A stretch of DNA of 64,000 bases from Chryseobacterium sp. Leaf404 (GTDB lineage: Bacteria > Bacteroidota > Bacteroidia > Flavobacteriales > Weeksellaceae): contig NZ_LMQM01000010.1 of NCBI RefSeq assembly GCF_001424145.1, positions 382,833 to 446,832 on the forward strand, given 5' to 3'. A program made the position numbers and the translations under genes. Shown piece by piece: positions 1-64,000 of the stretch. Every line of letters starts with the position of its first letter. Within the stretch, counting starts at the first letter, position 1. The notes under the pieces are model-generated. The model had not been told where the DNA came from. It ran no database searches and saw nothing but the letters and a program-made list of their open reading frames with translations.

Positions 1-46
1 CATGGGAGTTAATTTTTTCTTTAACCATTTTTAAACAGGCTCTAAA
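1..46 (-). repeat. Partial copy of intergenic inverted-repeat element
   Basis: Read on the minus strand this stretch runs AGAGCCTGTTTAAAAATG, then an A-rich spacer, then AAAAATTAACTCCC. The same two blocks in the same order (AGAGCCGTTTAAAAATG and AAAATTAACTCCC) occur on the plus strand at 3690-3734. The copy is cut by the window edge, so its second arm is not visible. It lies in the leader upstream of lolA. It is probably a dispersed non-coding repeat or a truncated MITE-like unit. Confidence 0.5.
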
Positions 47-243
47 AACATTTAAATTTTTGGGTTTAGTCAGTTTGATTAAGATTGTATCTGAACATCA
101 TGATTAAGCTTAAATCCATTTGATTTTATTTAAACTTAAAAAATCATTAGAACCAAAAATTTAAAGTTTTAACTGATATTAATACCTAACCTTTAACTTA
201 AGACTTAAATTAACGTCTAAAGTACAGAACAGAAATTTATAAA

Positions 244-891
244 ATGAAAAATCTATTATTGAAAATAACTGCAGCAGGTTTAATTATCATCAACGCAGGA
301 ATGGCTCAGGCTCAGAAAATCGATGCAAAATCCAAGAAAATCCTGGATGATGTAACAGCCAATTATAATGCTAAAAAAAATTCTTACTTTAAATTTTCTT
401 TCGGAAGCGGACTGAACGGGAAAGTGGATAAAACTGAAACTGGAATTTACTACGCTGCCGGGAACAAATACAAACTGAAAATCATGGAAACTGAGCAGAT
501 TTTCGATGGAAGTAAAATTTACAACATCAATACTGAGGATCAGGAAGTTACGGTGGCAAAACCAAATGCAGGAAGCCAGATGTTTTCTCCTATCAACTAC
601 CTTTCGAGCTACAGAAAAGATTATAATGTGACGTACAGCGGGAAGAAAACAATTAATGGAGTAAGCGCAGATTTCATCAAACTGACTCCCGTAAAATCAA
701 ACGGACTGCAGCACGTTTATCTTTACATCGATTCTGCTAAAAAACAAATGCTGAAGCTGGAACAATACGGTAACAATAAAGACATCGCCGTAATTGCCAT
801 TCAGGAATACAAAGAAAACCAACAGCTCGATTCTCAGATGTTCACTTTCGATAAGAACAAATATAAAAGCTATCTGGTTACAGAATTATAA
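244..891 (+). CDS. lolA: LolA-family outer-membrane lipoprotein carrier
   Basis: A 215-aa secreted protein with a signal peptide at residues 1-23 (MAQA|Q). The rest has the LolA/LolB-like half-barrel pattern of alternating beta strands, including FKFSFGSG, KYKLKI, DGSKIYNIN and LYIDSAKKQMLKLE. LolA-type chaperones carry lipoproteins released by LolCDE across the periplasm. The family assignment rests on this pattern and on the neighbour at 3839, an LptF/LptG permease that usually lies close to lolA in flavobacteria. The peptidase between them points the other way and looks inserted. The start is the first ATG after a 240-bp non-coding leader. A strong hairpin terminator follows the stop. No close-match TAnnTTTG box is visible directly upstream, so it may be cotranscribed with a gene before the window. 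Confidence 0.82.
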   Translation: MKNLLLKITAAGLIIINAGMAQAQKIDAKSKKILDDVTANYNAKKNSYFKFSFGSGLNGKVDKTETGIYYAAGNKYKLKIMETEQIFDGSKIYNINTEDQEVTVAKPNAGSQMFSPINYLSSYRKDYNVTYSGKKTINGVSADFIKLTPVKSNGLQHVYLYIDSAKKQMLKLEQYGNNKDIAVIAIQEYKENQQLDSQMFTFDKNKYKSYLVTEL

Positions 892-897
892 TACAGA

Positions 898-922
898 AAT
901 CCCGCAAGCGCGGGATTTTTTT
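898..922 (+). terminator. Rho-independent terminator after lolA
   Basis: The stem AATCCCGC / GCGGGATT with a short AA-type loop is followed by seven T. It starts six bases after the lolA stop codon. Confidence 0.9.
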
Positions 923-945
923 GCAATTGAATATTGTTTTCACAT

Positions 946-976
946 AAAAAATGCCTGCGGATTTCACAGGCATTTC
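946..976 (-). terminator. Terminator of the M4 peptidase gene
   Basis: On the minus strand the arms AAATGCCTG and CAGGCATTT pair around a loop, followed by a T-rich run. It lies just beyond the peptidase stop codon at 987. It is convergent with the lolA terminator. Confidence 0.85.
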
Positions 977-986
977 TTATTTCACT

Positions 987-3548
987 TTACTTTTTTATTA
1001 TTTTAAAATTCTGAGTTTTATCTTTTGTAACAACTTTCAGGATATAATTTCCTTTTGTAACCTGCGTTAAATCCAGTCTGTTTTCTGAAGATTTATCTAG
1101 AGGATATATCTGTAAAAGCTGACCAGCAACATTGTAAAGCTCTGCACTTTTCACCTCTACATTTCTGCTGTTACTTATCGTGATGATCCCCGAAGTAGGA
1201 TTTGGATATACTGATAAGCCTTTCATTTTTTCAGTTTCCTGCGTGCTTAAGGCGGCAAAATTACAGTTGTACACGTAGATCTCATCAATGTACCATCCAT
1301 CTACTCCACCGCAGCCATCAGTTCCCATTTCAAATCTGAATTTAATATTAGATCCGGGAGTTACACCTAAAGTCGTAAGGTTAACGATACTCTGTCCCCA
1401 GGTGCTTTCTAGCTCTCCCTTATCCATTCCGTTAAAAGCAGCTTGTCCGCTCAAAGGATTGTCGTTTTGGGCCGTAGCCAGATTAGTATTGTAGGGATTG
1501 AGTGTAAACGCGCTTGATGGAACCAACGTCCACGCCCCGCCATTGAGGCTGTATTTAATATTTCCTCCGTCATACGATGCTTCAGTTGCTACATAATGGT
1601 TAAATGCCATTTCATAGTTACCTGCTGTGTAAGCCGGAAAGGTAATCAGCGGACTTTCAAGTCTCAAAATTCCGTTTTGAAAGTTGGTTGAGCAGTTTCC
1701 ATTATTTGGGTCAATGCCAAAAATTGCTTTTCCTGCTCTGCCTCGTGGCAGGGTAGAATCAATAACCCAGTTTCTCTGCGTCCAGGTAGTGTTAGTGCCA
1801 ATATTTGTTGCAGTCCAGCTTCCTAATCCGTTTTCCCATTTTTCCTGAAATAACGGAGCTGATGTAGCATTTGTACAAAGCTCTGGTGCAGGTGCGGGCA
1901 AAACTTTGGTGAAGTTGCACTGCGTATTTACAGAAGAACGAAGTTTTACTGCCAATAAAGCATTCTGCAGATTCTGAAGTTCGCCAATTGAAAATATCTG
2001 CCCTGAAGGACCTGCAGGAGCAGCTGATGTTGTAAGACCCTGAAGGTTAATGCCAATAAGATCATTAAATGAGCTTTCTAAAGCATCTGCAAACGCAGAA
2101 TAGTTGCTGGTAGAAGTGAGATATACATTCTGTGCTCTCCACCACAAATGGGCAGCTTTTGTAAATCCGATAGGTGTAACCGTGTAGCCGCCGTATGTAC
2201 CTCCGTCTACCAGTAAAGCATAAAGATGATTCCCAACTCCCGAATTTATATGCACGCCGCCAGAATCTGTTGCGGCACAGTGGTAGTAATTTGCATCAAG
2301 CATATTACCGGGATTTCCGTTACAGTTGGGGTTCCACATATCTCTCAAGGGTGCGGGTATACCGGTTGCTGTTACATCTTCTCCCATTTTCCATCGCTGT
2401 GTATTGGAACATGCAGAAGTAGTGCGGACTGCCAGATTTTCGCCGCTGTCCTGGTAGTTATTCAGCAAATCTATTGTTTCTCCCCAAACGTCAGAATAAG
2501 ATTCATTAAGTGCCCCAGACTGATACTGATAAATTAAATCACTCGTATATTCTGTATACGCATGACCCCACTCATGTGCCACAACGTCATCTGCAGCAAT
2601 GTTTGTGCAGTAATTGGCTGTAACGCCATTCCAGTTGGCATTGGGACAGCTGATATTTGGGTTATTGTTGATGGTGATCATGCTATGGTCTGCGCCATCG
2701 TATGAAACATAATTAAATGCGTTTTTGAAGAAGTTATAAACATGCTCAGAAGTGATGACCTCATTCTGCTGCCACTGGTCAAGCGTTCCCGGCAATGCAT
2801 TTCCCTCCTGCCATTTTAGATTGGCGGCATTTGTATTGGTTTCATACAGTTTTCTGTCTATCACATTATGAATTCCTGTAAACTGATCTACGAGTTTTCC
2901 CGTGTGAGCGTTGATAAAGACAAATTCACGTACATCATTTTTGTTGGTAACCTCAATTTCATAAGCCAGGAAAGTACTGATCGGTTCTCCCTGAGCGAGG
3001 CCTCTCGGGAACATCAGCAGTCTCTGCCTTCCAATCTCCAGGGGCAGATCTTTAAAACCAAGTTTCTGATCTTTTACTATAGATTTTGCGTTTTTTATGG
3101 CTACCTCAATCGAAATTTCCGGGGAAGCAGTATCATTGATGTCTGGAATAATATTTCCATTGATGGAAGTAAGCTCTTCATTCCTGTTAAAATGAAATTT
3201 CAAAACACCGTCAAAAACAGGTACACCTTTGTAAGTCTGCGCATAAACAACGTTCTTCAGTCCATAGTTATCTATAAATTCTTTTACTAAAACCAGATCC
3301 TGAGGAGATTCAAGATTAAAGATTCCGAAATTTTCCTGAATAAAACTTTGAGCTTTTTCTAAAGCAGTACTTCCCTTCAGCTGAATTTTTTCTGCTTGTG
3401 GAAATATTATAAAATTTGGTGTAGCAGTATTTGAGTTAAAAGAAATCTGTGCTTTTGTATCGGCAGCAAACCTTGATAGATGAGTAGATTTTTGTGCCGT
3501 AGCCAGCAAGGATGCAACTGTAAAGACAGTGCAGATCATTTTTTTCAT
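987..3548 (-). CDS. Secreted M4 (thermolysin-type) metallopeptidase with T9SS sorting domain
   Basis: An 853-aa zinc endopeptidase. Order: signal peptide (1-19), FTP/PepSY-type propeptide (about 60-230), M4 catalytic and alpha-helical domains (about 240-580), a beta-sandwich region with many Asn and Gly (about 600-770), and a C-terminal type A sorting domain (about the last 75 residues, opening SVYPNPTSG). The zinc motif HEWGH is at 325-329 and the distal ligand motif NESYSD has Glu349 and Asp353. It is exported by Sec, carried over the outer membrane by T9SS and matured outside the cell. I chose the ATG at 3548: the frame is open 12 codons further, but that extension overlaps a perfect TATATTTG promoter box and lacks a signal peptide. 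It sits opposite to and between lolA and the LptF/G gene, so it is probably a later insertion. Confidence 0.93.
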   Translation of the reverse strand: MKKMICTVFTVASLLATAQKSTHLSRFAADTKAQISFNSNTATPNFIIFPQAEKIQLKGSTALEKAQSFIQENFGIFNLESPQDLVLVKEFIDNYGLKNVVYAQTYKGVPVFDGVLKFHFNRNEELTSINGNIIPDINDTASPEISIEVAIKNAKSIVKDQKLGFKDLPLEIGRQRLLMFPRGLAQGEPISTFLAYEIEVTNKNDVREFVFINAHTGKLVDQFTGIHNVIDRKLYETNTNAANLKWQEGNALPGTLDQWQQNEVITSEHVYNFFKNAFNYVSYDGADHSMITINNNPNISCPNANWNGVTANYCTNIAADDVVAHEWGHAYTEYTSDLIYQYQSGALNESYSDVWGETIDLLNNYQDSGENLAVRTTSACSNTQRWKMGEDVTATGIPAPLRDMWNPNCNGNPGNMLDANYYHCAATDSGGVHINSGVGNHLYALLVDGGTYGGYTVTPIGFTKAAHLWWRAQNVYLTSTSNYSAFADALESSFNDLIGINLQGLTTSAAPAGPSGQIFSIGELQNLQNALLAVKLRSSVNTQCNFTKVLPAPAPELCTNATSAPLFQEKWENGLGSWTATNIGTNTTWTQRNWVIDSTLPRGRAGKAIFGIDPNNGNCSTNFQNGILRLESPLITFPAYTAGNYEMAFNHYVATEASYDGGNIKYSLNGGAWTLVPSSAFTLNPYNTNLATAQNDNPLSGQAAFNGMDKGELESTWGQSIVNLTTLGVTPGSNIKFRFEMGTDGCGGVDGWYIDEIYVYNCNFAALSTQETEKMKGLSVYPNPTSGIITISNSRNVEVKSAELYNVAGQLLQIYPLDKSSENRLDLTQVTKGNYILKVVTKDKTQNFKIIKK

Positions 3549-3570
3549 GTAAATACCAGTTAATATCTGG

Positions 3571-3578
3571 CAAATATA
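3571..3578 (-). promoter_or_regulatory. -7 box (TATATTTG) for the M4 peptidase
   Basis: A perfect match to the Bacteroidetes TAnnTTTG element on the minus strand, about 22 bases before the chosen ATG at 3548. It implies a short 5' leader of around 15 nt and decides the start against the upstream ATGs. Confidence 0.6.
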
Positions 3579-3688
3579 CATCATAAACCCTTTTATCTGT
3601 TAAAATTTTCAATAAACTTTATACTAAAGTATAACAATCAATATAAATACAAATATCTGTTGAATTATAGATAAATTTTTTTCTTAAT

Positions 3689-3782
3689 TAAGAGCCGTTT
3701 AAAAATGCCTTGAAAATTTCATCAAAATTAACTCCCTTGAGGGTCAGAGAAATTAATTTTGATGAAATTTAAAAAGGCTCTA
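3689..3782. repeat. Large inverted-repeat element upstream of the LptF/G gene
   Basis: The left arm begins AGAGCCGTTTAAAAATG and continues through AATTTCATCAAAATTAA. The right arm, read in reverse, begins AGAGCCTTTTTAAATTT and continues through CATCAAAATTAA. The centre holds the small palindrome CTCCCTTGAGGG. The whole unit folds into a long imperfect hairpin of about 90 bases. A related half-copy lies at 1-46. It has no coding capacity. It could act as a terminator, a roadblock or a MITE-like element. Confidence 0.6.
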
Positions 3783-3826
3783 ATTCTTTGAAATGTTTTT
3801 TATATCCAATAATCATCTGTTTTTTA

Positions 3827-3834
3827 TAAATTTG
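3827..3834 (+). promoter_or_regulatory. -7 box (TAAATTTG), leaderless-type spacing
   Basis: A perfect TAnnTTTG match ending four bases before the ATG at 3839. Flavobacterial start sites lie a few bases after this box, so transcription would begin at or beside the start codon. Confidence 0.6.
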
Positions 3835-3838
3835 CTTC

Positions 3839-5293
3839 ATGTTTAAAATTTTAGACCGATATATTATCAAGACCTTTTTCGGGCCTTTCTTTTTCATATT
3901 CAGTGTTCTGTTTTTCATCTTTATCGTCAATATTGTCTGGATTCAGCTGGGGCAGTTTATGGGTAAGGGTTTAAGCACGTTTCAGATTCTTAAACTTCTC
4001 TTCTATCTGGGAGTAAATGTAATCACAATGGTACTTCCACTCACTATTCTTCTCGCAAGCATTATGTCATTCGGGGAATTTGGCGAGCGGTATGAGCTGG
4101 CAGCAATGAAAGCGGCGGGAATTTCTTTAACAAGAGTAATGATTCCGCTTTTTGGAGTGGTAACCGTTTTAGCTATTCTCCTTTATTTCTTTTCTAATAA
4201 TATTGTTCCGGACTTTCAGAGGAAGGCAAAAAATATGCTTTTTAATATTGCACAGACCAAACCTGCGCTTAATTTCACACCCGGTCAGTTTATCGACCAG
4301 ATTCCCGGATACATGGTGAAATTTGATAAAATTGAGGGCAAAAATGCAGAAAAACTGCAAGGAGTTTTTATTCATAAAAAAGCAAATACTTATGATAATC
4401 AACAGTCTATCGTAGCCCAAAGAGGCGAATTTGCACCAGCAACCAACCCTGCCTACCTAAAACTTTTACTTTTTAACGGTTACGTTTTTGAAGACAGCTA
4501 TGCCGGAAAAGGTGAAAATGTGAGGGTAAAACAACCGGATCAGGCCATAAAATTTGATACGCTCACTGCACATTTCGATATCAGCGAACTCATCAGTAAA
4601 GCAATTGAAAAAGAGCAGATTACAGACGATTACCGTTTCCAGACCTTTAATGAGCTTAATTCTACAATTGCCACCGTTCAGAAAGACAACAAACGGCTTG
4701 CGGACAATATGAGTTCAGATCTAATCTCTCAAACCAGTTCTGCAGTTACATATCTTGACAAAAGCAAAACGAAAGCTCCTGTAAAAGCTCAGTACAAAAT
4801 TGATACTATAAAAACTGACAAAAAATTAGACCTCATTTTTAACGGATACAACAGGCTAGACAATCTTAAAAGCAGTTTAGACACAAAAAATAATGAGCTG
4901 AATCCCAGCGTTAAATACTTCAGTAAAGTAATAATTTACCAGCAGAGAATTCTTACCTATTCTTTCACCTGTATTATTTTCTTTATGATTGGTGCGAGTT
5001 TAGGCTCAATTATAAGAAAAGGAGGTATGGGTCTTCCGGTAATCATCGCAATTGTGATTTTCATCATTTTCTATGTCATCAATGTAGGTTTTGAAAATGT
5101 AGCGTGGACCGGCAAACTGAATCCTTACCTGGCCGCCTGGCTGCCCAATATTATTTTGTTTCCCTTCGGAGTCTGGATGACGTACAAGGCACTTACAGAT
5201 TCACAGCTGTTTGACGCAGAAAAATACAAAGCATTCCTGAAACCTATCACCAAAAGATTTGTAAAAGTGAAAGAACATAAAAGATATCAATAA
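3839..5293 (+). CDS. LptF/LptG family LPS-transport permease
   Basis: A 484-aa inner-membrane protein of the YjgP/YjgQ family. LptF and LptG pair with the LptB ATPase to extract lipopolysaccharide and push it onto the LptC-A-D bridge. The layout is typical: two or three N-terminal membrane helices (about 12-35, 55-80 and 100-120), a large periplasmic beta-jellyroll region (about 125-360) and three C-terminal helices (about 365-445). The opening LDRYIIKTFFGPF is the family's N-terminal amphipathic signature. The periplasmic part has a Lys/Asp-rich insert around 280-350 that is longer than in the E. coli proteins. Which of the two paralogues it is cannot be told from the sequence alone. The gene stands alone, with its own promoter and a hairpin after the stop. 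Confidence 0.9.
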   Translation: MFKILDRYIIKTFFGPFFFIFSVLFFIFIVNIVWIQLGQFMGKGLSTFQILKLLFYLGVNVITMVLPLTILLASIMSFGEFGERYELAAMKAAGISLTRVMIPLFGVVTVLAILLYFFSNNIVPDFQRKAKNMLFNIAQTKPALNFTPGQFIDQIPGYMVKFDKIEGKNAEKLQGVFIHKKANTYDNQQSIVAQRGEFAPATNPAYLKLLLFNGYVFEDSYAGKGENVRVKQPDQAIKFDTLTAHFDISELISKAIEKEQITDDYRFQTFNELNSTIATVQKDNKRLADNMSSDLISQTSSAVTYLDKSKTKAPVKAQYKIDTIKTDKKLDLIFNGYNRLDNLKSSLDTKNNELNPSVKYFSKVIIYQQRILTYSFTCIIFFMIGASLGSIIRKGGMGLPVIIAIVIFIIFYVINVGFENVAWTGKLNPYLAAWLPNIILFPFGVWMTYKALTDSQLFDAEKYKAFLKPITKRFVKVKEHKRYQ

Positions 5294-5342
5294 TTTTTAA
5301 TGAAATGAATCTGACTTTTTAACCGCAGATTGATTAATAAAC

Positions 5343-5388
5343 AAAACAATCCTCAGAAATTTATTTTTTCTGAGGATTGCTTGTTTTT
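5343..5388. terminator. Bidirectional terminator
   Basis: CAATCCTCAGAAA and TTTCTGAGGATTG pair, with T-rich sequence on one side and A-rich sequence on the other. It separates the rightward LptF/G gene from the leftward gene ending at 5457 and can serve both. Confidence 0.8.
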
Positions 5389-5456
5389 GATTGAGACAAA
5401 ATTTTTATAAACAGATTCTGTATCAACATCTGAAGCTGTTTTTTTGTACTAACGGA

Positions 5457-5927
5457 CTATTTTATTTCCTGCTGAACTTTTCCGCAGTTCAGCATCGAAC
5501 TTCCGTAATAAGGATTGATGATTTTAGCCTCATTGCTGAGCCATGCCGCATCTGCCATTGGGCAATACTGCAGATAAATGGTTTTATCTGCCAATTTGTA
5601 TGTTTTTGAGAGCGATAACATCTGATCAGAAATGTTCTGAAATTTCGCTCTCTGAACTTTGATATCTTTAGAAGCCGAAATGAACTGAGCATTATCCTTT
5701 ATCTGCTTTAAACTGGCACTGTTTACCGTCTTCGAATCTAAGCCCGATGCTGTTTTCAAAAACTCAGAAGCTGAAACCGCAGCTTTTGCAGAACTGTCTG
5801 ATGCCAAAGCATTTTTCAGGACAATATAATTCTGATAAAGTTTTGAAACCTGTACATTTTTCTTTGACTGAGCGAAAACCATCGATGAACCGAAGGCAAC
5901 AGCCAAAAATAAAAATTTTGCTTTCAT
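5457..5927 (-). CDS. Secreted DUF3347-like protein, putative metal-binding
   Basis: A 156-aa secreted protein, signal peptide 1-19 (MVFA|Q). The C-terminal motif YCPMADAAWL...INPYYGSSMLNCG matches the DUF3347 pattern seen in Bacteroidetes proteins linked to copper or heavy-metal efflux. Cys122, Met124, Met145 and Cys148 could form a soft-metal site. The N-terminal half is a helical region rich in Ala, Ser and Lys. I start at the ATG at 5927, where the signal peptide begins; the ATG 24 bases upstream would overlap the preceding gene. Only four bases separate it from the TonB receptor stop, so the two are very likely one transcript. The family link is fairly firm. A copper or metal role is inferred. 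Confidence 0.78.
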   Translation of the reverse strand: MKAKFLFLAVAFGSSMVFAQSKKNVQVSKLYQNYIVLKNALASDSSAKAAVSASEFLKTASGLDSKTVNSASLKQIKDNAQFISASKDIKVQRAKFQNISDQMLSLSKTYKLADKTIYLQYCPMADAAWLSNEAKIINPYYGSSMLNCGKVQQEIK

Positions 5928-5931
5928 GTAA

Positions 5932-8136
5932 TTATTTAATTTTAAATTCAAGTTTTACATTGAAGAATCTTCCCGTTAATCTTACAGGAACCGGATACAT
6001 GAGGCTTGTATTGGAATCTGTAATCCACTGGTTAGAAACCGTATTGTTGATATTAAAAGCATTAAAAACCTGTACTCCTAAAATTAATTCTTCAAAATTC
6101 CCCCAGAATCCGTAGGTTTTCTTCTTGTCTTTTCTGTCGATAAAAACTTTAGACAAACCTAAATCTACCCTTTTATACGATGGTAAAGTTTTCTGATACT
6201 GATAAGGATCTGTAAAAACCGGTGCACCATTCGGAAGTCCCATTGCATAGGTTAAAGTTAAATTCACTCTCATTGAAGGGAATTTCGGCATATAGTCCTG
6301 ATAAAACATTGCAAATCTTAAACGCTGATCTGTCGGTCTCGGAATGTTGCCTCTTCCATCAATGTTTTCAAAAACGCGTGCGTAACTTGCCGATAACCAG
6401 GAATCAATTCCCGGTACAAATTCCCCGAAAAGCCTTGTGTCAATACCATAAGCGTAGCCGGTTGCGTTGTTTTTTCCTGAATATCTGATCCTCACATTAT
6501 CCATGTAGTAAGGAATCAGATTGTCCATTTTTTTGTAGTAAAGCTCCGTTGTAAGTTTAAAAGGACGGTCTTCAAAAGTAAATTCGTAATCGTTTTTCAG
6601 GATAGCCTGAATTGATCTCTGGGATTTTATGTTTGAATTGAAATTACCGTTTAAATCTTTAATTTCCTTGTAAAAAGGTGCCTGGTAATAAATCCCTCCT
6701 GATAAAGTGAAGAGCATATCAGCATTCCACTCCGGCTTTATCGCAAACTGCGCTCTTGGAGAAATAATCGTTTCGTTGTTAAAACTCCAGTGTGCTACTC
6801 TAGCTCCGGCATTAATAAAAACCCTGCTGGAACCCCAGTAAAATTTCTGAGAATATTGTCCGTATGCAGAGACCCTCGTAGGCTCAATATGGTTTTTACC
6901 GGCAATGCTGTAGAATAAATCCAGCTCTGAAGCATCCGGAAAACGCGGGTCAAAATTCTGTGTAGGAATGCTGTAACCTGAAGAATCAACCAGTTTGTAT
7001 TCATTAGTTAAATCCTGAAGATTTTCTTTCTCGAATTTTAATCCAAACTCAAGATCCGTGTTCACATTTGGCGAAAACTTAGTTCTCAGCTGAGCTCCGT
7101 AAGTTCTTACAAACAAATCGTTTCTTGCGTGTTCTATCTGTCCGCCCACGTCGTATGAAGTTACAGGTGCGCCGGTAATCGGGTCAAAAGTCTGTAAAAT
7201 ATAGCTGGATGCGATGGTGTAATATTCTCTTTCACGGTTCTGGTAAGCAAAACTGTCTAAAGTAAATTTCCATTTTTCTGAAGGTTTATAGTTTAAAGAA
7301 ACTGTTCCCATCATATTTTTGTAAGCGTCATTTTCTCTTCCGTTGTAAAAAACATTAAGATTGATCGGCTGACTTACACTTCCAAAATTAACTTCTCTTT
7401 CTTTAGGAATCATTTCATAATCGTTTTTAGAATAAAATCCTATGAACGAAAGTGATAGTTTTTCGTTGAAATGGTAATTGATATAAGACTGAAAATCGTA
7501 ATATTTTGGGTTGAAATCTGTGTCTTCATTCAAAGTGTTCAGAACCAGATTTGTATTTCTGTATCTTCCTGAAAATAAAGCGGTCAGTTTTTTGTTTTTT
7601 GAAGCTAAACCGGCAGTCAGTCTCCCTCCGATTAAACTTGCTTCACCTGAAACTTCAGATTTTTCAGGCTCACGATAGTAAATATTTAATGCTGAGGACA
7701 TTTTATCACCGTATCTGGGTTCAAAACCGCCGGCAGAAAAGTTCACTGTAGAAACCATATCGGAGTTAATGATACTTAAGCCTTCCTGCTGAGAATTTCT
7801 GATGAGAAAAGGTCTGTAAATCTCAATATCATTAATGTAAATAAGGTTTTCGTCATAGTTTCCACCACGCACCATGTACTGTGAAGAAAGCTCGGTATTG
7901 GAGTTGACGGATGGCAGAGTTTTGATCAGGCCTTCAATACCTCCGGAAATACTTGCCACGTTCTGTGCATCCCGCGCTGATATTTTCACTGAAGTAAGAT
8001 CATTGGTTTTCCCTCTGTCTTTTCTCTGGAAAACAATTTCTTCAATTGTATTGATTTTTGTGGTGTCTTTCTTTTTTACCTGCGAAAACGCAAGTACGGG
8101 AAGAACGAGACTGAGTGGTAAAACTAGTTTTTTCAA
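5932..8136 (-). CDS. TonB-dependent outer-membrane receptor
   Basis: A 734-aa receptor: signal peptide 1-18, a TonB-box-like stretch IEEIVFQRK around 31-39, plug domain about 55-165 (QYMVRGGNYDENLIYINDIE) and a 22-strand barrel to the C-terminus, ending in a strand with an aromatic residue near the end (FFNVKLEFKIK). It lacks the carboxypeptidase-regulatory N-terminal domain common in Bacteroidetes receptors. Such proteins import large or scarce ligands using energy from TonB. The ligand is not evident. The downstream partner with a Cys/Met motif suggests a metal or metallophore, which is an inference. It follows the 172-aa secreted protein by about 40 bases, consistent with an operon. Confidence 0.9.
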   Translation of the reverse strand: MKKLVLPLSLVLPVLAFSQVKKKDTTKINTIEEIVFQRKDRGKTNDLTSVKISARDAQNVASISGGIEGLIKTLPSVNSNTELSSQYMVRGGNYDENLIYINDIEIYRPFLIRNSQQEGLSIINSDMVSTVNFSAGGFEPRYGDKMSSALNIYYREPEKSEVSGEASLIGGRLTAGLASKNKKLTALFSGRYRNTNLVLNTLNEDTDFNPKYYDFQSYINYHFNEKLSLSFIGFYSKNDYEMIPKEREVNFGSVSQPINLNVFYNGRENDAYKNMMGTVSLNYKPSEKWKFTLDSFAYQNREREYYTIASSYILQTFDPITGAPVTSYDVGGQIEHARNDLFVRTYGAQLRTKFSPNVNTDLEFGLKFEKENLQDLTNEYKLVDSSGYSIPTQNFDPRFPDASELDLFYSIAGKNHIEPTRVSAYGQYSQKFYWGSSRVFINAGARVAHWSFNNETIISPRAQFAIKPEWNADMLFTLSGGIYYQAPFYKEIKDLNGNFNSNIKSQRSIQAILKNDYEFTFEDRPFKLTTELYYKKMDNLIPYYMDNVRIRYSGKNNATGYAYGIDTRLFGEFVPGIDSWLSASYARVFENIDGRGNIPRPTDQRLRFAMFYQDYMPKFPSMRVNLTLTYAMGLPNGAPVFTDPYQYQKTLPSYKRVDLGLSKVFIDRKDKKKTYGFWGNFEELILGVQVFNAFNINNTVSNQWITDSNTSLMYPVPVRLTGRFFNVKLEFKIK

Positions 8137-8177
8137 TAGAAATGCTTTAAGATTTCGGAACGTGAAATTATTAAATT

Positions 8178-8696
8178 TTATTTTATAAACTTACTTTTAA
8201 GAAAAATTTCTGACCATTCATCTACAAATTCTGCCGGAAGTTTTTTCTGTTTAACAGCTGCGATGCACAAAATAATATCTTTGTCACCTTTCACAAAATA
8301 GTAAACCTGAGATTCTGCATCCTTTGATTCTTTGTATGCATCAGCTTCCATAGTGAAAAGTTTGTATTCTTTCCCGGTCTGTTTATTTTCAGAAAGCTCA
8401 GTGACAGTGAGATGATGTACTTTTTCCTCCGCCTGTTTTCTGTGATATTCAAATAAAGTTGCAACGGGCAGTGAAGCTGTGTTTTTCATCGTCAGTTTGG
8501 TAACAATGATGCTGTAATTTTCCCAGTTTTCATTTTCAGGAATATATTCCAGCACTTTCATCTGCATATTTTCTTTTGAATTAGCCAGTTTCAGTTTATA
8601 CTCCGCCGGAAAATCTATCTGCAGAGAATCTGTTTTCTGAGCCGAAGACCAGAAAAACATTGAAAAGAAAAATATGAACGAGAGTTTTTTAAACAT
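8178..8696 (-). CDS. Secreted protein of unknown function
   Basis: A 172-aa protein with a signal peptide (1-19, WSSA|Q). I do not recognise a family. The mature part alternates short beta strands and charged helices (KVLEYIPENENWENYSIIV, ATLFEYHRKQAEEKV) and resembles small periplasmic alpha/beta domains. It has no Cys pair except one Cys near the C-terminus, and no metal motif. It is the first gene of a leftward group with the TonB receptor and the DUF3347 protein, so it may belong to the same uptake system. About 80 AT-rich bases precede it, with a near-match TAGCTTTT promoter box. Confidence 0.75.
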   Translation of the reverse strand: MFKKLSFIFFFSMFFWSSAQKTDSLQIDFPAEYKLKLANSKENMQMKVLEYIPENENWENYSIIVTKLTMKNTASLPVATLFEYHRKQAEEKVHHLTVTELSENKQTGKEYKLFTMEADAYKESKDAESQVYYFVKGDKDIILCIAAVKQKKLPAEFVDEWSEIFLKSKFIK

Positions 8697-8776
8697 AGTG
8701 AAAATCCAGGGTTAAGATTAAAATTGAAAACAAAAGCTATAAAACTTCCAGCTTCTGACTTCCAGATTCCAACTTT

Positions 8777-9586
8777 TTATAAAATCGCTTCTCTTACCCT
8801 CGTCAGTTTCTGAAGTAAATCTTCCAGAAGATCGAGTCTCAGCATGTTTGCTCCGTCTGATAAAGCAGTTTCCGGAGTTGGATGGGTTTCAATGAAAATT
8901 CCGTCTGCACCTACGGCAATACCTGCTTTGGCAACAGTTTCAATTAATTCCGGTCTTCCGCCGGTAACGCCTGAACTTTGATTGGGTTGTTGAAGTGAAT
9001 GCGTAACATCCAAAATTACAGGTGCATAATTTCTCATCGTGGGAATTCCTCTGTAATCTACAATTAAATCGGTATATCCGAAAGAATTTCCTCTCTCGAT
9101 AATCGCTACTTTTTGGTTATTGGAATCTGTGATTTTTTCCACTGCAAATTTCATTGATTCCGGAGAAAGAAACTGTCCTTTTTTCAAAGAAACACATTTT
9201 CCAGTTTCAGCTGCTGCAACCAAAAGATCGGTCTGGCGAACTAAAAACGCGGGAATCTGCAAAACATCAACGTATTGGGCTGCCAAAGCTGCGTGTTTGT
9301 TTTCGTGAATATCTGTTGTGGTGGGAATATTGAAAGTTTCGCCCACTTTTTTTAAGATTTCAAGAGATTTTTCTTCGCCTATTGTGGTGAAAGAATCCAC
9401 TCTGCTTCTGTTTGCTTTTTTAAAACTTCCTTTAAAAATGTATGGAATTTCGTATTTGTTGGTTAATTCTACAACTTTCTCCGCAATTCTAAGTGCCATA
9501 TCTTCGCCCTCGATAATGCACGGGCCGGCAATTAAGAAAAAGTTTTTGGAATCTTTGTGGTGTATGTTTTCTAAGTACTGAATCAT
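8777..9586 (-). CDS. kdsA: 3-deoxy-8-phosphooctulonate (KDO-8-P) synthase, metal-dependent class
   Basis: A 269-aa enzyme that condenses phosphoenolpyruvate with arabinose-5-phosphate to KDO-8-phosphate for the lipopolysaccharide inner core. It spans the full TIM barrel with FKGSFKKANRS (51-61), QIPAFLVRQTD (110-120) and FIETHPTP (231-238). Residues Cys23 (AGPCIIEG), His196, Glu233 and Asp244 match the four metal ligands of the Aquifex-type enzyme (Cys11, His185, Glu222, Asp233). The E. coli metal-free type has Asn at the Cys position. It is therefore a class II, metal-dependent synthase. It ends a long leftward run of envelope genes, 39 bases after DUF1697, with a near-match promoter box in that gap. 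Confidence 0.96.
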   Translation of the reverse strand: MIQYLENIHHKDSKNFFLIAGPCIIEGEDMALRIAEKVVELTNKYEIPYIFKGSFKKANRSRVDSFTTIGEEKSLEILKKVGETFNIPTTTDIHENKHAALAAQYVDVLQIPAFLVRQTDLLVAAAETGKCVSLKKGQFLSPESMKFAVEKITDSNNQKVAIIERGNSFGYTDLIVDYRGIPTMRNYAPVILDVTHSLQQPNQSSGVTGGRPELIETVAKAGIAVGADGIFIETHPTPETALSDGANMLRLDLLEDLLQKLTRVREAIL

Positions 9587-9625
9587 TTTTATAAATTAAA
9601 TAAGTTCAGTAAAAATACATAAAAA

Positions 9626-10153
9626 TTAAGTCATTTTTTTGATGACCTTCTCAAAAGTATTCAAATTTCTGCTGGTAAACTGATCTTTCATACTTTTTTT
9701 ACCTAAAATCTTCCCAAATGTCGAATCTAAAGTATTTCCTTTCGGAACCTGCCAGTAAAAAATTCCGTTTTCGATTTTTGCTTCTTCATTTTCTGCTTTT
9801 GAGGAATTTTCAAATTCAGCCATTAAAGTTTTCTCAAAATTTTCATTGCAGACAAAAACATAAATGTGAAAATCGTCATTTTTCTGAAACGGATTGCTAT
9901 TCAAATAATTCTCTACATCGTTCCGGTTTTTTACGAAAAGGAAATCTTCATAGCTGAAATGATCAGACATCGCTTTTTCCAGAATTACTTTTAGATCAGA
10001 TTTCGTTTTATCAGAAGAAAAAATAATATTTCCCGAAGCCAAAATTGAACTTACATTACTCATCCCCGCATCCACAAAGACTTTGCAGACATCAGCCATT
10101 TTCATGTTGGTTCCTTTTACGTTTACGCCACGGAGGAAAGCACAGTACTTCAT
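9626..10153 (-). CDS. DUF1697 family protein
   Basis: A 175-aa cytoplasmic protein with the DUF1697 opening pattern YCAFLRGVNVKGTNMKMADV, then FVDAGMSNVSSILASGNIIF. This family has a ferredoxin-like alpha/beta fold and no established activity. It ends with a basic stretch (SRNLNTFEKVIKKM), also usual in the family. The start codon directly abuts the stop of the FemAB-like gene, so translation is probably coupled within the leftward operon. Confidence 0.9.
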   Translation of the reverse strand: MKYCAFLRGVNVKGTNMKMADVCKVFVDAGMSNVSSILASGNIIFSSDKTKSDLKVILEKAMSDHFSYEDFLFVKNRNDVENYLNSNPFQKNDDFHIYVFVCNENFEKTLMAEFENSSKAENEEAKIENGIFYWQVPKGNTLDSTFGKILGKKSMKDQFTSRNLNTFEKVIKKMT

Positions 10154-11020
10154 TTAACGGATTAATCGGGTTAAAAATTTATTTTGAAGATATGGATAAT
10201 CACATAATTCTGCACCAAAACTTTTAAAAAAAACCTCAATACCACGGATATTTCCGCCCATGAAATCAAATTTTGTATGCCCGATATGCTGTTCTAAAAT
10301 TTTATCCACTAAAAATGAAGCCCCGTTATCAGCAATATTTTTTTCTTTGTTTAAAAGTGCAAGGAGATGAAATTCACAAGTGTCTTCAATTATAATAGCC
10401 AGATTAATAAGTTCATTTTCTTTCAGTGCTCCAAATAGCCGGATGTGTTTGTTTTGATTCAGAAAAAAAATATATTTCTCGAATTTTGAAAAATCTTTCG
10501 TCAGCAAACCTTTATAATTTCTTCTTATGAATTCTGATGTTTCATCATTCAGTTCACATTCTTTAAAATTCAGATACTGCGCAACTTTTACAGTAGATTT
10601 TCTTCCTTTAAAATATTTTTTTTTTCTGAGAAAGGCATAATCAGAAACAGGAATCTTGTAGTTTTTTCTTGTCTGAAGTTGCGTTGAAAATTGATTTTTA
10701 TCATTAAAACTGTAGAGAAAAACAGTAAATTTCTTTTTCAGAAAATTTAGAAAAACATCATTTGTTTTTGGATTATCCGTTTTAGAGAAAACACCTAACT
10801 GCTGACAGAAAAGTGGCATACTTACGAGCTTTATACCATATTTTTTCTGCAGGTGAACAGGCATTACAGCTTCGTAATCGTTCAAAACCAAAACTTCCCA
10901 GCTTCCTGAGAGGTGGTCTAAAATTTCTATTCGAGCATACCAGTTTTTCTGTTCTGAAGTATGGATACATTGATTATATTTCTCAAAATCAATCTCGTGG
11001 TATTTAAGTTTTCTAATCAT
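10154..11020 (-). CDS. FemAB/GNAT-like acyltransferase-fold protein
   Basis: A 288-aa cytoplasmic protein. The C-terminal segment FDFMGGNIRGIEVFFKSFGAE resembles the FemAB/GNAT acceptor motif (D-F-G-S-N-x-G-x-x-x-F-K-x-F-G), and the preceding LINLAIIIEDTCEFHLLALL is a typical GNAT core hairpin. It lacks the full double-GNAT length of the FemX enzymes that build peptidoglycan cross-bridges. A role in aminoacylating a cell-envelope precursor fits the surrounding envelope genes but is not shown. Its start overlaps the radC stop by four bases (ATGA). It is Lys- and Phe-rich, as are many flavobacterial members. Confidence 0.65.
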   Translation of the reverse strand: MIRKLKYHEIDFEKYNQCIHTSEQKNWYARIEILDHLSGSWEVLVLNDYEAVMPVHLQKKYGIKLVSMPLFCQQLGVFSKTDNPKTNDVFLNFLKKKFTVFLYSFNDKNQFSTQLQTRKNYKIPVSDYAFLRKKKYFKGRKSTVKVAQYLNFKECELNDETSEFIRRNYKGLLTKDFSKFEKYIFFLNQNKHIRLFGALKENELINLAIIIEDTCEFHLLALLNKEKNIADNGASFLVDKILEQHIGHTKFDFMGGNIRGIEVFFKSFGAELCDYPYLQNKFLTRLIR

Positions 11021-11694
11021 AATAATCCTTCGTCGGCAAAACTTAAATATGCGTTTTGGGTGATGATGAGATGGTCTAAAAGCTGGATGTTCAGGAGATT
11101 TCCTGCGTCCTTAATTTTTTTTGTTATATTGATGTCTTCCTGGCTGGGTTTTAAATTTCCTGACGGATGATTGTGCGAAACAATAATTCCTGTCGCAAAA
11201 TGATCCATCGCAATTTTAAACAAAATCCGAAGATCCACCAGAGACTGATTGATCCCACCTTGAGTAAGTTGACTGAGATGCACAACTTTATTGTTTTGGT
11301 TTAAAAATAAAGCCCAAAATTCTTCGGTTCTTAAATCTGATAAATGAATTTTCAAAACATCGTAAGCCGTTTTACTGCTTGTAATTTGAGGTTTGTCGGG
11401 GATTTCCTGTGCAGCTCTTCTTCTCCCAATTTCCAAAGCAGTCGCAATGGATATGGCTTTTACTTCGCCAACGCCTTTAAATTTAGTTAAATCTTTTATT
11501 GAAAGTAAACTCAACTGATGCCAGCTGTTATCCACCGAAGCCAGTATTTTTCTGGCTAATTCTACCGCTGTTTCGTCTCTGCTGCCGCTGCCCATAATGA
11601 TTGCCAAAAGTTCAGAATCGGAAAGTGAATTCTTACCTTTCAGTAAAAATTTCTCTCTCGGTCTGTCGTCTTCTGCTAAAAATTTGATGGACAT
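11017..11694 (-). CDS. radC: RadC-family (JAB domain) protein
   Basis: A 225-aa protein with an N-terminal helix-hairpin-helix-like part (about 1-95, LTKFKGVGEVKAISI) and a C-terminal JAB/MPN domain. The JAMM-type metal residues are present as SHNHPSGN (His174, His176) and Asp187. RadC was named for DNA repair, but its true biochemical role is unsettled. The length matches full-size UPF0758 proteins. It lies 15 bases after the LD-transpeptidase gene in the leftward run and overlaps the next gene by four bases. Confidence 0.95.
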   Translation of the reverse strand: MSIKFLAEDDRPREKFLLKGKNSLSDSELLAIIMGSGSRDETAVELARKILASVDNSWHQLSLLSIKDLTKFKGVGEVKAISIATALEIGRRRAAQEIPDKPQITSSKTAYDVLKIHLSDLRTEEFWALFLNQNNKVVHLSQLTQGGINQSLVDLRILFKIAMDHFATGIIVSHNHPSGNLKPSQEDINITKKIKDAGNLLNIQLLDHLIITQNAYLSFADEGLL

Positions 11695-11709
11695 TTTGTC
11701 AATTTAAAA

Positions 11710-12285
11710 TTAATAAAAAGCATACAGAATTATCGTCTTTTCTGAGCTGTCGATGTGCTTGGCAGTTTCTTTAAACGCTTTTGGAGAAAGCATTGGGCAG
11801 CCCAGACTCAAACATGACGGAGCATCAGATTCCTCATCAGGAACGCAGTCCAGAGCATGAATTACAATGGCACGGTTTCTCGCATTGCTGTTGGTTTGAT
11901 CTAAACCATCCAAACGGTAAGACTTTCCGAATTTCCCGGAATAAGATTCTTTAATCTCATATTTCCCCAACGAAGACTGATATGAATTTTCGGTATTGCT
12001 GAATTTCAGGTCTCCGTACACTCTGCTGTTGGAGCCGGAGCCATGCGAAACTATTGCCGACTGCAGAATTTTATCTTTCTGCAGATCGTAAACAAAATAC
12101 CTGTATTTGCCTGATTTAATTTTAAAATTGATAAAAACAGCCAAATCCTGATTGTAATTTCTGTCTTTAATAAAACTTTTCAGCTCAGTGATTTTCTCTT
12201 TTGGAATCTGCACATCGGCGGTCTGCGAACGTCCTTCGCAACTTACAAAAAACAGAATCAGAAAAAGAAGAAAATTTTTGAGCAT
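11710..12285 (-). CDS. Murein L,D-transpeptidase catalytic-domain protein
   Basis: A 191-aa exported protein. The N-terminal hydrophobic stretch ends FFVSCEG, so Cys16 may be a lipidated cysteine, though the lipobox is imperfect. The catalytic region follows the YkuD_2-type pattern: SHGSGSNSR (80-88), KSYRLDGLDQTNSNARNRAIVIH with His143, and SLGCPML with the presumed nucleophile Cys163. The more usual form is SWGCP, so Leu replaces Trp here. Such enzymes cross-link peptidoglycan or attach proteins to it. It sits between the LolD-like ATPase (three bases away) and radC, and dacB lies upstream in the same run, which fits a cell-wall role. Confidence 0.88.
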   Translation of the reverse strand: MLKNFLLFLILFFVSCEGRSQTADVQIPKEKITELKSFIKDRNYNQDLAVFINFKIKSGKYRYFVYDLQKDKILQSAIVSHGSGSNSRVYGDLKFSNTENSYQSSLGKYEIKESYSGKFGKSYRLDGLDQTNSNARNRAIVIHALDCVPDEESDAPSCLSLGCPMLSPKAFKETAKHIDSSEKTIILYAFY

Positions 12286-12288
12286 ACT

Positions 12289-12957
12289 TTATTCTACGAT
12301 TAAACCATCCACCATCACCAGTTTTCGGTCTGTGATTTCGGCAAGATTTGGGTTGTGCGTTACGATGACAAAAGTCTGGTTGTATTTATCTCTCAGATCA
12401 AAGAACAATCTGTGCAGATCATCTGCGTTTTTTGAATCCAGATTTCCTGTTGGTTCGTCTGCGAAAATAATTTTTGGCGAATTGATCAATGCCCGTGCAA
12501 CTGCTACACGCTGAGCTTCACCTCCGGAAAGCTGAGTGGGCTTATGGTCTAAACGGTGCTGGATTTTCAGGTCTTCAAAAATAGATTCTGCTTTTTTAAT
12601 AGCTTCTCTTTCGTTGGCACCGGCGATTTTCGTAGGCAAAAGAACGTTTTCAAGAGCTGTAAACTCAGGTAATAACTGGTGAAACTGAAATACAAAACCA
12701 ATATTCTGATTCCTGAATTTCGAGATCTGTTTATCACTCATACTGATGAAAGATTCTCCCGAAATTGTGATTTCAGTACTGTTGTCTTTAGGGATCGTGG
12801 GGCTGTCTAAAGTGCCCAGAATCTGCAGCAGTGTAGACTTTCCCGCACCGGATTCCCCAACTATTGAGACCACTTCACCTGTTTTGATGTGAAGATCAAC
12901 GCCTTTTAAAACTTCTAAATTTCCGTATGATTTACGAATATTTTTTGCTGTAATCAT
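12289..12957 (-). CDS. ABC transporter ATPase, LolD/MacB type
   Basis: A 222-aa ATPase subunit with no membrane part. Walker A GESGAGKS at 34-41, Q-loop Gln91, signature LSGGE at 143-147, Walker B IIFADE at 163-168, then the D-loop GNLD and the switch His in VTHN. The sequence around PTGNLDSKN and the length are typical of LolD, FtsE and MacB ATPases. LolD powers release of lipoproteins to LolA. Its permease is not next to it. It is in a leftward run between the sensor kinase and the LD-transpeptidase. Confidence 0.92.
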
Positions 12958-13026
12958 GTTTCAAAAATAGTGTTTTTTTTGCTTTTCCGTATTTTAAATT
13001 ACACAATATATTCCGGTAATGATTCA

Positions 13027-14193
13027 TTATTTTCTGATTGAAATTCTGAATGTTGTTCCTTTTCCCACTTCTGTCTGGGAAATTTTTATATCGCCGTTGT
13101 GATATTCCTGCACTACCCTTTTGGCTAAACTCAAACCCAGTCCCCAACCCCGTTTTTTTGTAGAATAACCCGGTTTAAAGGCGTTTCTGGCTTGGTTGTG
13201 CGTCATTCCGCTTCCGTTATCTTTTACTTCTATCAGAATATTTTTGCTTTTACCAATCATCCAGATTTGCAGTTTTCCTTCGCCTTTCATCGCGTCAACA
13301 GCATTTTTTACTAAATTTTCAATCACCCAGCTGATCAGAATTTTATTATGCGGAACCAAAACCGGATAGTTGGGAAGATTAAGACTGAAATCTACCCTTC
13401 TGGAAATTCTTGTCTTGAGGTAATCGTAATTTTCGGTGATGGTGGCATTCAGATTCATGTCATTGAGTTCGGGAACAGAACCGATTTTAGAAAATCTTTC
13501 AGAAATTGTACGCAGTCTTTCGATATCTTTTTCAATTTCTTTCACACCGTCAGAATCCGGGGTTTCCAGCTTCATGATTTCCATCCAGCCGATCATAGAT
13601 GATAAAGGAGTTCCGATCTGGTGTGCTGTTTCTTTTGCCAAACCGGCCCAGAGATAGCCTTCATCTGTTTTTTTTATCGTTCTTAAAAACCAGAAGATAA
13701 AAGCAAGGTATGCAATAATGAAGAGCCCCAAAAAATAAGGGTAATATCTTAAATCACTGAGTAATTTTGAGTTGTCAAAGAAAAACAGCTGTTTGTCTCC
13801 TTTTGAAATTTCAAGCTCGAATGGTTTATAATTGCTCTCCATCTTGATGATGAGTTTTTTGAGTTCTTCAGGATCATCCAGAACTTCCTGAGGTATATTT
13901 CTGGAGCTTCCCTCGAAAATAAGCGGGTTTTTGTTTTCATCTGTTAAAATGGCCGGTATCTGATCATTTTCTTTAAGAATTGCAAATAAAAGTTCCTGAG
14001 TTTCTGAGCTTTTCTGCTGATTTCCCTGCATCATTTTGATGGCTGTTGCAAAAACTTTGATGCGTTCAGCTTCTTTATTTCTCAGATTATTGATGAGAAT
14101 GTTGGATGAAATAATCAGAGCCACCACAATCACAGTAAGTATAGTAAATACAGACCAGTTGCTGAGACGTGCTAAAAAAGGACGGTTTTTCAT
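13027..14193 (-). CDS. Membrane sensor histidine kinase
   Basis: A 388-aa kinase: membrane helix about 12-34, periplasmic sensor about 36-150, second helix about 152-170, then the dimerisation/phosphoacceptor region with His191 in AKETAHQIGTPLSS, and an ATPase domain with the N-box ENLVKNAVDAM (Asn297), G1 DNGSGM and G2 GWGLGL. There is no HAMP domain of usual length and no receiver domain. No response regulator gene is in the window, so it is an orphan kinase here. It starts two bases after the dacB stop, so it is probably cotranscribed with a peptidoglycan enzyme. A link to envelope stress is plausible but unproven. Confidence 0.92.
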   Translation of the reverse strand: MKNRPFLARLSNWSVFTILTVIVVALIISSNILINNLRNKEAERIKVFATAIKMMQGNQQKSSETQELLFAILKENDQIPAILTDENKNPLIFEGSSRNIPQEVLDDPEELKKLIIKMESNYKPFELEISKGDKQLFFFDNSKLLSDLRYYPYFLGLFIIAYLAFIFWFLRTIKKTDEGYLWAGLAKETAHQIGTPLSSMIGWMEIMKLETPDSDGVKEIEKDIERLRTISERFSKIGSVPELNDMNLNATITENYDYLKTRISRRVDFSLNLPNYPVLVPHNKILISWVIENLVKNAVDAMKGEGKLQIWMIGKSKNILIEVKDNGSGMTHNQARNAFKPGYSTKKRGWGLGLSLAKRVVQEYHNGDIKISQTEVGKGTTFRISIRK

Positions 14194-14195
14194 AA

Positions 14196-15569
14196 TTATT
14201 TTAAATTATTCAGTATCTTCTGCAGCTCTGCACTTCCGCTTCCCTGAAAATTGTTGATGATGATCGCATAAACATATTTTTTACCGTCTTTTGAAGTGTG
14301 AAAACCGGCGTAAGATTTTGTGTCGCGCATGGTTCCGCTTTTCATTTTCATACCGTTGTCCTGTGTAGGAAAACCTTCGTCATAACTGCTGAACCAAGGC
14401 TGTTTTTTAGCATAAATTAAAGCCTGAACTTCCGCTTTTGCTGAGACGTAGTTTTGAGGCGAAAGCCCGCTTCCATCAGCAAAATTAATCATGTTGGGAT
14501 TGATTCCTTTTGATTTCCAGAACTCTTTCAGATACGCAACTCCACTTTTGAAACTCGGGTCACCTTTCTTTTCTTTACCTAAAGTTTTGATAAAATTTTC
14601 TCCATACATATTTACAGATTTCCTCAAAAACCAATATACGATTTTGTCTAAAGTCGGCGATTCGTACGTGAGAATTATGTTTGTTTTTGGTGCTTCTGAA
14701 GTTTTCCTGCCACCAATTTCCAGCTGAGAATCTGTAACCACATTTCCTGATATTTCAATTCCTGATTCTTTCAGCCAGTTCTGAACTTCAACTCCCAACT
14801 GCAAAGGAGGATTGGGCAGTGAACCAGAAACCGTTGTCACTTTCCCGGCAGGAAGATTTCCGTTGATTAAAGCTATATCTGAATGCGGTGCAGTAAAAAT
14901 GAGACTTTGGTCTGAACTTCCGGCTGCTTTCAAATCGTTCAGCCACTTTACGCCTTGCAAGGGATAAGAAAAGTTCTTAAAATCTGTTCCGTTAATATTG
15001 ATATCAAACTGATTTTCGCGCCAGTTGACACCCCACACTCCGGCTCCGTAATAATTCCCCAAATCGTCCCACGGCCAGCCTCCGGGAATGGTCTGATGGT
15101 CGTAATAAGAATCATCAATAATAAGATCACCGGAAATCTTTTTAATTCCTGAATTTCTGACGGCTTCCAGAAGTTTCTGTTTAAAGTTCTCCGGTTTATA
15201 GCCTTCGTATCTCCAGCTGCCTAATGTGGGATCGCCATTGGAAGTGATGAATAGATTTCCATTGAGATTTCCGCAAGAAACTGTTCCGGAGTAAGACAAT
15301 GTTGTTTTGTAGGTGTAGTTTTTGCCTAAAACTTCCAGAGCTGCCGCTGCAGTAAAAATTTTCTGTGTAGAAGCCGTTGAAAGTCCTTTGCTTCCCTGAT
15401 ATTCGTAAACCAAATTTCCACTTTCATCAGCTACATAAAATGAGAGGTTTGATGAGACTGCTGTTGATGAATTCATCAGGTTTTTTGTTGCAACATCTAG
15501 TTTCTGCGTAATGTTTTGAGCAAAAAACATTTGTGTGACAATGGTAAAAGCAGCAATGGTAGTTTTCAT
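14196..15569 (-). CDS. dacB: D-alanyl-D-alanine carboxypeptidase/endopeptidase (PBP4 type, S13)
   Basis: A 457-aa periplasmic penicillin-binding protein of family S13. Signal peptide 1-17. The active-site triad motifs are visible: Ser67-Thr-Gln-Lys70 (SxxK), KSVNMYGEN (SxN) and MKSGTM (KTG-like, here KSG). It carries the large insert between SxxK and SxN that marks the class. It trims D-Ala from stem peptides or cuts cross-links. It is the first gene of the leftward run and is directly followed by the sensor kinase. Confidence 0.95.
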   Translation of the reverse strand: MKTTIAAFTIVTQMFFAQNITQKLDVATKNLMNSSTAVSSNLSFYVADESGNLVYEYQGSKGLSTASTQKIFTAAAALEVLGKNYTYKTTLSYSGTVSCGNLNGNLFITSNGDPTLGSWRYEGYKPENFKQKLLEAVRNSGIKKISGDLIIDDSYYDHQTIPGGWPWDDLGNYYGAGVWGVNWRENQFDININGTDFKNFSYPLQGVKWLNDLKAAGSSDQSLIFTAPHSDIALINGNLPAGKVTTVSGSLPNPPLQLGVEVQNWLKESGIEISGNVVTDSQLEIGGRKTSEAPKTNIILTYESPTLDKIVYWFLRKSVNMYGENFIKTLGKEKKGDPSFKSGVAYLKEFWKSKGINPNMINFADGSGLSPQNYVSAKAEVQALIYAKKQPWFSSYDEGFPTQDNGMKMKSGTMRDTKSYAGFHTSKDGKKYVYAIIINNFQGSGSAELQKILNNLK

Positions 15570-15654
15570 TTAATGATATTTAATAATACTGGATAATGCT
15601 TCGGTTCCAATCAGCATGACAGTTTTGATATTGTAATTTTTTAAAATTTTTAAA

Positions 15655-16347
15655 TTATAAACTGGTTCCTGCTTCTATTTCATAAGGTTCTTTTCCCTTT
15701 TCAAAAATCCGGGTCAGTTCGCTTCCTTCCACGGTAATTTTATCACCGATTCTTCTTATCCAGTTTCCTTCCCGAAGTCCGACAACTTTAATGTCATTTT
15801 GAGTCAGAAATTCCTTAATTCTTGTTTCTCTGGTTTCTCCGTTATGTTTTAATTCCGGATTTGGATCTAAATAATGCGGATTTATATTAAACGGAACCAA
15901 CCCCATGCAATCGAAACTCGGTGGGTAAACAATCGGCATATCGTTCGTTGTTTTCATATTCAGTCCGCCAATATTACTTCCTGCACTGCATCCGAGATAG
16001 GGCTTTCCGTTTTCTACATTTTCCTTTAAAACAAACATCAGATTTTCTTCGTGTAACGTTTTAACCAAAAGAAAAGTGTTTCCACCTCCTGTGAAGTAGC
16101 CTTTTGCTTTATTTAAAGCTTCATTTTTAGCTTTAAACTCATGTAAACCTTTCACTTTTATGTTTATGGTTTCAAAGAAAGATCTTGCTTTTTCAGTATA
16201 ATCGTCATGAGAAATACCGCCGGGCCGGGCAAAGGGAACAAAGATAATCTCGTTGGTCTCTTTATATAATTCGATGAGCTCTTTTTTTAAATATTCCAGA
16301 TAATTTCCGCCAAAAATTGTGGAAGTTGAAGCGAGTATGATGTTCAT
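15655..16347 (-). CDS. pepE: Dipeptidase E (alpha-aspartyl dipeptidase, S51)
   Basis: A 230-aa cytoplasmic serine peptidase that hydrolyses dipeptides with an N-terminal aspartate. The nucleophile elbow GCSAGSNIGG places Ser121 where Salmonella PepE has Ser120. GGGNTFLLV (87-95) and the later NPHYLDPN carry the other catalytic-site signatures. The length agrees with the family. A TATCTTTG promoter box lies 63 bases upstream. It is divergent from tal, and their promoters are close together in the shared intergenic region. Confidence 0.95.
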   Translation of the reverse strand: MNIILASTSTIFGGNYLEYLKKELIELYKETNEIIFVPFARPGGISHDDYTEKARSFFETINIKVKGLHEFKAKNEALNKAKGYFTGGGNTFLLVKTLHEENLMFVLKENVENGKPYLGCSAGSNIGGLNMKTTNDMPIVYPPSFDCMGLVPFNINPHYLDPNPELKHNGETRETRIKEFLTQNDIKVVGLREGNWIRRIGDKITVEGSELTRIFEKGKEPYEIEAGTSL

Positions 16348-16409
16348 TTTTTTAATTTAAATACATATAAATTACCTTACAAGTGAGGTCAAATATTTTT
16401 GATAATTAA

Positions 16410-16417
16410 CAAAGATA
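16410..16417 (-). promoter_or_regulatory. -7 box (TATCTTTG) for pepE
   Basis: A perfect TAnnTTTG match on the minus strand. It implies a leader of about 55 nt. Confidence 0.55.
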
Positions 16418-16469
16418 ATTAAAACAAAGAATTCATAATGCATAAGAAAATTCATTTCAATGGAATGTT

Positions 16470-16477
16470 TATCTTTG
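16470..16477 (+). promoter_or_regulatory. -7 box (TATCTTTG) for tal
   Basis: A perfect TAnnTTTG match 26 bases before the tal ATG. It diverges from the pepE box 53 bases away. Confidence 0.6.
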
Positions 16478-16502
16478 TGGAATATAAATCAATTTAAACG
16501 AA

Positions 16503-17156
16503 ATGAAATTTTTTATTGACACTGCCAATTTAGAGCAGATTAAAGAAGCAAAAGACCTTGGAATTCTGGATGGTGTAACTACCAACCCTTCTCTGATGGC
16601 GAAAGAAGGAATCCGTGGTTCTGAAGACATCAAAAATCACTATAAAGCCATCTGCGAAATCGTTGACGGAGATATTTCTGCGGAAGTTCTTTCCACCACC
16701 TATGAAGAAATGATTAAGGAAGGCGACGAACTCGCTGCAATTCACCCAAATATCGTGGTAAAAATTCCGATGATTAAAGACGGTATCAAAGCATTAAAAT
16801 ATTTTTCTGATAAAGGCATCAAAACCAACTGTACACTTATTTTCTCTGCAGGACAGGCACTTTTAGCTGCAAAAGCAGGCGCATCTTACGTCTCGCCATT
16901 TTTAGGAAGACTTGATGATATTTCTACAGATGGTCTGAATTTAATTCAGGAAATCAGATTGATTTTTGATAATTATGGTTACAAAACTGAAATTCTGGCA
17001 GCTTCCATACGTCACTCAATGCACATCATTGACTGTGCTAAAATTGGTGCTGATGTGATTACTTCACCGCTTCCTCCAATCTTGAGTTTGCTGAAACATC
17101 CATTAACAGAAAGTGGTCTGGCTCAGTTTGTTGCAGATTCTCAGAAATTAGCGTAA
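16503..17156 (+). CDS. tal: Small (TalC-type) transaldolase
   Basis: A 217-aa class I aldolase of the short transaldolase/FSA group, Schiff-base Lys87 in VVKIPM. It is often annotated as fructose-6-phosphate aldolase, but two discriminating positions point to a transaldolase: Glu61 (ISAEVLSTT), where E. coli FSA has Gln59, and Phe133 (SPFLGRLDD), where FSA has Tyr131. It moves a dihydroxyacetone unit between sugar phosphates in the pentose phosphate pathway. It is a single gene with its own promoter and a hairpin terminator. Confidence 0.93.
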
Positions 17157-17220
17157 TAATTTGAGATTTGAAATTCATTTTGAATTTTAAATGTTAGTAA
17201 ATCAGATTATATAAAATAAG

Positions 17221-17254
17221 AAATCCCGAAATTGTATAGTTTCGGGATTTTTTT
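17221..17254. terminator. Terminator between tal and DoxX
   Basis: AAATCCCGAAA pairs with TTTCGGGATTT and is followed by a T run. A-rich sequence precedes the stem, so it can also end the leftward DoxX gene. Confidence 0.88.
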
Positions 17255-17271
17255 ATGTATTTGAAAATTTT

Positions 17272-17700
17272 TTACCAGTCTGAAGTACGTCTGCGCTTTT
17301 CAATCATTCCGTCAACGGAAAACCTTCCTGCACCCAACGTGATGATGATCACGTAAATTGAGAGATAAAGTAAGCTCGATTCTCTTTTATCAAAAGGGTC
17401 GGCACCGTGCACAACAAAAGCGGCAATTCCCATTGTAAACAGAAGAAAACCGGCAGCTATTTTTGTAAATAATCCCAGAATAATGAATATCGAACATACA
17501 AATTCTGCGAATACTGTTAATGCCAATGAGATTTTTGGGCCTAATCCTAAGAAGTCGTAAAACTTGATGTCTCCTCCTTCAATCAAAGTCTGCAGCTTCG
17601 GAAATCCATGCGAAATCATTGCAAATCCTATAAATAATCTCACAATGAGCAATACTATATCAAGAACAAGTGGATTATTTTTTAAATTTTGATAGCTCAT
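17272..17700 (-). CDS. DoxX-family integral membrane protein
   Basis: A 142-aa four-helix membrane protein. Helices lie at about 15-35 (LIVRLFIGFAMISHGFPKL), 55-78, 80-98 and 107-125. The motif GFAMISHGFPK and the later FVVHGADPFDKRESSLLYL are typical of DoxX/YphA-like proteins, linked to redox homeostasis or quinone-related functions. The exact role is unknown. It stands alone, divergent from nothing close, with a near-match TATCTTTA box upstream. Confidence 0.9.
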   Translation of the reverse strand: MSYQNLKNNPLVLDIVLLIVRLFIGFAMISHGFPKLQTLIEGGDIKFYDFLGLGPKISLALTVFAEFVCSIFIILGLFTKIAAGFLLFTMGIAAFVVHGADPFDKRESSLLYLSIYVIIITLGAGRFSVDGMIEKRRRTSDW

Positions 17701-17766
17701 CTACTTAAATTTAGCTTAAAGATAGCAAATAATGTACTAATACAACGATGGGTATTGAGTTTTTGT

Positions 17767-18642
17767 CTATCTGTAACCAAAATTCTTTAAATCTCTGTCG
17801 TTTTTCCGCCAGTCTTTCTTCACTTTTACGAAAAGGTTTAAGTGAATTTTTTTTGAGAAAAACTTTTCAAGATCAATTCTCGCTTCAGTTCCTACTTTTT
17901 TGATGGCTTCACCTTTATGACCGATAATAATTCCCTTCTGCGTGTCTCTTTCAACATAGATAATAGAATCGATGAAGATAATTCCCTCTTTTTCTTTAAA
18001 CATTTCAGTCACTACTTCCACAGAATAAGGAATTTCCTTTTCATAATTCAAAAGAATCTTCTCTCTGATGGCTTCATTGACGAAAAAACGCTCAGGCTTG
18101 TCGGTATACATATCTTTATCGTAGTATGCCGGACTTTCGGGCAACATTGATTTTAATTTTGGCAGAATAACATCCAAATTAAAAGCATTCAGTGCAGAAA
18201 TGGGAAGAATTTCAGCTTTAGGAATTCTCTCGTGCCATTCGGTGGCTATTTTTTCCAAACCTTCCTGGTTGGTCTGGTCTATCTTATTTAAAAGCAGTAA
18301 AACCGGAACCGGAATTTTATTTAGTTTATCAATTAAAAATTCTGACTGTTCAGATTTATCGGTAACGTCTACAATAAAAAGAAAAACGTCTGCATCCTGA
18401 AGAGAATCTTTCACAAAATCCATCATTTTTTCCTGCAAACCATATTTTGGATCTAAAACTCCGGGAGTATCAGAAAATACAATCTGTAAGTCTTCTTCAT
18501 TATAAATTCCAAAAATTCTGTGTCTGGTTGTCTGAGCCTTCTGCGTCACAATGGCCAGCTTCTCTCCCATCAGTTGATTCAGAAGGGTAGATTTACCGGC
18601 ATTTGGCTTTCCAACGATATTTACAAATCCTGCTTTGTGCAT
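17767..18642 (-). CDS. era: GTPase Era
   Basis: A 291-aa ribosome-assembly GTPase. The GTPase domain has G1 GKPNAGKS (11-18), the switch Thr in AQTTRHR, G3 DTPG (58-61) and G4 NKID (119-122). The C-terminal KH domain follows (about 205-285) with IIIGHKGEAIKKVGTEAR. Era binds the 3' end of 16S rRNA during 30S maturation. The length is standard. A perfect TAACTTTG box lies about 35 bases upstream of the ATG. Confidence 0.98.
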   Translation of the reverse strand: MHKAGFVNIVGKPNAGKSTLLNQLMGEKLAIVTQKAQTTRHRIFGIYNEEDLQIVFSDTPGVLDPKYGLQEKMMDFVKDSLQDADVFLFIVDVTDKSEQSEFLIDKLNKIPVPVLLLLNKIDQTNQEGLEKIATEWHERIPKAEILPISALNAFNLDVILPKLKSMLPESPAYYDKDMYTDKPERFFVNEAIREKILLNYEKEIPYSVEVVTEMFKEKEGIIFIDSIIYVERDTQKGIIIGHKGEAIKKVGTEARIDLEKFFSKKIHLNLFVKVKKDWRKNDRDLKNFGYR

Positions 18643-18676
18643 ATAAAAAATTTAATTCGCATTTTATTACGATTTG

Positions 18677-18684
18677 CAAAGTTA
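18677..18684 (-). promoter_or_regulatory. -7 box (TAACTTTG) for era
   Basis: A perfect TAnnTTTG match on the minus strand with a leader of about 28 nt to the era start. Confidence 0.6.
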
Positions 18685-18750
18685 GTAAAAACAAAATTGG
18701 TCTTTGAGTGAATATTCATTTTAGATGTTTAAAAATTATTAATTTTGGGG

Positions 18751-18944
18751 AGAGTTGCGGGTTGCGGGATTCGAGGTGCGACATAAAAATGCGCGTTGTC
18801 AAGTGCAGGATGATTTTTCAGATTAACATTTTAATATGAAAAAATTTACTGAATTAGAATACATATCGAAACCCCGACGGAAACCCATAATAACTCCAAA
18901 CCCGAATCTCGCAACCCGAACCCCGTAACCCGTAACCGAACCCC
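18751..18944. repeat. G/C-rich inverted and short direct repeats upstream of the Crp-like gene
   Basis: The 303-bp gap between era and the regulator holds no gene. Its left end reads GTTGCGGGTTGCGGGATTCG. Its right end carries the near-complement (CGAATCTCGCAACCCGAAC), followed by degenerate AACCCGT-type heptamers up to the ATG. The two ends could pair across about 130 bases of AT-rich DNA. The composition differs sharply from the surroundings. It may be a dispersed intergenic repeat or may regulate the downstream gene. Confidence 0.55.
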
Positions 18945-18945
18945 A

Positions 18946-19509
18946 ATGACCATAGAAAATATTATAGATAAAATCTACCCGCTTCGTGAAAGTTCAAAAG
19001 AAAATTTGATACAGAATATTACGGAAGTAAGTTATACTAAAGGTTTCTGTTTAATGAAAGCCGGTAAAGTTGTTCCCTACATTTATTTTTTAAAAAAGGG
19101 AATCGCCCGTGCTTACGCTTCATCAGAAAATAATGATATTACATTTTGGTTTGGAACTGAAGGTGAACCTGTGGTTTCCATGAAAAGTTATGTGGAGGGA
19201 AAGCCCGGTTACGAAAGCATTGAATTGCTTGAAGATTGCGATCTGTATCAGCTTGAAACTTCAAAATTAAAAGCTTTATTTAATGAAGATATCCACATTG
19301 CCAACTGGGGAAGAAAATTTGCGGAACGCGAGCTTATAAAAACCGAAGAACTGATTATTTCAAGGCAATACAAAACAGCTTTGGAGCGGTATAAAGATTT
19401 GTTGAAAGAAAAACCATATTTGCTGCAAAGAGTTCAGCTTGGTCATATTGCTTCTTATTTGGGAATGTCGCAGGTGAGTCTGAGCAGGATTCGCGCGGAG
19501 ATGAAGTGA
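18946..19509 (+). CDS. Crp/Fnr-family transcriptional regulator
   Basis: A 187-aa regulator: cyclic-nucleotide-binding-like beta barrel at about 20-115 (YIYFLKKGIARAYASSENNDITFWFGTEGEPV) and a short C-terminal helix-turn-helix (HIASYLGMSQVSLSRIRAEM). No Fnr-type Cys cluster is seen, and the phosphate-binding cassette of cAMP receptors is not intact, so the ligand is unknown. Such single-domain regulators are common in flavobacteria. The gene is followed by the Gdx-like exporter 130 bases downstream, a possible target. The ATG directly follows the repeat-rich leader. Confidence 0.9.
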   Translation: MTIENIIDKIYPLRESSKENLIQNITEVSYTKGFCLMKAGKVVPYIYFLKKGIARAYASSENNDITFWFGTEGEPVVSMKSYVEGKPGYESIELLEDCDLYQLETSKLKALFNEDIHIANWGRKFAERELIKTEELIISRQYKTALERYKDLLKEKPYLLQRVQLGHIASYLGMSQVSLSRIRAEMK

Positions 19510-19534
19510 TTGAGTTGGAGGGTTTGTGAGTTTG

Positions 19535-19562
19535 AGAGTTTTAGAGTTTTAGAGTTTTAGAG
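19535..19562 (+). repeat. Short tandem AGAGTTTT repeat
   Basis: Three exact 8-bp units and part of a fourth lie just after the regulator stop, preceded by looser gagttt-type copies. Non-coding. Confidence 0.6.
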
Positions 19563-19638
19563 AAAATACTTTTTTTAACAATTGTAAAATTTTAAATGAT
19601 TTTAAAACCTCAATTTTGCGGGATAAATTTATTTAAAA

Positions 19639-19965
19639 ATGAACTGGATTATTTTAATCATTGCTGGATTATTTGAAGTTGCGTTTGCATCTTGTCTCGG
19701 GAAAGTAAAGGAAACTTCAGGCAACGAAATGTATTGGTGGTTTGGAGGATTTCTAGCTTGCCTTACGATCTCGATGCTTCTTTTGATCAAAGCGACAGAA
19801 ACTCTTCCCATTGGAACCGCTTATGCTGTTTGGACAGGTATCGGAGCCGTAGGAACTGCTTTGGTTGGAATTTTAGTTTTCAAAGATCCCGCAACTTTCT
19901 GGAGGATATTTTTTATATGTACATTGATTGGTTCTGTGATTGGATTGAAGGCAGTTTCTCATTAA
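19639..19965 (+). CDS. gdx: SMR-family guanidinium exporter (Gdx/SugE type)
   Basis: A 108-aa four-helix small multidrug resistance protein. Membrane-embedded Glu13 (AGLFEVAFA) is the essential proton and substrate site. The stretch LPIGTAYAVWTGIGAVGTALVG matches SugE/Gdx proteins closely. SugE/Gdx members export guanidinium in exchange for protons, whereas the Qac-type branch exports quaternary ammonium compounds. It works as an antiparallel dimer. I see no guanidine riboswitch motif in the 130-bp leader. Confidence 0.92.
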   Translation: MNWIILIIAGLFEVAFASCLGKVKETSGNEMYWWFGGFLACLTISMLLLIKATETLPIGTAYAVWTGIGAVGTALVGILVFKDPATFWRIFFICTLIGSVIGLKAVSH

Positions 19966-20041
19966 TTTAAAAAACGTAAATAATTTTTAATTTTTGTCAC
20001 CTGTACAAGAATAGTTTTCTTCGTAACTTTAAACAAAAATT

Positions 20042-20749
20042 ATGAAAAAAACTTTACTCTTTTTAACAGCTTTCGGCAATTTTATTTTTGCTCAAAACCC
20101 TGAGCTTTTTAGCAACAGCTGGTATATTTCGCAGATGGTTATCAATAATCAGACTTTGGTTGCACCTGTAATGCAATTACCAATTGGAGCCTCCTACTTT
20201 CAAAATACTGGAAGTACTTATTATTTCATTTCAAAATATTATAATACTTCAGGTTTTAATTTGACATTTAATACATCGCCTGACAGTTTTACAAAATTCC
20301 CCGCATCTTGTACATTAGCAGTTTATAACGGTACAAATGCTTCTGCTGCCCAAGCTTTTGATGGAAGTAACTGTAATTTTTATTTTGATCCTGCAGGAAC
20401 TGTTTATAATTACCAGATTATCAATAACGGAAGTTCTAAAACGCTTATCATAACAAACACGACAACGGGAAATAAAATTTATTACAACAACGATTACATT
20501 TATTTGGGAACGAACGATAATATTCTTAAGAAAAGCTTTAAAATTTATCCGAATCCGGCGAAAGATTTTTTAACGATTGAAAATATTGACAGAAATTTAA
20601 ATTTAAAGATTTATGATGTGTCGGGTAAACTGATTTATGAAACTTTGACTTCAGGTAAATCAGTAAGGGTTGATATCAGTCATTTTCAAAAAGGCCAGTA
20701 TATTCTGATGATTGAAAATTCCAGACCTGAATTTTTTATCAAAGATTAG
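20042..20749 (+). CDS. Secreted protein with T9SS type A sorting domain
   Basis: A 235-aa protein: signal peptide 1-17 (FIFA|Q), a small unknown domain (about 20-160) rich in Asn, Tyr and Thr with lipocalin-like beta spacing (LFSNSWYISQMVINN), and a C-terminal type A sorting domain from about 163 (FKIYPNPAKDFLTIEN) ending KGQYILMIENSRPEFFIKD. The cargo is delivered to the cell surface by T9SS. Two Cys residues (CTLAVYNG and NCNFYF) could form a disulphide. The function of the N-terminal domain is unknown. A near-match TAACTTTA box precedes it. Confidence 0.85.
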   Translation: MKKTLLFLTAFGNFIFAQNPELFSNSWYISQMVINNQTLVAPVMQLPIGASYFQNTGSTYYFISKYYNTSGFNLTFNTSPDSFTKFPASCTLAVYNGTNASAAQAFDGSNCNFYFDPAGTVYNYQIINNGSSKTLIITNTTTGNKIYYNNDYIYLGTNDNILKKSFKIYPNPAKDFLTIENIDRNLNLKIYDVSGKLIYETLTSGKSVRVDISHFQKGQYILMIENSRPEFFIKD

Positions 20750-20766
20750 TTTCTCTCATAATGCAA

Positions 20767-20802
20767 TAAAAAAGGCCTCAGAATCTGAAGCCGTTTTTGT
20801 TT
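20767..20802. terminator. Bidirectional terminator
   Basis: GGCCTCAGA and TCTGAAGCC pair with one mismatch, with T-rich sequence on the plus side and A-rich on the other. It serves two convergent genes. Confidence 0.75.
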
Positions 20803-21568
20803 ATTTTTTTTTAACAATGGGTAAAATTTCATTTTTCCTCAATCCGTATTTTTTTATTTCATCATCGGAAAATTCCTGAGAATAAAAATTAGCTTCCACT
20901 TCGAAGCCTGCCTTTCTTAGGCGGTCAAAATAATCCATTCCGTACCAGCGGACGTGGTCGTACTGTCCGAAATGTTTCTGTCTTTCTTTTGGATCTGTAA
21001 TGCTAAAATCTTCGTAGGTTTTTTGCAGGGAATTCTTCATCGGAACCTGCAAAATCCCCCATCCTCCGGGTCTCATCACACGATATAATTCGCTCATCGC
21101 TTTCGCATCATCCTGAATGTGTTCCAAAACGTGATTGCAGAAAATAATATCAAAACTTTCATCCGCAAAAGGAAGATCCAAAATATCAGCTTTCACATCC
21201 ACGATTGGCGAAAAAAGATCAGCGGAAATGTAATCCAGATTTTTCATCTTTTTAAATTTCCTCAAGAATTCCTGTTCCGGTGCGATGTGGAGCACTTTAT
21301 AGTTTCTTGTAAAAAATTCGGTTTCATTCTGAAGATAAAGAAACATCTGACGATGTCTTTCCAAACTTAAAGTTCCCGGAGACAAAGCATTTTCACGCTG
21401 AGTGCCGTAACCGTATGGAAGAAATTTTCTGTAAGACCTACCGTCGATAGGATCAAAAAATTTATCTCCTTTAAAGAACTGATAAATCAGAGGTCTTGCC
21501 CAAACACTCATTTGAATAAGCATCGGACGGGGGATTTTATTGAGTAAAAGCTTGGTTAGTTTTTTCAC
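20801..21568 (-). CDS. SAM-dependent methyltransferase (class I)
   Basis: A 255-aa protein with a Rossmann-type methyltransferase domain at about 105-215. The acidic residue after the second strand lies in YISADLFSPIVDVKADI, and the active-site region reads FDIIFCNHVLEHIQDDAKAM, then ELYRVMRPGGWGILQVP. It belongs to the Methyltransf_11/23 group, whose substrates range from lipids to small metabolites. The N-terminal 95 residues are basic and predicted helical (RPMLIQMSVWARPLIYQFF) and may contact membrane or a partner. The substrate is unknown. Confidence 0.88.
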   Translation of the reverse strand: MKKLTKLLLNKIPRPMLIQMSVWARPLIYQFFKGDKFFDPIDGRSYRKFLPYGYGTQRENALSPGTLSLERHRQMFLYLQNETEFFTRNYKVLHIAPEQEFLRKFKKMKNLDYISADLFSPIVDVKADILDLPFADESFDIIFCNHVLEHIQDDAKAMSELYRVMRPGGWGILQVPMKNSLQKTYEDFSITDPKERQKHFGQYDHVRWYGMDYFDRLRKAGFEVEANFYSQEFSDDEIKKYGLRKNEILPIVKKK

Positions 21569-21626
21569 TGTTTATGTTTATAGGAAGCTGTTAAGCAGCG
21601 GAATATTGGTAGAAATTTAAAAGAAA

Positions 21627-22436
21627 TTAAAAATCCAGTTGAAAAGCCTTTTCCTCATCACTTACAATTCCCAATGCTTCATAAATGTAATCGAAAGTTG
21701 ATAAAAGCACAGGTTTGCCATTAATTACAGCTACATCGTGCTCAAAATGCGCAGAAGGTTTGTTATCAAGAGTCGTCACCGTCCAGCCATCGCTGTGGAA
21801 TTTTACCTTCTCTGTTCCAAGGTTAATCATCGGTTCGATAGCGATAGTCAAACCATCTTTGATCACTTTACCACTACCCTGTCTTCCGTAGTTCGGAACC
21901 TGCGGATCTTCGTGCATTTTCCTCCCTACACCATGACCTACAAGTTCTTTTACCACTCCGTAACCTTGATTTTCACAGTGTTTCTGAATAGCATACGAGA
22001 TATCACCAATTCTTTTTCCTCTTACACACTGCTCAATTCCTTTATACAAAGATTCTTTAGCAACTTTCAAAAGTTTTTTAGTTTCTGGGGAAACTTCTCC
22101 AATTTCAAAAGTGTATGCATGATCTCCCACAAAACCGTTAAGAATAGCACCACAATCTACAGATAGTACGTCACCTTCTTTGATTTCTTCCTTGCTCGGA
22201 AAACCGTGTACCACCTGATCATTAGGTGAGATACAAAGTGAATACGGAAAACCTCCGTAACCTAAAAACGCTGGCTCAGCACCTTGATCTTTGATAAAAT
22301 CGTGAGCTAACTTATCTAAATGAAGCGTAGTAACTCCCGGTTTAATTTCTTTGGCAATCATTCCCAAAGTTCTGGAAACCAGTCTTGCGCTTTCTTTCAT
22401 CAGACGAAGCTCGTCTATATTTTTTAAATGAATCAT
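21627..22436 (-). CDS. map: Methionine aminopeptidase, type I
   Basis: A 269-aa metalloprotease that removes the initiator methionine. The metal ligands are present: Asp94 (SVDCGA), Asp105 (VGDHAYTF), His168 (VGHGVG) and Glu201 (AIEP), plus the last Glu in HFEHDVAV; His77 in VVHGFP is the substrate-side His. There is no zinc-finger N-terminus, as expected for bacterial type I. It is essential in most bacteria. The gene is preceded by an AT-rich tandem-repeat stretch rather than a clear promoter. Confidence 0.97.
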   Translation of the reverse strand: MIHLKNIDELRLMKESARLVSRTLGMIAKEIKPGVTTLHLDKLAHDFIKDQGAEPAFLGYGGFPYSLCISPNDQVVHGFPSKEEIKEGDVLSVDCGAILNGFVGDHAYTFEIGEVSPETKKLLKVAKESLYKGIEQCVRGKRIGDISYAIQKHCENQGYGVVKELVGHGVGRKMHEDPQVPNYGRQGSGKVIKDGLTIAIEPMINLGTEKVKFHSDGWTVTTLDNKPSAHFEHDVAVINGKPVLLSTFDYIYEALGIVSDEEKAFQLDF

Positions 22437-22448
22437 TAATTCTAAAAA

Positions 22449-22530
22449 TGTAACAATCTAACAGTGTATCAGTGTAACAGTTGCTGATTGGTAGATTGTT
22501 AAATTGGTAAATTGTTACATTGGATTGTTT
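22449..22530. repeat. Degenerate short repeats (TAACAATCTAAC-type)
   Basis: Several imperfect copies of a unit like aatgtaacaat / attgttacatt on both strands make up nearly all of the spacer between map and the HAD hydrolase gene. The unit is quasi-palindromic. No coding frame is seen. Confidence 0.5.
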
Positions 22531-22957
22531 ACCAAAACAAGCCTTTCTTCTTTTCTCTTTTCAGTTTTGAATAGGCTAAAACTTCGCCTCCTTCCACACG
22601 GAATTCTATTCTTTCTGTGATGATGTTGTAGATTTCGCCCCAGCCTGGGAAACCACCGATGTTTCGGTCGTCTATAAACCAGTCTGCATCAATTTTTCTG
22701 GATTGTGTAGCAGAATCAAAAACTTCACCTTCAAAACTTGAGTTTACGGCATAAAATTCGAGTCCGTTTTTTCTGCAAAATTCTACTGCATCTTCTAGAG
22801 CTTGCCCGTGACGGTAAGTCCACAAAATAAGTCTGTATCCTTCAGATTGTAGTTTTTTTAAAGTTTCAAAAGCAAAAATTTTTGCTTTACCAACCGATGG
22901 ATAGGCATCTTCCACCACTGTTCCGTCAAAATCTACCGCTATTTTTTTATTATTCAT
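22529..22957 (-). CDS. HAD-superfamily hydrolase
   Basis: A 142-aa small HAD phosphatase-like protein. Motif I is VDFDGTVVED with Asp9 and Asp11, motif II the Thr in LILWTYR, and motif IV DADWFIDDRNIGG with the acidic pair. There is no large cap domain, so it is a C0-type HAD that may act on a big or polymeric substrate or as a subunit. The closest family memory is the BT0820-type group of Bacteroides hydrolases. The substrate is unknown. A perfect TATCTTTG box lies 24 bases upstream of the ATG. Confidence 0.82.
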   Translation of the reverse strand: MNNKKIAVDFDGTVVEDAYPSVGKAKIFAFETLKKLQSEGYRLILWTYRHGQALEDAVEFCRKNGLEFYAVNSSFEGEVFDSATQSRKIDADWFIDDRNIGGFPGWGEIYNIITERIEFRVEGGEVLAYSKLKREKKKGLFW

Positions 22958-22980
22958 CTTTTATGTATGATTTAGCGTTG

Positions 22981-22988
22981 CAAAGATA
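22981..22988 (-). promoter_or_regulatory. -7 box (TATCTTTG) for the HAD hydrolase gene
   Basis: A perfect TAnnTTTG match on the minus strand, 24 bases before the ATG and just past the terminator of the upstream gene. Confidence 0.6.
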
Positions 22989-22998
22989 CTAAATAAAA

Positions 22999-23035
22999 TA
23001 AAAGAGTGCTACATCGCTGCGGCACTCTCTTTTTA
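22999..23035 (-). terminator. Terminator of the acyl-ACP desaturase gene
   Basis: On the minus strand AGAGTGCCGCAG pairs with CTGCGG-like loop bases and the arm GCACTCT, followed by a T-rich run. Confidence 0.8.
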
Positions 23036-23056
23036 TAAATATTGTTAAACTAATGT

Positions 23057-24037
23057 CTACTTTTTCACCCAGTTGAATTCAAACTGAAGATCCGGAGTAG
23101 AAATTCTGTCTGTAATTTTCTGTAGTCTTGAAGGAAGTTTCATTAAATATTCCTGAGCTTTTTCTGCTTTTTCGGTAAGACCTGTGATGTGTTCAATCTT
23201 CCATTCATCCAACAAATCTTTCATAATATTAATGTAATCCTGACCTGTATAGACCATACATCTTTGAGCTGCATCAGAGAAATGTCCCCAAAGTTCGCCC
23301 GCTGCCTGACCGCTCTGTCTCATCATGTGAGCCGGCATTACGATTTTTTTACGCATCATGTCTTCAAATGCCAAAATCATTTCTGAAGGATCTAATTCTA
23401 AAATTTTTGCAACAAAATGCTTGTAAGCTTTTGCGTGTCTTGCTTCATCGGCAGCAATCACACCACACATTTTAGCTAATTTTCCGTTTCCGGTTTGTTT
23501 TGCCAAAGTTCCTACCCTCCTGTGCGAAACGTTGGTCGCTGTTTCCTGAAAACTTGTGTAAACGAAATTTCTGTAAGGATCCATACTTGTTCCGATATCA
23601 AAACCATCACTGATTAAGTATTGGGTAGTGATTTCCATCTGTCTCATATTAACTCTACCGCACAGGTAAAGGTATTTCCCAAGTAAATCGCCGTGTCTGT
23701 TTTCTTCAGCTGTCCATGATCTGATCCAGCTTGCCCAGCTGGGACCGCTTTTTTCCTGATCAATCCCATCAACACTCATCAACCATGATTCGTAAGAAGG
23801 CAATGCTTCTTCCGTGATACAGTCACCGATGAGGGTCACAAAAAGATCGTAAGGCATCTCCTGAGCAAAGGTTTGAATTTCTTCTAAATCATATTTAAAA
23901 TCAGCGCTCGACGGATCCGGAAGGTAGTCTGACGGCTGCCAAATTTTTTCGATTGGGGTTAAAAATTTATCAAGGAAAGAACCAACTTCTTTTTCCAGAA
24001 TTCCCATTACTTCTTTCCTTACTAAGCTTTGATACAT
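23057..24037 (-). CDS. Acyl-ACP desaturase (soluble diiron, FA_desaturase_2)
   Basis: A 326-aa ferritin-like diiron enzyme that introduces a double bond into fatty acyl chains on acyl carrier protein. The two iron-binding signatures are EENRH (111-115) and DEARH (197-201), with additional carboxylates in TEEALP (about 75-80) and SFQETATNV (about 162-170). The length and RNFVYTSFQETATN region match plant and actinobacterial stearoyl-ACP desaturases. It would set membrane fluidity under aerobic conditions. It is a single gene with its own promoter and terminator. Confidence 0.94.
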   Translation of the reverse strand: MYQSLVRKEVMGILEKEVGSFLDKFLTPIEKIWQPSDYLPDPSSADFKYDLEEIQTFAQEMPYDLFVTLIGDCITEEALPSYESWLMSVDGIDQEKSGPSWASWIRSWTAEENRHGDLLGKYLYLCGRVNMRQMEITTQYLISDGFDIGTSMDPYRNFVYTSFQETATNVSHRRVGTLAKQTGNGKLAKMCGVIAADEARHAKAYKHFVAKILELDPSEMILAFEDMMRKKIVMPAHMMRQSGQAAGELWGHFSDAAQRCMVYTGQDYINIMKDLLDEWKIEHITGLTEKAEKAQEYLMKLPSRLQKITDRISTPDLQFEFNWVKK

Positions 24038-24061
24038 TTTAAAATTGATTTATATGAGTTG

Positions 24062-24069
24062 CAAAGATA
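24062..24069 (-). promoter_or_regulatory. -7 box (TATCTTTG) for the desaturase
   Basis: A perfect TAnnTTTG match on the minus strand, 24 bases before the desaturase start. Confidence 0.6.
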
Positions 24070-24123
24070 TAATATAATTTATTATTTGTAACATAATAAC
24101 CATAACCTTATGATGATTATTAT

Positions 24124-24156
24124 GAAAGACCGCTGTTATTACAACGGTCATTTTAG
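24124..24156 (-). terminator. Terminator of gpmI
   Basis: On the minus strand GACCGTTGT pairs with ACAGCGGTC (one G-T style mismatch) and is followed by a short T-rich run. Confidence 0.75.
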
Positions 24157-24178
24157 TTTTATATTGCTGATTTTCTTA

Positions 24179-25720
24179 TTAGTCAGCAATAATATTGCCA
24201 GTCATTACTGCAGGAATTTCCACACCCATCACTTTTAAAATTGTAGGTGCGATATCTCCAAGTTTTCCTGCTGTAAGATTCCATTCACGGTCTTTATCCA
24301 TTACAATTAATGGAACCAGATTGGTTGAATGCTGAGTATTTGGCGATCCGTCGGCATTTTTCATTACATCAGAATTCCCGTGGTCTGCCAGAATAAAAAC
24401 TGCATAACCGTTTTCGTAAGCGGTTGTAGCAACCTGTTCGATACATTTATCCACCGTTTCAGCTGCTTTTATCGCAGCATCAAAATCTCCTGTGTGCCCC
24501 ACCATATCCGTATTGGCGAAATTTAAACAGATAAAATCCGCAGATTGATTTTTAAGTTCAGGTAAAATAGCGTTTGTAATATCGTAAGCTGACATTTCAG
24601 GCTTTAAATCGTAAGTCGGAACGTCTTTCGGGCTTGGACAAAGGAGTCTTCTTTCACCCTGAAATTCTTCTTCCCTTCCGCCACTGAAGAAAAACGTAAC
24701 GTGTGGATATTTTTCAGTTTCGGCAATTCTAATTTGTGTTTTGCCATTTCTTTCCAAAATTTCACCCATTGTTTCTGTAAGAACATTTTCGTCAAAAACA
24801 ACTTTTACGTTCTGATATGTTTTATCATAATTGGTCAATGTCACATAATATAAATCCAGTTTTTTCATCTGATAATCCGGCATATCTTGCTGACAAAGCA
24901 CTTCTGTTATTTCACGGCCTCTGTCTGTACGGAAGTTGAAGCAGATCACCACATCGCCATCTACCATTTTTGCCATCGGAACAATGTTTCCAACCTGCGT
25001 TTCTTTGGTAAGAATGATGGGTTTGATAAATTCATCTGAAATATTATCGTTATATGAATCCTGAATTGCCGATAAAGCATCAGTGGTTCTAAATCCAATA
25101 CCTGAACACATCGCATCGTAAGCCAATCTCACACGCTCCCATCTTCTGTCTCTGTCCATCGCAAAATATCTTCCGGTAACCGTTGCAAGTTTACCTGTAG
25201 TTTCAGACATGTGCTGCTGAAGTTCCTGAATAAAACCTAATCCTGAATGAGGATCGCAGTCTCTGCCATCTGTAAATGCATGAACATATACATTTTCATT
25301 CAAATCAAAGTTTTTGGCAGCGGTTAAAAGTCCTTTTAAATGATTAATGTGCGAATGAACGCCACCATTTGAAACCAAACCTATAAAATGAACTGCTTTA
25401 TTTTCTCTTTTAGCATAATCAAAGGCGTCAACAATTACCTGCTCGTGGCCAAGAGTTCCGTTTTCTACTGCCATGTTGAGTTTTACCAGATTCTGATAAA
25501 CCACTCTTCCCGCTCCTAAGTTCATGTGACCCACTTCAGAATTTCCCATTTGTCCGACAGGAAGACCTACCGCAAGACCGCTGGCTTCTAAAGTTGTGTG
25601 TGGAAATTTCTGGAAACAGCTGTCCATGAATGGTGTATTGGCCTGGTCGATTGCCGAAACTTCGGGGTTTCTTCCTAATCCCCATCCGTCAAGGATTGCT
25701 AATATTGCTTTTTTTGACAT
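24179..25720 (-). CDS. gpmI: 2,3-bisphosphoglycerate-independent phosphoglycerate mutase
   Basis: A 513-aa dimanganese enzyme that interconverts 3- and 2-phosphoglycerate in glycolysis. It opens MSKKAILAILDGWG with metal ligand Asp11. Catalytic Ser61 is in QMGNSEVGHMNLGAG. The C-terminal phosphatase-domain ligands are in NFANTDMVGHTG and LADHGNSD. The start at 25720 gives the family's standard N-terminus; the frame is open eight more codons, but these are not conserved-looking and lie near the promoter. A perfect TAAATTTG box is about 22 bases upstream. Confidence 0.97.
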   Translation of the reverse strand: MSKKAILAILDGWGLGRNPEVSAIDQANTPFMDSCFQKFPHTTLEASGLAVGLPVGQMGNSEVGHMNLGAGRVVYQNLVKLNMAVENGTLGHEQVIVDAFDYAKRENKAVHFIGLVSNGGVHSHINHLKGLLTAAKNFDLNENVYVHAFTDGRDCDPHSGLGFIQELQQHMSETTGKLATVTGRYFAMDRDRRWERVRLAYDAMCSGIGFRTTDALSAIQDSYNDNISDEFIKPIILTKETQVGNIVPMAKMVDGDVVICFNFRTDRGREITEVLCQQDMPDYQMKKLDLYYVTLTNYDKTYQNVKVVFDENVLTETMGEILERNGKTQIRIAETEKYPHVTFFFSGGREEEFQGERRLLCPSPKDVPTYDLKPEMSAYDITNAILPELKNQSADFICLNFANTDMVGHTGDFDAAIKAAETVDKCIEQVATTAYENGYAVFILADHGNSDVMKNADGSPNTQHSTNLVPLIVMDKDREWNLTAGKLGDIAPTILKVMGVEIPAVMTGNIIAD

Positions 25721-25741
25721 TCTTTGAAAAATTTTAACAAA

Positions 25742-25749
25742 CAAATTTA
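25742..25749 (-). promoter_or_regulatory. -7 box (TAAATTTG) for gpmI
   Basis: A perfect TAnnTTTG match on the minus strand. It supports the start at 25720 rather than the upstream ATG at 25744. Confidence 0.6.
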
Positions 25750-25872
25750 TCCATTTATAAATGAAAATCCGAATTTATGGTGCTTAAATTTTGATTAAAA
25801 GCTGTTAAAACTCAAGATTAAAACATTTCTAATTGTAATATTATTAAATTTAGTAATTATTAAATTTAAGAT

Positions 25873-26340
25873 ATGATAAAAATTAAAAAATGCATCGTTG
25901 TAAGTTCAACATCATTTCTCCTTGCCTTTGGATCATGTAATTATCATGAAAAATCAAATATAATTAAAATTGTTTCAGAAAATCTATCTGATTTACAAAA
26001 TATATTAGATGTTTCTAAATTCAAACCACAAAAAGTTAAATTTCTACACATTTATTTTGATAATTCTAAAGGTATTCTTGCGGGACCTTCTGATAGTTTT
26101 ATTCAAGCTGAAATGCTTTATGATAAAAAGAAAATTGATTCATTAAAAAACACTGTAAGTAAGTCAGAATCTGATTTACAAATCACGAACATTGATGTTT
26201 TTTTGAACAATTGGTTCGACAGCAAAACTTCTGATGAACTTGTTAAAGATCAAAAAGAATTAAGAGTTTATAATGATTTTCTCTTTAATACAAGTGGGAG
26301 TATTGTTATATTAGAAGACAAAATTCTATATAGAAAATAA
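25873..26340 (+). CDS. Putative lipoprotein of unknown function
   Basis: A 155-aa protein with a hydrophobic N-terminus ending LLAFGSC, so Cys22 is a likely lipidation site (weak lipobox). The rest is charged and Asn/Lys-rich with no recognisable domain. KVKFLHIYFDNSKG and SIVILEDKILYRK suggest a small alpha/beta fold. The gene is more AT-rich than its neighbours and lies alone between gpmI and the SUI1 gene, which suggests an accessory gene. A near-match TAAATTTA box precedes it. Confidence 0.7.
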   Translation: MIKIKKCIVVSSTSFLLAFGSCNYHEKSNIIKIVSENLSDLQNILDVSKFKPQKVKFLHIYFDNSKGILAGPSDSFIQAEMLYDKKKIDSLKNTVSKSESDLQITNIDVFLNNWFDSKTSDELVKDQKELRVYNDFLFNTSGSIVILEDKILYRK

Positions 26341-26390
26341 GCTTTCCAATTAGAATAAACATTCTACATACTTTTTTGAAGAGAATTTTT

Positions 26391-26398
26391 TAATTTTG
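26391..26398 (+). promoter_or_regulatory. -7 box (TAATTTTG), leaderless-type spacing
   Basis: A perfect TAnnTTTG match that ends four bases before the ATG at 26403, the same spacing as at 3827. Confidence 0.55.
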
Positions 26399-26402
26399 CC
26401 AC

Positions 26403-26726
26403 ATGGATTTAAGAGACCAACTAAAAAACCTTTTCCCCACTCACGAAGAGCAGGATTTTGAAATGCCGCAGGAAGCTTTTAAACAGAAAGAACCTCTGGT
26501 TTGTAAATTTGAAAAGAAAGGCAGAAACGGAAAACCCGTAACTGTAGTTGAAGGCTGGGAAGGCAGTGAGGAAGATTTGAAAAAAATCTCCAAAAAAATA
26601 AAAACCACCTTAGGAATCGGTGGTTCTGAAAAGGATGGAACGATTATCATACAGGGCGATAACCGTGATAAAATAATGGATATCCTTAAAGAAATGGGCT
26701 TCAGGACCAAAAGAGTCGGCGGATAA
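26403..26726 (+). CDS. SUI1/eIF1-like translation initiation factor (YciH type)
   Basis: A 107-aa protein whose C-terminal two thirds form the SUI1 domain: GRNGKPVTVVEGWEGSEEDL, KKIKTTLGIGGSEKDGTIIIQGD, then DILKEMGFRTKRVGG. YciH-type bacterial factors resemble eIF1 and may check start-codon choice, especially on leaderless or weak-SD mRNAs. That makes its own near-leaderless promoter notable. The length fits the family. It ends one base before the convergent LRR gene stop. Confidence 0.93.
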   Translation: MDLRDQLKNLFPTHEEQDFEMPQEAFKQKEPLVCKFEKKGRNGKPVTVVEGWEGSEEDLKKISKKIKTTLGIGGSEKDGTIIIQGDNRDKIMDILKEMGFRTKRVGG

Positions 26727-26727
26727 T

Positions 26728-27624
26728 CTAGAAATAGATCTGGGTTTCCGGCATTTGTTTTCTGAAGTGCTCAACCTCATCTTTTTTCAATGGATTACCG
26801 TTGAGAATTAATGTTTTTAAGTTTTTAAGCTGGGTAATCTCCTGTGGAAGTGATTCCAGATTATTATTGGCGAGATTTAAACTCGAAAGTTTTTTCATGT
26901 TCTTTATTTTCGGGGAAATTTTTGTGATTTTGTTTTCTCCGATATTTAAAAATTCCAGTTTTTTAAGTTTTAAAATAGTTTCTGGGAAAATGGTGATGGC
27001 ATTTTTCTGAAGTTCCAGATATTTCAGTTTTGACGGGAATTCAGAATTCTTTAAATCACTGATCTGATTAGAAGAAAGATTTAAAAATTTTAAAGCCCTG
27101 ATTTTTTGCACGCCGTAAACACTGCTGATCTGGTTGCTGCTCAGGTTAATTTCTTCCAGACCCGAAATATCTGTTAAAGCTTCCGGAAAGATATTCAGAT
27201 TATTGGCATCGAGATAAACCGTTTTCAGATTTTTCAGTTTTCCAAATTGGGGACTGACTGTCGTGAGCTGATTCAAATTCATTGAAAAAGAGGTCAGTTT
27301 CTGAAGTTTAGAGATATTTTCAGGTATGTATTTAATATTGTTTTCATTTAAATTTAAAAACTGTAAATCCTGAAGAGAAAAAAGTACCTCATCAATTTTT
27401 TCAAAATTATTGGCCATCAGATTCAGAAAAAATACAGACTGTAAACTGGAAATCTGAGGAGGAATATTAAATAAACCCTTTTCTCTGAAACTCATACTGT
27501 ACACTGTTTTTTCAGATTTTAAAGCAGATTCAATATCTGTGTACGTTGGATATTTCACAGGATCTATCTGAGCATGCAGTTCAGAAATAACAATGAGTGA
27601 TAAAAAAACAATAATCTTCTTCAT
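26728..27624 (-). CDS. Secreted leucine-rich-repeat protein
   Basis: A 298-aa protein with signal peptide 1-19 (ELHA|Q) and about ten LRRs of roughly 22-23 residues (LQFLNLNENNIKYIPENISK, LKTVYLDANNLNIFPEAL, LKFLNLSSNQISDL, LSSLNLANNNLESLPQEI). The pattern is that of bacterial IPxx-type LRRs, usually protein-binding scaffolds. I start at the ATG at 27624, where the signal peptide begins. A frame 34 codons longer exists but runs over the terminator hairpin of the upstream gene and into its coding end. The partner is unknown. No sorting domain is present, so it is probably periplasmic. Confidence 0.85.
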   Translation of the reverse strand: MKKIIVFLSLIVISELHAQIDPVKYPTYTDIESALKSEKTVYSMSFREKGLFNIPPQISSLQSVFFLNLMANNFEKIDEVLFSLQDLQFLNLNENNIKYIPENISKLQKLTSFSMNLNQLTTVSPQFGKLKNLKTVYLDANNLNIFPEALTDISGLEEINLSSNQISSVYGVQKIRALKFLNLSSNQISDLKNSEFPSKLKYLELQKNAITIFPETILKLKKLEFLNIGENKITKISPKIKNMKKLSSLNLANNNLESLPQEITQLKNLKTLILNGNPLKKDEVEHFRKQMPETQIYF

Positions 27625-27627
27625 ACA

Positions 27628-27665
27628 ATAAAAAAAAGCCACCGGAAAAGCTTCCGGCAGCCTGA
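27628..27665 (-). terminator. Terminator of the PhoX-like gene
   Basis: On the minus strand GCTGCCGGAAGC pairs with CTTTTCCGGTGGC and is followed by a seven-T run. It falls between the stop at 27680 and the LRR gene start. Confidence 0.85.
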
Positions 27666-27679
27666 TGCTAAAATTAAAA

Positions 27680-29836
27680 TTACTTTTTAAGAATCTTCGC
27701 AGTCTTCTGGAATCCTTCTGCTTCAATATTTAAAATTAAAACTCTTGAAACATTGAGTTCATTAGTCAAATCTAAATCCAACTGGCTTGTAGAACCGGTA
27801 TAATTTTTCTTAAACACAACCTTTCCGTCGATGCTGTAGGCAGTTACTGCAAGATTTTTCAATGCCTTCGGAGAATTGATTTTTACAATTCCTGAAGTTG
27901 GGTTTGGTGCTACTGTCACTTCTGTTTCTTTGATGACCTCGCTCGTTGCAAGGTTTCCGCTTGTGCCTAAAAACTGTGAAAGAGCTACAACTACAGTGGC
28001 AGATTTTCCTTTGTAATCAATTGTATTTCCTGTTGCATCAATATCTGTACTGATGGTTGAGTTAGGATGCTGAATACTGAAGAAACTGAATTTTTTATCT
28101 GGTGTAAACGTAAGACCAGTAGGTTCCGAACCTGCCGGCATTGATGCAAACAATCTCACGTTCGGGTTAGCCTGAGTGTGATCCGGAGCCACTACCCAAA
28201 TATAGTTTTTTCCGCCATCTTGAAGAACCCAAAGATTTCCAAGTTCGTCAAAAGTAAGGTTGTCATTTCCGTCTCCCCAGGATTCAGTTTTGATTCCCTG
28301 AGCAGTGTTGAAAGAATAAACAGTCGACGCACCTCCCACGAAAGTTTCAACGTTGGTAAGCGTCATCCCATTGTCTGTCATTCTGTATACTTTATCGAAA
28401 CCTTTTGCTGTAAAGTAAATTTTACCATCTAATGGACTGATTTCTACGTCTTCTACTCCATTAAAAGAAGTACCCCCCAAAGACTGAGCTAAAGCCTGAG
28501 TGTTGTTTTGGTCCGCCTTTGTTTTGTTGGGAATCTGAATCCACTGTCCGGTTGTTGACACAGGATCTCCATTGCTAAGACCATTGGTTAACTTTAATAC
28601 ATAAAGATTTCCTGAAGCAAGATTGTTTGGCGTATCCATTACATATTTGTAAACCATGTGTGTTCCGCCGTCTTCGCCGTAGTAAGCGATTGTTCCTGCA
28701 TCATTTACCACTACATTTTCATGATTCATAATTCCCATTTGCCAAAGTTTATCTTTAGTACCGGCAGTATTATGAGACATTACCTGTGCAGTGACAGGAT
28801 TTATCTCTACCAGCCATCCGTAATCTTTGTATCCATCTCCATTGGTGTCATTGGCTGTTACAGATTCTTCAGCAGTAACCACAGTTCCCCAAGGCGTGAT
28901 ACCTCCCGAACAGTTTCTGATGGTCTGCACGAGACTTGTATCTGAAAAGCCTACTGCTCTGGATCTAGACAACTGCCAAAGTTTTGTTGTCGTATTGTAA
29001 TTCACTTCTGCCATGGTCACTCCACCAGGATTGGTTTCATGGTTCACAGATAAATACCCGTCTTCGCTGCTGCTGTTTTTGGGTACGTAAGCCGTAAAGT
29101 CATTAAGACCGCCTACCAAACCTCCGCCTTCTGTGTAAGAATCACCTTCTTTCAGGATCAGCTGATATTTGTGCTCTGCCGGAATAATCAGTTTTGCAGT
29201 TTGTGCTGTTGGAACAATTGAGGTAAAACAGCTTATGTGCGTTCCTGTACAGTTGTTTGCAGGCGGTGTGGGTGTAGGGGTTGTTACAACTGTTTTAAGA
29301 TAAGCATCAATGGTCAGGTCAGAACTTGTAGCACTTCTGTTATGCAGTTCTATAGAAATTCTGTTATTTCCCTGTACAAACTTGTTTTTTGGAATGCTGA
29401 AAACATTTATAGCCGTTTCTGCCGAACCATCAATTGTTGTACTTGAAAACGTGCTGTGAGAAACTGCGCCAGCAGGCATATTGTCTCTGATAACTTCTTC
29501 ACCGTTAAGATACACAATAATGCCGTCGTCTCTTCTCACGCCAAATTCCATACTGTTGGTTAAATCAGCAAGATTTACCGTAAAATCTTTGATGAGATAT
29601 GCGGTGTCAACTCCTGTTATGAAAGGAGTAGTAACAGGATCTCCGTATCCAAGCGGTCCGTTTCCTGAAGCCCATGCAGAAGCGTCGTAGGTTGAGCTTA
29701 TCCAGGTTGCAGGAAGGGCAACATCTGCATCGTTAAATTTCCATGAGCTCTGTAATCCGAAGATTGTAGTCTGTGCCTGGACCATTGAAGCTGTCATCAA
29801 TGCCAAAGCGGCCACTGTAAGTAATTTTCTTTTCAC
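27680..29836 (-). CDS. PhoX/DUF839-like secreted protein with T9SS sorting domain
   Basis: A 718-aa protein. Order: signal peptide 1-21; a beta-sandwich N-terminal domain (about 25-190, SMEFGVRRDDGIIVYLNGEEV), like carbohydrate-binding or discoidin-type modules; a Pro/Thr linker; a DUF839/PhoX-like beta-propeller (about 205-620) with YLSVNHETNPGG, ITPWGTVVTAEES, GIMNHENVVV and GVEDVEISPLDGKIYF; and a type A sorting domain (about 640-718, VAPNPTSGIVKIN). PhoX enzymes are calcium/iron phosphatases. The NHE and TAEES motifs correspond to metal-site motifs, but activity is not proven. The start codon is GTG (29834-29836), with a perfect TAGCTTTG box 27 bases upstream. Confidence 0.83.
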   Translation of the reverse strand: MKRKLLTVAALALMTASMVQAQTTIFGLQSSWKFNDADVALPATWISSTYDASAWASGNGPLGYGDPVTTPFITGVDTAYLIKDFTVNLADLTNSMEFGVRRDDGIIVYLNGEEVIRDNMPAGAVSHSTFSSTTIDGSAETAINVFSIPKNKFVQGNNRISIELHNRSATSSDLTIDAYLKTVVTTPTPTPPANNCTGTHISCFTSIVPTAQTAKLIIPAEHKYQLILKEGDSYTEGGGLVGGLNDFTAYVPKNSSSEDGYLSVNHETNPGGVTMAEVNYNTTTKLWQLSRSRAVGFSDTSLVQTIRNCSGGITPWGTVVTAEESVTANDTNGDGYKDYGWLVEINPVTAQVMSHNTAGTKDKLWQMGIMNHENVVVNDAGTIAYYGEDGGTHMVYKYVMDTPNNLASGNLYVLKLTNGLSNGDPVSTTGQWIQIPNKTKADQNNTQALAQSLGGTSFNGVEDVEISPLDGKIYFTAKGFDKVYRMTDNGMTLTNVETFVGGASTVYSFNTAQGIKTESWGDGNDNLTFDELGNLWVLQDGGKNYIWVVAPDHTQANPNVRLFASMPAGSEPTGLTFTPDKKFSFFSIQHPNSTISTDIDATGNTIDYKGKSATVVVALSQFLGTSGNLATSEVIKETEVTVAPNPTSGIVKINSPKALKNLAVTAYSIDGKVVFKKNYTGSTSQLDLDLTNELNVSRVLILNIEAEGFQKTAKILKK

Positions 29837-29862
29837 TTTAATTAAATTATCATTTTCAAGTG

Positions 29863-29870
29863 CAAAGCTA
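29863..29870 (-). promoter_or_regulatory. -7 box (TAGCTTTG) for the PhoX-like gene
   Basis: A perfect TAnnTTTG match on the minus strand, 27 bases upstream of the GTG start. Confidence 0.6.
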
Positions 29871-30179
29871 TCTGTTTCCCGATGGCTTTCCGTTACGCTA
29901 TCTTTAATTAAAAAGTGCTGAATATTAATAAAACTGAAAGTGAATGTTACGAAGTTTAAATTAGTATTAAATTTAAAATTTCATCATTTGCAAAATTCAA
30001 ATTTTTGAGTGGGAAGGGGGCTTTTTTTTCCAATAAGTAACTGCTAACCCCTTCTTTCATTGAATTTGTCGAAATGGCGTTGAACGGTTAACAGGGGACA
30101 ATATTCGATTTTTGAAGAAATCTTAGCAATTTATCAATACTTCGCGCTTTAGCCCGATGATTCAAATGATGCTACGATA

Positions 30180-30261
30180 ATGGCTTTAACCAAAATTTAT
30201 ATCTAAAGTTTTGCTAAAGCCATTCAGATAGTACTAAAACAAAAACGGGCTGAAGCCCGTT
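30180..30261. repeat. REP-like paired hairpins
   Basis: Two hairpins stand in a 740-bp region without genes. The first pairs ATGGCTTTAACCAAAA with TTTTGCTAAAGCCAT around an AT-rich loop (30180-30222). The second is AACGGGCTGAAGCCCGTT (30244-30261). A half-site CGCTTTAGCCCG lies at 30144-30155. The layout resembles repetitive extragenic palindromes. The left part of the gap (29871-30140) shows nothing else that I can identify. Confidence 0.5.
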
Positions 30262-30291
30262 CCTAATGATAACCAGATTTATCGTTAAACT

Positions 30292-30522
30292 ATATTCCTG
30301 AATCCCAAAACAATATTCTTGCTTCCTGAAAGTATATTCTTGCATTCCTAAAAAATATTCTTTCATCCTAAAAGTATATTCTTGCTTCCCAAAAATATAT
30401 TCTTGCTTCCCAAAAGAATATTCTTGCTTCCCAGAACTATATTCTTTCATCCCAAACTTATATTCTTACATCCCAAAACAATATTCTTGCTTCCTGAAGG
30501 CACATCCTTGCAACCCCCGAAA
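30292..30522. repeat. Tandem array of eleven 21-bp units
   Basis: The core ATATTCTTGCTTCCCAAAA recurs with a strict 21-base period at 30292, 30313, 30334, 30355, 30376, 30397, 30418, 30439, 30460, 30481 and 30502; the first and last units are degraded. Because 21 is a multiple of three, the minus strand reads as a heptad repeat (KQEYSFG-like) for seven units, but an in-frame TAA breaks the frame in the unit at 30460. I therefore treat it as non-coding or a decayed coding minisatellite. Confidence 0.9.
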
Positions 30523-30575
30523 CTCTAATCCCCTACCCTTAAAATATAATTTTAAGGATACGGTTCAACGTATGA

Positions 30576-32423
30576 TTATTTTTTCTTCACCCCAGTTTTA
30601 GCCTTGCTGATATCCGTCAGACTATTCAGAAAACTGATCAGTTGCTTTTTCTCAGTCTGTGTAAGATCGAGTTTATCGGCTGGCAAGGTTTGGTTTTTCA
30701 TGGGTAGGCCTAAACCTTCCCCTCCGCCTTCATTGTAAAATTCAATTACCTCTTCCAAAGTTTTGAAAGCACCGTTGTGAAAGTATGGTTTAGTTAAAGC
30801 AATATTTCTGACGGTCATCGTTTTAAAAGAATTTTCATAAATCCAGGAGTTTTCTTTTTTTACGTTAGAATTAATCCTTCCCCTGTCATCATCCAGTTCA
30901 ATTGGAAAATTAATAATCGGTTTTTTGGTTACTCCCAAAACTTCAGATTCATTTTCATTAAAAAACGGAGGAACCAGACCCGAAAAATGCGGCGCAAAAT
31001 GACAGGTCGCACAGTTGGCTTTTCCCATAAAAAGATTAAAACCCTGTTTGGCGTCTTCAGAAACATCCTTTTCATTTCTCATAAAACGGTCAAAATCGCT
31101 TTCAAAAGAATACAGTGAAGCTACAAACGAACTCAAAGCTTTGGAAAAATTCTGTTTTGTGATTTTTTTATCATTAAAAACTTTTAAAAACGACTGCCTG
31201 TATTTTTGATCCGAATTTAATTTGGCAACTATTTTTTCATAATCGGTATCAAATTCATCCTTATTGTAAATCACATGCTCGGCTTGTTGCTCAAGATAAA
31301 AAGCACGCATATCATAGAAAAACCTTTTGGCAAAAACCGCATTATAGAGTGATGGCGAATTCCGTAAAACAGTCTTCCCTTCCACATTGCTCAATGATTT
31401 TGATTTTAAATCGGTGTACGCATTCTCCGGAAGATGACAGCTTGCACAGCTCATTTTACCATTCGAACTTAATCCTGTATCGTAGAAAATCTTTTCGCCC
31501 AGATCTCTCAATTCTTCAATGTCTTCAGAAGGTTTCAGTAAAGTATAAAAATAAGGATCGAAAAAATCGGCTTTAAAAAAATCTTTATTGGCAACATTCC
31601 ATCCCGAAAAGTTTTTGAGATCATCCGGTCTTCCGTCCCAATTCCCAAATTCCTGATACAGCGGCTGGATGAAGTTTTTATAGAATTCAATACGGTCAAA
31701 AGTTTCAAAATCTTTATTTTTCTCCAAATACTGAATGGTTTGATCTAAAATCTGAATGGCTTTTCCAGTTTTAAAACTTTTAAAGTAAACATCATCCAAA
31801 ATATAATTTTTCATTCCCAGCACTGCGTGTGCAGACTCTTCAGAAATATTCAAAGATCCTGGCGTATCAAAACCAGTCACTCCCAAACTGTAAATCCTGA
31901 TTAGCTCGATTCTTAGAGGTAAAGTTTTGTTGGTACCGCTGCTTACGCCATTTTTCAGCGTACTGAGGTAGAAATTGGCGTAACTGTTATACAGAAAACC
32001 GGTGATTGTTTTTATTTCTTCTTTTTTCTTTTCGGCTTCATCAGAAAAAATTATTTCATCTAAAACCTGCATGCCTTCCGGTGGCAAAGTGTACGCGGAT
32101 GTTCCCGCCGCTTCGATATGAAAAAGAGGTGCTGCGTTGAGATGGGTTTTGTTAAATTCCGGATAATGGTAAGCAACAAAAAATTCGATTTCCTTGAAAG
32201 AATTTCTGGTTTTTCTTATGGTTTCACGTAGTTTTTCTACGGTGATCTTGTTTTCAGAAAAAAGTTCGGCATCATTTTTCAGATATTCCAGCTCGATTTT
32301 GAAATTGGTAAGACCCTGGTTTATGAATGTATTTTCATTCTTAAAACCTTTATCCGTAGCATTAAAAGACATGGCAAATAATACAATCAGAATAGCGGGA
32401 ATAAATAAAAAGTAAGATCTCAC
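30576..32423 (-). CDS. Diheme cytochrome-c peroxidase/MauG-like protein
   Basis: A 615-aa protein with an N-terminal membrane anchor or signal (1-20), a 280-residue helical domain of unknown role, and a C-terminal diheme domain. The heme-binding motifs are CASCH (326-330) and CATCH (471-475), with TLRN-like and FHNGAFKTLEEVIEFYNEGGG in the second half. Bacterial diheme peroxidases reduce hydrogen peroxide in the periplasm; MauG relatives modify other proteins. The extra N-terminal domain separates it from classical CcpA (about 340 aa). The start is GTG at 32421-32423, close behind a perfect TAAATTTG box. Confidence 0.9.
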   Translation of the reverse strand: MRSYFLFIPAILIVLFAMSFNATDKGFKNENTFINQGLTNFKIELEYLKNDAELFSENKITVEKLRETIRKTRNSFKEIEFFVAYHYPEFNKTHLNAAPLFHIEAAGTSAYTLPPEGMQVLDEIIFSDEAEKKKEEIKTITGFLYNSYANFYLSTLKNGVSSGTNKTLPLRIELIRIYSLGVTGFDTPGSLNISEESAHAVLGMKNYILDDVYFKSFKTGKAIQILDQTIQYLEKNKDFETFDRIEFYKNFIQPLYQEFGNWDGRPDDLKNFSGWNVANKDFFKADFFDPYFYTLLKPSEDIEELRDLGEKIFYDTGLSSNGKMSCASCHLPENAYTDLKSKSLSNVEGKTVLRNSPSLYNAVFAKRFFYDMRAFYLEQQAEHVIYNKDEFDTDYEKIVAKLNSDQKYRQSFLKVFNDKKITKQNFSKALSSFVASLYSFESDFDRFMRNEKDVSEDAKQGFNLFMGKANCATCHFAPHFSGLVPPFFNENESEVLGVTKKPIINFPIELDDDRGRINSNVKKENSWIYENSFKTMTVRNIALTKPYFHNGAFKTLEEVIEFYNEGGGEGLGLPMKNQTLPADKLDLTQTEKKQLISFLNSLTDISKAKTGVKKK

Positions 32424-32437
32424 GATTTTTTTAGCTG

Positions 32438-32445
32438 CAAATTTA
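32438..32445 (-). promoter_or_regulatory. -7 box (TAAATTTG) for the diheme peroxidase
   Basis: A perfect TAnnTTTG match on the minus strand, 14 bases before the GTG start, giving a very short leader. Confidence 0.55.
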
Positions 32446-32543
32446 CCTTCTTTGTTTTGGTAACATTTTAACGATAAATTAAATAATGTTTACATTTCGT
32501 TTACATCAATTTTAGTACTTTTAGAAACAGAAAAATAAATATT

Positions 32544-33398
32544 ATGCTTAATCAACTTGCAGCTTCGGAACTTATTCTCAATGAAGACGGAAGCATTTAT
32601 CATTTAAATCTTTTACCGGAAGATATTGCCGAAAAAATTATTCTCGTGGGCGATCCCGACAGGGTTATAAAGGTTTCCAAACATTTTGACACAGTAGAAA
32701 TCAAAAAAAATAAAAGAGAATTTTACACGCACACAGGTACTTTAAGGGGCGAGAGAATTACGGTGATGTCAACAGGAATAGGAACTGAAAATATTGATAT
32801 CGTCATGAACGAACTCGATGCCCTGGTGAATATTGACCTTAAAAAAAAGGAAATAAAATCTGAAAAAACGTCACTTCAACTTTTCAGAATGGGAACTTGT
32901 GGAAGCGTTAATCCTGACGTGGAAGTGGATAATATGATGGTTACTCAGAATGTTGTGGGTCTAGACGGGCTGATGAATTTCTACAAAGATTATCAGTTTG
33001 AAAATGAATTTTCCAAAAGTTTTTACGAAAATTTTCCTTACGAAAAGATCAAGCCCATGCTTTATTTCTCAGAATGGTCTGAAGAATTGGGTGAGCTTTA
33101 TAAGGATGCCAAATATCTTGGAAATACGGCCACTTTCCCAGGATTTTACGCACCTCAGGGAAGACAACTGCGTCTGAAAGCCACAGACGAAAAGTTTCTT
33201 GAAAACTTAAATGACCTGGGAATTACCAATTTTGAAATGGAAACTTCTGCCATCTATGCGTTTTCTAAGCTGTTGGGGCATCAGGCTGTAACGGTGTGTA
33301 ATGTAATTGCTAACCGCAGACGCGGAGAATTTTCCAAAGACCATCATGCTTCAGAGCAGAATCTGATTGAGTGGGTACTGGAAAGGGTTGTAAAGTAA
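32544..33398 (+). CDS. Nucleoside phosphorylase (uridine phosphorylase-like)
   Basis: A 284-aa PNP_UDP_1 enzyme that splits a nucleoside with phosphate. The phosphate-binding start is ILVGDPDRVIKVSKHFD, the core STGIGTENIDIVMNEL and RMGTCGSVNPDVEVDN, and the base and ribose site region FEMETSAIYAFSKLLGHQAVTV. The MET triplet is typical of uridine/purine phosphorylases of the NP-I family. Salvage of pyrimidine nucleosides is the likely role; exact specificity is uncertain. It is divergent from the diheme peroxidase. Confidence 0.9.
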   Translation: MLNQLAASELILNEDGSIYHLNLLPEDIAEKIILVGDPDRVIKVSKHFDTVEIKKNKREFYTHTGTLRGERITVMSTGIGTENIDIVMNELDALVNIDLKKKEIKSEKTSLQLFRMGTCGSVNPDVEVDNMMVTQNVVGLDGLMNFYKDYQFENEFSKSFYENFPYEKIKPMLYFSEWSEELGELYKDAKYLGNTATFPGFYAPQGRQLRLKATDEKFLENLNDLGITNFEMETSAIYAFSKLLGHQAVTVCNVIANRRRGEFSKDHHASEQNLIEWVLERVVK

Positions 33399-33437
33399 AA
33401 AAAAAAGGATTTCATAATTTTGAGATCCTTTTTATTT
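33399..33437. terminator. Bidirectional terminator
   Basis: AAGGATTTCA pairs with TGAGATCCTT (one mismatch) between an A run and a T run, between two convergent genes. Confidence 0.8.
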
Positions 33438-33443
33438 TTATCA

Positions 33444-34277
33444 TTACGGACAGTTTTTTTCGTATTCCTTCACGATATCAATGTACATCTGGGCTTCGTG
33501 CAGAAATAACTGCCTTCCTATATATTCCATTCTGTCTTCCCGGTTTCCGTCAATTTCATGAGAAGCTTTTTTCACTTCTTTACGGTAGCTGATCATATCT
33601 TCCCGCATTTTTTTTGTAAAGGCTTTATCATTCACCCTTGCGCGCAAATCATCCAGATACTTTGTGAAAGCAGGACATTCTTTACCGGCAACTTTGTAGG
33701 CATTTGCAAAATTATCAAGACTTCTTTCTCTGTTGAATAATTTGATGTCAAGAGGCGTTACCGCAAAATTTTCCTGATTGTTTTTCAGATAAAACGTTGA
33801 ATAGGCATACTCGCATGTGCCTTTTACAATCTTATTGCTACCCGGGGAAGCCTGACAGATAAAATTGGCTTCGCCATAGACATTTATTTTACCTTCATAC
33901 ACCAAAGGCATGTACATCACCTGTTTGAGATCTTTCAATACATTATTTTTATCAAAAACCCTGATAGATAATCGTTCGAAAGCTGCAATCTCATCATTTT
34001 CCTTATCAAGAAACTTAAAACCCACAATATCTTTTGAGTTCATCGTCATTTTCTGACCATCTTCGGAGATTTTGTATTCAATTTTCACATTGGTATTCTG
34101 CTCTCCGCCGAAGAAGCTTTTAAAACTGCTCAGCTGCGGGAGCGTGATTCTTTTGAAGAGTACGGTCATTTTGCTGCCGTCCGCTTTGGTAATTTCTACA
34201 GGCGCGTAATCACTTTTCTTCTGTGCTGTAATCTGCACTGCGATAAAAAGCAATAATAGTGGGATTATTTTTTTCAT
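33444..34277 (-). CDS. Secreted protein, paralogue A of a tandem pair
   Basis: A 277-aa exported protein, signal peptide 1-18. I do not recognise a named family. It is clearly a paralogue of the next gene upstream (34353-35180): both have ADGSK near the N-terminus, an ERL...DKN stretch, a MPLVYEGKINVYG / QPLLYDGKLQIFG block, the pattern CEYAYSTFYLKN / CNYVYSKIYIRN, and an identical end YEKNCP. Four Cys are conserved between the two and probably form disulphides. The gap is 75 bases, so the pair is probably one operon. Confidence 0.82.
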   Translation of the reverse strand: MKKIIPLLLLFIAVQITAQKKSDYAPVEITKADGSKMTVLFKRITLPQLSSFKSFFGGEQNTNVKIEYKISEDGQKMTMNSKDIVGFKFLDKENDEIAAFERLSIRVFDKNNVLKDLKQVMYMPLVYEGKINVYGEANFICQASPGSNKIVKGTCEYAYSTFYLKNNQENFAVTPLDIKLFNRERSLDNFANAYKVAGKECPAFTKYLDDLRARVNDKAFTKKMREDMISYRKEVKKASHEIDGNREDRMEYIGRQLFLHEAQMYIDIVKEYEKNCP

Positions 34278-34352
34278 TAGTAAATTTAAGTTCAGTTTTT
34301 ATCAGAGTATCTTAGGGTCTGTTTTTTTTTAAGAGCTGTCGGTTAATCTGGA

Positions 34353-35180
34353 TCAGTTCGGGCAGTTTTTTTCATATTCCCTCACGATTCCTCCATAGAA
34401 ATCCAGGTAAGCCTGAAGCATGTACTGACCAATCAGTTGCTGAGTTCCGTTGTAACCTAACTTGGCACTTTTGCCGTCTTCATAGGCTTTTTTTCTCACA
34501 CCTTTAAATCTTTCGTTGATTTGTTTTTTAAAATCTTTATCGTCTAGTTTGCTCTGAAAGTTATCCATATATTTCTGAAATTCCGGGCAGCTTCTTCCCG
34601 CATATTTGAAGGCTTCAACCATTTTATCGTACAGAGAACCGGCAAAAAGACCCATTTTATCATAATCTACAGGCATTACAGCAAAACTGTCTTTTGCGTT
34701 TCTGATGTAAATTTTAGAATAGACATAATTACACGCCGCACCCGTGCAGACCGTTAGATTAGAACCGAAAATCTGCAATTTTCCGTCATACAGCAAAGGC
34801 TGAAAGGATCTTTTCTTTTTGTCTGAAATCTGACCGTTTTTATCGATATATTTCATGTCCAGCCTTTCAATGGCATTCACTACATCGTCGTGATCATCAA
34901 AGATTTTAACCAGTTTTATTTCATCAGCACCAAATTTTTCGTCAGCAGATGTCTTGGTTTTTTTATAAACAAAATTGTAGATATCATCTTTATCAAAGAA
35001 ACCCGGATAAGTACCGTTGGGATAGGTATAGCCTACAAAGAATGCATCTACTTTAGAACCGTCTGCCATTGTAAATTCAGCTTTAGGAAGGTCTTTAGAC
35101 TGCTGTTTGCCATAATATTGCTGAGAGAAAACAGATGCACTGAAAATGCACATTCCAAGAATGAGTAATTTTTGTTTCAT
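34353..35180 (-). CDS. Secreted protein, paralogue B of a tandem pair
   Basis: A 275-aa exported protein, signal peptide 1-19. Paralogue of the preceding-numbered gene at 33444, with only moderate identity, so the duplication is old. The C-terminal half has conserved Cys residues (TGAACNYVYS, GRSCPEFQKYMDN, EYEKNCPN) and a long helix with many Lys. No catalytic motif is visible. A perfect TATGTTTG promoter box lies about 46 bases upstream, making it the first gene of the pair. The role is unknown; the pair could be a cell-surface or stress-related family. Confidence 0.82.
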   Translation of the reverse strand: MKQKLLILGMCIFSASVFSQQYYGKQQSKDLPKAEFTMADGSKVDAFFVGYTYPNGTYPGFFDKDDIYNFVYKKTKTSADEKFGADEIKLVKIFDDHDDVVNAIERLDMKYIDKNGQISDKKKRSFQPLLYDGKLQIFGSNLTVCTGAACNYVYSKIYIRNAKDSFAVMPVDYDKMGLFAGSLYDKMVEAFKYAGRSCPEFQKYMDNFQSKLDDKDFKKQINERFKGVRKKAYEDGKSAKLGYNGTQQLIGQYMLQAYLDFYGGIVREYEKNCPN

Positions 35181-35733
35181 TGATAATTATTAATTTAAAT
35201 AAAAGTTTTTAAAAAATTCCGTGCTCAAACATAAAGAAAAATTATGATTTTATCACACTATGGATAAATATTTTAAGAAAACTATGACTATAATGAAATA
35301 CTCTTCACATATTAACAAAATTTTAAATGACAGAAGATTCATACTGAAGTCATTGTGATCTGTGCATTGATACATCAAAATGCTGTGTAACAAATACGAG
35401 CAATTGAAAAATTCTTTTTTTACATCTTAATTCACTTTATTTAGATGCTGCAATGATAATCAGTTATTAAATACACATGAGCTAACATAAAAAATTGTTT
35501 ATAGAACTTTACAAATGTTTTTAAATTAAAATTAATTTTTATTGGATTCTATATTCTGCAAAGATTATGTGTTAAGTCAAATGCACGTTTCTAACCTTCG
35601 GCTGCGGATGTAGATTTAACCACAAGATTTTTCGGTACAGATGTTTTTATGAAAAATTTAACAACAAAAAAAAATCTTTAGGAATACTTCTTGTTTATTC
35701 CATAATAATTAACACCTTAAATAATTAAATATT
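35181..35733. other. 550-bp AT-rich region without a gene
   Basis: Apart from the promoter of the paralogue pair near its left end, I find no coding frame, hairpin terminator or recognisable RNA. A less AT-rich island at about 35580-35640 (CTTCGGCTGCGGATG) is the only compositional feature. It may hold an unrecognised small RNA or a control region of the LEA-like gene. Confidence 0.5.
35226..35233 (-). promoter_or_regulatory. -7 box (TATGTTTG) for the paralogue pair
   Basis: A perfect TAnnTTTG match on the minus strand, 46 bases before the ATG at 35180. Confidence 0.55.
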
Positions 35734-36033
35734 ATGGAAAATCAAGATTACAACAAAGCAGAAAAAGCAGTAGACAACACTAAAGATTCTTTACAGAATG
35801 CTGCAAACGACGCAAAGTGGAAAGTGGAAGATTTGGCAGACCGTGCTAAAGATTACATCAACGAAAAAAGAAATAATGATGAGGAAGCTACCAACGAAGG
35901 CTGGCTTGAGAGAGCAAAAGATAAAGCCGGAGATACATGGGAAGACATCAAGCAGGGAGCCAACGATGCGTGGGAAAAAACCAAAGATGCTGCAGAAGAT
36001 GTAAAAGCAGAATGGAACAAAAAAACGAATTAA
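35734..36033 (+). CDS. LEA-like/apolipoprotein-like amphipathic helical protein
   Basis: A 99-aa highly hydrophilic protein made almost wholly of Ala, Lys, Asp, Glu and Asn. It repeats an 11-residue-like pattern (KAEKAVDNTKDSLQNAAND, KDKAGDTWEDIKQGANDAWE, KTKDAAEDVKAEW) as in group 3 LEA and YtxH/CsbD-type stress proteins. It has no signal peptide or Cys. Such proteins usually protect against desiccation or osmotic stress. The name is by composition only. It stands alone after a 550-bp gap and is followed by a terminator. Confidence 0.8.
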   Translation: MENQDYNKAEKAVDNTKDSLQNAANDAKWKVEDLADRAKDYINEKRNNDEEATNEGWLERAKDKAGDTWEDIKQGANDAWEKTKDAAEDVKAEWNKKTN

Positions 36034-36059
36034 AATTAAGTCTTATATATAATTCAAAG

Positions 36060-36098
36060 AAAAACGGGGTCTTTTTATAAAAGGCGCCGTTTTTTATT
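36060..36098 (+). terminator. Terminator of the LEA-like gene
   Basis: AAAACGGGGTC and the arm GGCGCCGTTTT pair imperfectly around an AT loop, followed by six T. Confidence 0.7.
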
Positions 36099-36120
36099 AT
36101 GCTTAAACGCAAATATTCGT

Positions 36121-36128
36121 TACATTTG
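36121..36128 (+). promoter_or_regulatory. -7 box (TACATTTG) for fabI
   Basis: A perfect TAnnTTTG match 25 bases before the fabI ATG. Confidence 0.6.
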
Positions 36129-36152
36129 TAGCTTAATAAACATTAAAATACT

Positions 36153-36962
36153 ATGTCATACGGTTTACTTAAAGGCAAGAAGGGAATTATTTTTGGAGCC
36201 CTTAATGAACATTCAATCGCTTGGAAAGTTGCAGAAAGATGCCATGAAGAAGGAGCAGAATTTATCTTATCAAACGCTCCAATTGCCCTGAGAATGGGAG
36301 AATTGAATGCTTTGGCTGAAAAAACAGGTTCTGAAGTGATTGGTGCAGATGCAACTTCTATTGAAGATCTTGAAAAACTTTTTGATGCCGCTGTGGCAAA
36401 ATTTGGTAAAATCGATTTTATCCTGCATTCAATCGGGATGTCTATCAACGTGAGAAAAGGGAAACATTATACAGATATGAACTATGACTTTTTGGAAAAA
36501 GGTTGGGATATCTCAGCAGTTTCTTTCCACAAAGTGATGAAAGTGGCTTACCAGAAAGACTGTATGAACGAATGGGGAAGTATTTTGGCATTGACATATA
36601 TCGCTGCACAGAGAACGTTCCCGGATTATAATGATATGTCTGACAACAAAGCATATCTTGAAAGTATCGCAAGAACTTTTGGAAACTACTGGGGACAGAG
36701 AAAAGTACGTGTAAACACGGTTTCTCAATCTCCTACTCCAACGACTGCAGGAAGCGGTGTGAAAGGTTTTGGCGGATTCATGGGTTACGCTGAAGATATG
36801 TCTCCACTGGGAAACGCTACAGCATTAGAGTGTGCAGATTACTGTGTAACATTATTCTCAGATTTAACGAAAAAAGTGACCATGCAGAATCTTTTCCACG
36901 ACGGAGGTTTCAGCAGCTCAGGTGTTACTCAGAAAGTAATCAGCAAGTATGATGTTGAATAA
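36153..36962 (+). CDS. fabI: Enoyl-[acyl-carrier-protein] reductase (NADH), FabI
   Basis: A 269-aa short-chain dehydrogenase that carries out the last reduction in each cycle of fatty acid synthesis. The NADH-binding start is GIIFGALNEHSIAWKVAE, FabI-type rather than the classical GxxxGxG. Catalytic residues are Tyr149, Tyr159 and Lys166 (DYNDMSDNKAYLE), with the FabI spacing Y-x6-K. The substrate loop SQSPTPTTAGSGVKGF is the Bacteroidetes variant of the flexible loop bound by triclosan. It is a single gene with its own promoter and terminator. Confidence 0.97.
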   Translation: MSYGLLKGKKGIIFGALNEHSIAWKVAERCHEEGAEFILSNAPIALRMGELNALAEKTGSEVIGADATSIEDLEKLFDAAVAKFGKIDFILHSIGMSINVRKGKHYTDMNYDFLEKGWDISAVSFHKVMKVAYQKDCMNEWGSILALTYIAAQRTFPDYNDMSDNKAYLESIARTFGNYWGQRKVRVNTVSQSPTPTTAGSGVKGFGGFMGYAEDMSPLGNATALECADYCVTLFSDLTKKVTMQNLFHDGGFSSSGVTQKVISKYDVE

Positions 36963-37000
36963 TCATGGGTAATGAGTAATTGGTAATAAGTAATTTTTCA

Positions 37001-37042
37001 ATTATATATAGAATCCGGAACTTTTTGTTTCGGATTTTTTTT
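37001..37042 (+). terminator. fabI terminator, copy 1 of a duplicated sequence
   Basis: AATCCGGAAC and GTTTCGGATT pair, followed by eight T. The 42 bases recur almost unchanged at 37574-37614. Confidence 0.85.
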
Positions 37043-37070
37043 ATTGTTTATCTTTAGATAAAATTAAGTA

Positions 37071-37511
37071 ATGCTAATTAAGAATTTAACATCGATAGTT
37101 ATATCATTATTACTTGTTGGTTGTGAAAAAAAAAATACTACAAAATTAAAAGAAAAAGAAAAACAGCATAATGATGGAGTCCCTCCCAAGAATAAAAAAG
37201 TAAGTACCAACAACAGTTGTAATATAAAAAATGCACTTAAAATTATTTATGAATTACCGGAAGTTCAAAAAGAGTCAACATTTGTGGATTCCATTTCTTC
37301 AGGAAAAAAACGTTTATCTTTTATGACGGATAGTTTAGAGATTGATAATAAATCTTATTACATGGTAAAAACTGGATTCAATGGTGAATTACATTGGGAA
37401 ACTTACACAACTTTTTTTATTGATAAAGATAATTGCAAGGAAATCTTGGTTGACGAAGTTATATCAGGTGATGCCATTCCTTTGGACCAATGGAGTAAAA
37501 TTAAAAATTAA
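37071..37511 (+). CDS. Small lipoprotein of unknown function
   Basis: A 146-aa protein with a good lipobox (LLLVGC, Cys18), then a Lys-rich, Thr/Asn-rich linker (about 20-55) and a small domain (KNALKIIYELPEVQKE, SYYMVKTGFNGELHWETYTTFFID). I know no family. It is very AT-rich and lies between two near-identical terminator copies, so it looks like a recent insertion after fabI. Given the neighbouring toxin island, it could be a second, orphan immunity-type lipoprotein, but no sequence link supports that. Confidence 0.72.
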   Translation: MLIKNLTSIVISLLLVGCEKKNTTKLKEKEKQHNDGVPPKNKKVSTNNSCNIKNALKIIYELPEVQKESTFVDSISSGKKRLSFMTDSLEIDNKSYYMVKTGFNGELHWETYTTFFIDKDNCKEILVDEVISGDAIPLDQWSKIKN

Positions 37512-37573
37512 GTCACTCTAATTTTCAGAAAAAAGAATAGCGGCACCAAAAACGTTTCTAATACTTAATACAC

Positions 37574-37614
37574 ATTATATATTAATCCGGAACTTGTTGT
37601 TTCGGATTTTTTTT
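37574..37614 (+). terminator. Terminator, copy 2 of the fabI terminator
   Basis: The same hairpin (AATCCGGAACTT and GTTTCGGATT) and T run as at 37001-37042, about four differences in 42 bases. It is placed 63 bases after the lipoprotein stop. Confidence 0.8.
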
Positions 37615-37852
37615 GGACTCAAAGTGCTATTTGATCTTTCATAATTATCTGCGAAATTCACTACAGAAGCCAATATTATTAGTAACCGACCATTCATAGC
37701 AACTGTAAGGTTTGTATTCTTGAAGTTATAAGCAAACAATCAAATCGTTGGCGATTCAGGGAATTTATTAGGAAAATTGATTTATTAAAAATGCGGATTA
37801 TGAAGATCTCCTTTAAGACCTTGTTCCATTAAATAAATAGCACTTAAAATTT
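37575..37852 (-). pseudogene. Possible degraded coding fragments or dispersed repeat
   Basis: The 340-bp gap between two lipoprotein genes has no full gene, but several short minus-strand frames look protein-like. One of 40 codons (37575-37697, MNGRLLIILASVVNFADNYE at its start) runs into the terminator copy. A second ends FPNKFPESPTI before a stop. A third ends GLKGDLHNPHF before a stop, directly after the immunity-lipoprotein gene. They may be remnants of a decayed gene or one known-type dispersed repeat. Confidence 0.35.
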
Positions 37853-38659
37853 TTATTCCAAAATAGTGTAATAATAATCTATCGCATACAGTTCATCATC
37901 AAAATATGCATAATCGATGCGAATATAACCATCAAAAGCAGGTCTTATTCTTGGATCAAATTTGGTTAATGGTTCATCATTTTCGGTAGCATAATACCAA
38001 GTAGAAATCGTTCCGCGTGAATTGAAGAAATCTGCATTTTTTACGGTAGGTTTTAGCTTTGCAACCAATTCTTCTCTCTTTGTATTTTTATCGATGTAAA
38101 AACCATTTATTTTCACAAAACCTTCTACTGCAGGAATTTGCATTAATAATGAATCTCTATTGCTTGCAACATAATTGGGTTTATGCTTTTTAAAAATTAT
38201 TCTGTATTTTCGAACTATTTCTAAAACTTTACCATCTTTATTGAGAACAGAGATCATTTTAATTCCTTCGGGACTATTGTAAATATCCAAGTTCTTTTCA
38301 TTAAGACTATAAGTTTTACCATCTTTATTACTAATCATCAAAGAATGACCATTTTTATCTTTAACTACGCGATCACCATACGTAAGAATTAAAGGTTTAT
38401 CACTATAAATAAAATCATTTAGATCCTCTGTTTTGGGCATACCCAATATTTTGTAAACGCTTTCAACAGTATCTGATTTTAAATTTATGTTATTATAAAA
38501 AAGTTTATACCCTTGAATTTCAAAACGGTTGTTTTGTTTTTTGAATTCTTTTTCAGCATTTACCTTAACTTCTGGTTTTGAAACTGTTTTCTCATTTTTC
38601 TCTTGTCCTTGACAGGAAATACAGAAAAAAAATATTAGTAATATTTTTAAATCTTTCAT
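37853..38659 (-). CDS. Putative immunity lipoprotein of the Het-C effector
   Basis: A 268-aa predicted lipoprotein: hydrophobic N-terminus ending CISCQGQ, Cys16 as the lipidation site, a Lys/Glu-rich linker (about 20-45), then an alpha/beta domain with no family I know. It has many Tyr near the end (IDYAYFDDELYAIDYYYTILE). It starts 51 bases after the effector gene stop on the same strand. A lipid-anchored periplasmic protein directly after a PAAR-linked toxin is the standard layout of an immunity gene against a membrane- or wall-acting T6SS effector. The assignment is from position and localisation only. Confidence 0.7.
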   Translation of the reverse strand: MKDLKILLIFFFCISCQGQEKNEKTVSKPEVKVNAEKEFKKQNNRFEIQGYKLFYNNINLKSDTVESVYKILGMPKTEDLNDFIYSDKPLILTYGDRVVKDKNGHSLMISNKDGKTYSLNEKNLDIYNSPEGIKMISVLNKDGKVLEIVRKYRIIFKKHKPNYVASNRDSLLMQIPAVEGFVKINGFYIDKNTKREELVAKLKPTVKNADFFNSRGTISTWYYATENDEPLTKFDPRIRPAFDGYIRIDYAYFDDELYAIDYYYTILE

Positions 38660-38710
38660 TTTTTTTATTTTAATTTTTACCGAGAAACATCGGAATTTTA
38701 ATTCTAAAAA

Positions 38711-41700
38711 CTAAGCATTTCTTGCTTGTGACAAGTGTTCTTTTGCACTTTGTGCTAAGTAAGTGGTTTCTGTATCAATTTCCTGTTGCAAAACATTTCG
38801 GTAGTTCGCCATCAAATTGCCGAATTTTTTATATTGTTCATCTTTGGTATCATTTAAACAATACTGATAGAGCTTGCCTGCAAAATTGCTGTCATTATTT
38901 AAAAAATCCTCTTTCGCTTTGATGACTAGTTCATTATAAGATAAAACCTGATTTTCCAGTAAACCTACTTCTTGCTTTTCCAATTCGGTGGGATATTCTT
39001 TCTTAAGTTCTGCCAATATTTCTGAGGTTTTATTGTCCGTATTGTTTGCCCAAATATTGAAATTATATTTTTCTTCTGGTGAGAGTGAACTGAACCCATC
39101 TTTCATCAATTTATCTCTCCATTTTTTTCCCTCTTCCATCAAATCATTCAAATACTTTCTGTAATCTTTCATTTGTTGGTCTATTCTTTCGCCAATTTCA
39201 TCCACTTCTTTCTTTAACTGCCTTTTGGTCATTTGAAAATAGCGTTCTATTTCCTCCAAAAAATCTGCGACGGTCTGTTGCAGTTCTTCAAATTTGTTTC
39301 TAAGATCACTTATCGTTACCAGTACAGAATTGTACAATGCCCGTATATCTTTAACTTGTGCTTTTACCCAAATACCTGTTTCTGTAGCAATTTGGAAAGC
39401 GGCATCTTTTGCGTGGCGTTCTTCAATTCTATGTGGGTTTTCCTGTATCCAATTTATAGCCACTGCATCTGCCCAATCACAATAAGCAGGATGTTGCATA
39501 TATTTTAAGGCTTCATTGTATAAATCTTGACCAGATATTTCATTCCTCTGTACTTCAATCATAGTTTTCAGATATTTTCCTACACCAATGACCGCCTGTG
39601 AAGCAAGTTCTGATGCTAATGAATGTAATGGGTGTTCAAATTCATCTTTTGCCAGCTGAGAATGACTGGGATCTATGCCTAATTGCCTGCCGATTTGTAA
39701 ATTTTGTTTTTGTACAATAATATTATTTACCACTTCCAGCATTTCTATTACTACCCCTTTTACAAGATTCATAATAGAAGCATATAAAGCATTTACCATA
39801 CTCTCTATAAGCCACACAACAGCGGTAAGCATCCAACCGCCGCCGCCTTTTGCTCTCTCTATTACTCCAACCACAATTCCTCTTACTTCGATCATTTTAG
39901 AATATCCTTTCATGATTTCAGAATAATCTACACCAGTTTCTTTGTCTATTTTTTCTTTTTCTTTTTGGGTCAGCATTAAATCTGTAAGCACATAGAATGC
40001 AAGCATATCTGCAAGTTTCAGCAATTTGCTGTATTTTGCATCTTCGTACATTGCAACTGTTTTTAAATTTACTTCTGTTTGTTTAAAAAGACCTTCCGCT
40101 GCATGTATTAAAGAATGCACCGTATCTTCACCAGAGAAATAACCTGAAACTACAGGAATATTTGCAACGTATGGAACATCATCTGTATTGTTCTCTGTAT
40201 TATTGTTAAACGATAATGTGGAATATTGATCTATTACGTCTACCTGTAAACCTGCATAAGAATAAACTCCCTTTTTTCTGGCTTCACTGCAATCAAGATT
40301 TAATGGATCAGCTGCTTTATTTCCATTTAAGATGATTGGCTGTGTTGAATTATGAGAGGTAAGATATAATTTTTTATTTCCATTTCGGGGTTTAAAGGTA
40401 AAATAAAAACCATCTACCCAAAACGACGGCAGTAAATTTAAATCACCTTTTTTTTTCAAATCTTGAGCAAGATGTATAATATCTGAATACATATTTTGAA
40501 TTAAAGGATCTTTTGTTTGGGATTGTGGTCTTGCTTCTTTTTTTACACCTTTATACTTTTTGTGGTCCAACTTAAATCTTCCAAGTCCTTTGTGTTTAGA
40601 CAATTCTTCTGAACTAAAATCTACCCAGGGATGTACAGATACACCATGTTTTATTAATAAAATCTCACAAAAATTGGTATGTGCAAAATAATCTTCTAAA
40701 ATATGCAATCCTGCACCGATGTCTCTAATTCCCATTCCTCGACCATGAGGATTGGTAGTACTTTTATATTTGTTGACACCGGAGATAAACCGTTGTTTCA
40801 TGCATTCCGTAGCCGTGGGAAGTTTGCCTCCTTCATACTTAGAGCCAAAACCTTTCGCATTATGAATCTTCACCTCACTTTCTGTATGATGAATATGTTT
40901 GCTCATACCGATTGCCTCATCGATTCTTGGATCTTTTTCTATATCTGCAGCAATTAACTCACTTGGTGGGCAATAAAATGCTTCATTATTCAAACCATCT
41001 GTTGTTACTGCATAAATCGGATTATCTATGTGTTCTTCAGGACGATATACTCCTAATTCTGATGCATTAAAACCTTCAAAATGTTTTATAAAACTGACAT
41101 AATCCAAAGATAATTGAAAGGCTTTCATACCAATAGATTCCGCTTTATCTTTTGCAAAATCAATCATCTTTCTACCTTTACTAGAAACTTGATCTTTTGT
41201 TTCAAACAACTTCTTTGCTTTATCAGGCAATCCTTCTGATTGGTCTCCTCTTATCTCCGTCATAGTGTGGCTTGCAGCCAAAATTTCAATTATTTTTGTC
41301 CAGGTTGTTCGACTTGGCTTTATTGCATCTGCCCAGCTATAAGAGTTTTCTTTAATATCGGGATCCAGTTTTAATAATTTTGCATCTTCGTCTTCGGGAA
41401 AATCTGTAATAGTAGGAACAATAACCTGACTCATATCACGCATATAGTTTCCTAAGTACATCCAGTTGAGCCAATATTTATCTAAATTTAATTCTGTAAA
41501 CATTCTTGATTCAAAATCAAAGTGACCGTAGTGCTTCATATTCATATCGCCCTTTCCTGCCACAAAAAATTCTCCAAACTCATCCTGAAAATCTTTATCA
41601 GCCCTATTAATAGTTTCGTAAAGCTCTTGTTTTATTGATTTAAGATCTATGATTAAATTTGTTTTTTCTTTACCATCTATTTTTGCGATAGCATAGTCTA

Positions 41701-42478
41701 TTTCTTCATCTTCTAATTTATAATTGGTAAAATAGTAAGAAAATATAGCTCCTTCATCTCTTTGGGTATCTTTCCCTGCAGTGGAAAATTTATTACGGAG
41801 AACGTCATCTAAAAAGTGACCATATTCCTCAAGTAAAGCTTTTAATAATTCTGCTCTAGCTTCCAATTTCTCTTTGTCATTACCTTCAACAGTTTTTATA
41901 ACAGTATCCTCCCTGACCTCAATGCATTTTTCTTTTTTGATATATTTAGCTTTATTCCCTCCTGCTAAACCTTTACTCATGACTTTAATTGGAGGCATCA
42001 AACTATCTTTATCATCCATTATGGCGTTATAAAGATTTTCGTAAGCAATTATGGGAATTTCACCATGAAAAAAACTGGAGATTAAAAGGTAAAAAGTACT
42101 TTTGGCAGTTTCTTTCGCAAGCAAATATACTTGCATCATCGGATAATTACTAAACAATTCTACAGATTTAGAAACTTCTTTTGGCTCTTCTTCTGTACCA
42201 TTACTTCCATCTGCAGCCCCAATGGTAGCGGTAGTTTGATTGGCAGTAAGTATGCTTGCTCCTGCGGAGGTTTTTGCTCCAACAAAAGTGAGCGGTTTAT
42301 TGTTGATTAAAACTCCTGGAACGAATTCTAATGGCTGATCTGTAGGAGAACCTTTGTATAATAACTGGCTTCCCTGTGTAGCTATGGGTAAGCCATTTAA
42401 TGTAGCTTCATTGGAAGGAACAACAATAATATTACCTTCTGTTGTTGGATCGGTTTGTAATGCAACTATTTTTGACAT
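38711..42478 (-). CDS. PAAR-like/Het-C T6SS effector
   Basis: A 1255-aa protein. Residues about 5-90 match a PAAR-like DUF4280 spike tip (EGNIIVVPSNEATLNGLPIATQ first, GASILTANQTTATIG last). Residues 216-250 carry EEYGHFLDDVL and RDEGAIFSYYF, a metalloenzyme-like pattern. Residues about 470-720 resemble the Het-C domain, with HIHHTESEVKIHN (528-540) and GLHILEDYFAHTNFCE (590-605), similar to zinc phospholipase C-type hydrolases. Residues about 780-800 add DTVHSLIHAAEGLF. A hydrophobic stretch follows (about 880-920), then a coiled coil (1055-1130). It starts one base after the vgrG stop. I infer a VgrG-delivered lipid-targeting toxin. Confidence 0.8.
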   Translation of the reverse strand: MSKIVALQTDPTTEGNIIVVPSNEATLNGLPIATQGSQLLYKGSPTDQPLEFVPGVLINNKPLTFVGAKTSAGASILTANQTTATIGAADGSNGTEEEPKEVSKSVELFSNYPMMQVYLLAKETAKSTFYLLISSFFHGEIPIIAYENLYNAIMDDKDSLMPPIKVMSKGLAGGNKAKYIKKEKCIEVREDTVIKTVEGNDKEKLEARAELLKALLEEYGHFLDDVLRNKFSTAGKDTQRDEGAIFSYYFTNYKLEDEEIDYAIAKIDGKEKTNLIIDLKSIKQELYETINRADKDFQDEFGEFFVAGKGDMNMKHYGHFDFESRMFTELNLDKYWLNWMYLGNYMRDMSQVIVPTITDFPEDEDAKLLKLDPDIKENSYSWADAIKPSRTTWTKIIEILAASHTMTEIRGDQSEGLPDKAKKLFETKDQVSSKGRKMIDFAKDKAESIGMKAFQLSLDYVSFIKHFEGFNASELGVYRPEEHIDNPIYAVTTDGLNNEAFYCPPSELIAADIEKDPRIDEAIGMSKHIHHTESEVKIHNAKGFGSKYEGGKLPTATECMKQRFISGVNKYKSTTNPHGRGMGIRDIGAGLHILEDYFAHTNFCEILLIKHGVSVHPWVDFSSEELSKHKGLGRFKLDHKKYKGVKKEARPQSQTKDPLIQNMYSDIIHLAQDLKKKGDLNLLPSFWVDGFYFTFKPRNGNKKLYLTSHNSTQPIILNGNKAADPLNLDCSEARKKGVYSYAGLQVDVIDQYSTLSFNNNTENNTDDVPYVANIPVVSGYFSGEDTVHSLIHAAEGLFKQTEVNLKTVAMYEDAKYSKLLKLADMLAFYVLTDLMLTQKEKEKIDKETGVDYSEIMKGYSKMIEVRGIVVGVIERAKGGGGWMLTAVVWLIESMVNALYASIMNLVKGVVIEMLEVVNNIIVQKQNLQIGRQLGIDPSHSQLAKDEFEHPLHSLASELASQAVIGVGKYLKTMIEVQRNEISGQDLYNEALKYMQHPAYCDWADAVAINWIQENPHRIEERHAKDAAFQIATETGIWVKAQVKDIRALYNSVLVTISDLRNKFEELQQTVADFLEEIERYFQMTKRQLKKEVDEIGERIDQQMKDYRKYLNDLMEEGKKWRDKLMKDGFSSLSPEEKYNFNIWANNTDNKTSEILAELKKEYPTELEKQEVGLLENQVLSYNELVIKAKEDFLNNDSNFAGKLYQYCLNDTKDEQYKKFGNLMANYRNVLQQEIDTETTYLAQSAKEHLSQARNA

Positions 42479-42479
42479 T

Positions 42480-44342
42480 TTATGGTAATTTTAGTTTGTT
42501 GATGGAACCATTAACCTCTGTAATTCCTCCTTTAATTACTGTTTTGCTGTTTCCAGTAATTTGGGCATTATTTTTCGCATTGATAATATGATCATTGGAC
42601 GTTTGTTTCATTATATTTCCTGCATTATTTTCTATATCCTCACTTGCAGTGCTCATAATATTTCCCTTTTTTGCATGAATATTAATATTACTTCCAGCTT
42701 CACTTAGAATATCTGTCCCGGCTTTTATAAAAACATTTTCACCTGCGGTAAATGTGATGTTCTTTGGTGCAGTAATATTAATGCTTCCCTGTCCATCCAT
42801 AAAATAAATATTACCGCTTGGGTCCTTAATGGTCACACTTCTTTCGGAATCATTCATTAAAACTTTAATCCCACTTCTTGTTTGTATGGACTTCAGATGA
42901 TTCTCCACACCTCCGCCTAAACCAACTTTGCCATGAAACATACCACCCATTGCAAAGGGAAAATCGGGGTTATGGTATTCAAAACCCACCATTACCTGAT
43001 CTCCGATTTCAGGAATAGCGACAAAACCTCTGTTTTGGGTAACAGTTCCTGTTCCGCCAGCATCTGGACTCATCACTCTGATGAAATGTGTGATATCCGG
43101 ATTCATCTGCCAGTCAAACTGAACCTGTATTCTACCCTGATTTAGAGGGTCTACATTTGAGATTACAGTTGCAATCTGAGGTTCTGCTTTCGGAATAACA
43201 AAGTCTGGTTTAGGCATAAATCCTGTTCCCTCTGCAATGGCTTCAAAGCTTCCCGTGTAATATCCTCTTGCATCCACTTCATGATTTACTTCAGTCATCA
43301 TAATTTTTGTGAAGTACGACATTTCGTTTGAATCACTTTTTCTCATCTCTATATCCGAAACACAACCAATATACAGAAAGGGAACAGTGGTGTTTCCCGA
43401 AATAGTGAAAATTTCTACAGCCTTGCTTCCTCTGGCACTTTTTTGAGAGTCTTCCAGATCAAGAAACATATTGGCATTTATGGGGCCAGGTGTTAGTGAC
43501 CGTGTTTTGAATATTGAATCATTCAGTTGATAAGCTTCCGAAGACAGATCACCCAAATGTCTTATCATCACATCCGAACCCTTCATTTTAGAATGATTAC
43601 TGCTGTTATAGCCAAAGTATTCCGGTTTTGTGTGAACAGCTTTCATCTGCACTTTTACATCTGTAACATTACTGCCATACACAAGTCTCACAGGATCTTC
43701 ATGTTGCGGCAGCTTACCGAAGTGTAAGATTTCACCATCATAATAAAACTGTTCTCCATAAGCTTCGGCAATTCTTGCCAGATAATTGTAATGAGTTTCG
43801 CAGTATTGTGCGCTGTAATTGATGTAACTCCTGTTTTGAGTTTCTATTCTGAAATCAAAATCGTTGGCGTTCAACGACTCCCTGATAACACTGTCTGCAA
43901 TAACAGAAGTATTGACAGGCTGGCTTCCTCCGAAGCTCTGGGTGTGAGGTGCGGCATCCATAAGGATTGTAGGACTGTGCCCTTGTAAGATCACATTTCC
44001 CAGACTCATCTTCTCCTGACTGAATGAAACTTCGGTAATCACACCTATGAAAGTTCTTTGCGGGCTTTCATCTTCTGCATCTTTATATCTGAAAGTTACT
44101 GTAATTCTCTGTCCTAAAAACTGTCGTGCCTCTTCAAGATTATGACTCTGAGGCTGATCTAAAGAATCATGAGCCAGCACCAGCTCAAACTGATGATGCT
44201 TTCTGACACTCTGCTGCAGACGAAAGTGTTTAAAATGAGTAACAGATCTTCCGTTAATGACAATGTCAAGTTTCACCACACGGTTAATACCCGAAATATG
44301 ATTTTCTGAAATTTTATCAGAATTGGATTTTTTTTCAATCAT
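42480..44342 (-). CDS. vgrG: VgrG (T6SS spike protein)
   Basis: A 620-aa spike protein. The gp27-like part spans about 1-370 (LQQSVRKHHQFELVLAHDSL, YCETHYNYLARIAEAYGEQF), the gp5-like OB fold about 385-475 (DPLNQGRIQVQFDWQ, GFVAIPEIGDQVMVGFEY) and a C-terminal beta-helix about 480-610 with repeated short strands (GSNINIHAKKGNIMSTASED). It has no extra toxin domain, so its effector is a separate PAAR protein, the next gene. Bacteroidetes use T6SS subtype iii. No Hcp, sheath or TssB/C gene is in the window, so this is an orphan VgrG island using a T6SS encoded elsewhere. No clear promoter box was found. Confidence 0.95.
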   Translation of the reverse strand: MIEKKSNSDKISENHISGINRVVKLDIVINGRSVTHFKHFRLQQSVRKHHQFELVLAHDSLDQPQSHNLEEARQFLGQRITVTFRYKDAEDESPQRTFIGVITEVSFSQEKMSLGNVILQGHSPTILMDAAPHTQSFGGSQPVNTSVIADSVIRESLNANDFDFRIETQNRSYINYSAQYCETHYNYLARIAEAYGEQFYYDGEILHFGKLPQHEDPVRLVYGSNVTDVKVQMKAVHTKPEYFGYNSSNHSKMKGSDVMIRHLGDLSSEAYQLNDSIFKTRSLTPGPINANMFLDLEDSQKSARGSKAVEIFTISGNTTVPFLYIGCVSDIEMRKSDSNEMSYFTKIMMTEVNHEVDARGYYTGSFEAIAEGTGFMPKPDFVIPKAEPQIATVISNVDPLNQGRIQVQFDWQMNPDITHFIRVMSPDAGGTGTVTQNRGFVAIPEIGDQVMVGFEYHNPDFPFAMGGMFHGKVGLGGGVENHLKSIQTRSGIKVLMNDSERSVTIKDPSGNIYFMDGQGSINITAPKNITFTAGENVFIKAGTDILSEAGSNINIHAKKGNIMSTASEDIENNAGNIMKQTSNDHIINAKNNAQITGNSKTVIKGGITEVNGSINKLKLP

Positions 44343-44512
44343 GATATTTTGTGTTTTATTTAGTGAAATAATATTACGTATATTTCAGGATACCACAAAA
44401 TATTTTCACCAGTTTTTGACATTTTGTAGTAGAACTACGATTTTTAGCTTAAGTTTTTTTTTGGATTAAATAATTTTAAAATACTGATCCTCAGTCATGA
44501 TATTGATGCCTT

Positions 44513-44550
44513 CGAAAAAAAAAGACAGCCTCAGATAAAGCAGTCTTAAT
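44513..44550 (-). terminator. Terminator of the GH16 gene
   Basis: On the minus strand AGACTGC pairs with GGCTGTCT (one mismatch) around an AT loop and is followed by a long T run, just after the GH16 stop. Confidence 0.65.
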
Positions 44551-44578
44551 AAAAATGTAAATATAAAGAGTGTCTGGT

Positions 44579-45380
44579 TTACGGTGTTTTCTGATAAACC
44601 CTCACATAATCAATCTCAAATTTCTGAGGAAAAATAGAATCGTCAATTCCTTCTTTTCCACCCCAAAATCCGCCGACGGCAAGATTTAGAATAATAAAAT
44701 ACGGTTGATCAAATGGCCACGATTCGTAAGTCTTTTTTTTCATAGGTGAAAAACTTCCTGTCATCGATGTAGACATCAATTTTCTCCGGTGTCCAGTCTG
44801 CTTTGTAGATATGGAATTTTTCGCTGGCATCTTTTACATAAAGGGTATCTGTTTTCTGAGTATTGATGATGTGGTTATACTTTTTTGTGTGGACTGAAGC
44901 ATGTACAAATCCCTGATTATATCCCACATGCTCCATAATATCCAGTTCTCCGTCATCAGGCCATTCTTTCATATTTTCACTCATCATCCAGATGGCAGGC
45001 CATGTTCCGCGGCCTTTCGGAAGTTTTGCACGCACCTCAACCGTTCCGTATCGAAATGAAAATTTTCCTTTCGTTAAAAGTCTCGCTGAAGTATAATCAT
45101 TCTTTTCCCATTTTTCTTTTTTGGCTTCGATGATGAGATTTCCATTTTTCACTCTGGCATTTTCCAGCCTGTTTTTAGTATAAAACTGAACTTCATTGTT
45201 TCCGTAACCATCGCCTCCCACATCGTAATTCCATTTTGTGGAATCGGGCAAGCCTTTGTAATTGAATTCGTCGCTCCAGATTAAATTTCTGCCTGGATCA
45301 GGTTTTTTTGAAGCACAATTTAACGATGAGAAAACCAAAGTTCCTCCAATCAAAATTGCGATTGTCTTTTTAAATTTCAT
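44579..45380 (-). pseudogene. GH16 endo-beta-1,3-glucanase, frameshifted
   Basis: The reading frame is split at a run of eight A (44733-44740 as T). The first part (from 45380) has a signal peptide and a lipobox-like LNC (Cys22), the GH16 fold and the catalytic motif ELDIMEH with Glu145, Asp147 and Glu150. It then shifts frame after the residues FFTYEKK. The second frame continues the family naturally: KTYESWPFDQPYFIILNLAVGG...EIDYVRVYQKTP. Removing one A restores a normal protein of about 267 aa. GH16 laminarinases cut beta-1,3-glucans. It may be a true null allele, a sequencing error in a homopolymer, or transcript slippage. It ends the locus. Confidence 0.9.
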
Positions 45381-45601
45381 ATTAAAATTTTTGCCGTTTG
45401 TTTGATTTTTTTCTTATGTGAAAATTTTTCAAAAGTTTTTTATTCTGAAATCTCTAGGTTCTACGGAGTCAAAGAATCTAAAACTATCATCGTAGATATG
45501 CTTTCAGCATGACAAAAAACAACGTTCGGATTCATAAAAGCATAATATAAGTCTCCCACCAAAAGCGGGTTTTATCCCGCTTTCAGCTTTAACAATTATG
45601 C

Positions 45602-47824
45602 TTATTTCTCCCAGTTAATTCTTTTTGTCTGAACATTCTCAGAATCTGTTCCCACCATAATATCAAATTCTCCGGATTCCCAATCGTAATTTAATGCATC
45701 ATCATAGAATTTCAGGTTTTCGGGAGTTAAAGTGAAATAAACAGTTTTAGTTTCACCTTTTTTAATAAAAACTTTCTCGAAACCTTTCAACTCTTTAATG
45801 GGTCTGACTACTTTTCCAAATAAATCTCGGATGTATAACTGCACAACTTCTTCCCCATCGTATTTTCCTGTATTGGAAACACTTACACTCACTTTCAAAG
45901 TTTGATTTCCTTTAAGGTTTATCGAACTTAAATTCATTTCAGAATATTTAAACTGAGTATAACTTAAACCAAATCCAAACGGAAATTTCGGGTCGTTATC
46001 CAAATCGATATATGCCGAAACATAATTTCTGTCGGTATTGTTTTTCGCTGGTCTTCCTGTGTTGTAATGATTGTAATAAATTGGAATCTGCCCTTCTTTC
46101 CGGGGAAAAGTCATTGGTAATTTTCCACCCGGATTTACGGTTCCGAAAAGAACATCTGCTATCGAATTTCCGGCTTCAGTTCCCAGCCACCAGGTGTACA
46201 TAATCACTGGAATATTGTCTGCGGCCCAATCGAAAACCAAAGGTCTTCCTGCATTGATCATCAGAACAATCGGTTTTCCGGTTTTGGCAATTTCTTTTAA
46301 TAAATCTTCCTGAACTCCCGAAAAATGAAGATTGCTTCGGCTTTTCGCTTCTCCACTCATGGCGTGACCTTCGCCTAAAGTCATAATTACAACGTCAGCT
46401 TTCTTTGCTGTTTCTATAGCTTCTGCAAACATCGATTTATCCTGATCATCAACGTTGGCGCCTTTTGCGTAAAGCAATACGGAGTTTTTATCCAGTTGAT
46501 TTTTAATTCCGTCAAACTGAGTGATAATTCTCTGATTGTCGTCTTTAAAAGCAACCGACCAAAAGCCGTGATTGGCAACCGTCTCTTTTCCGAAAGGACC
46601 AATTAAAGCTACTGTTTTTACTGATTTTGAAAGCGGTAAAATATTATTTTCATTTTTCAGCATAACAATAGATTTTGAACCAAATTCTCTCCCGAATTTT
46701 CTGTTTTCCTGATTGTTGAGTTGCTCCATCTGCCTTTTCTCGCTGCTGAACCGGTAAGGATCATCGAATAATCCTATTTCGAATTTCTTAACTAAAATTC
46801 TTCTTGCCGCATCATCAACTAATTTAGGATCAACCTTTCCTTCCTGAACTAATTTCGGAAGTTCTGCCATGTAAGCACGGCTTTCCATATCCATGTCGCT
46901 TCCTGCTTTGATGGCTTTTTCGGCTGCTTCTTTATTGTCTTTCGCATATCCGTGATACACCATTTCTCCGATACTTCCCCAGTCTGAAACCACAAAACCT
47001 TTGTAATTCCATTTTCCTTTTAAAAGATCGCGCTGGATATATTCATTGGCCGTTGCCGGAATTCCATTGATGTCGTTAAAGGAATTCATAAATGTTGCCA
47101 CGCCGGCTTCTGCAGCAGCTTTGAAAGGTGGCAAATAGGTTTCATGTAGTTGTCTTAAGCTCATATCAACGGAATTGTAATCTCTTCCGCCAACTGCCGC
47201 TCCGTACGCTGCAAAATGCTTTGCACAGGCCATAATTGCATCCAGATTTCCCAAACCTTTCCCCTGGAAACCTTTTATTCTTGCCAAACCAATCTGCGTT
47301 CCCAAATAGGTATCTTCGCCCGAACCTTCCATCACTCTTCCCCATCTCGGATCTCTCGCAATGTCGACCATCGGCGCAAAAGTCCAGTGAATCCCGTAAG
47401 CGGATGCTTCTGTAGCGGCTATTCTTTCGGATCTTTCAATTGATTTTAAATCCCAGCTTGCAGCCTGACCAAGGTTCACAGGGAAAGTAGTTCTGTAACC
47501 GTGAATTACATCCTGACCAAACAACATTGGAATTTTCAATCTTGATTTCAACGCCAGTTCCTGAAATTTTCTCGTTTCTTCTGCTCCCGAAACATTCAGC
47601 ATTGAACCTACTTTGCCTTGTTTAATTTCATTTAAAACATTGGAAGAATTGGAATTCTGAGGACCCGTGGCATATTCAAAACCACTGTACTGAACGAGCT
47701 GACCGATTTTTTCTTCCAGCGTCATTTTAGACAATAACTCAGTGACTTTCTGGTCAACTGTTTTTTGTGCGAAAGCATTGAATCCGAATGCTGTGAAGGT
47801 TAATATGAAATATAGTTTTTTCAT
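45602..47824 (-). CDS. bglX: Beta-glucosidase, GH3
   Basis: A 740-aa periplasmic glycoside hydrolase. Signal peptide 1-19, TIM barrel about 20-360 with nucleophile Asp281 in GFVVSDWGS, alpha/beta domain about 390-600 with GEGHAMSGEAKSRSNLHF, and a C-terminal fibronectin-like FnIII domain about 640-735 (LKVSVSVSNTGKYDGEEVVQLYI). The BglX-type architecture fits removal of glucose from oligo-beta-glucans. It belongs to the glucan locus and lies between GH30 and GH16. Confidence 0.95.
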   Translation of the reverse strand: MKKLYFILTFTAFGFNAFAQKTVDQKVTELLSKMTLEEKIGQLVQYSGFEYATGPQNSNSSNVLNEIKQGKVGSMLNVSGAEETRKFQELALKSRLKIPMLFGQDVIHGYRTTFPVNLGQAASWDLKSIERSERIAATEASAYGIHWTFAPMVDIARDPRWGRVMEGSGEDTYLGTQIGLARIKGFQGKGLGNLDAIMACAKHFAAYGAAVGGRDYNSVDMSLRQLHETYLPPFKAAAEAGVATFMNSFNDINGIPATANEYIQRDLLKGKWNYKGFVVSDWGSIGEMVYHGYAKDNKEAAEKAIKAGSDMDMESRAYMAELPKLVQEGKVDPKLVDDAARRILVKKFEIGLFDDPYRFSSEKRQMEQLNNQENRKFGREFGSKSIVMLKNENNILPLSKSVKTVALIGPFGKETVANHGFWSVAFKDDNQRIITQFDGIKNQLDKNSVLLYAKGANVDDQDKSMFAEAIETAKKADVVIMTLGEGHAMSGEAKSRSNLHFSGVQEDLLKEIAKTGKPIVLMINAGRPLVFDWAADNIPVIMYTWWLGTEAGNSIADVLFGTVNPGGKLPMTFPRKEGQIPIYYNHYNTGRPAKNNTDRNYVSAYIDLDNDPKFPFGFGLSYTQFKYSEMNLSSINLKGNQTLKVSVSVSNTGKYDGEEVVQLYIRDLFGKVVRPIKELKGFEKVFIKKGETKTVYFTLTPENLKFYDDALNYDWESGEFDIMVGTDSENVQTKRINWEK

Positions 47825-47971
47825 TAATTTAATTTTGCTGTAAATTTTAATGCAAAAAGCGCATAGATTTTTTTTAAAATAATGCCGTTGATATTATGTT
47901 TACCAAGGCGTTTGACTTCGTCGAATCTTCGATTTCACTTAAATAATATTCCAAAGTTTCATTTTTAAAAT

Positions 47972-49387
47972 TTAAAAAATATAAGTAGCCACCGAAGTTG
48001 CAGGAATATTTACCGGAGCTGTTTTACTTTTAAATTTAATATTAAAATTTTCATCGTTTTTACTGTAATTCTGGACAATCAAAACCGTTTTTCCTTCAGG
48101 CGTTTTGAAGGCCACTGTAGATAAATTTTCTGTCTGCGTTGATGAAATTCTCTGTGAGTTGGCAGGAATAAATTTCGATGCGTGGGCAATGATGTAATAG
48201 GCTACATTTCTGGTGAAATTTTCACCATCGGCAACCGTTATTGCGCCTTTGCATTCGGTACAGCCTCCGGGAGTGTGTGGTCCAAATTTGGGGTCGTTGG
48301 CCAGATTCCATTCTAAAGCAATTTTGCTCCAGTTTCTCATCGAACCGATGATTACATTTTTTGCGTGCCAGTTCAGATCTCCATCAAATGTTCCTTTTGA
48401 ACCTGTCCATTGTTCTGTGAAATAGAGATTTTTGTCTGGATGAGCATTATGAACCGTACTTAAAGCAGAAATATCTCCTTCGTACAAATGAAAAGCCGAA
48501 CCGTCAATGTATTGATTCGCTTCAGGATCGTTTAAAATACTGATGGCATATTCCGGTTTGTTGCAGTTGTGATCGTAAACTACAATTTTAATTTTAATTT
48601 GATTGGATCTAAAAATTGGTCCTAAGCTTTGTTTGATAAAATCTCTCTGCTGATCTGAAACCATCAGTAAACTCGGATTATTTCCCGGATGCAACGGCTC
48701 ATTTTGAGGAGTTACGGCATCAATGATGATTCCTTCTTTAGCCATTCCCTGAATGTATCTGACAAAATATTTTGCGTAAGTATCATAAAATTCAGTTTTT
48801 AAACTTCCACCGATTGATTTTCCGTTATCTTTCATCCAAACCGGAGGCGACCACGGGGCTGCAATAATTTTGATTTTTGGATTTATGGCTAAAATTTCTT
48901 TCAGCATCGCAATTAAATCTTTGTCTTTTGCCAGACTGAATTTTGATAAAGTAGGATCTGTCTGTCCCTGAGGCAAATCATTGTAAGAAAAAACTTCACT
49001 ATCCAAATCAGATGCGCCAATACTTAATCTTAAATAACTTACCGAAATTGAGTTTTCATTTTTGCCGAAAAGTTCCTGTAATAAAGCTTTTCGTTTGGCA
49101 ATTGAAAGTTTGTTGATCACATCAACGCTTCCGCCCGTTAATGTAAATCCAAAACCGTCAACATATTGAAACTTTTGCGTGTCATCAATTTCAATATTCT
49201 GAAAATTATTAGATGTATTTACAAATTTTGCGGGAGTCTGCTTCTGCAATTTTATGCTTTCATCACCTTTCGTGAGCCAGGACTGCACATTTTTGGTTGC
49301 ACAAGATGAATAAGAAAAAAGTACCACACCGCTGAAAAGCAGTGCAGTACTCTTTGAAAAGAAACTATATGATTTTTTTTCTGTCAT
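47972..49387 (-). CDS. GH30 glycoside hydrolase (glucosylceramidase/beta-1,6-glucanase type)
   Basis: A 471-aa predicted lipoprotein (lipobox YSSC, Cys29) with a GH30 (beta/alpha)8 barrel plus side beta domain. Catalytic Glu230 lies in TPQNEPLHPG as acid/base and Glu325 in LYFTEQWTG as nucleophile. The N-terminal DGFGFTLTGGSVDVINKL is the GH30 hallmark. Bacteroidetes homologues in glucan loci are often endo-beta-1,6-glucanases or glucosidases; the exact subfamily cannot be fixed here. It starts four bases after the susD stop, so it is cotranscribed with susCD. Confidence 0.93.
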   Translation of the reverse strand: MTEKKSYSFFSKSTALLFSGVVLFSYSSCATKNVQSWLTKGDESIKLQKQTPAKFVNTSNNFQNIEIDDTQKFQYVDGFGFTLTGGSVDVINKLSIAKRKALLQELFGKNENSISVSYLRLSIGASDLDSEVFSYNDLPQGQTDPTLSKFSLAKDKDLIAMLKEILAINPKIKIIAAPWSPPVWMKDNGKSIGGSLKTEFYDTYAKYFVRYIQGMAKEGIIIDAVTPQNEPLHPGNNPSLLMVSDQQRDFIKQSLGPIFRSNQIKIKIVVYDHNCNKPEYAISILNDPEANQYIDGSAFHLYEGDISALSTVHNAHPDKNLYFTEQWTGSKGTFDGDLNWHAKNVIIGSMRNWSKIALEWNLANDPKFGPHTPGGCTECKGAITVADGENFTRNVAYYIIAHASKFIPANSQRISSTQTENLSTVAFKTPEGKTVLIVQNYSKNDENFNIKFKSKTAPVNIPATSVATYIF

Positions 49388-49391
49388 ATTT

Positions 49392-50912
49392 TTAATAGCC
49401 TGGGTTTTGCTTTAAAGCCGTACCTGTAAGTTCTGTTAAAGGTATTGGAAGTATTTCGTTTTTACCAGCGGTAAAACCTCTTGAACCAAGAACGGATGGA
49501 GCATCTCCCCATCGAACCAAATCAAACCATCGGTGACCTTCACCTATAAACTCGCGTCTTCTTTCATTTTTAATTGCCTGTATAGAAACAGGTAATGATG
49601 AAAGACCTACTCTGGCTCGCACTGCGTCCAATAAAGCCTGCGCTCTTGCTCCGGTACCATTCAAGGCTTCCGCTTCCATAAGGTAAGTATCTGCAAGTCT
49701 TATTAAGATGTAATTTTTCCTGTAATTCAATTCCGATGCTCCGGGAAGTGTGGTTACTTCATTTTTAGTAGGCATGTATTTCTTCAGGAAATATCCGGAA
49801 TCCATAAATGCGGGAGAATAATCTATATCATTCTGCTGCTTCAAAGCTTTTGCATTAAAAATACTGGCATCTAACCTTGGATCACCTTGCATAAAATTAA
49901 ACAGATTTTCTGTAATCGGGTTGAACGCCCATCCAGAAATATAATCAGGTGCCGTACTATTTTTTCTGTTGTATGATCTAATAGCAGTCATTATACAGAT
50001 CGAATTTCCTTCATCATTACCCTGGCCCCAGAAACTCCAGTCAGAATTTCCCAGGTTAGTATGATTAACCTCGATAATTGATTCTGAAGTAAATTTGTTT
50101 TCGGTGTTCCAAAGTGTTGCATAGTTTGAAACTAACTGATAGCCATACTGATTGTTTCCACCAGGAGTGCCATTCACTTCAGCAAACTGCAATGCTGCCT
50201 CACTTTTTTTATTCTGATATAAGAACACTTTGCCCAGTAAAGCTCTTGCTGCACCTTGCGTGAGACGTCCTTTCTGATCTCCAGATGCCGTTATTGGAAG
50301 ATTGGGAATTGCACTCAGCAAATCTGCTTCTATCTGAGCATATACAGCCTCAGGAGTAGCTTGTGGTACATTATAATAATCATCCGTGGCTTTAAAAGGT
50401 TCCAAAATAAGTGGAATATTTTTAAACATTCTCAAAAGTTCAAAATAATAAAGCGCTCTCAGAGTTTTAGATTCTGCTATAAATCTGTTTTTGGTTGCGT
50501 CGCTCATAGTTGCCAAAGGAACTTTCTGGATTAAAACATTGGTACGTGAAATCCCCTGATAATAATCTCTCCAATACGTTGCCGGCATTGTTGTAGAATT
50601 AATCTGATAATTAGACATTCCCTGAATCCCTGCACCATCAGTAGAACTGCCTCCTCCTGCATAGAAATCATCAGAACCTGCGTTGAAAAATGTAACCATA
50701 TTCTCAAAGCCTCCTGCATATTTGCGTAGGCCATCGTAAGCGCCTACCAATGCAAAGAAACATTCCTGCTCATTTCTGAAAAAGTTTTCAGTTTCAAATG
50801 CTCCTAAGTATTCTACATCTTCAATATTACTGTTTGTACATCCTGTGTTTGTAAATGCTGTACCTACTAGAAGTGATGCAGCTATGCTGATTTTATAAAA
50901 GTTATTTTTCAT
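49392..50912 (-). CDS. SusD/RagB-family glycan-binding lipoprotein
   Basis: A 506-aa surface lipoprotein: lipobox TGC with Cys25, TPR-like helical core (ALLGKVFLYQNKKSEAALQFAEV) and the C-terminal SusD signature (AIKNERRREFIGEGHRWFDLVRWG). SusD proteins cap the SusC barrel and capture oligosaccharides. It follows SusC by nine bases. The usual ending KQNPGY is present. The nearby GH30/GH3/GH16 suggest a beta-glucan ligand such as laminarin. Confidence 0.96.
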   Translation of the reverse strand: MKNNFYKISIAASLLVGTAFTNTGCTNSNIEDVEYLGAFETENFFRNEQECFFALVGAYDGLRKYAGGFENMVTFFNAGSDDFYAGGGSSTDGAGIQGMSNYQINSTTMPATYWRDYYQGISRTNVLIQKVPLATMSDATKNRFIAESKTLRALYYFELLRMFKNIPLILEPFKATDDYYNVPQATPEAVYAQIEADLLSAIPNLPITASGDQKGRLTQGAARALLGKVFLYQNKKSEAALQFAEVNGTPGGNNQYGYQLVSNYATLWNTENKFTSESIIEVNHTNLGNSDWSFWGQGNDEGNSICIMTAIRSYNRKNSTAPDYISGWAFNPITENLFNFMQGDPRLDASIFNAKALKQQNDIDYSPAFMDSGYFLKKYMPTKNEVTTLPGASELNYRKNYILIRLADTYLMEAEALNGTGARAQALLDAVRARVGLSSLPVSIQAIKNERRREFIGEGHRWFDLVRWGDAPSVLGSRGFTAGKNEILPIPLTELTGTALKQNPGY

Positions 50913-50921
50913 AATAAAATT

Positions 50922-53846
50922 TTAAAAAGTGATGTTTGCTCCAAATATAAACGTTCTCGCCTGTGGATAAAATGCCCGGTCAATACCAAAGCTGTCACCA
51001 GCGGCAATTTCAGGATCATAACCTGTATATTTTGTAAATGTAACGAGATTTTCTGCTGTCACATAAAATCTAACTTTACTTGAACCAATACTTTCTGTAA
51101 CAGAAGAAGGAAGTGTGTAACCTAACTGAACCAGCTTCAATCTTACATAATCACCTTTCTGAAGGTAATAGTTTGAAAGTCTTGAATAATTCTGATTAGG
51201 ATCGTCTCTTGTAAGTCTTGGAGCTTCATTTGTAGAACCTTCACCAGTCCATCGATCTAAGATGGTAGTCTGATAATTGGCATCAATCATATCTAGTCTT
51301 CTTAGACCCTGGAAGATTTTATTACCTGCAGCACCTTGTGCAAACGCCATAAAATCCCAGTTTTTATAACTTAGATTAGCTGTTAATCCAAAAGTATACT
51401 TCGGAATTGAACTTCCCAGATTTACTTTATCATTATTATCAATTTTTCCGTCGCCGTTAGAATCAGCCCAGATAAAATCTCCAGGTTTTGCATTTGGAAG
51501 AATCATCTGTCCTCCGGAATTTACATAAGAATTAATTTGTGCCTGATTTTGGAATACTCCCAATGTCTGGAATCCGTAGAAAGAATTATAAGCCTGCCCA
51601 ACCTGAATTCTTTGAATCGGACCCATAGACTGAAATCCCGGACCATCTAAATATTCTCTGCCTCTTTCTAAGCTCGTTACAGTATTTTTAAGGTAAGCAA
51701 AATTACCGTTTAAAGAGACCGTAAAATTTGACCAGTTTTTTCTGTAGCCTAATTCAACTTCTACACCTTCATTTTCCATATCACCAATGTTTGCGGTGGG
51801 AGAAACAGTAACACCTACATATCCAGGGATATTGATCTGACGCAGAATATCAGAAGTTTTTTTCTTATAATAATCCACTGTAAGATTAAAATTATTAAAT
51901 AATTTCAAATCTGCAGCAATGTTCAGCTGTGAAGTCGTTTCCCATTTCAAATCTTTGTTTTCTAAAGTGTTTGGAATATATCCAGGATAAATTACGGGGT
52001 TTCCCTGAGCATCTATAAAAGTGTAATTGGCACCTGAAACGTAGAAGCTTGCAAACTGAAAATCTCCAATCCCATCATTACCCAAAATACCATATCCTCC
52101 GCGAAGTTTTAAAGTATTTATAATTTTATTTTCAGGCCAGAAGCTTTCTTTATCAACATTCCAACCTAAAGAGAAAGCAGGGAAAGTTCCCCAGTGATTA
52201 TTTTCACCAAATTTTGAAGATCCATCTGTTCTTAAAGTTCCGGTAAATAAATATTTATTGTCATAATCGTAGATAACCCTGCCAAAGTACGATGCTTTAT
52301 GGGTGTTGATATAATCCCATGCATTGGTATTCCTCTTGTCTGGTGCAACAAAGAAGTTGAAAGAGGCGTCCTGCCAGTTGTTTACTGGCAGACCTGTATG
52401 CGTAACCGTTTGTCCGAAACCAATGTTGTACTCATAATATCCATTCCCGATTAATGCATTGATATTGTGTTTTCCAAAACGGTTTTGATAGCTTAAAGTA
52501 TTCTCAGAGCTCCATTCAAATTTCTGTTGTGTTGTTCTGCTTAAGCTGTTTATACTTAAATTATTGTAATTCGGATTCAAATAAAATAAAGGCGTAAAGT
52601 TTTTGCTTCCCCAATATGCCTTTTTACCGTTCATGGAAGATTTCAACGTAAAATGTTTTAGAAACTTCACTTCGGCATAAACGTTTCCAACAAGGTCATC
52701 AGACCAGCCCACATTTCCAAGCTGAGTATTTCTAAATGCTAAAGGATTAGACATTTCCTGATTTACGTATGGAGAAATACCATACGGATTTCCATATTCG
52801 TCCCTGAAAAGATAAGGGGCAATTGATGGATTATTGTATGGTGCACTGTTTAGAACACTGGGATCTGTAATCACAGCAGGAGTGACAGGATCTAAATTAA
52901 TTGCAGAACTTAAAGGACCTCCGAATTCTCCGTTTGAGTTAATTCCCTGGTTTTTTGTGTTTGTATATGCAAAAGTTTGCCCTAAAGTTAACCAGTCTGT
53001 CACTTTATGCGAAGAGTTGATCCTACCTGTAAGTCTTTTGTAGTAAGAAATATCACTCATTACAATACCGGTCTGATCATAATAACCGAAAGATCCGAAA
53101 AATGTAGATTTCTCGTTTCCGCCGCTCACACTTACCTCATGATTTGATCTTGTAGAATTATTGAAAATAAGACTTTGCCAATCTGTTCCTTCGCCCAGAC
53201 TTGCAACATTGGAGAAACGTGGAGCTTTGCCGTCATTGGTAAGACCTTCGTTTATTACTGTTGCGTATTCAGTTGCATTAAGAAGATCTAACTTTTTCGC
53301 AGCTTTACCAAATCCGTAGAAACCATTGTATGATAAATTGAGTTTGCCCCGTTTTCCTTTTTTAGTAGTTACTAAGATCACTCCTCGTGCTGCAGATACT
53401 CCGTAAATCGCAGAAGAAGCTCCATCTTTCAGTACCTCAATACTTTCAATATCAGATTGATTAAGCCATCCAATACCGTCTACTACAATACCGTCTACTA
53501 CCCACAAAGGATCGTTGCTCGAAGAATAGCTGGTTACCCCTCTTACACGGATAGTTGCAGATGATCCAGGCTGGCCCGAATTGGTAATTACATTTACACC
53601 TGCAGCTCTACCCTGCAATACCTGCTCAGGTTTACCTGCCGGAATATTCTCAATATCACTCGCTTTTATGCTGGATATTGCTCCCGTTACATTACTTTTT
53701 CTTTGGGTACCATATCCAATCATAACCACTTCCTCAATCTTCTGCTCTTTCTGAACAGTGTCTGCCGGTGTAGTCTGCGCATTGAAATTTGCCGTAAAAT
53801 AAAGCGCGGCAATAATCCCCAAACCTCTTGATATTCTTACATTCAT
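50922..53846 (-). CDS. SusC/RagA TonB-linked outer-membrane transporter
   Basis: A 974-aa receptor: signal peptide 1-23, TonB box around 38-46 (IEEVVMIGYG), plug domain about 50-165 with VRGVTSYSSSNDPLWVVDGI, and a barrel to the C-terminal strand ending FGANITF. It lacks the carboxypeptidase-regulatory domain that precedes the plug in many SusC proteins, so it is short for the family. It imports oligosaccharides with the SusD partner immediately downstream. It is the first gene of the leftward glucan locus and is divergent from the MFS gene across 176 bases. Confidence 0.97.
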   Translation of the reverse strand: MNVRISRGLGIIAALYFTANFNAQTTPADTVQKEQKIEEVVMIGYGTQRKSNVTGAISSIKASDIENIPAGKPEQVLQGRAAGVNVITNSGQPGSSATIRVRGVTSYSSSNDPLWVVDGIVVDGIGWLNQSDIESIEVLKDGASSAIYGVSAARGVILVTTKKGKRGKLNLSYNGFYGFGKAAKKLDLLNATEYATVINEGLTNDGKAPRFSNVASLGEGTDWQSLIFNNSTRSNHEVSVSGGNEKSTFFGSFGYYDQTGIVMSDISYYKRLTGRINSSHKVTDWLTLGQTFAYTNTKNQGINSNGEFGGPLSSAINLDPVTPAVITDPSVLNSAPYNNPSIAPYLFRDEYGNPYGISPYVNQEMSNPLAFRNTQLGNVGWSDDLVGNVYAEVKFLKHFTLKSSMNGKKAYWGSKNFTPLFYLNPNYNNLSINSLSRTTQQKFEWSSENTLSYQNRFGKHNINALIGNGYYEYNIGFGQTVTHTGLPVNNWQDASFNFFVAPDKRNTNAWDYINTHKASYFGRVIYDYDNKYLFTGTLRTDGSSKFGENNHWGTFPAFSLGWNVDKESFWPENKIINTLKLRGGYGILGNDGIGDFQFASFYVSGANYTFIDAQGNPVIYPGYIPNTLENKDLKWETTSQLNIAADLKLFNNFNLTVDYYKKKTSDILRQINIPGYVGVTVSPTANIGDMENEGVEVELGYRKNWSNFTVSLNGNFAYLKNTVTSLERGREYLDGPGFQSMGPIQRIQVGQAYNSFYGFQTLGVFQNQAQINSYVNSGGQMILPNAKPGDFIWADSNGDGKIDNNDKVNLGSSIPKYTFGLTANLSYKNWDFMAFAQGAAGNKIFQGLRRLDMIDANYQTTILDRWTGEGSTNEAPRLTRDDPNQNYSRLSNYYLQKGDYVRLKLVQLGYTLPSSVTESIGSSKVRFYVTAENLVTFTKYTGYDPEIAAGDSFGIDRAFYPQARTFIFGANITF

Positions 53847-54022
53847 ATTATAGATAGTTTTTAATTCTCAAATTGAGACAATAAAAATATTATTTTTTTT
53901 GAATAGTTAACATATTTTTAATATTTATTTTAATATTTCCTTTACTTTTGGGCTTTCACAGAGTTTATCTTCTGTTAATTTGTAAGAAATTGACGATTTT
54001 TAATGAAAAAAACTTCCCGTAA
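53847..54022. promoter_or_regulatory. Divergent control region between susC and the MFS gene
   Basis: The 176-base AT-rich spacer carries the direct repeat TTTTAATATTT at 53916-53926 and again at 53928-53938, each with a palindromic AATATT centre. It also holds a weak promoter-like TCAATTTG toward susC. The repeat is a candidate operator for the NrtR-like regulator at 55226. The operator assignment is inference. Confidence 0.45.
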
Positions 54023-55201
54023 ATGACTGCTACAAGGAAAATTGCCCTTCCACTGAAACTCACATTCCTCATCTTCTCCATGGTGCTGAACTGCATGGGA
54101 ATTATTATTTTACAACTTTCTTCTGAAGATGTTTCCTACAACAAACTTGGACTGCTGGAGGCTTTTAAAGACTTGCCTATTGCATTCATTTCTCTTTTTT
54201 CAGTGAGTTTCATCAGCAGAACAGGAACCAAAATTTCTCTGATCTCAGCTTTACTTATTGTTGCCCTCTGCTCTCTCATTCTGCCCTTCGTTGAAGTTTT
54301 CTGGTTTTACAAAGTGTGGTTTGCCATAATCGGAACCTGTTTTGCGCTGGGAAAAATCTGCGTATTTAATATCATAAAGAATAATATTACAGAAGAAAAA
54401 ACTTTAACAAAAACCATGAGCAGCGTTGAAGCATCTTTTATGATAGGAATTTTTGTGGTCAACACCGGATTTGGCTGGCTCATTTCAAGTGATTACGGAG
54501 AATTCTGGAAATTCGGCTTCATCGGAATTGCACTGGTGAGTTTTTTTACTCTCTATCTTTTCACCAAAGTTGAAATCACCGAAACGGAAAACAGAAACGC
54601 TTCCCTGCTTCCAGATTTGACTGGGTTTGGAAAACCTGCATTCATCGCTTTTTTCGGCCTGCTTTTTTTTATTGTTTTTACCGAACAGAGTTTTAATTCC
54701 TGGCTGCCGTCGTATTACAAAAATCATTTGGGTGTAGATTCATTTTTTGCTCTGCAGGCTACGTCTTTTCTGGCAGTCTTCAGTTATCTGGGCCGAATCT
54801 TCACCGCACAGCTGATCAGAAAGTTTGATCTGTCTAATTATTTCTACCTCTGCGTTGCGATGGTTCTGGTGATTCTGAGTATTATCATTGCAGTCCAGTT
54901 TACACACAGCGGAAAGTCTTCAGTATTGCTTTTTATTTTTCCGGTCATTGGTTTCTTTCTGGCACCGCTTTATCCCGTTGCCAATTCAAAAATGATTGCA
55001 TCTGCAGACAAAGAAAGGATCAACGTTTTGACCTCTGTTATCGTTATTTTTTCATCTCTGGGCAGTTCGGCGAGTTCAGCATTGATTTCCATCCTGTTTC
55101 AAAACAAAATGCTGGATTTCTACGCAGTCTTTATTTTTGCAGCTGTAAGCATCGTTTTTCTGTTCGGAATTTCATTTTTTAAAGCGATTAATCAAAAATA
55201 A
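54023..55201 (+). CDS. MFS transporter, sugar-type
   Basis: A 392-aa, twelve-helix major facilitator with two six-helix halves (helices at about 12-32, 45-64, 72-92, 96-115, 135-155, 160-178, 205-225, 240-260, 270-290, 295-315, 330-350 and 360-380). No motif fixes the substrate, but the position upstream of a sugar-responsive-type regulator and divergent from a glucan locus suggests a sugar such as glucose. It is followed by the NrtR-like gene after 24 bases, so the two are probably one operon. Confidence 0.85.
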   Translation: MTATRKIALPLKLTFLIFSMVLNCMGIIILQLSSEDVSYNKLGLLEAFKDLPIAFISLFSVSFISRTGTKISLISALLIVALCSLILPFVEVFWFYKVWFAIIGTCFALGKICVFNIIKNNITEEKTLTKTMSSVEASFMIGIFVVNTGFGWLISSDYGEFWKFGFIGIALVSFFTLYLFTKVEITETENRNASLLPDLTGFGKPAFIAFFGLLFFIVFTEQSFNSWLPSYYKNHLGVDSFFALQATSFLAVFSYLGRIFTAQLIRKFDLSNYFYLCVAMVLVILSIIIAVQFTHSGKSSVLLFIFPVIGFFLAPLYPVANSKMIASADKERINVLTSVIVIFSSLGSSASSALISILFQNKMLDFYAVFIFAAVSIVFLFGISFFKAINQK

Positions 55202-55225
55202 TAGAAATAATTATATTTTTACAGC

Positions 55226-56014
55226 ATGAAAACAGACCATAATAAAAATATTGAAACCCTGAAAGAACTTATCGACAGCAAAGATTTTATCCCAAATCTG
55301 TCGGTAGACTGTACTATTTTCGGCTTTCATGACGGTATTTTGAAAGTCTTGCTTTTAAAATATCATGATTTGGATCTGTACTCACTTCCCGGAGGTTTTG
55401 TTTTTTTGGACGAAGACCTCCGCGATGCTGCCTCAAGGGTTTTGTTTGAAAGAACGCATCTTAAAGATATTTTTCTGGAACAGTTTCACACCTTTGGAAG
55501 GATGAGCCGTACCGAAAATAATGTACATAAAACTTTAATACAGAACAAAGGTCTTGATGTAAGCGAAAATCACTGGATTTTACAACGTTTTATAACCGTA
55601 GGATACTGCAGTTTGATTGATTATTCACTTGCCAACACTTTCCCCGATGCATTCAATGAAACATGCGCCTGGTTTGAGGTAGACAAACTTCCTGCAATGG
55701 CTTTTGACCACGACAGAATCATCAGATCCGGGCTTGAGTTTCTGAGAGACAATATTGATACTCAGGTGGCAGCTTCAAACCTTCTTCCGGAGAAATTTAC
55801 AATGAAAGATTTACAAAGTCTTTATGAAACAATTTTGGGAGAATCTTTCAGAAGAAACAATTTTCAGAGAAAAATTTTAAGCATGAATATGCTCGAAAGA
55901 CTTGAAAAATTATATGATGGCTCAGCAAACAAAGCACCCTATCTTTATAAATTTATAGAGAAATACCATTCAAAATCAAAGCCTTACACTTTTTTGGAAG
56001 ACGATTTCGCATAA
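55226..56014 (+). CDS. NrtR-like NUDIX transcriptional regulator
   Basis: A 262-aa protein: NUDIX domain about 18-150 and a C-terminal winged helix (about 170-255, FTMKDLQSLYETILGESFRRNNFQRKILSMNM). The NUDIX box is degenerate: GGFVFLDEDL then RVLFERTHL, where the catalytic REUxEE sequence is lost. That points to a sensor domain rather than an active hydrolase, as in NrtR and Bacteroides sugar regulators of this family. It probably binds a sugar or nucleotide and controls the MFS gene and the divergent glucan locus. The upstream sequence has a TATATTTT box six bases before the ATG. Confidence 0.88.
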   Translation: MKTDHNKNIETLKELIDSKDFIPNLSVDCTIFGFHDGILKVLLLKYHDLDLYSLPGGFVFLDEDLRDAASRVLFERTHLKDIFLEQFHTFGRMSRTENNVHKTLIQNKGLDVSENHWILQRFITVGYCSLIDYSLANTFPDAFNETCAWFEVDKLPAMAFDHDRIIRSGLEFLRDNIDTQVAASNLLPEKFTMKDLQSLYETILGESFRRNNFQRKILSMNMLERLEKLYDGSANKAPYLYKFIEKYHSKSKPYTFLEDDFA

Positions 56015-56096
56015 GATTTTTTAGTTTTTCATTTTTTATACAAGATAATTTTTTGTCAGAGTTTAAAAAATCTTATTTTTAGGAAAACAAAATTTT

Positions 56097-57275
56097 ATGT
56101 CATATTATCCGCTTACCAGCATACCAGATTATTTTGGAATTGATGCTTTTTTAACCGACGAGCACAAACTCATCAGAGAGTCTGTGCGCGATTGGGTTGA
56201 AAGTTTTGTAATGCCCAATATAGATCAGGCTGCTCAAAACCACACCGATCTGCCGAATCTGATGAAAGAATTGGGAAATATTGGTGCTTTGGGACCATAC
56301 ATTCCTGAAGAATACGGCGGTTCAGGGCTTGACCAGATTTCTTATGGTTTGATTATGCTGGAACTGGAAAGAGGAGATTCCGCGGTTCGTTCGGCGGCCT
56401 CTGTTCAAAGTTCTCTGGTGATGTTTCCGATTAATGAGTTCGGTTCTGAAGAGCAAAAAAAGAAATATTTACCAAAATTAGCATCAGGCGAAATGATCGG
56501 TTCTTTCGGTCTTACTGAGCCTAATCATGGTTCAGATCCAGGCTCAATGGAAACCTATTTCAAAGATATGGGAGATCATTATCTTCTGAATGGAGCCAAA
56601 ATGTGGATTACCAATTCACCACTTTGCGATATTGCTGTAATCTGGGCCAAAAATGAAGAAGGAAAAGTACAGGGATTAATCGTTGAAAGAGGAATGGAAG
56701 GCTTTACCACTCCTGAAACCCACAACAAATGGAGTTTGAGAGCTTCAAAAACTGGCGAACTGGTTTTCAATGATGTTAAAGTTCCTAAAGAAAATTTATT
56801 ACCCAACGTCACAGGATTAAAAGGACCGTTATCCTGTTTAAATTCTGCCCGTTACGGAATTTCTTGGGGTGTAATTGGTGCGGCAATTGATTGCTACTGT
56901 ACTGCTGTTCAATATTCTAAAGAAAGAAAACAGTTTGGAAAACCAATCGGATCTTTCCAATTACAACAGAAAAAATTGGCTGAATTTTTAACTGAAATTA
57001 CAAAAGCTCAGTTGCTTTGTTTACAGTTAGGAAATCTTAAAAATGACCATAAAGCTACTCCGGCACAGATTTCTATGGCGAAAAGAAACAACGTAAAAAT
57101 GGCGATTGATATTGCCAGAGAATCAAGACAGATTCTTGGTGGAATGGGAATTATGGGAGAATTTCCGATGATGCGTCACGCTGCGAATTTAGAATCTGTA
57201 ATCACTTACGAAGGAACCCACGATGTTCATTTGTTGATTACGGGATTGGATATTACCGGTTTTAATGCATTCTAA
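56097..57275 (+). CDS. gcdH: Glutaryl-CoA dehydrogenase
   Basis: A 392-aa acyl-CoA dehydrogenase that oxidises and decarboxylates glutaryl-CoA to crotonyl-CoA in lysine and tryptophan breakdown. It follows human GCDH closely in ERGDSAVRSAASVQSSLVM, FGLTEPNHGSDPGSMET, WITNSPLCDIAVIWA and CLNSARYGISWGVIGA. The catalytic Glu372 sits in the C-terminal TYEGTHDVHLLITGLDITG. FAD is bound by the usual residues. It is a single gene followed by a hairpin terminator. Confidence 0.94.
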   Translation: MSYYPLTSIPDYFGIDAFLTDEHKLIRESVRDWVESFVMPNIDQAAQNHTDLPNLMKELGNIGALGPYIPEEYGGSGLDQISYGLIMLELERGDSAVRSAASVQSSLVMFPINEFGSEEQKKKYLPKLASGEMIGSFGLTEPNHGSDPGSMETYFKDMGDHYLLNGAKMWITNSPLCDIAVIWAKNEEGKVQGLIVERGMEGFTTPETHNKWSLRASKTGELVFNDVKVPKENLLPNVTGLKGPLSCLNSARYGISWGVIGAAIDCYCTAVQYSKERKQFGKPIGSFQLQQKKLAEFLTEITKAQLLCLQLGNLKNDHKATPAQISMAKRNNVKMAIDIARESRQILGGMGIMGEFPMMRHAANLESVITYEGTHDVHLLITGLDITGFNAF

Positions 57276-57290
57276 AATATAACATTTAAA

Positions 57291-57328
57291 TCTTCAAGGT
57301 TTTAGAAACCTTGAAGGTTTATTTTTTC
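57291..57328 (+). terminator. Terminator of gcdH
   Basis: CTTCAAGGTTT and AAACCTTGAAG pair around a three-base loop and are followed by a T run. Confidence 0.88.
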
Positions 57329-57331
57329 CAA

Positions 57332-60034
57332 TTAATTTCCGGCAAAAGTTTTTACATTTTCCACAAAACTCATTTCAGGATTTAAAATCTCAAGAATTAA
57401 ATTCTGTATAGAAACCATTGCGTTCTGCAATTCTCCCTGAGCAAATTCCAGTGCCACTACTCCTTTTTTGGCATCAGCAAAACTCCAGATTCCTGTTTGC
57501 ATTGGCAGTCCCCAAAATTCAGGAAGACTTTGAACAACGTACTGGTAAAGACAAAGTTGCATTGCCTGTTTCCGGTCGCTGTTCTGGAAATAATCATCCT
57601 GATTCAGTTCATCAATTTTGATCGTCAGATTTTTTGTTTTTGCGGTTTTGTAATCAATGATTCTGATGGTTCCGTTGAGCTGATCAATACGGTCAATATA
57701 CCCATAAAAAGAGATTTTATCCGTTAACTCTTCATCAATATAAAAATCTACATTTTCAAATTTTCTTTCGATGTCGATAATTTTCAGTTCGTTTCCATTT
57801 TTAATCAGATCCAGGTCGACATTTAAAACAGATTCAATCACCTTTTTAGCGATGGCTCTGTGTATAAAATTCATCCCCTTTTCGTAAAATTCCGGCTGGT
57901 GTTTCAACTTTTCAATGGCTCCGTCAATGTAATGATCAATTGCTTGAATTGATTTTTGTAAATCACTTTCCTTTAAAACTTTACCTTTGAATACTTCATA
58001 AATATCCTGAAGTGAATAATGAACCAAATTTCCGTAATTTCTTACAGAAAGTTCTTCTTCAATTTCGTCTGTTTCAGATGTATTTAAAATTTTAGAAGTG
58101 TAAAAATCAACAGGATTATAAAGATAGCTCGTTAAATGTGAAGCTGAAACCCTCTCTTTCCAGCTCTGAAGTTTCTGCATTACAGCTTCAGTTTTTTGGA
58201 TTTCAATCGGTTCTGTTTTTATTGGCTCACTAGTGTTTTCTATGATTAAATGCTCGATGTGATGACTGCTTTCCATCTCGATTTGCGTGATAAAACGGCT
58301 TTTTTCACCTGTATTCACACCAGAACTTAAAGCATTGTAAAGCAAATGCACATTCTCAGCATCTTGAATCAAGCGGTAAAAATGATAGGCATAAATACTG
58401 TCATTTTCAAGATATGTATGAAGCTCAAAATGCCTTCTGATGTCAAAAGGAATGTAGGTGTTCTGAGAATTTCCGAGTGGAAGTTTTCCTTCGTTTACCG
58501 ATAAGAGAATGACGTTTTTAAAGTTGAGCAAACGTGTTTCCAAAAGTCCCATTACCTGAAGGCCTTTCAGAGGTTCACCCTGAAAATCAATACTTTCTGT
58601 GTTGATATGCTGATTGATCAAAACCTCGAGCGTTTCCATTTTAATATCAAACTGATACGGAAGAATCTGGTTTTTCAAAAGCCTGAAAGCATTTTCGAAA
58701 TGAGAAATATTTTCGTACTGAATATCGTCAATTTCCAGCCATTTCAAACCGACACAAAAGTCTGTCAATAAATCAAGATATATCTGAGCCGAATCGGCTT
58801 TCAGCAAAAGTTTAAAATAAGAAAGCTCAGAAAGTAGCTCTGAAAAAAGGTTTCTCGAGGTATAAACGATATTCCTCTCCTCTATTTTTGATTTAAAATT
58901 TGAGATAATCTTCTCGTCAGATTCCGACGCAGGAAGTTCTTCAAGAATGGGGTAAATATCTCTGTAATAGTAAGTTGTTTTATTCTTCTCAAGCTGTTTC
59001 TGAAGATAAAAAAGTTGTTTTATAGCATTGGAAAAAGACAGGTTTTTTAACGGAAAACCCATTGTGATATTCAGATGATCCACAGCATGCATTACATCAA
59101 GACTTGCTGGCAAAAGATTTTCATCCAAAAGCACAACGACAGTGTCAGAGTAGTCGGCATCAAGGCTTTCTCTAAAGATTTCAGGCAAAATTTTGGTCTG
59201 CGTGATATTCCCCGAAACTTCGTAAACTTTAATGTTTTTTGGCTGGTTAAAATCATTTTCAATCCATGTAAATTCACGGCTGTCATTGAATTCTTTCCAT
59301 GTTTTGTGATCTCTCAGAAATTTCCCTGCTTCCTGTCTTTCATCGTCGAAATAATATCTGTCTCCCTGAAAATAACACTGCGCTTTGTCCCACTGCAAAA
59401 GGTTTCTTACCAGTTTTTCTTCGACGGGTGTAAAAGCATTGAATCCGCAGAAAACAAATTTTCTATCCGTCTCTGTGGCATATTTTTGAATTTTTTCCGT
59501 CGCTATTTCATGAATCATTCCCGAAGTTGCCCAGTTTTTTTCAAGCAACGCGTATTTCAGAGCCGGCAAATAAATATTCATGTTCCTCCAGAAGTTCAGG
59601 AACTTTTTTCTTGGAACCTCATCCTGATCCCCCAAATCCTGAGCCCATTCTTTGATGCGTTCTTCATCAAACATGTACTGCAAAACTGCAGTGTCGGAAT
59701 CTGAAAATTTCAGAATGTCATCCCAGTCTTTCTGTAATGTCGGAAACCACTTCAGAAAGTCTGAAAAACTATCCTGCGGAATAAGATTAAGTTTTCTGTA
59801 AACATCATAGGAAAACAACCACAGAGAAATCCCCTGAATGGGCTGCTGGTCAACGATATCCACAATAAGATCTTCCACCGTAAAAAAATCCGGCAAAAAA
59901 CCGGAATATTTTTTTTCTTCGAGAATCTGGCGGATGAAAACTATCGGCCTTTTCCCCGGCAATACAATGCTGAATTTTGAAAGATCGCTTTCCTGAGCCA
60001 GCAGTTCATCGATTATTTTATTAAGAAACTTCAA
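57332..60034 (-). CDS. PD-(D/E)XK nuclease-family protein, AddB-like
   Basis: A 900-aa protein in the AddB/RecB-like group. A helicase-like N-terminal part without a full Walker A is followed by a C-terminal PD-(D/E)XK nuclease domain (about 650-860) with the signatures YGNLVHYSLQDIYE, GYIDRIDQLNGTIRIIDYKTAKT and QAMQLCLYQYVV. AddAB resects double-strand breaks. The partner AddA is not in the window. I do not see the four-Cys iron-sulphur site of classical AddB. Its start overlaps the DUF922 stop by four bases. The end lies at a dense convergent junction with gcdH. Confidence 0.87.
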   Translation of the reverse strand: MKFLNKIIDELLAQESDLSKFSIVLPGKRPIVFIRQILEEKKYSGFLPDFFTVEDLIVDIVDQQPIQGISLWLFSYDVYRKLNLIPQDSFSDFLKWFPTLQKDWDDILKFSDSDTAVLQYMFDEERIKEWAQDLGDQDEVPRKKFLNFWRNMNIYLPALKYALLEKNWATSGMIHEIATEKIQKYATETDRKFVFCGFNAFTPVEEKLVRNLLQWDKAQCYFQGDRYYFDDERQEAGKFLRDHKTWKEFNDSREFTWIENDFNQPKNIKVYEVSGNITQTKILPEIFRESLDADYSDTVVVLLDENLLPASLDVMHAVDHLNITMGFPLKNLSFSNAIKQLFYLQKQLEKNKTTYYYRDIYPILEELPASESDEKIISNFKSKIEERNIVYTSRNLFSELLSELSYFKLLLKADSAQIYLDLLTDFCVGLKWLEIDDIQYENISHFENAFRLLKNQILPYQFDIKMETLEVLINQHINTESIDFQGEPLKGLQVMGLLETRLLNFKNVILLSVNEGKLPLGNSQNTYIPFDIRRHFELHTYLENDSIYAYHFYRLIQDAENVHLLYNALSSGVNTGEKSRFITQIEMESSHHIEHLIIENTSEPIKTEPIEIQKTEAVMQKLQSWKERVSASHLTSYLYNPVDFYTSKILNTSETDEIEEELSVRNYGNLVHYSLQDIYEVFKGKVLKESDLQKSIQAIDHYIDGAIEKLKHQPEFYEKGMNFIHRAIAKKVIESVLNVDLDLIKNGNELKIIDIERKFENVDFYIDEELTDKISFYGYIDRIDQLNGTIRIIDYKTAKTKNLTIKIDELNQDDYFQNSDRKQAMQLCLYQYVVQSLPEFWGLPMQTGIWSFADAKKGVVALEFAQGELQNAMVSIQNLILEILNPEMSFVENVKTFAGN

Positions 60035-60573
60035 TGTGAGCGGTATTTGTCTAGTTTTTTAAGTTCTTCAGCAACTGTTTTATTATAAAAGAGCTGTTTC
60101 TCCTCATCAATTCCATGATTACTTTCTTTGTCGTAAAGGCGCTGAAAACGCTTATATTCTGCTAAATTAGACTTGTAAATTTCTTCAAACTTAGTTTGAT
60201 AATCTTTTGAATTTTTAATTTCGTCAAATATTTTCTTCCGTAATATTCTTCCGTAAAGTTCTGCAATATCAAAATGAAGCTGTTCGTGATTTAAAGTCCA
60301 TTCGCCAGTAATTCCATCCACTTTCCATGATTTTTGTACATCAAAAAAAACTAAAACTTTGATAGTTACTGGTGCTTTTGGATCTGTAGTAGTTTCGGCT
60401 TTATAGCCCATACCTACATTGGCAAATGCAACAACACTGCTGTCTTTATCTTTATTATTATCGCTTTGAAAATCCTCCCACGTAAGCTTCCTCCCTTCAC
60501 TCCAGTAGATTTTCTGAGCTGAAATAAAGACAAAGGATATTAAAAGTAAAAAAGCTGAAAATCTATATTTCAT
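60031..60573 (-). CDS. DUF922 family secreted putative zinc protease
   Basis: A 180-aa exported protein, signal peptide 1-19. The motif HEQLHFDIAELYGR has His96 and His100 as zinc ligands in an HExxH pattern, with a possible third ligand Glu105. This fits DUF922, whose members are predicted zinc peptidases. The target is not known. Its start shares one base with the stop of the upstream lipoprotein gene, and its stop overlaps the AddB-like start, so three genes are one operon. Confidence 0.88.
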   Translation of the reverse strand: MKYRFSAFLLLISFVFISAQKIYWSEGRKLTWEDFQSDNNKDKDSSVVAFANVGMGYKAETTTDPKAPVTIKVLVFFDVQKSWKVDGITGEWTLNHEQLHFDIAELYGRILRKKIFDEIKNSKDYQTKFEEIYKSNLAEYKRFQRLYDKESNHGIDEEKQLFYNKTVAEELKKLDKYRSH

Positions 60574-60980
60574 TATTGAACTACAATTGTTTTTGTTATG
60601 AACGTGTTATCGCCGGTACTGAATTTGAAATTATATTTCCCTGCGACCTTCGGAGCAAAATTGATCTGATTGTAAGTTTTAAAAGTTCCCGAACCACAAT
60701 TGGCATTGGTTTTAAACTTATAAGCAGTAATAGTTCTGTCAAAATCTGCGGTGTGAGCGTAATCGTAACCATAAAAGCCTTCGCATTGTTGTGTAAATTT
60801 CTGATATGTTCTGATGCTCTGTACATCAAAAACGCTCATGGTATCGCTTACAATAGCCACGCTGTCAATTTTAACTTTCTCCACTGACTGGATGGTTTCA
60901 TAATCCTCATTATCATTACAGGATGTAAAAACTAAGCCAGAAAGAATGGCGATAAAGCCTATGTTGAGTAGATTTTTCAT
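60573..60980 (-). CDS. Small lipoprotein of unknown function
   Basis: A 135-aa protein with the lipobox VFTSC (Cys21). The rest has Cys at QQCEGFYGYDY and ANCGSGTFKTY, a probable disulphide, and a beta-rich end (FKFSTGDNTFITKTIVVQ). I do not know a family. It is the first gene of the operon with DUF922 and the AddB-like gene. No perfect promoter box is visible. Confidence 0.8.
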   Translation of the reverse strand: MKNLLNIGFIAILSGLVFTSCNDNEDYETIQSVEKVKIDSVAIVSDTMSVFDVQSIRTYQKFTQQCEGFYGYDYAHTADFDRTITAYKFKTNANCGSGTFKTYNQINFAPKVAGKYNFKFSTGDNTFITKTIVVQ

Positions 60981-61043
60981 TGCATTAAATTTTATTTAGA
61001 TATTTTAAATTTTCATCAAAAATTATTCCTTATGATATCCAAA

Positions 61044-61679
61044 TCAAGAATTAAAATTACCTTTTGATAAATAAACTACTTTTTTAGTGTCGTAAAATTC
61101 TTCATCAAAATAATTTTTCAGATTAAAAATTTCACACTTCAATCCGGCAAGCTCTTCAGCAAGCTCTCCACCCTTCAGATATAGAACTCCGTTGTGTTTT
61201 TGGTTGATCTGTTCTTTTTCAAATTTTCCTTTCAGCCAACGAAGAAATTCCGGCATCTGAGTCACTGCTCTGCTGACCACAAAATGGAATTTTTCTTTCA
61301 GCTTCTCAGCTCTACCGTGAATGGCTGTTACATTGGTCAGTCCTACGCCTTCAGCTACTGCGTTTACCACAGTAATCTTCTTACCAATAGAATCAATCAG
61401 CGTAAACTGAGTTTCCGGAAACAGAATTGCCAAAGGAATTCCGGGAAAACCGCCGCCGGTGCCGATGTCTAAAACTTTCGTTCCGGGAGCAAATTCCATC
61501 ACTTTTGCAATTCCCAAAGAGTGTAGAATGTGCTTTTCATAAAGCGATTCCATATCCTTCCGGGAAATTACGTTTATTTTTTCGTTCCATTCTCCATACA
61601 AACCTTCGAGTTTAGCAAACTGGGCTTTCTGAACATCCGTGAGATCGGGAAAATATTTTAATAATAACGCTGTAGACAT
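61044..61679 (-). CDS. rsmG: 16S rRNA (guanine-527-N7)-methyltransferase RsmG
   Basis: A 211-aa enzyme that methylates G527 of 16S rRNA. The SAM-binding loop DIGTGGGFPGIPLAI (71-85) is the RsmG signature, with SLYEKHILHSLGIAKV before it and VVSRAVTQMPEFLRWLKG after. Loss of this enzyme gives low-level streptomycin resistance in several bacteria. The length is standard. A perfect TACTTTTG box lies 20 bases upstream of the start. Confidence 0.97.
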   Translation of the reverse strand: MSTALLLKYFPDLTDVQKAQFAKLEGLYGEWNEKINVISRKDMESLYEKHILHSLGIAKVMEFAPGTKVLDIGTGGGFPGIPLAILFPETQFTLIDSIGKKITVVNAVAEGVGLTNVTAIHGRAEKLKEKFHFVVSRAVTQMPEFLRWLKGKFEKEQINQKHNGVLYLKGGELAEELAGLKCEIFNLKNYFDEEFYDTKKVVYLSKGNFNS

Positions 61680-61698
61680 CTTAAATAGTATATTTGAG

Positions 61699-61706
61699 CA
61701 AAAGTA
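61699..61706 (-). promoter_or_regulatory. -7 box (TACTTTTG) for rsmG
   Basis: A perfect TAnnTTTG match on the minus strand, 20 bases before the ATG. Confidence 0.55.
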
Positions 61707-61742
61707 AAGTTTTTCCTGTCCTGAATCAAGCTTTGAAACAGA

Positions 61743-62564
61743 TTAATCTCTTTCTATTCTGTTTTTGGATTTTGACAGAATCAAAGAAAGTGCTGCATCT
61801 AAATTCTTTGTTTTTTTTACTTTATCAAGGCTGATTTTGCTGGTGTAGCCATCTTTCAACTGTACAGTCATGTTTCCTTCCTTTGAATTGATGTTCATAC
61901 TGTTGATTTCATCCGGAGTAAAACGGTATTCCGCCCAAAGCTTTCTGAATTCCTTTTCGCTGATGTCCTTGTTGGATTTAGGTAAAAAACTGTACGTATT
62001 TTTTGTCTTTTTAATTTGAATTAAATTAAACTGATGGTCATTTTCAGTATCATTAATCTGAACCACAAGCCCCGGTAAACCTGAAAATTTGTAAGGCCCG
62101 TCGCTCACCGGATATTCTTTACTGAACCATGCTGTCCAGCTTCTTCCTCTGTAATCTGCAGTCGCTTTCTGACAGTTGATATCTCCGATTTTTTTAAACT
62201 CATTCTGAACTTTCCACACCGGAAATTTTTCTTCATTGATAACGAGATTTGCAGTCTGAAATTTATCGTAAAATTTTATGCTCTTCGGAGAATATGTTTT
62301 GTGAATGGTGTACGTAAGGTTTCTGTCGAAATTTTTGAATTCGGAAAGTACTTTAGAATCTTTTGTAGCGGCATAGACAGAATCTTTTTCAAATTTTGCG
62401 GCGTTGTAGAAATAAGATTCTTTTCCATCAGTATCGAGATTCATATAGTCTGTAACCAAAGAATCTCTGGAAGCAACATCTGGACGGAATTTATACTCAT
62501 AAACGAATCTGTAGTTTTGTCCGGCAAGCGTTGCTGCTGCGAGTAGAAAAAGAAGCCTTATCAT
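61743..62564 (-). CDS. GLPGLI family protein
   Basis: A 273-aa secreted protein of the Bacteroidetes-specific GLPGLI family. The start at 62564 begins with a signal peptide (MIRLLFLLAAATLAG|Q); the open frame 23 codons further upstream is a basic extension with no signal. The defining motif is in KFSGLPGLVVQINDTEND, preceded by RSWTAWFSKEYPVSDGPY. Members are found in variable numbers in flavobacterial genomes and have no proven function. It is divergent from the aminotransferase gene. Confidence 0.9.
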   Translation of the reverse strand: MIRLLFLLAAATLAGQNYRFVYEYKFRPDVASRDSLVTDYMNLDTDGKESYFYNAAKFEKDSVYAATKDSKVLSEFKNFDRNLTYTIHKTYSPKSIKFYDKFQTANLVINEEKFPVWKVQNEFKKIGDINCQKATADYRGRSWTAWFSKEYPVSDGPYKFSGLPGLVVQINDTENDHQFNLIQIKKTKNTYSFLPKSNKDISEKEFRKLWAEYRFTPDEINSMNINSKEGNMTVQLKDGYTSKISLDKVKKTKNLDAALSLILSKSKNRIERD

Positions 62565-62696
62565 TTTTTTAAATTTTCTCAAAAATAAATAAAAAATCTC
62601 TTGTTTACGTGATATTTTACTGGTAAAAAACATTTATAACAAGCTAAATTCTCAAACATCAGCTGTATTTTAATTTTTAATTAAGGTCATAATTTA

Positions 62697-62704
62697 TATA
62701 TTTG
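62697..62704 (+). promoter_or_regulatory. -7 box (TATATTTG) for the aminotransferase
   Basis: A perfect TAnnTTTG match 20 bases before the ATG. Confidence 0.6.
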
Positions 62705-62724
62705 TTCGAAAGACAAAAAGATTC

Positions 62725-63918
62725 ATGAATAAACTATCAGATAGAGTAAACAGACTGGGTTACTCACAGACTTTTGTGATGTCTAACAAGGCAAGAGAGA
62801 TGAAAGCCGAAGGCATAGATGTTATAAGCTTAACTTTAGGTGAACCGGATTTTGATGTTCCCGACAATATCAAACAGGCTGCTTTTGATGCCATCAACGA
62901 AAATTACAGCCACTATTCTCCCGTTCCTGGATTTTTAGAATTGCGTCAGGCGATTTCAGATAAATTAAAAAGAGACAATAAATTAGAATATAAACCTTCA
63001 CAAATTTGCGTGTCAAATGGTGCAAAACAGGCCATCATCAACGTTTTGGCAGCAATCGTAAATGATGGGGATGAAGTAATTCTTCCTACACCTTACTGGG
63101 TAAGCTACGACGAAATGGTAAAAATGATGGGTGGAAATTCTGTAATGCTTCCAACTTCTTATGTTACCGATTTTAAAATCACTGCAGAACAGCTTGAAGA
63201 GGCTATAAATGATAAAACAAAAGCCGTTCTTTTCAGTTCGCCCTGTAATCCCTCAGGAGGTTATTACACGTACGATGAATTGAAATCTTTGGCAAAAGTG
63301 ATTGCGAAATATCCTCACGTTACTGTCATTTCAGACGAGATTTATGAATACATAAATTATGAGACTAAAACGACATCCATCGCACAGTTTCCTGAAGTGT
63401 ACGAACAAACCGCAGTAATCAACGGTATGTCCAAAGCTTTTGCAATGACTGGCTGGAGAATCGGTTATTCAGCGTGCCCGGAATGGCTGGCAAAAGCCTG
63501 CGAAAAAGTACAGGGACAAATGACGAGCGGAGCGAATACCGTTGCTCAAAGAGCTTCAATTGTAGCTTTAAAAACAGATCCTTCAGAATATAAATACATG
63601 ATCGATGCTTTCGAGCAGAGAAGAAATCTGATGTTTGAACTGATGAAAGAAATCAAAGGTTTCAAGGTTCTTTTGCCTAAAGCAGCATTCTATTTCTTCC
63701 CTGATATCTCTTATTACATCGGAAAAACTTTGAACGGAACTGAAATAAATGATGCAGACGATTTTGCAATGTTCCTGCTTGAAAATGCTCACGTAGGCTG
63801 CGTCGGTGGGGTATCTTTCGGAAGCCCTGAATGCATTAGATTTTCTTATGCAGCTTCAGAGGAAGAATTGAGAGAAGCCATGAAAAGAATTAAAGAAACT
63901 TTAGAAAAATACAGTTAA
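62725..63918 (+). CDS. PLP-dependent aspartate-type aminotransferase
   Basis: A 397-aa class I/II aminotransferase of the aspartate/prephenate type. The PLP lysine is Lys237 (NGMSKAFAMTGWRIGYS). Asn174 and Pro175 lie in the pattern SSPCNPSGG, Asp204 in VISDEIYEY, and Arg residues in the tail SFGSPECIRFSYA. It makes or breaks down aspartate, or aromatic amino acids through prephenate. The length is typical of the I-gamma subgroup. Confidence 0.94.
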   Translation: MNKLSDRVNRLGYSQTFVMSNKAREMKAEGIDVISLTLGEPDFDVPDNIKQAAFDAINENYSHYSPVPGFLELRQAISDKLKRDNKLEYKPSQICVSNGAKQAIINVLAAIVNDGDEVILPTPYWVSYDEMVKMMGGNSVMLPTSYVTDFKITAEQLEEAINDKTKAVLFSSPCNPSGGYYTYDELKSLAKVIAKYPHVTVISDEIYEYINYETKTTSIAQFPEVYEQTAVINGMSKAFAMTGWRIGYSACPEWLAKACEKVQGQMTSGANTVAQRASIVALKTDPSEYKYMIDAFEQRRNLMFELMKEIKGFKVLLPKAAFYFFPDISYYIGKTLNGTEINDADDFAMFLLENAHVGCVGGVSFGSPECIRFSYAASEEELREAMKRIKETLEKYS

Positions 63919-63939
63919 AAAAGAACACAGGTTTGCAAG

Positions 63940-64000
63940 ATGAATTTATTTAAAAAACTGACCATTACTACAAGCATTGCTGCTGCAAGTTTTTGTGGTT
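63940..64000 (+). CDS. Partial secreted protein at the window edge
   Basis: Starts with ATG 21 bases after the aminotransferase stop. The 20 visible codons encode a typical signal-peptide start (MNLFKKLTITTSIAAASFCG). The rest is outside the window, so no family can be given. The close spacing suggests an operon with the aminotransferase. Confidence 0.6.
   Translation, partial: MNLFKKLTITTSIAAASFCG

Follow-up and report, generated by a model that had tools for sequence, protein, structure and literature searches.

On balance, we favour the view that a tandem array of 21-bp units in Chryseobacterium sp. Leaf404 is a non-coding, phase-constrained platform for the cooperative assembly of a sequence-specific protein. 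We further take it as a solitary copy of an array type that belongs to one subfamily (c0-A) of a family of ~240-aa all-helical proteins, here called c0. Such arrays recur at fixed places in related bacteria and, with few exceptions, next to genes of this one protein family, which gives them the look of docking platforms for a protein. The array was studied in a stretch of 64,000 nucleotides (the window) and compared with related arrays in other genomes.

A strictly phased 21-bp array downstream of a MauG-like gene

The 21-bp array was the top-scoring tandem array that TRF reported in the window (period 21, 9.9 copies, zero indels, 30287-30494, score 227). On a grid starting at 30292, the sequence divides into eleven units, each of exactly 21 bp, confirming the strictly periodic array of the original prediction. 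The ATATTC core, which was said to fall every 21 bases, opens ten of these units; the eleventh is degenerate and starts with ACATCC. The ten exact cores and the degenerate unit are assigned to 30287-30516. The core is the 10-letter word ATATTCTTGC on the + strand, which repeats every 21 letters, and the spacer is mainly ATCCCAAAANN.

The array starts about 55 bp past the stop codon of a MauG-like gene and, together with a pair of REP-like palindromes, is situated upstream of the start of a PhoX-like gene (Table 1). The inverted repeat between the MauG-like gene and the array is a possible terminator, and a similar inverted repeat was seen at the equivalent site in L172 and L173. The REP-like hairpins previously noted beside the array were recovered by a pattern search as two palindromes; they are about 100 bp apart, above chance in the window, and are not parts of the array. 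No match to Rfam was obtained for the window. Short tandem repeats unrelated to the array are present at 19512-19562 (8/16-bp GAGTTTGA) and 53471-53501 (15-bp CAATACCGTCTACTA).

Table 1. Position of the 21-bp array and of the features around it in the window
Feature	Position	Strand	Basis
PhoX-like gene	27680..29836	-	Pfam PhoX E=5.4e-42
REP-like palindrome CGCGCTTTAGCCCG, not a part of the array	30143..30156	+	pattern search
78-aa ORF with heptads KQEYSFG, judged spurious	30214..30450	-	ORF list; each of the six frames contains stops in the set of 40 related arrays
REP-like palindrome CGGGCTGAAGCCCG, likewise not a part of the array	30246..30259	+	pattern search
Array of eleven 21-bp units, strictly phased	30292..30522	+	TRF and unit listing
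Inverted repeat CCTTAAAATATAATTTTAAGG, right after the MauG-like stop	30536..30558	.	read from the sequence
CCP_MauG di-haem cytochrome c peroxidase (MauG-like) gene	30576..32423	-	Pfam CCP_MauG E=1.9e-45; ORF list

The array is non-coding and of ordinary curvature

The period equals seven codons and the minus strand is open in part, so that a heptad-repeat protein, decayed or live, had to be considered. The minus-strand heptads and the in-frame stop (ATG TAA) that had been described are both present in the sequence, and the 78-aa ORF overlaps the array in part only. In 40 related arrays, with 3594 codons per frame, we counted 103-245 stops in each of the six frames compared to about 231 expected, and no frame was open in more than 10 of the 40 arrays. 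The idea of a decayed repeat protein is thus abandoned, and a heptad-repeat protein of either kind has next to no probability. The other half of that proposal, a non-coding array with two-turn spacing as a candidate protein binder, is supported by the strict phase, the position-specific core and the linkage to one gene family.

The suggestion that the array bends DNA was not borne out. In a dinucleotide wedge model, its curvature was below that of most arrays made by permuting the columns of its units, 79% of which were equally or more curved. An intrinsically curved DNA element was rejected on these grounds; the curvature predicted by the model is ordinary for a 21-bp repeat.

Core and phase of the unit are conserved

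The 40 arrays contain 507 units with the consensus ATATTCTTGCatCcnnAAAnt. Positions 1-5, 7, 10, 13 and 17-18 (AA at 17-18) are conserved, and positions 11-12, 14-16 and 19-21 are variable. Cores lie 21, 42, 63, 84, 105 or 126 bp from each other, with very few off-phase pairs. A length of 21 bp corresponds to two turns of the DNA helix, and the 10-bp core would be shown on one helix face every two turns.

As most of the arrays had been found via a match to the core, a spacer-first search with TCCCAAAA was run as a check for ascertainment bias. The arrays recovered in this way bear the same core, the exceptions being isolated non-array matches and one unrelated repeat in G098. A control with 22-bp spacing gave scattered single matches and nothing more. 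In addition, a periodicity scan free of sequence bias over 1.6 Mb of the sister genome of C. caseinilyticum returned 243 scan windows at 21 bp, compared to none at each of 19, 20, 22 and 23 bp, three at 18 bp and 12 at 17 bp. The 21-bp-periodic regions of this species number 14: about half are heptamer simple repeats, three belong to the family of the window array, one is the array of a second c0 subfamily (c0-B), and three are unrelated in sequence and have no c0 neighbour. Contig C1 of G104 has 21- or 42-bp arrays of other sequence, again with no c0 nearby, at three sites (around 155.1, 546.1 and 1436.7 kb), one of them following a HemJ-like gene, along with several heptamer simple repeats that likewise give a 21-bp signal.

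Array loci are few, orthologous and close to gene ends

The contig that holds the window array also carries a second one, made of 21 units, between a HemS/ChuX-like gene and a gene that we take to be ChaN-like. This second array has two spacer types, yet the core and the exact phase are kept. BLAST searches with the window array gave matches in 25 of 148 Chryseobacterium genomes. In 41 of 173 Chryseobacterium genomes, at least two cores stand 21 bp apart when up to two mismatches are allowed; some of these are single matches and probably due to chance, and the reversed pattern gave scattered single matches. The same core is common to Chryseobacterium, Epilithonimonas and Kaistella. Most Chryseobacterium species lack the arrays, and the array is therefore dispensable.

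In the roughly 25 Chryseobacterium genomes concerned, the arrays occupy few orthologous loci near gene ends (gene names recognised from sequence, except those tested with Pfam). These are downstream of c0, usually facing a pnp or cold-shock gene (13 arrays), the HemS-ChaN locus (7), the GGT-symporter locus (4), the c13 locus (4), the window locus (3) and the mutA-prolyl oligopeptidase locus (3). None of 39 arrays lies between divergent genes. The arrays are placed directly past stop codons with the core mostly on the sense strand; at the window locus and the mutA-prolyl oligopeptidase locus, it runs antisense to the gene on either side. Haem-related neighbours occur at three loci, a number that we took to be too small to be meaningful.

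In other species (L175-L179), the intergenic region at the window locus is short and empty of the array, and the two sister species that do have it there are distinguished by whole units (42 bp). The empty sites and the whole-unit differences indicate that arrays can appear and disappear and that their turnover proceeds by units. An array absent from other strains and invariant would have counted against the original prediction; instead, two other species carry it at the corresponding site with altered units, in a comparison set of one genome per species.

The array DNA gave no match in the plasmid and phage collections, and viral contigs gave one chance-like array match. Arrays with the word ATATTCTTGC at ~20.6- to 21-bp spacing were also seen in Bacillota, in L061 and L095 (Paenibacillus bovis DE0126) and in L065 and L086 (Ca. 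Pseudogracilibacillus). As these were found by searching that very word, they may reflect convergence or chance. In Subsaxibacter sp. CAU 1640 (L070, near 4010), a 21-bp array mixes ATATTCTTGC-type and AAATTATGGC-type units with the common spacer GGTYGCAAC.

Genes of the c0 family are almost always accompanied by an array

Within the host's bacterial family, 72 of 296 genomes and 12 of 33 genera contain homologs of c0, whose genes nearly always have a 21-bp array next to them; across the phylum the homologs are sparser, in a sample drawn mainly from that one family. They occur in several genomic contexts, with up to five matches per genome, and c0-A has a conserved locus beside a pnp or cold-shock gene in many species. 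The 420 bp past the stop codon were 21-bp periodic at 48 of 55 c0 loci, corresponding to 46 of 53 distinct genes, as two loci were entered twice. The same downstream test, applied to 46 ORFs of the window as a control, was positive for one, and this one was the window array itself. Beyond the 46 genes of the automatic test, four further c0 genes have an array on inspection: the array of L250 is clear by eye, that of L253 lies about 1.1 kb downstream, and it sits upstream of the c0 gene in L269 and L270, both distant homologs, and is weaker in L270. The L227 locus runs into the edge of its contig, and no clear array is seen at L267 and L271.

The repeat word differs by c0 subfamily. Members of c0-A (at least 60% identity) have the word ATATTCTTGC or close variants, and c0-B (~38% identity) has the word RCTCCRMCCAAAAG (RCTCCRMCCAAAAGMAAT). 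Further subfamilies and other genera have words of their own, as in the arrays of L230 (GCATCCCGATTTAAGATATTA), L233 (TAATCTTGCTCCTGCGAACAG), L268 from another family of the same order (TTCAAAAACsTATsGTAwmAA) and L269 from another family of the same class (GCATCGCTACACCRCA). In C. caseinilyticum, c0-A and c0-B are both present, each beside its own distinct array. Over 296 genomes, c0-A and array presence were associated (22/9/23/242, odds ratio 26, P 4e-14), in a statistic that ignores phylogeny and in which the c0 locus itself counts among the array sites.

In the genome of the window, a search for c0 did not find the gene, and no convincing c0 remnant was present near its arrays. The window array may thus be an orphan or be read by another protein. 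A c0-B protein gave no match in the plasmid and phage collections. Two contigs of IMG/VR that are classed as viral (L280 and L281) encode c0 homologs (36-41% identity) with 21-bp arrays of their own, with other words; L280 has adenine-methylase-like and tail-fibre-like ORFs nearby and is perhaps the edge of a prophage.

The c0 protein is predicted to be all-helical

An AlphaFold2 model of c0, built from a three-sequence alignment, was confident and all-helical (pLDDT 82.5, pTM 0.72). Its two halves are alike in the order of helices, with a weak profile match between the N- and C-terminal half, and c0 appears to consist of one four-helix unit that was duplicated within the protein (SxSE..N..L..YNP and SxS..N..L..Y.PNE). 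It is tempting, if speculative, to match the two halves to the two turns of the 21-bp unit.

In Pfam, a c0-A member had no match and the family as a whole drew no more than weak, scattered ones, and profile searches gave sub-threshold matches to HU_rel (E=0.03) and phrog_36428 (E=0.07). Sequence searches of the PDB returned only weak 14-3-3 matches. With the predicted fold, generic helical bundles were retrieved (best Z 9.3), a mixture of receptor sensor and BAR-like folds that means little for helical bundles, and no DNA-binding relative was found in the PDB. Neither a catalytic nor a transposase-like domain was found in c0. The pI ranges from 5.6 to 9.6 and is not consistently basic. As the fold searches give generic bundles and the pI is not uniformly basic, we infer DNA binding by c0 from the genomic linkage and not from its fold.

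Comparison with known repeats

Plasmid iterons are direct repeats of ~20-22 bp in helical phase that have a conserved core and lie beside a gene. The 21-bp arrays share this size, phasing, core and neighbouring gene with iterons. Unlike iterons, they are chromosomal. No Rep-like protein was identified in c0, which gave no match to known replication initiator families in Pfam and profile searches, and neither the array DNA nor a c0-B protein had a match in the plasmid collection. REP/BIME elements are likewise dispersed extragenic repeats near gene ends; they are palindromic, whereas the arrays consist of direct, non-palindromic repeats, and the adjoining REP-like palindromes are separate from them.

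The closest resemblance is to the constant-size satellites of 20-21 nt described in Bacillus and other bacteria by Subirana and Messeguer, which contain a short conserved signal, have no known function and for which a polymerising protein has been proposed (PMC8161180). These satellites have a constant repeat size, are non-coding, carry a short signal in their units and form several families per genome, as is the case here (PMC8161180). For the family of the window array, the constant size is seen in TRF and the spacing histograms, the non-coding status in 40 arrays, and the signal in ATATTCTTGC with AA at 17-18. Taking size, coding status and signal as the defining satellite traits (PMC8161180), we file the window array as a satellite variant. 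The Bacillus families are described as specific to a single species or its close relatives (PMC8161180), a property rather than a definition, whereas here the core is shared by many species and three genera and the arrays sit at orthologous places. Moreover, the accessible parts of that source mention no partner gene family (PMC8161180), in contrast to c0 here. A search of the open-licence literature found no report of 21-bp arrays in Chryseobacterium or Flavobacterium.

Alternative explanations and proposed model

A neutral minisatellite, in which slippage makes and homogenises functionless 21-bp units and the phase is kept by whole-unit gain or loss, fits the 42-bp difference between the sister species and the many species without arrays, and the avoidance of divergent promoter regions is expected of harmless insertions. 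However, neutral slippage predicts neither the constraint on core and phase nor the linkage: both core and phase are kept in units whose spacers differ freely, the same core persists across species at orthologous loci, and one gene family is tied to arrays that are unrelated in sequence and equal in period. We regard this explanation as unlikely. Quite improbable is an element acting at the RNA level, in which the array would form part of a 3'-UTR or give a small RNA, with its repeated word binding or sponging an RNA-binding protein. The position past stop codons and the mostly sense core agree with it, RNA fold z-scores are modest (-1.9 and -2.4), and the related Bacillus satellites have been proposed to be transcribed (PMC8161180). 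This is in contrast to the antisense core at the window and mutA-prolyl oligopeptidase loci, to the terminator-like hairpins that separate gene and array at several loci, and to the upstream arrays of L269 and L270.

It is likewise quite improbable that c0 and its array form a selfish cassette, the solitary arrays being relics left after loss of c0 or copies spread by the cassette. Such a cassette would account for the varied contexts and multiple matches of c0, for the two copies on IMG/VR contigs and for the solitary arrays of genomes in which no c0 is seen, that of the window among them. The c0-A locus is nevertheless conserved in many species, the protein lacks a recognisable catalytic or transposase-like domain, and the window array has no c0 remnant near it.

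In the favoured reading of the array as a phase-constrained platform, a sequence-specific protein would most likely assemble cooperatively on the units. The home of this array type would be beside the c0 gene, and the window array would be a solitary copy. Judging from the sequence comparisons, the conserved core is a putative protein contact, and the candidate binder is c0 or else a protein that acts together with it. More tentatively, we propose a two-part system in which the two-fold repeated c0 protein recognises its cognate arrays, both beside its own gene and scattered at gene ends. Together they could build chromosomal nucleoprotein arrays in helical phase for nucleoid organisation, segregation or transcription insulation, with word and protein co-diverging. 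What seems to be new is that the arrays are tied to one gene family, with a word for each subfamily, that they sit at orthologous places and that they have a core in common. Constant-size satellites of 20-21 nt have been known in many bacteria without a function or a partner. The linkage to c0 offers one candidate partner, and the question can be tested directly with purified protein and synthetic DNA.
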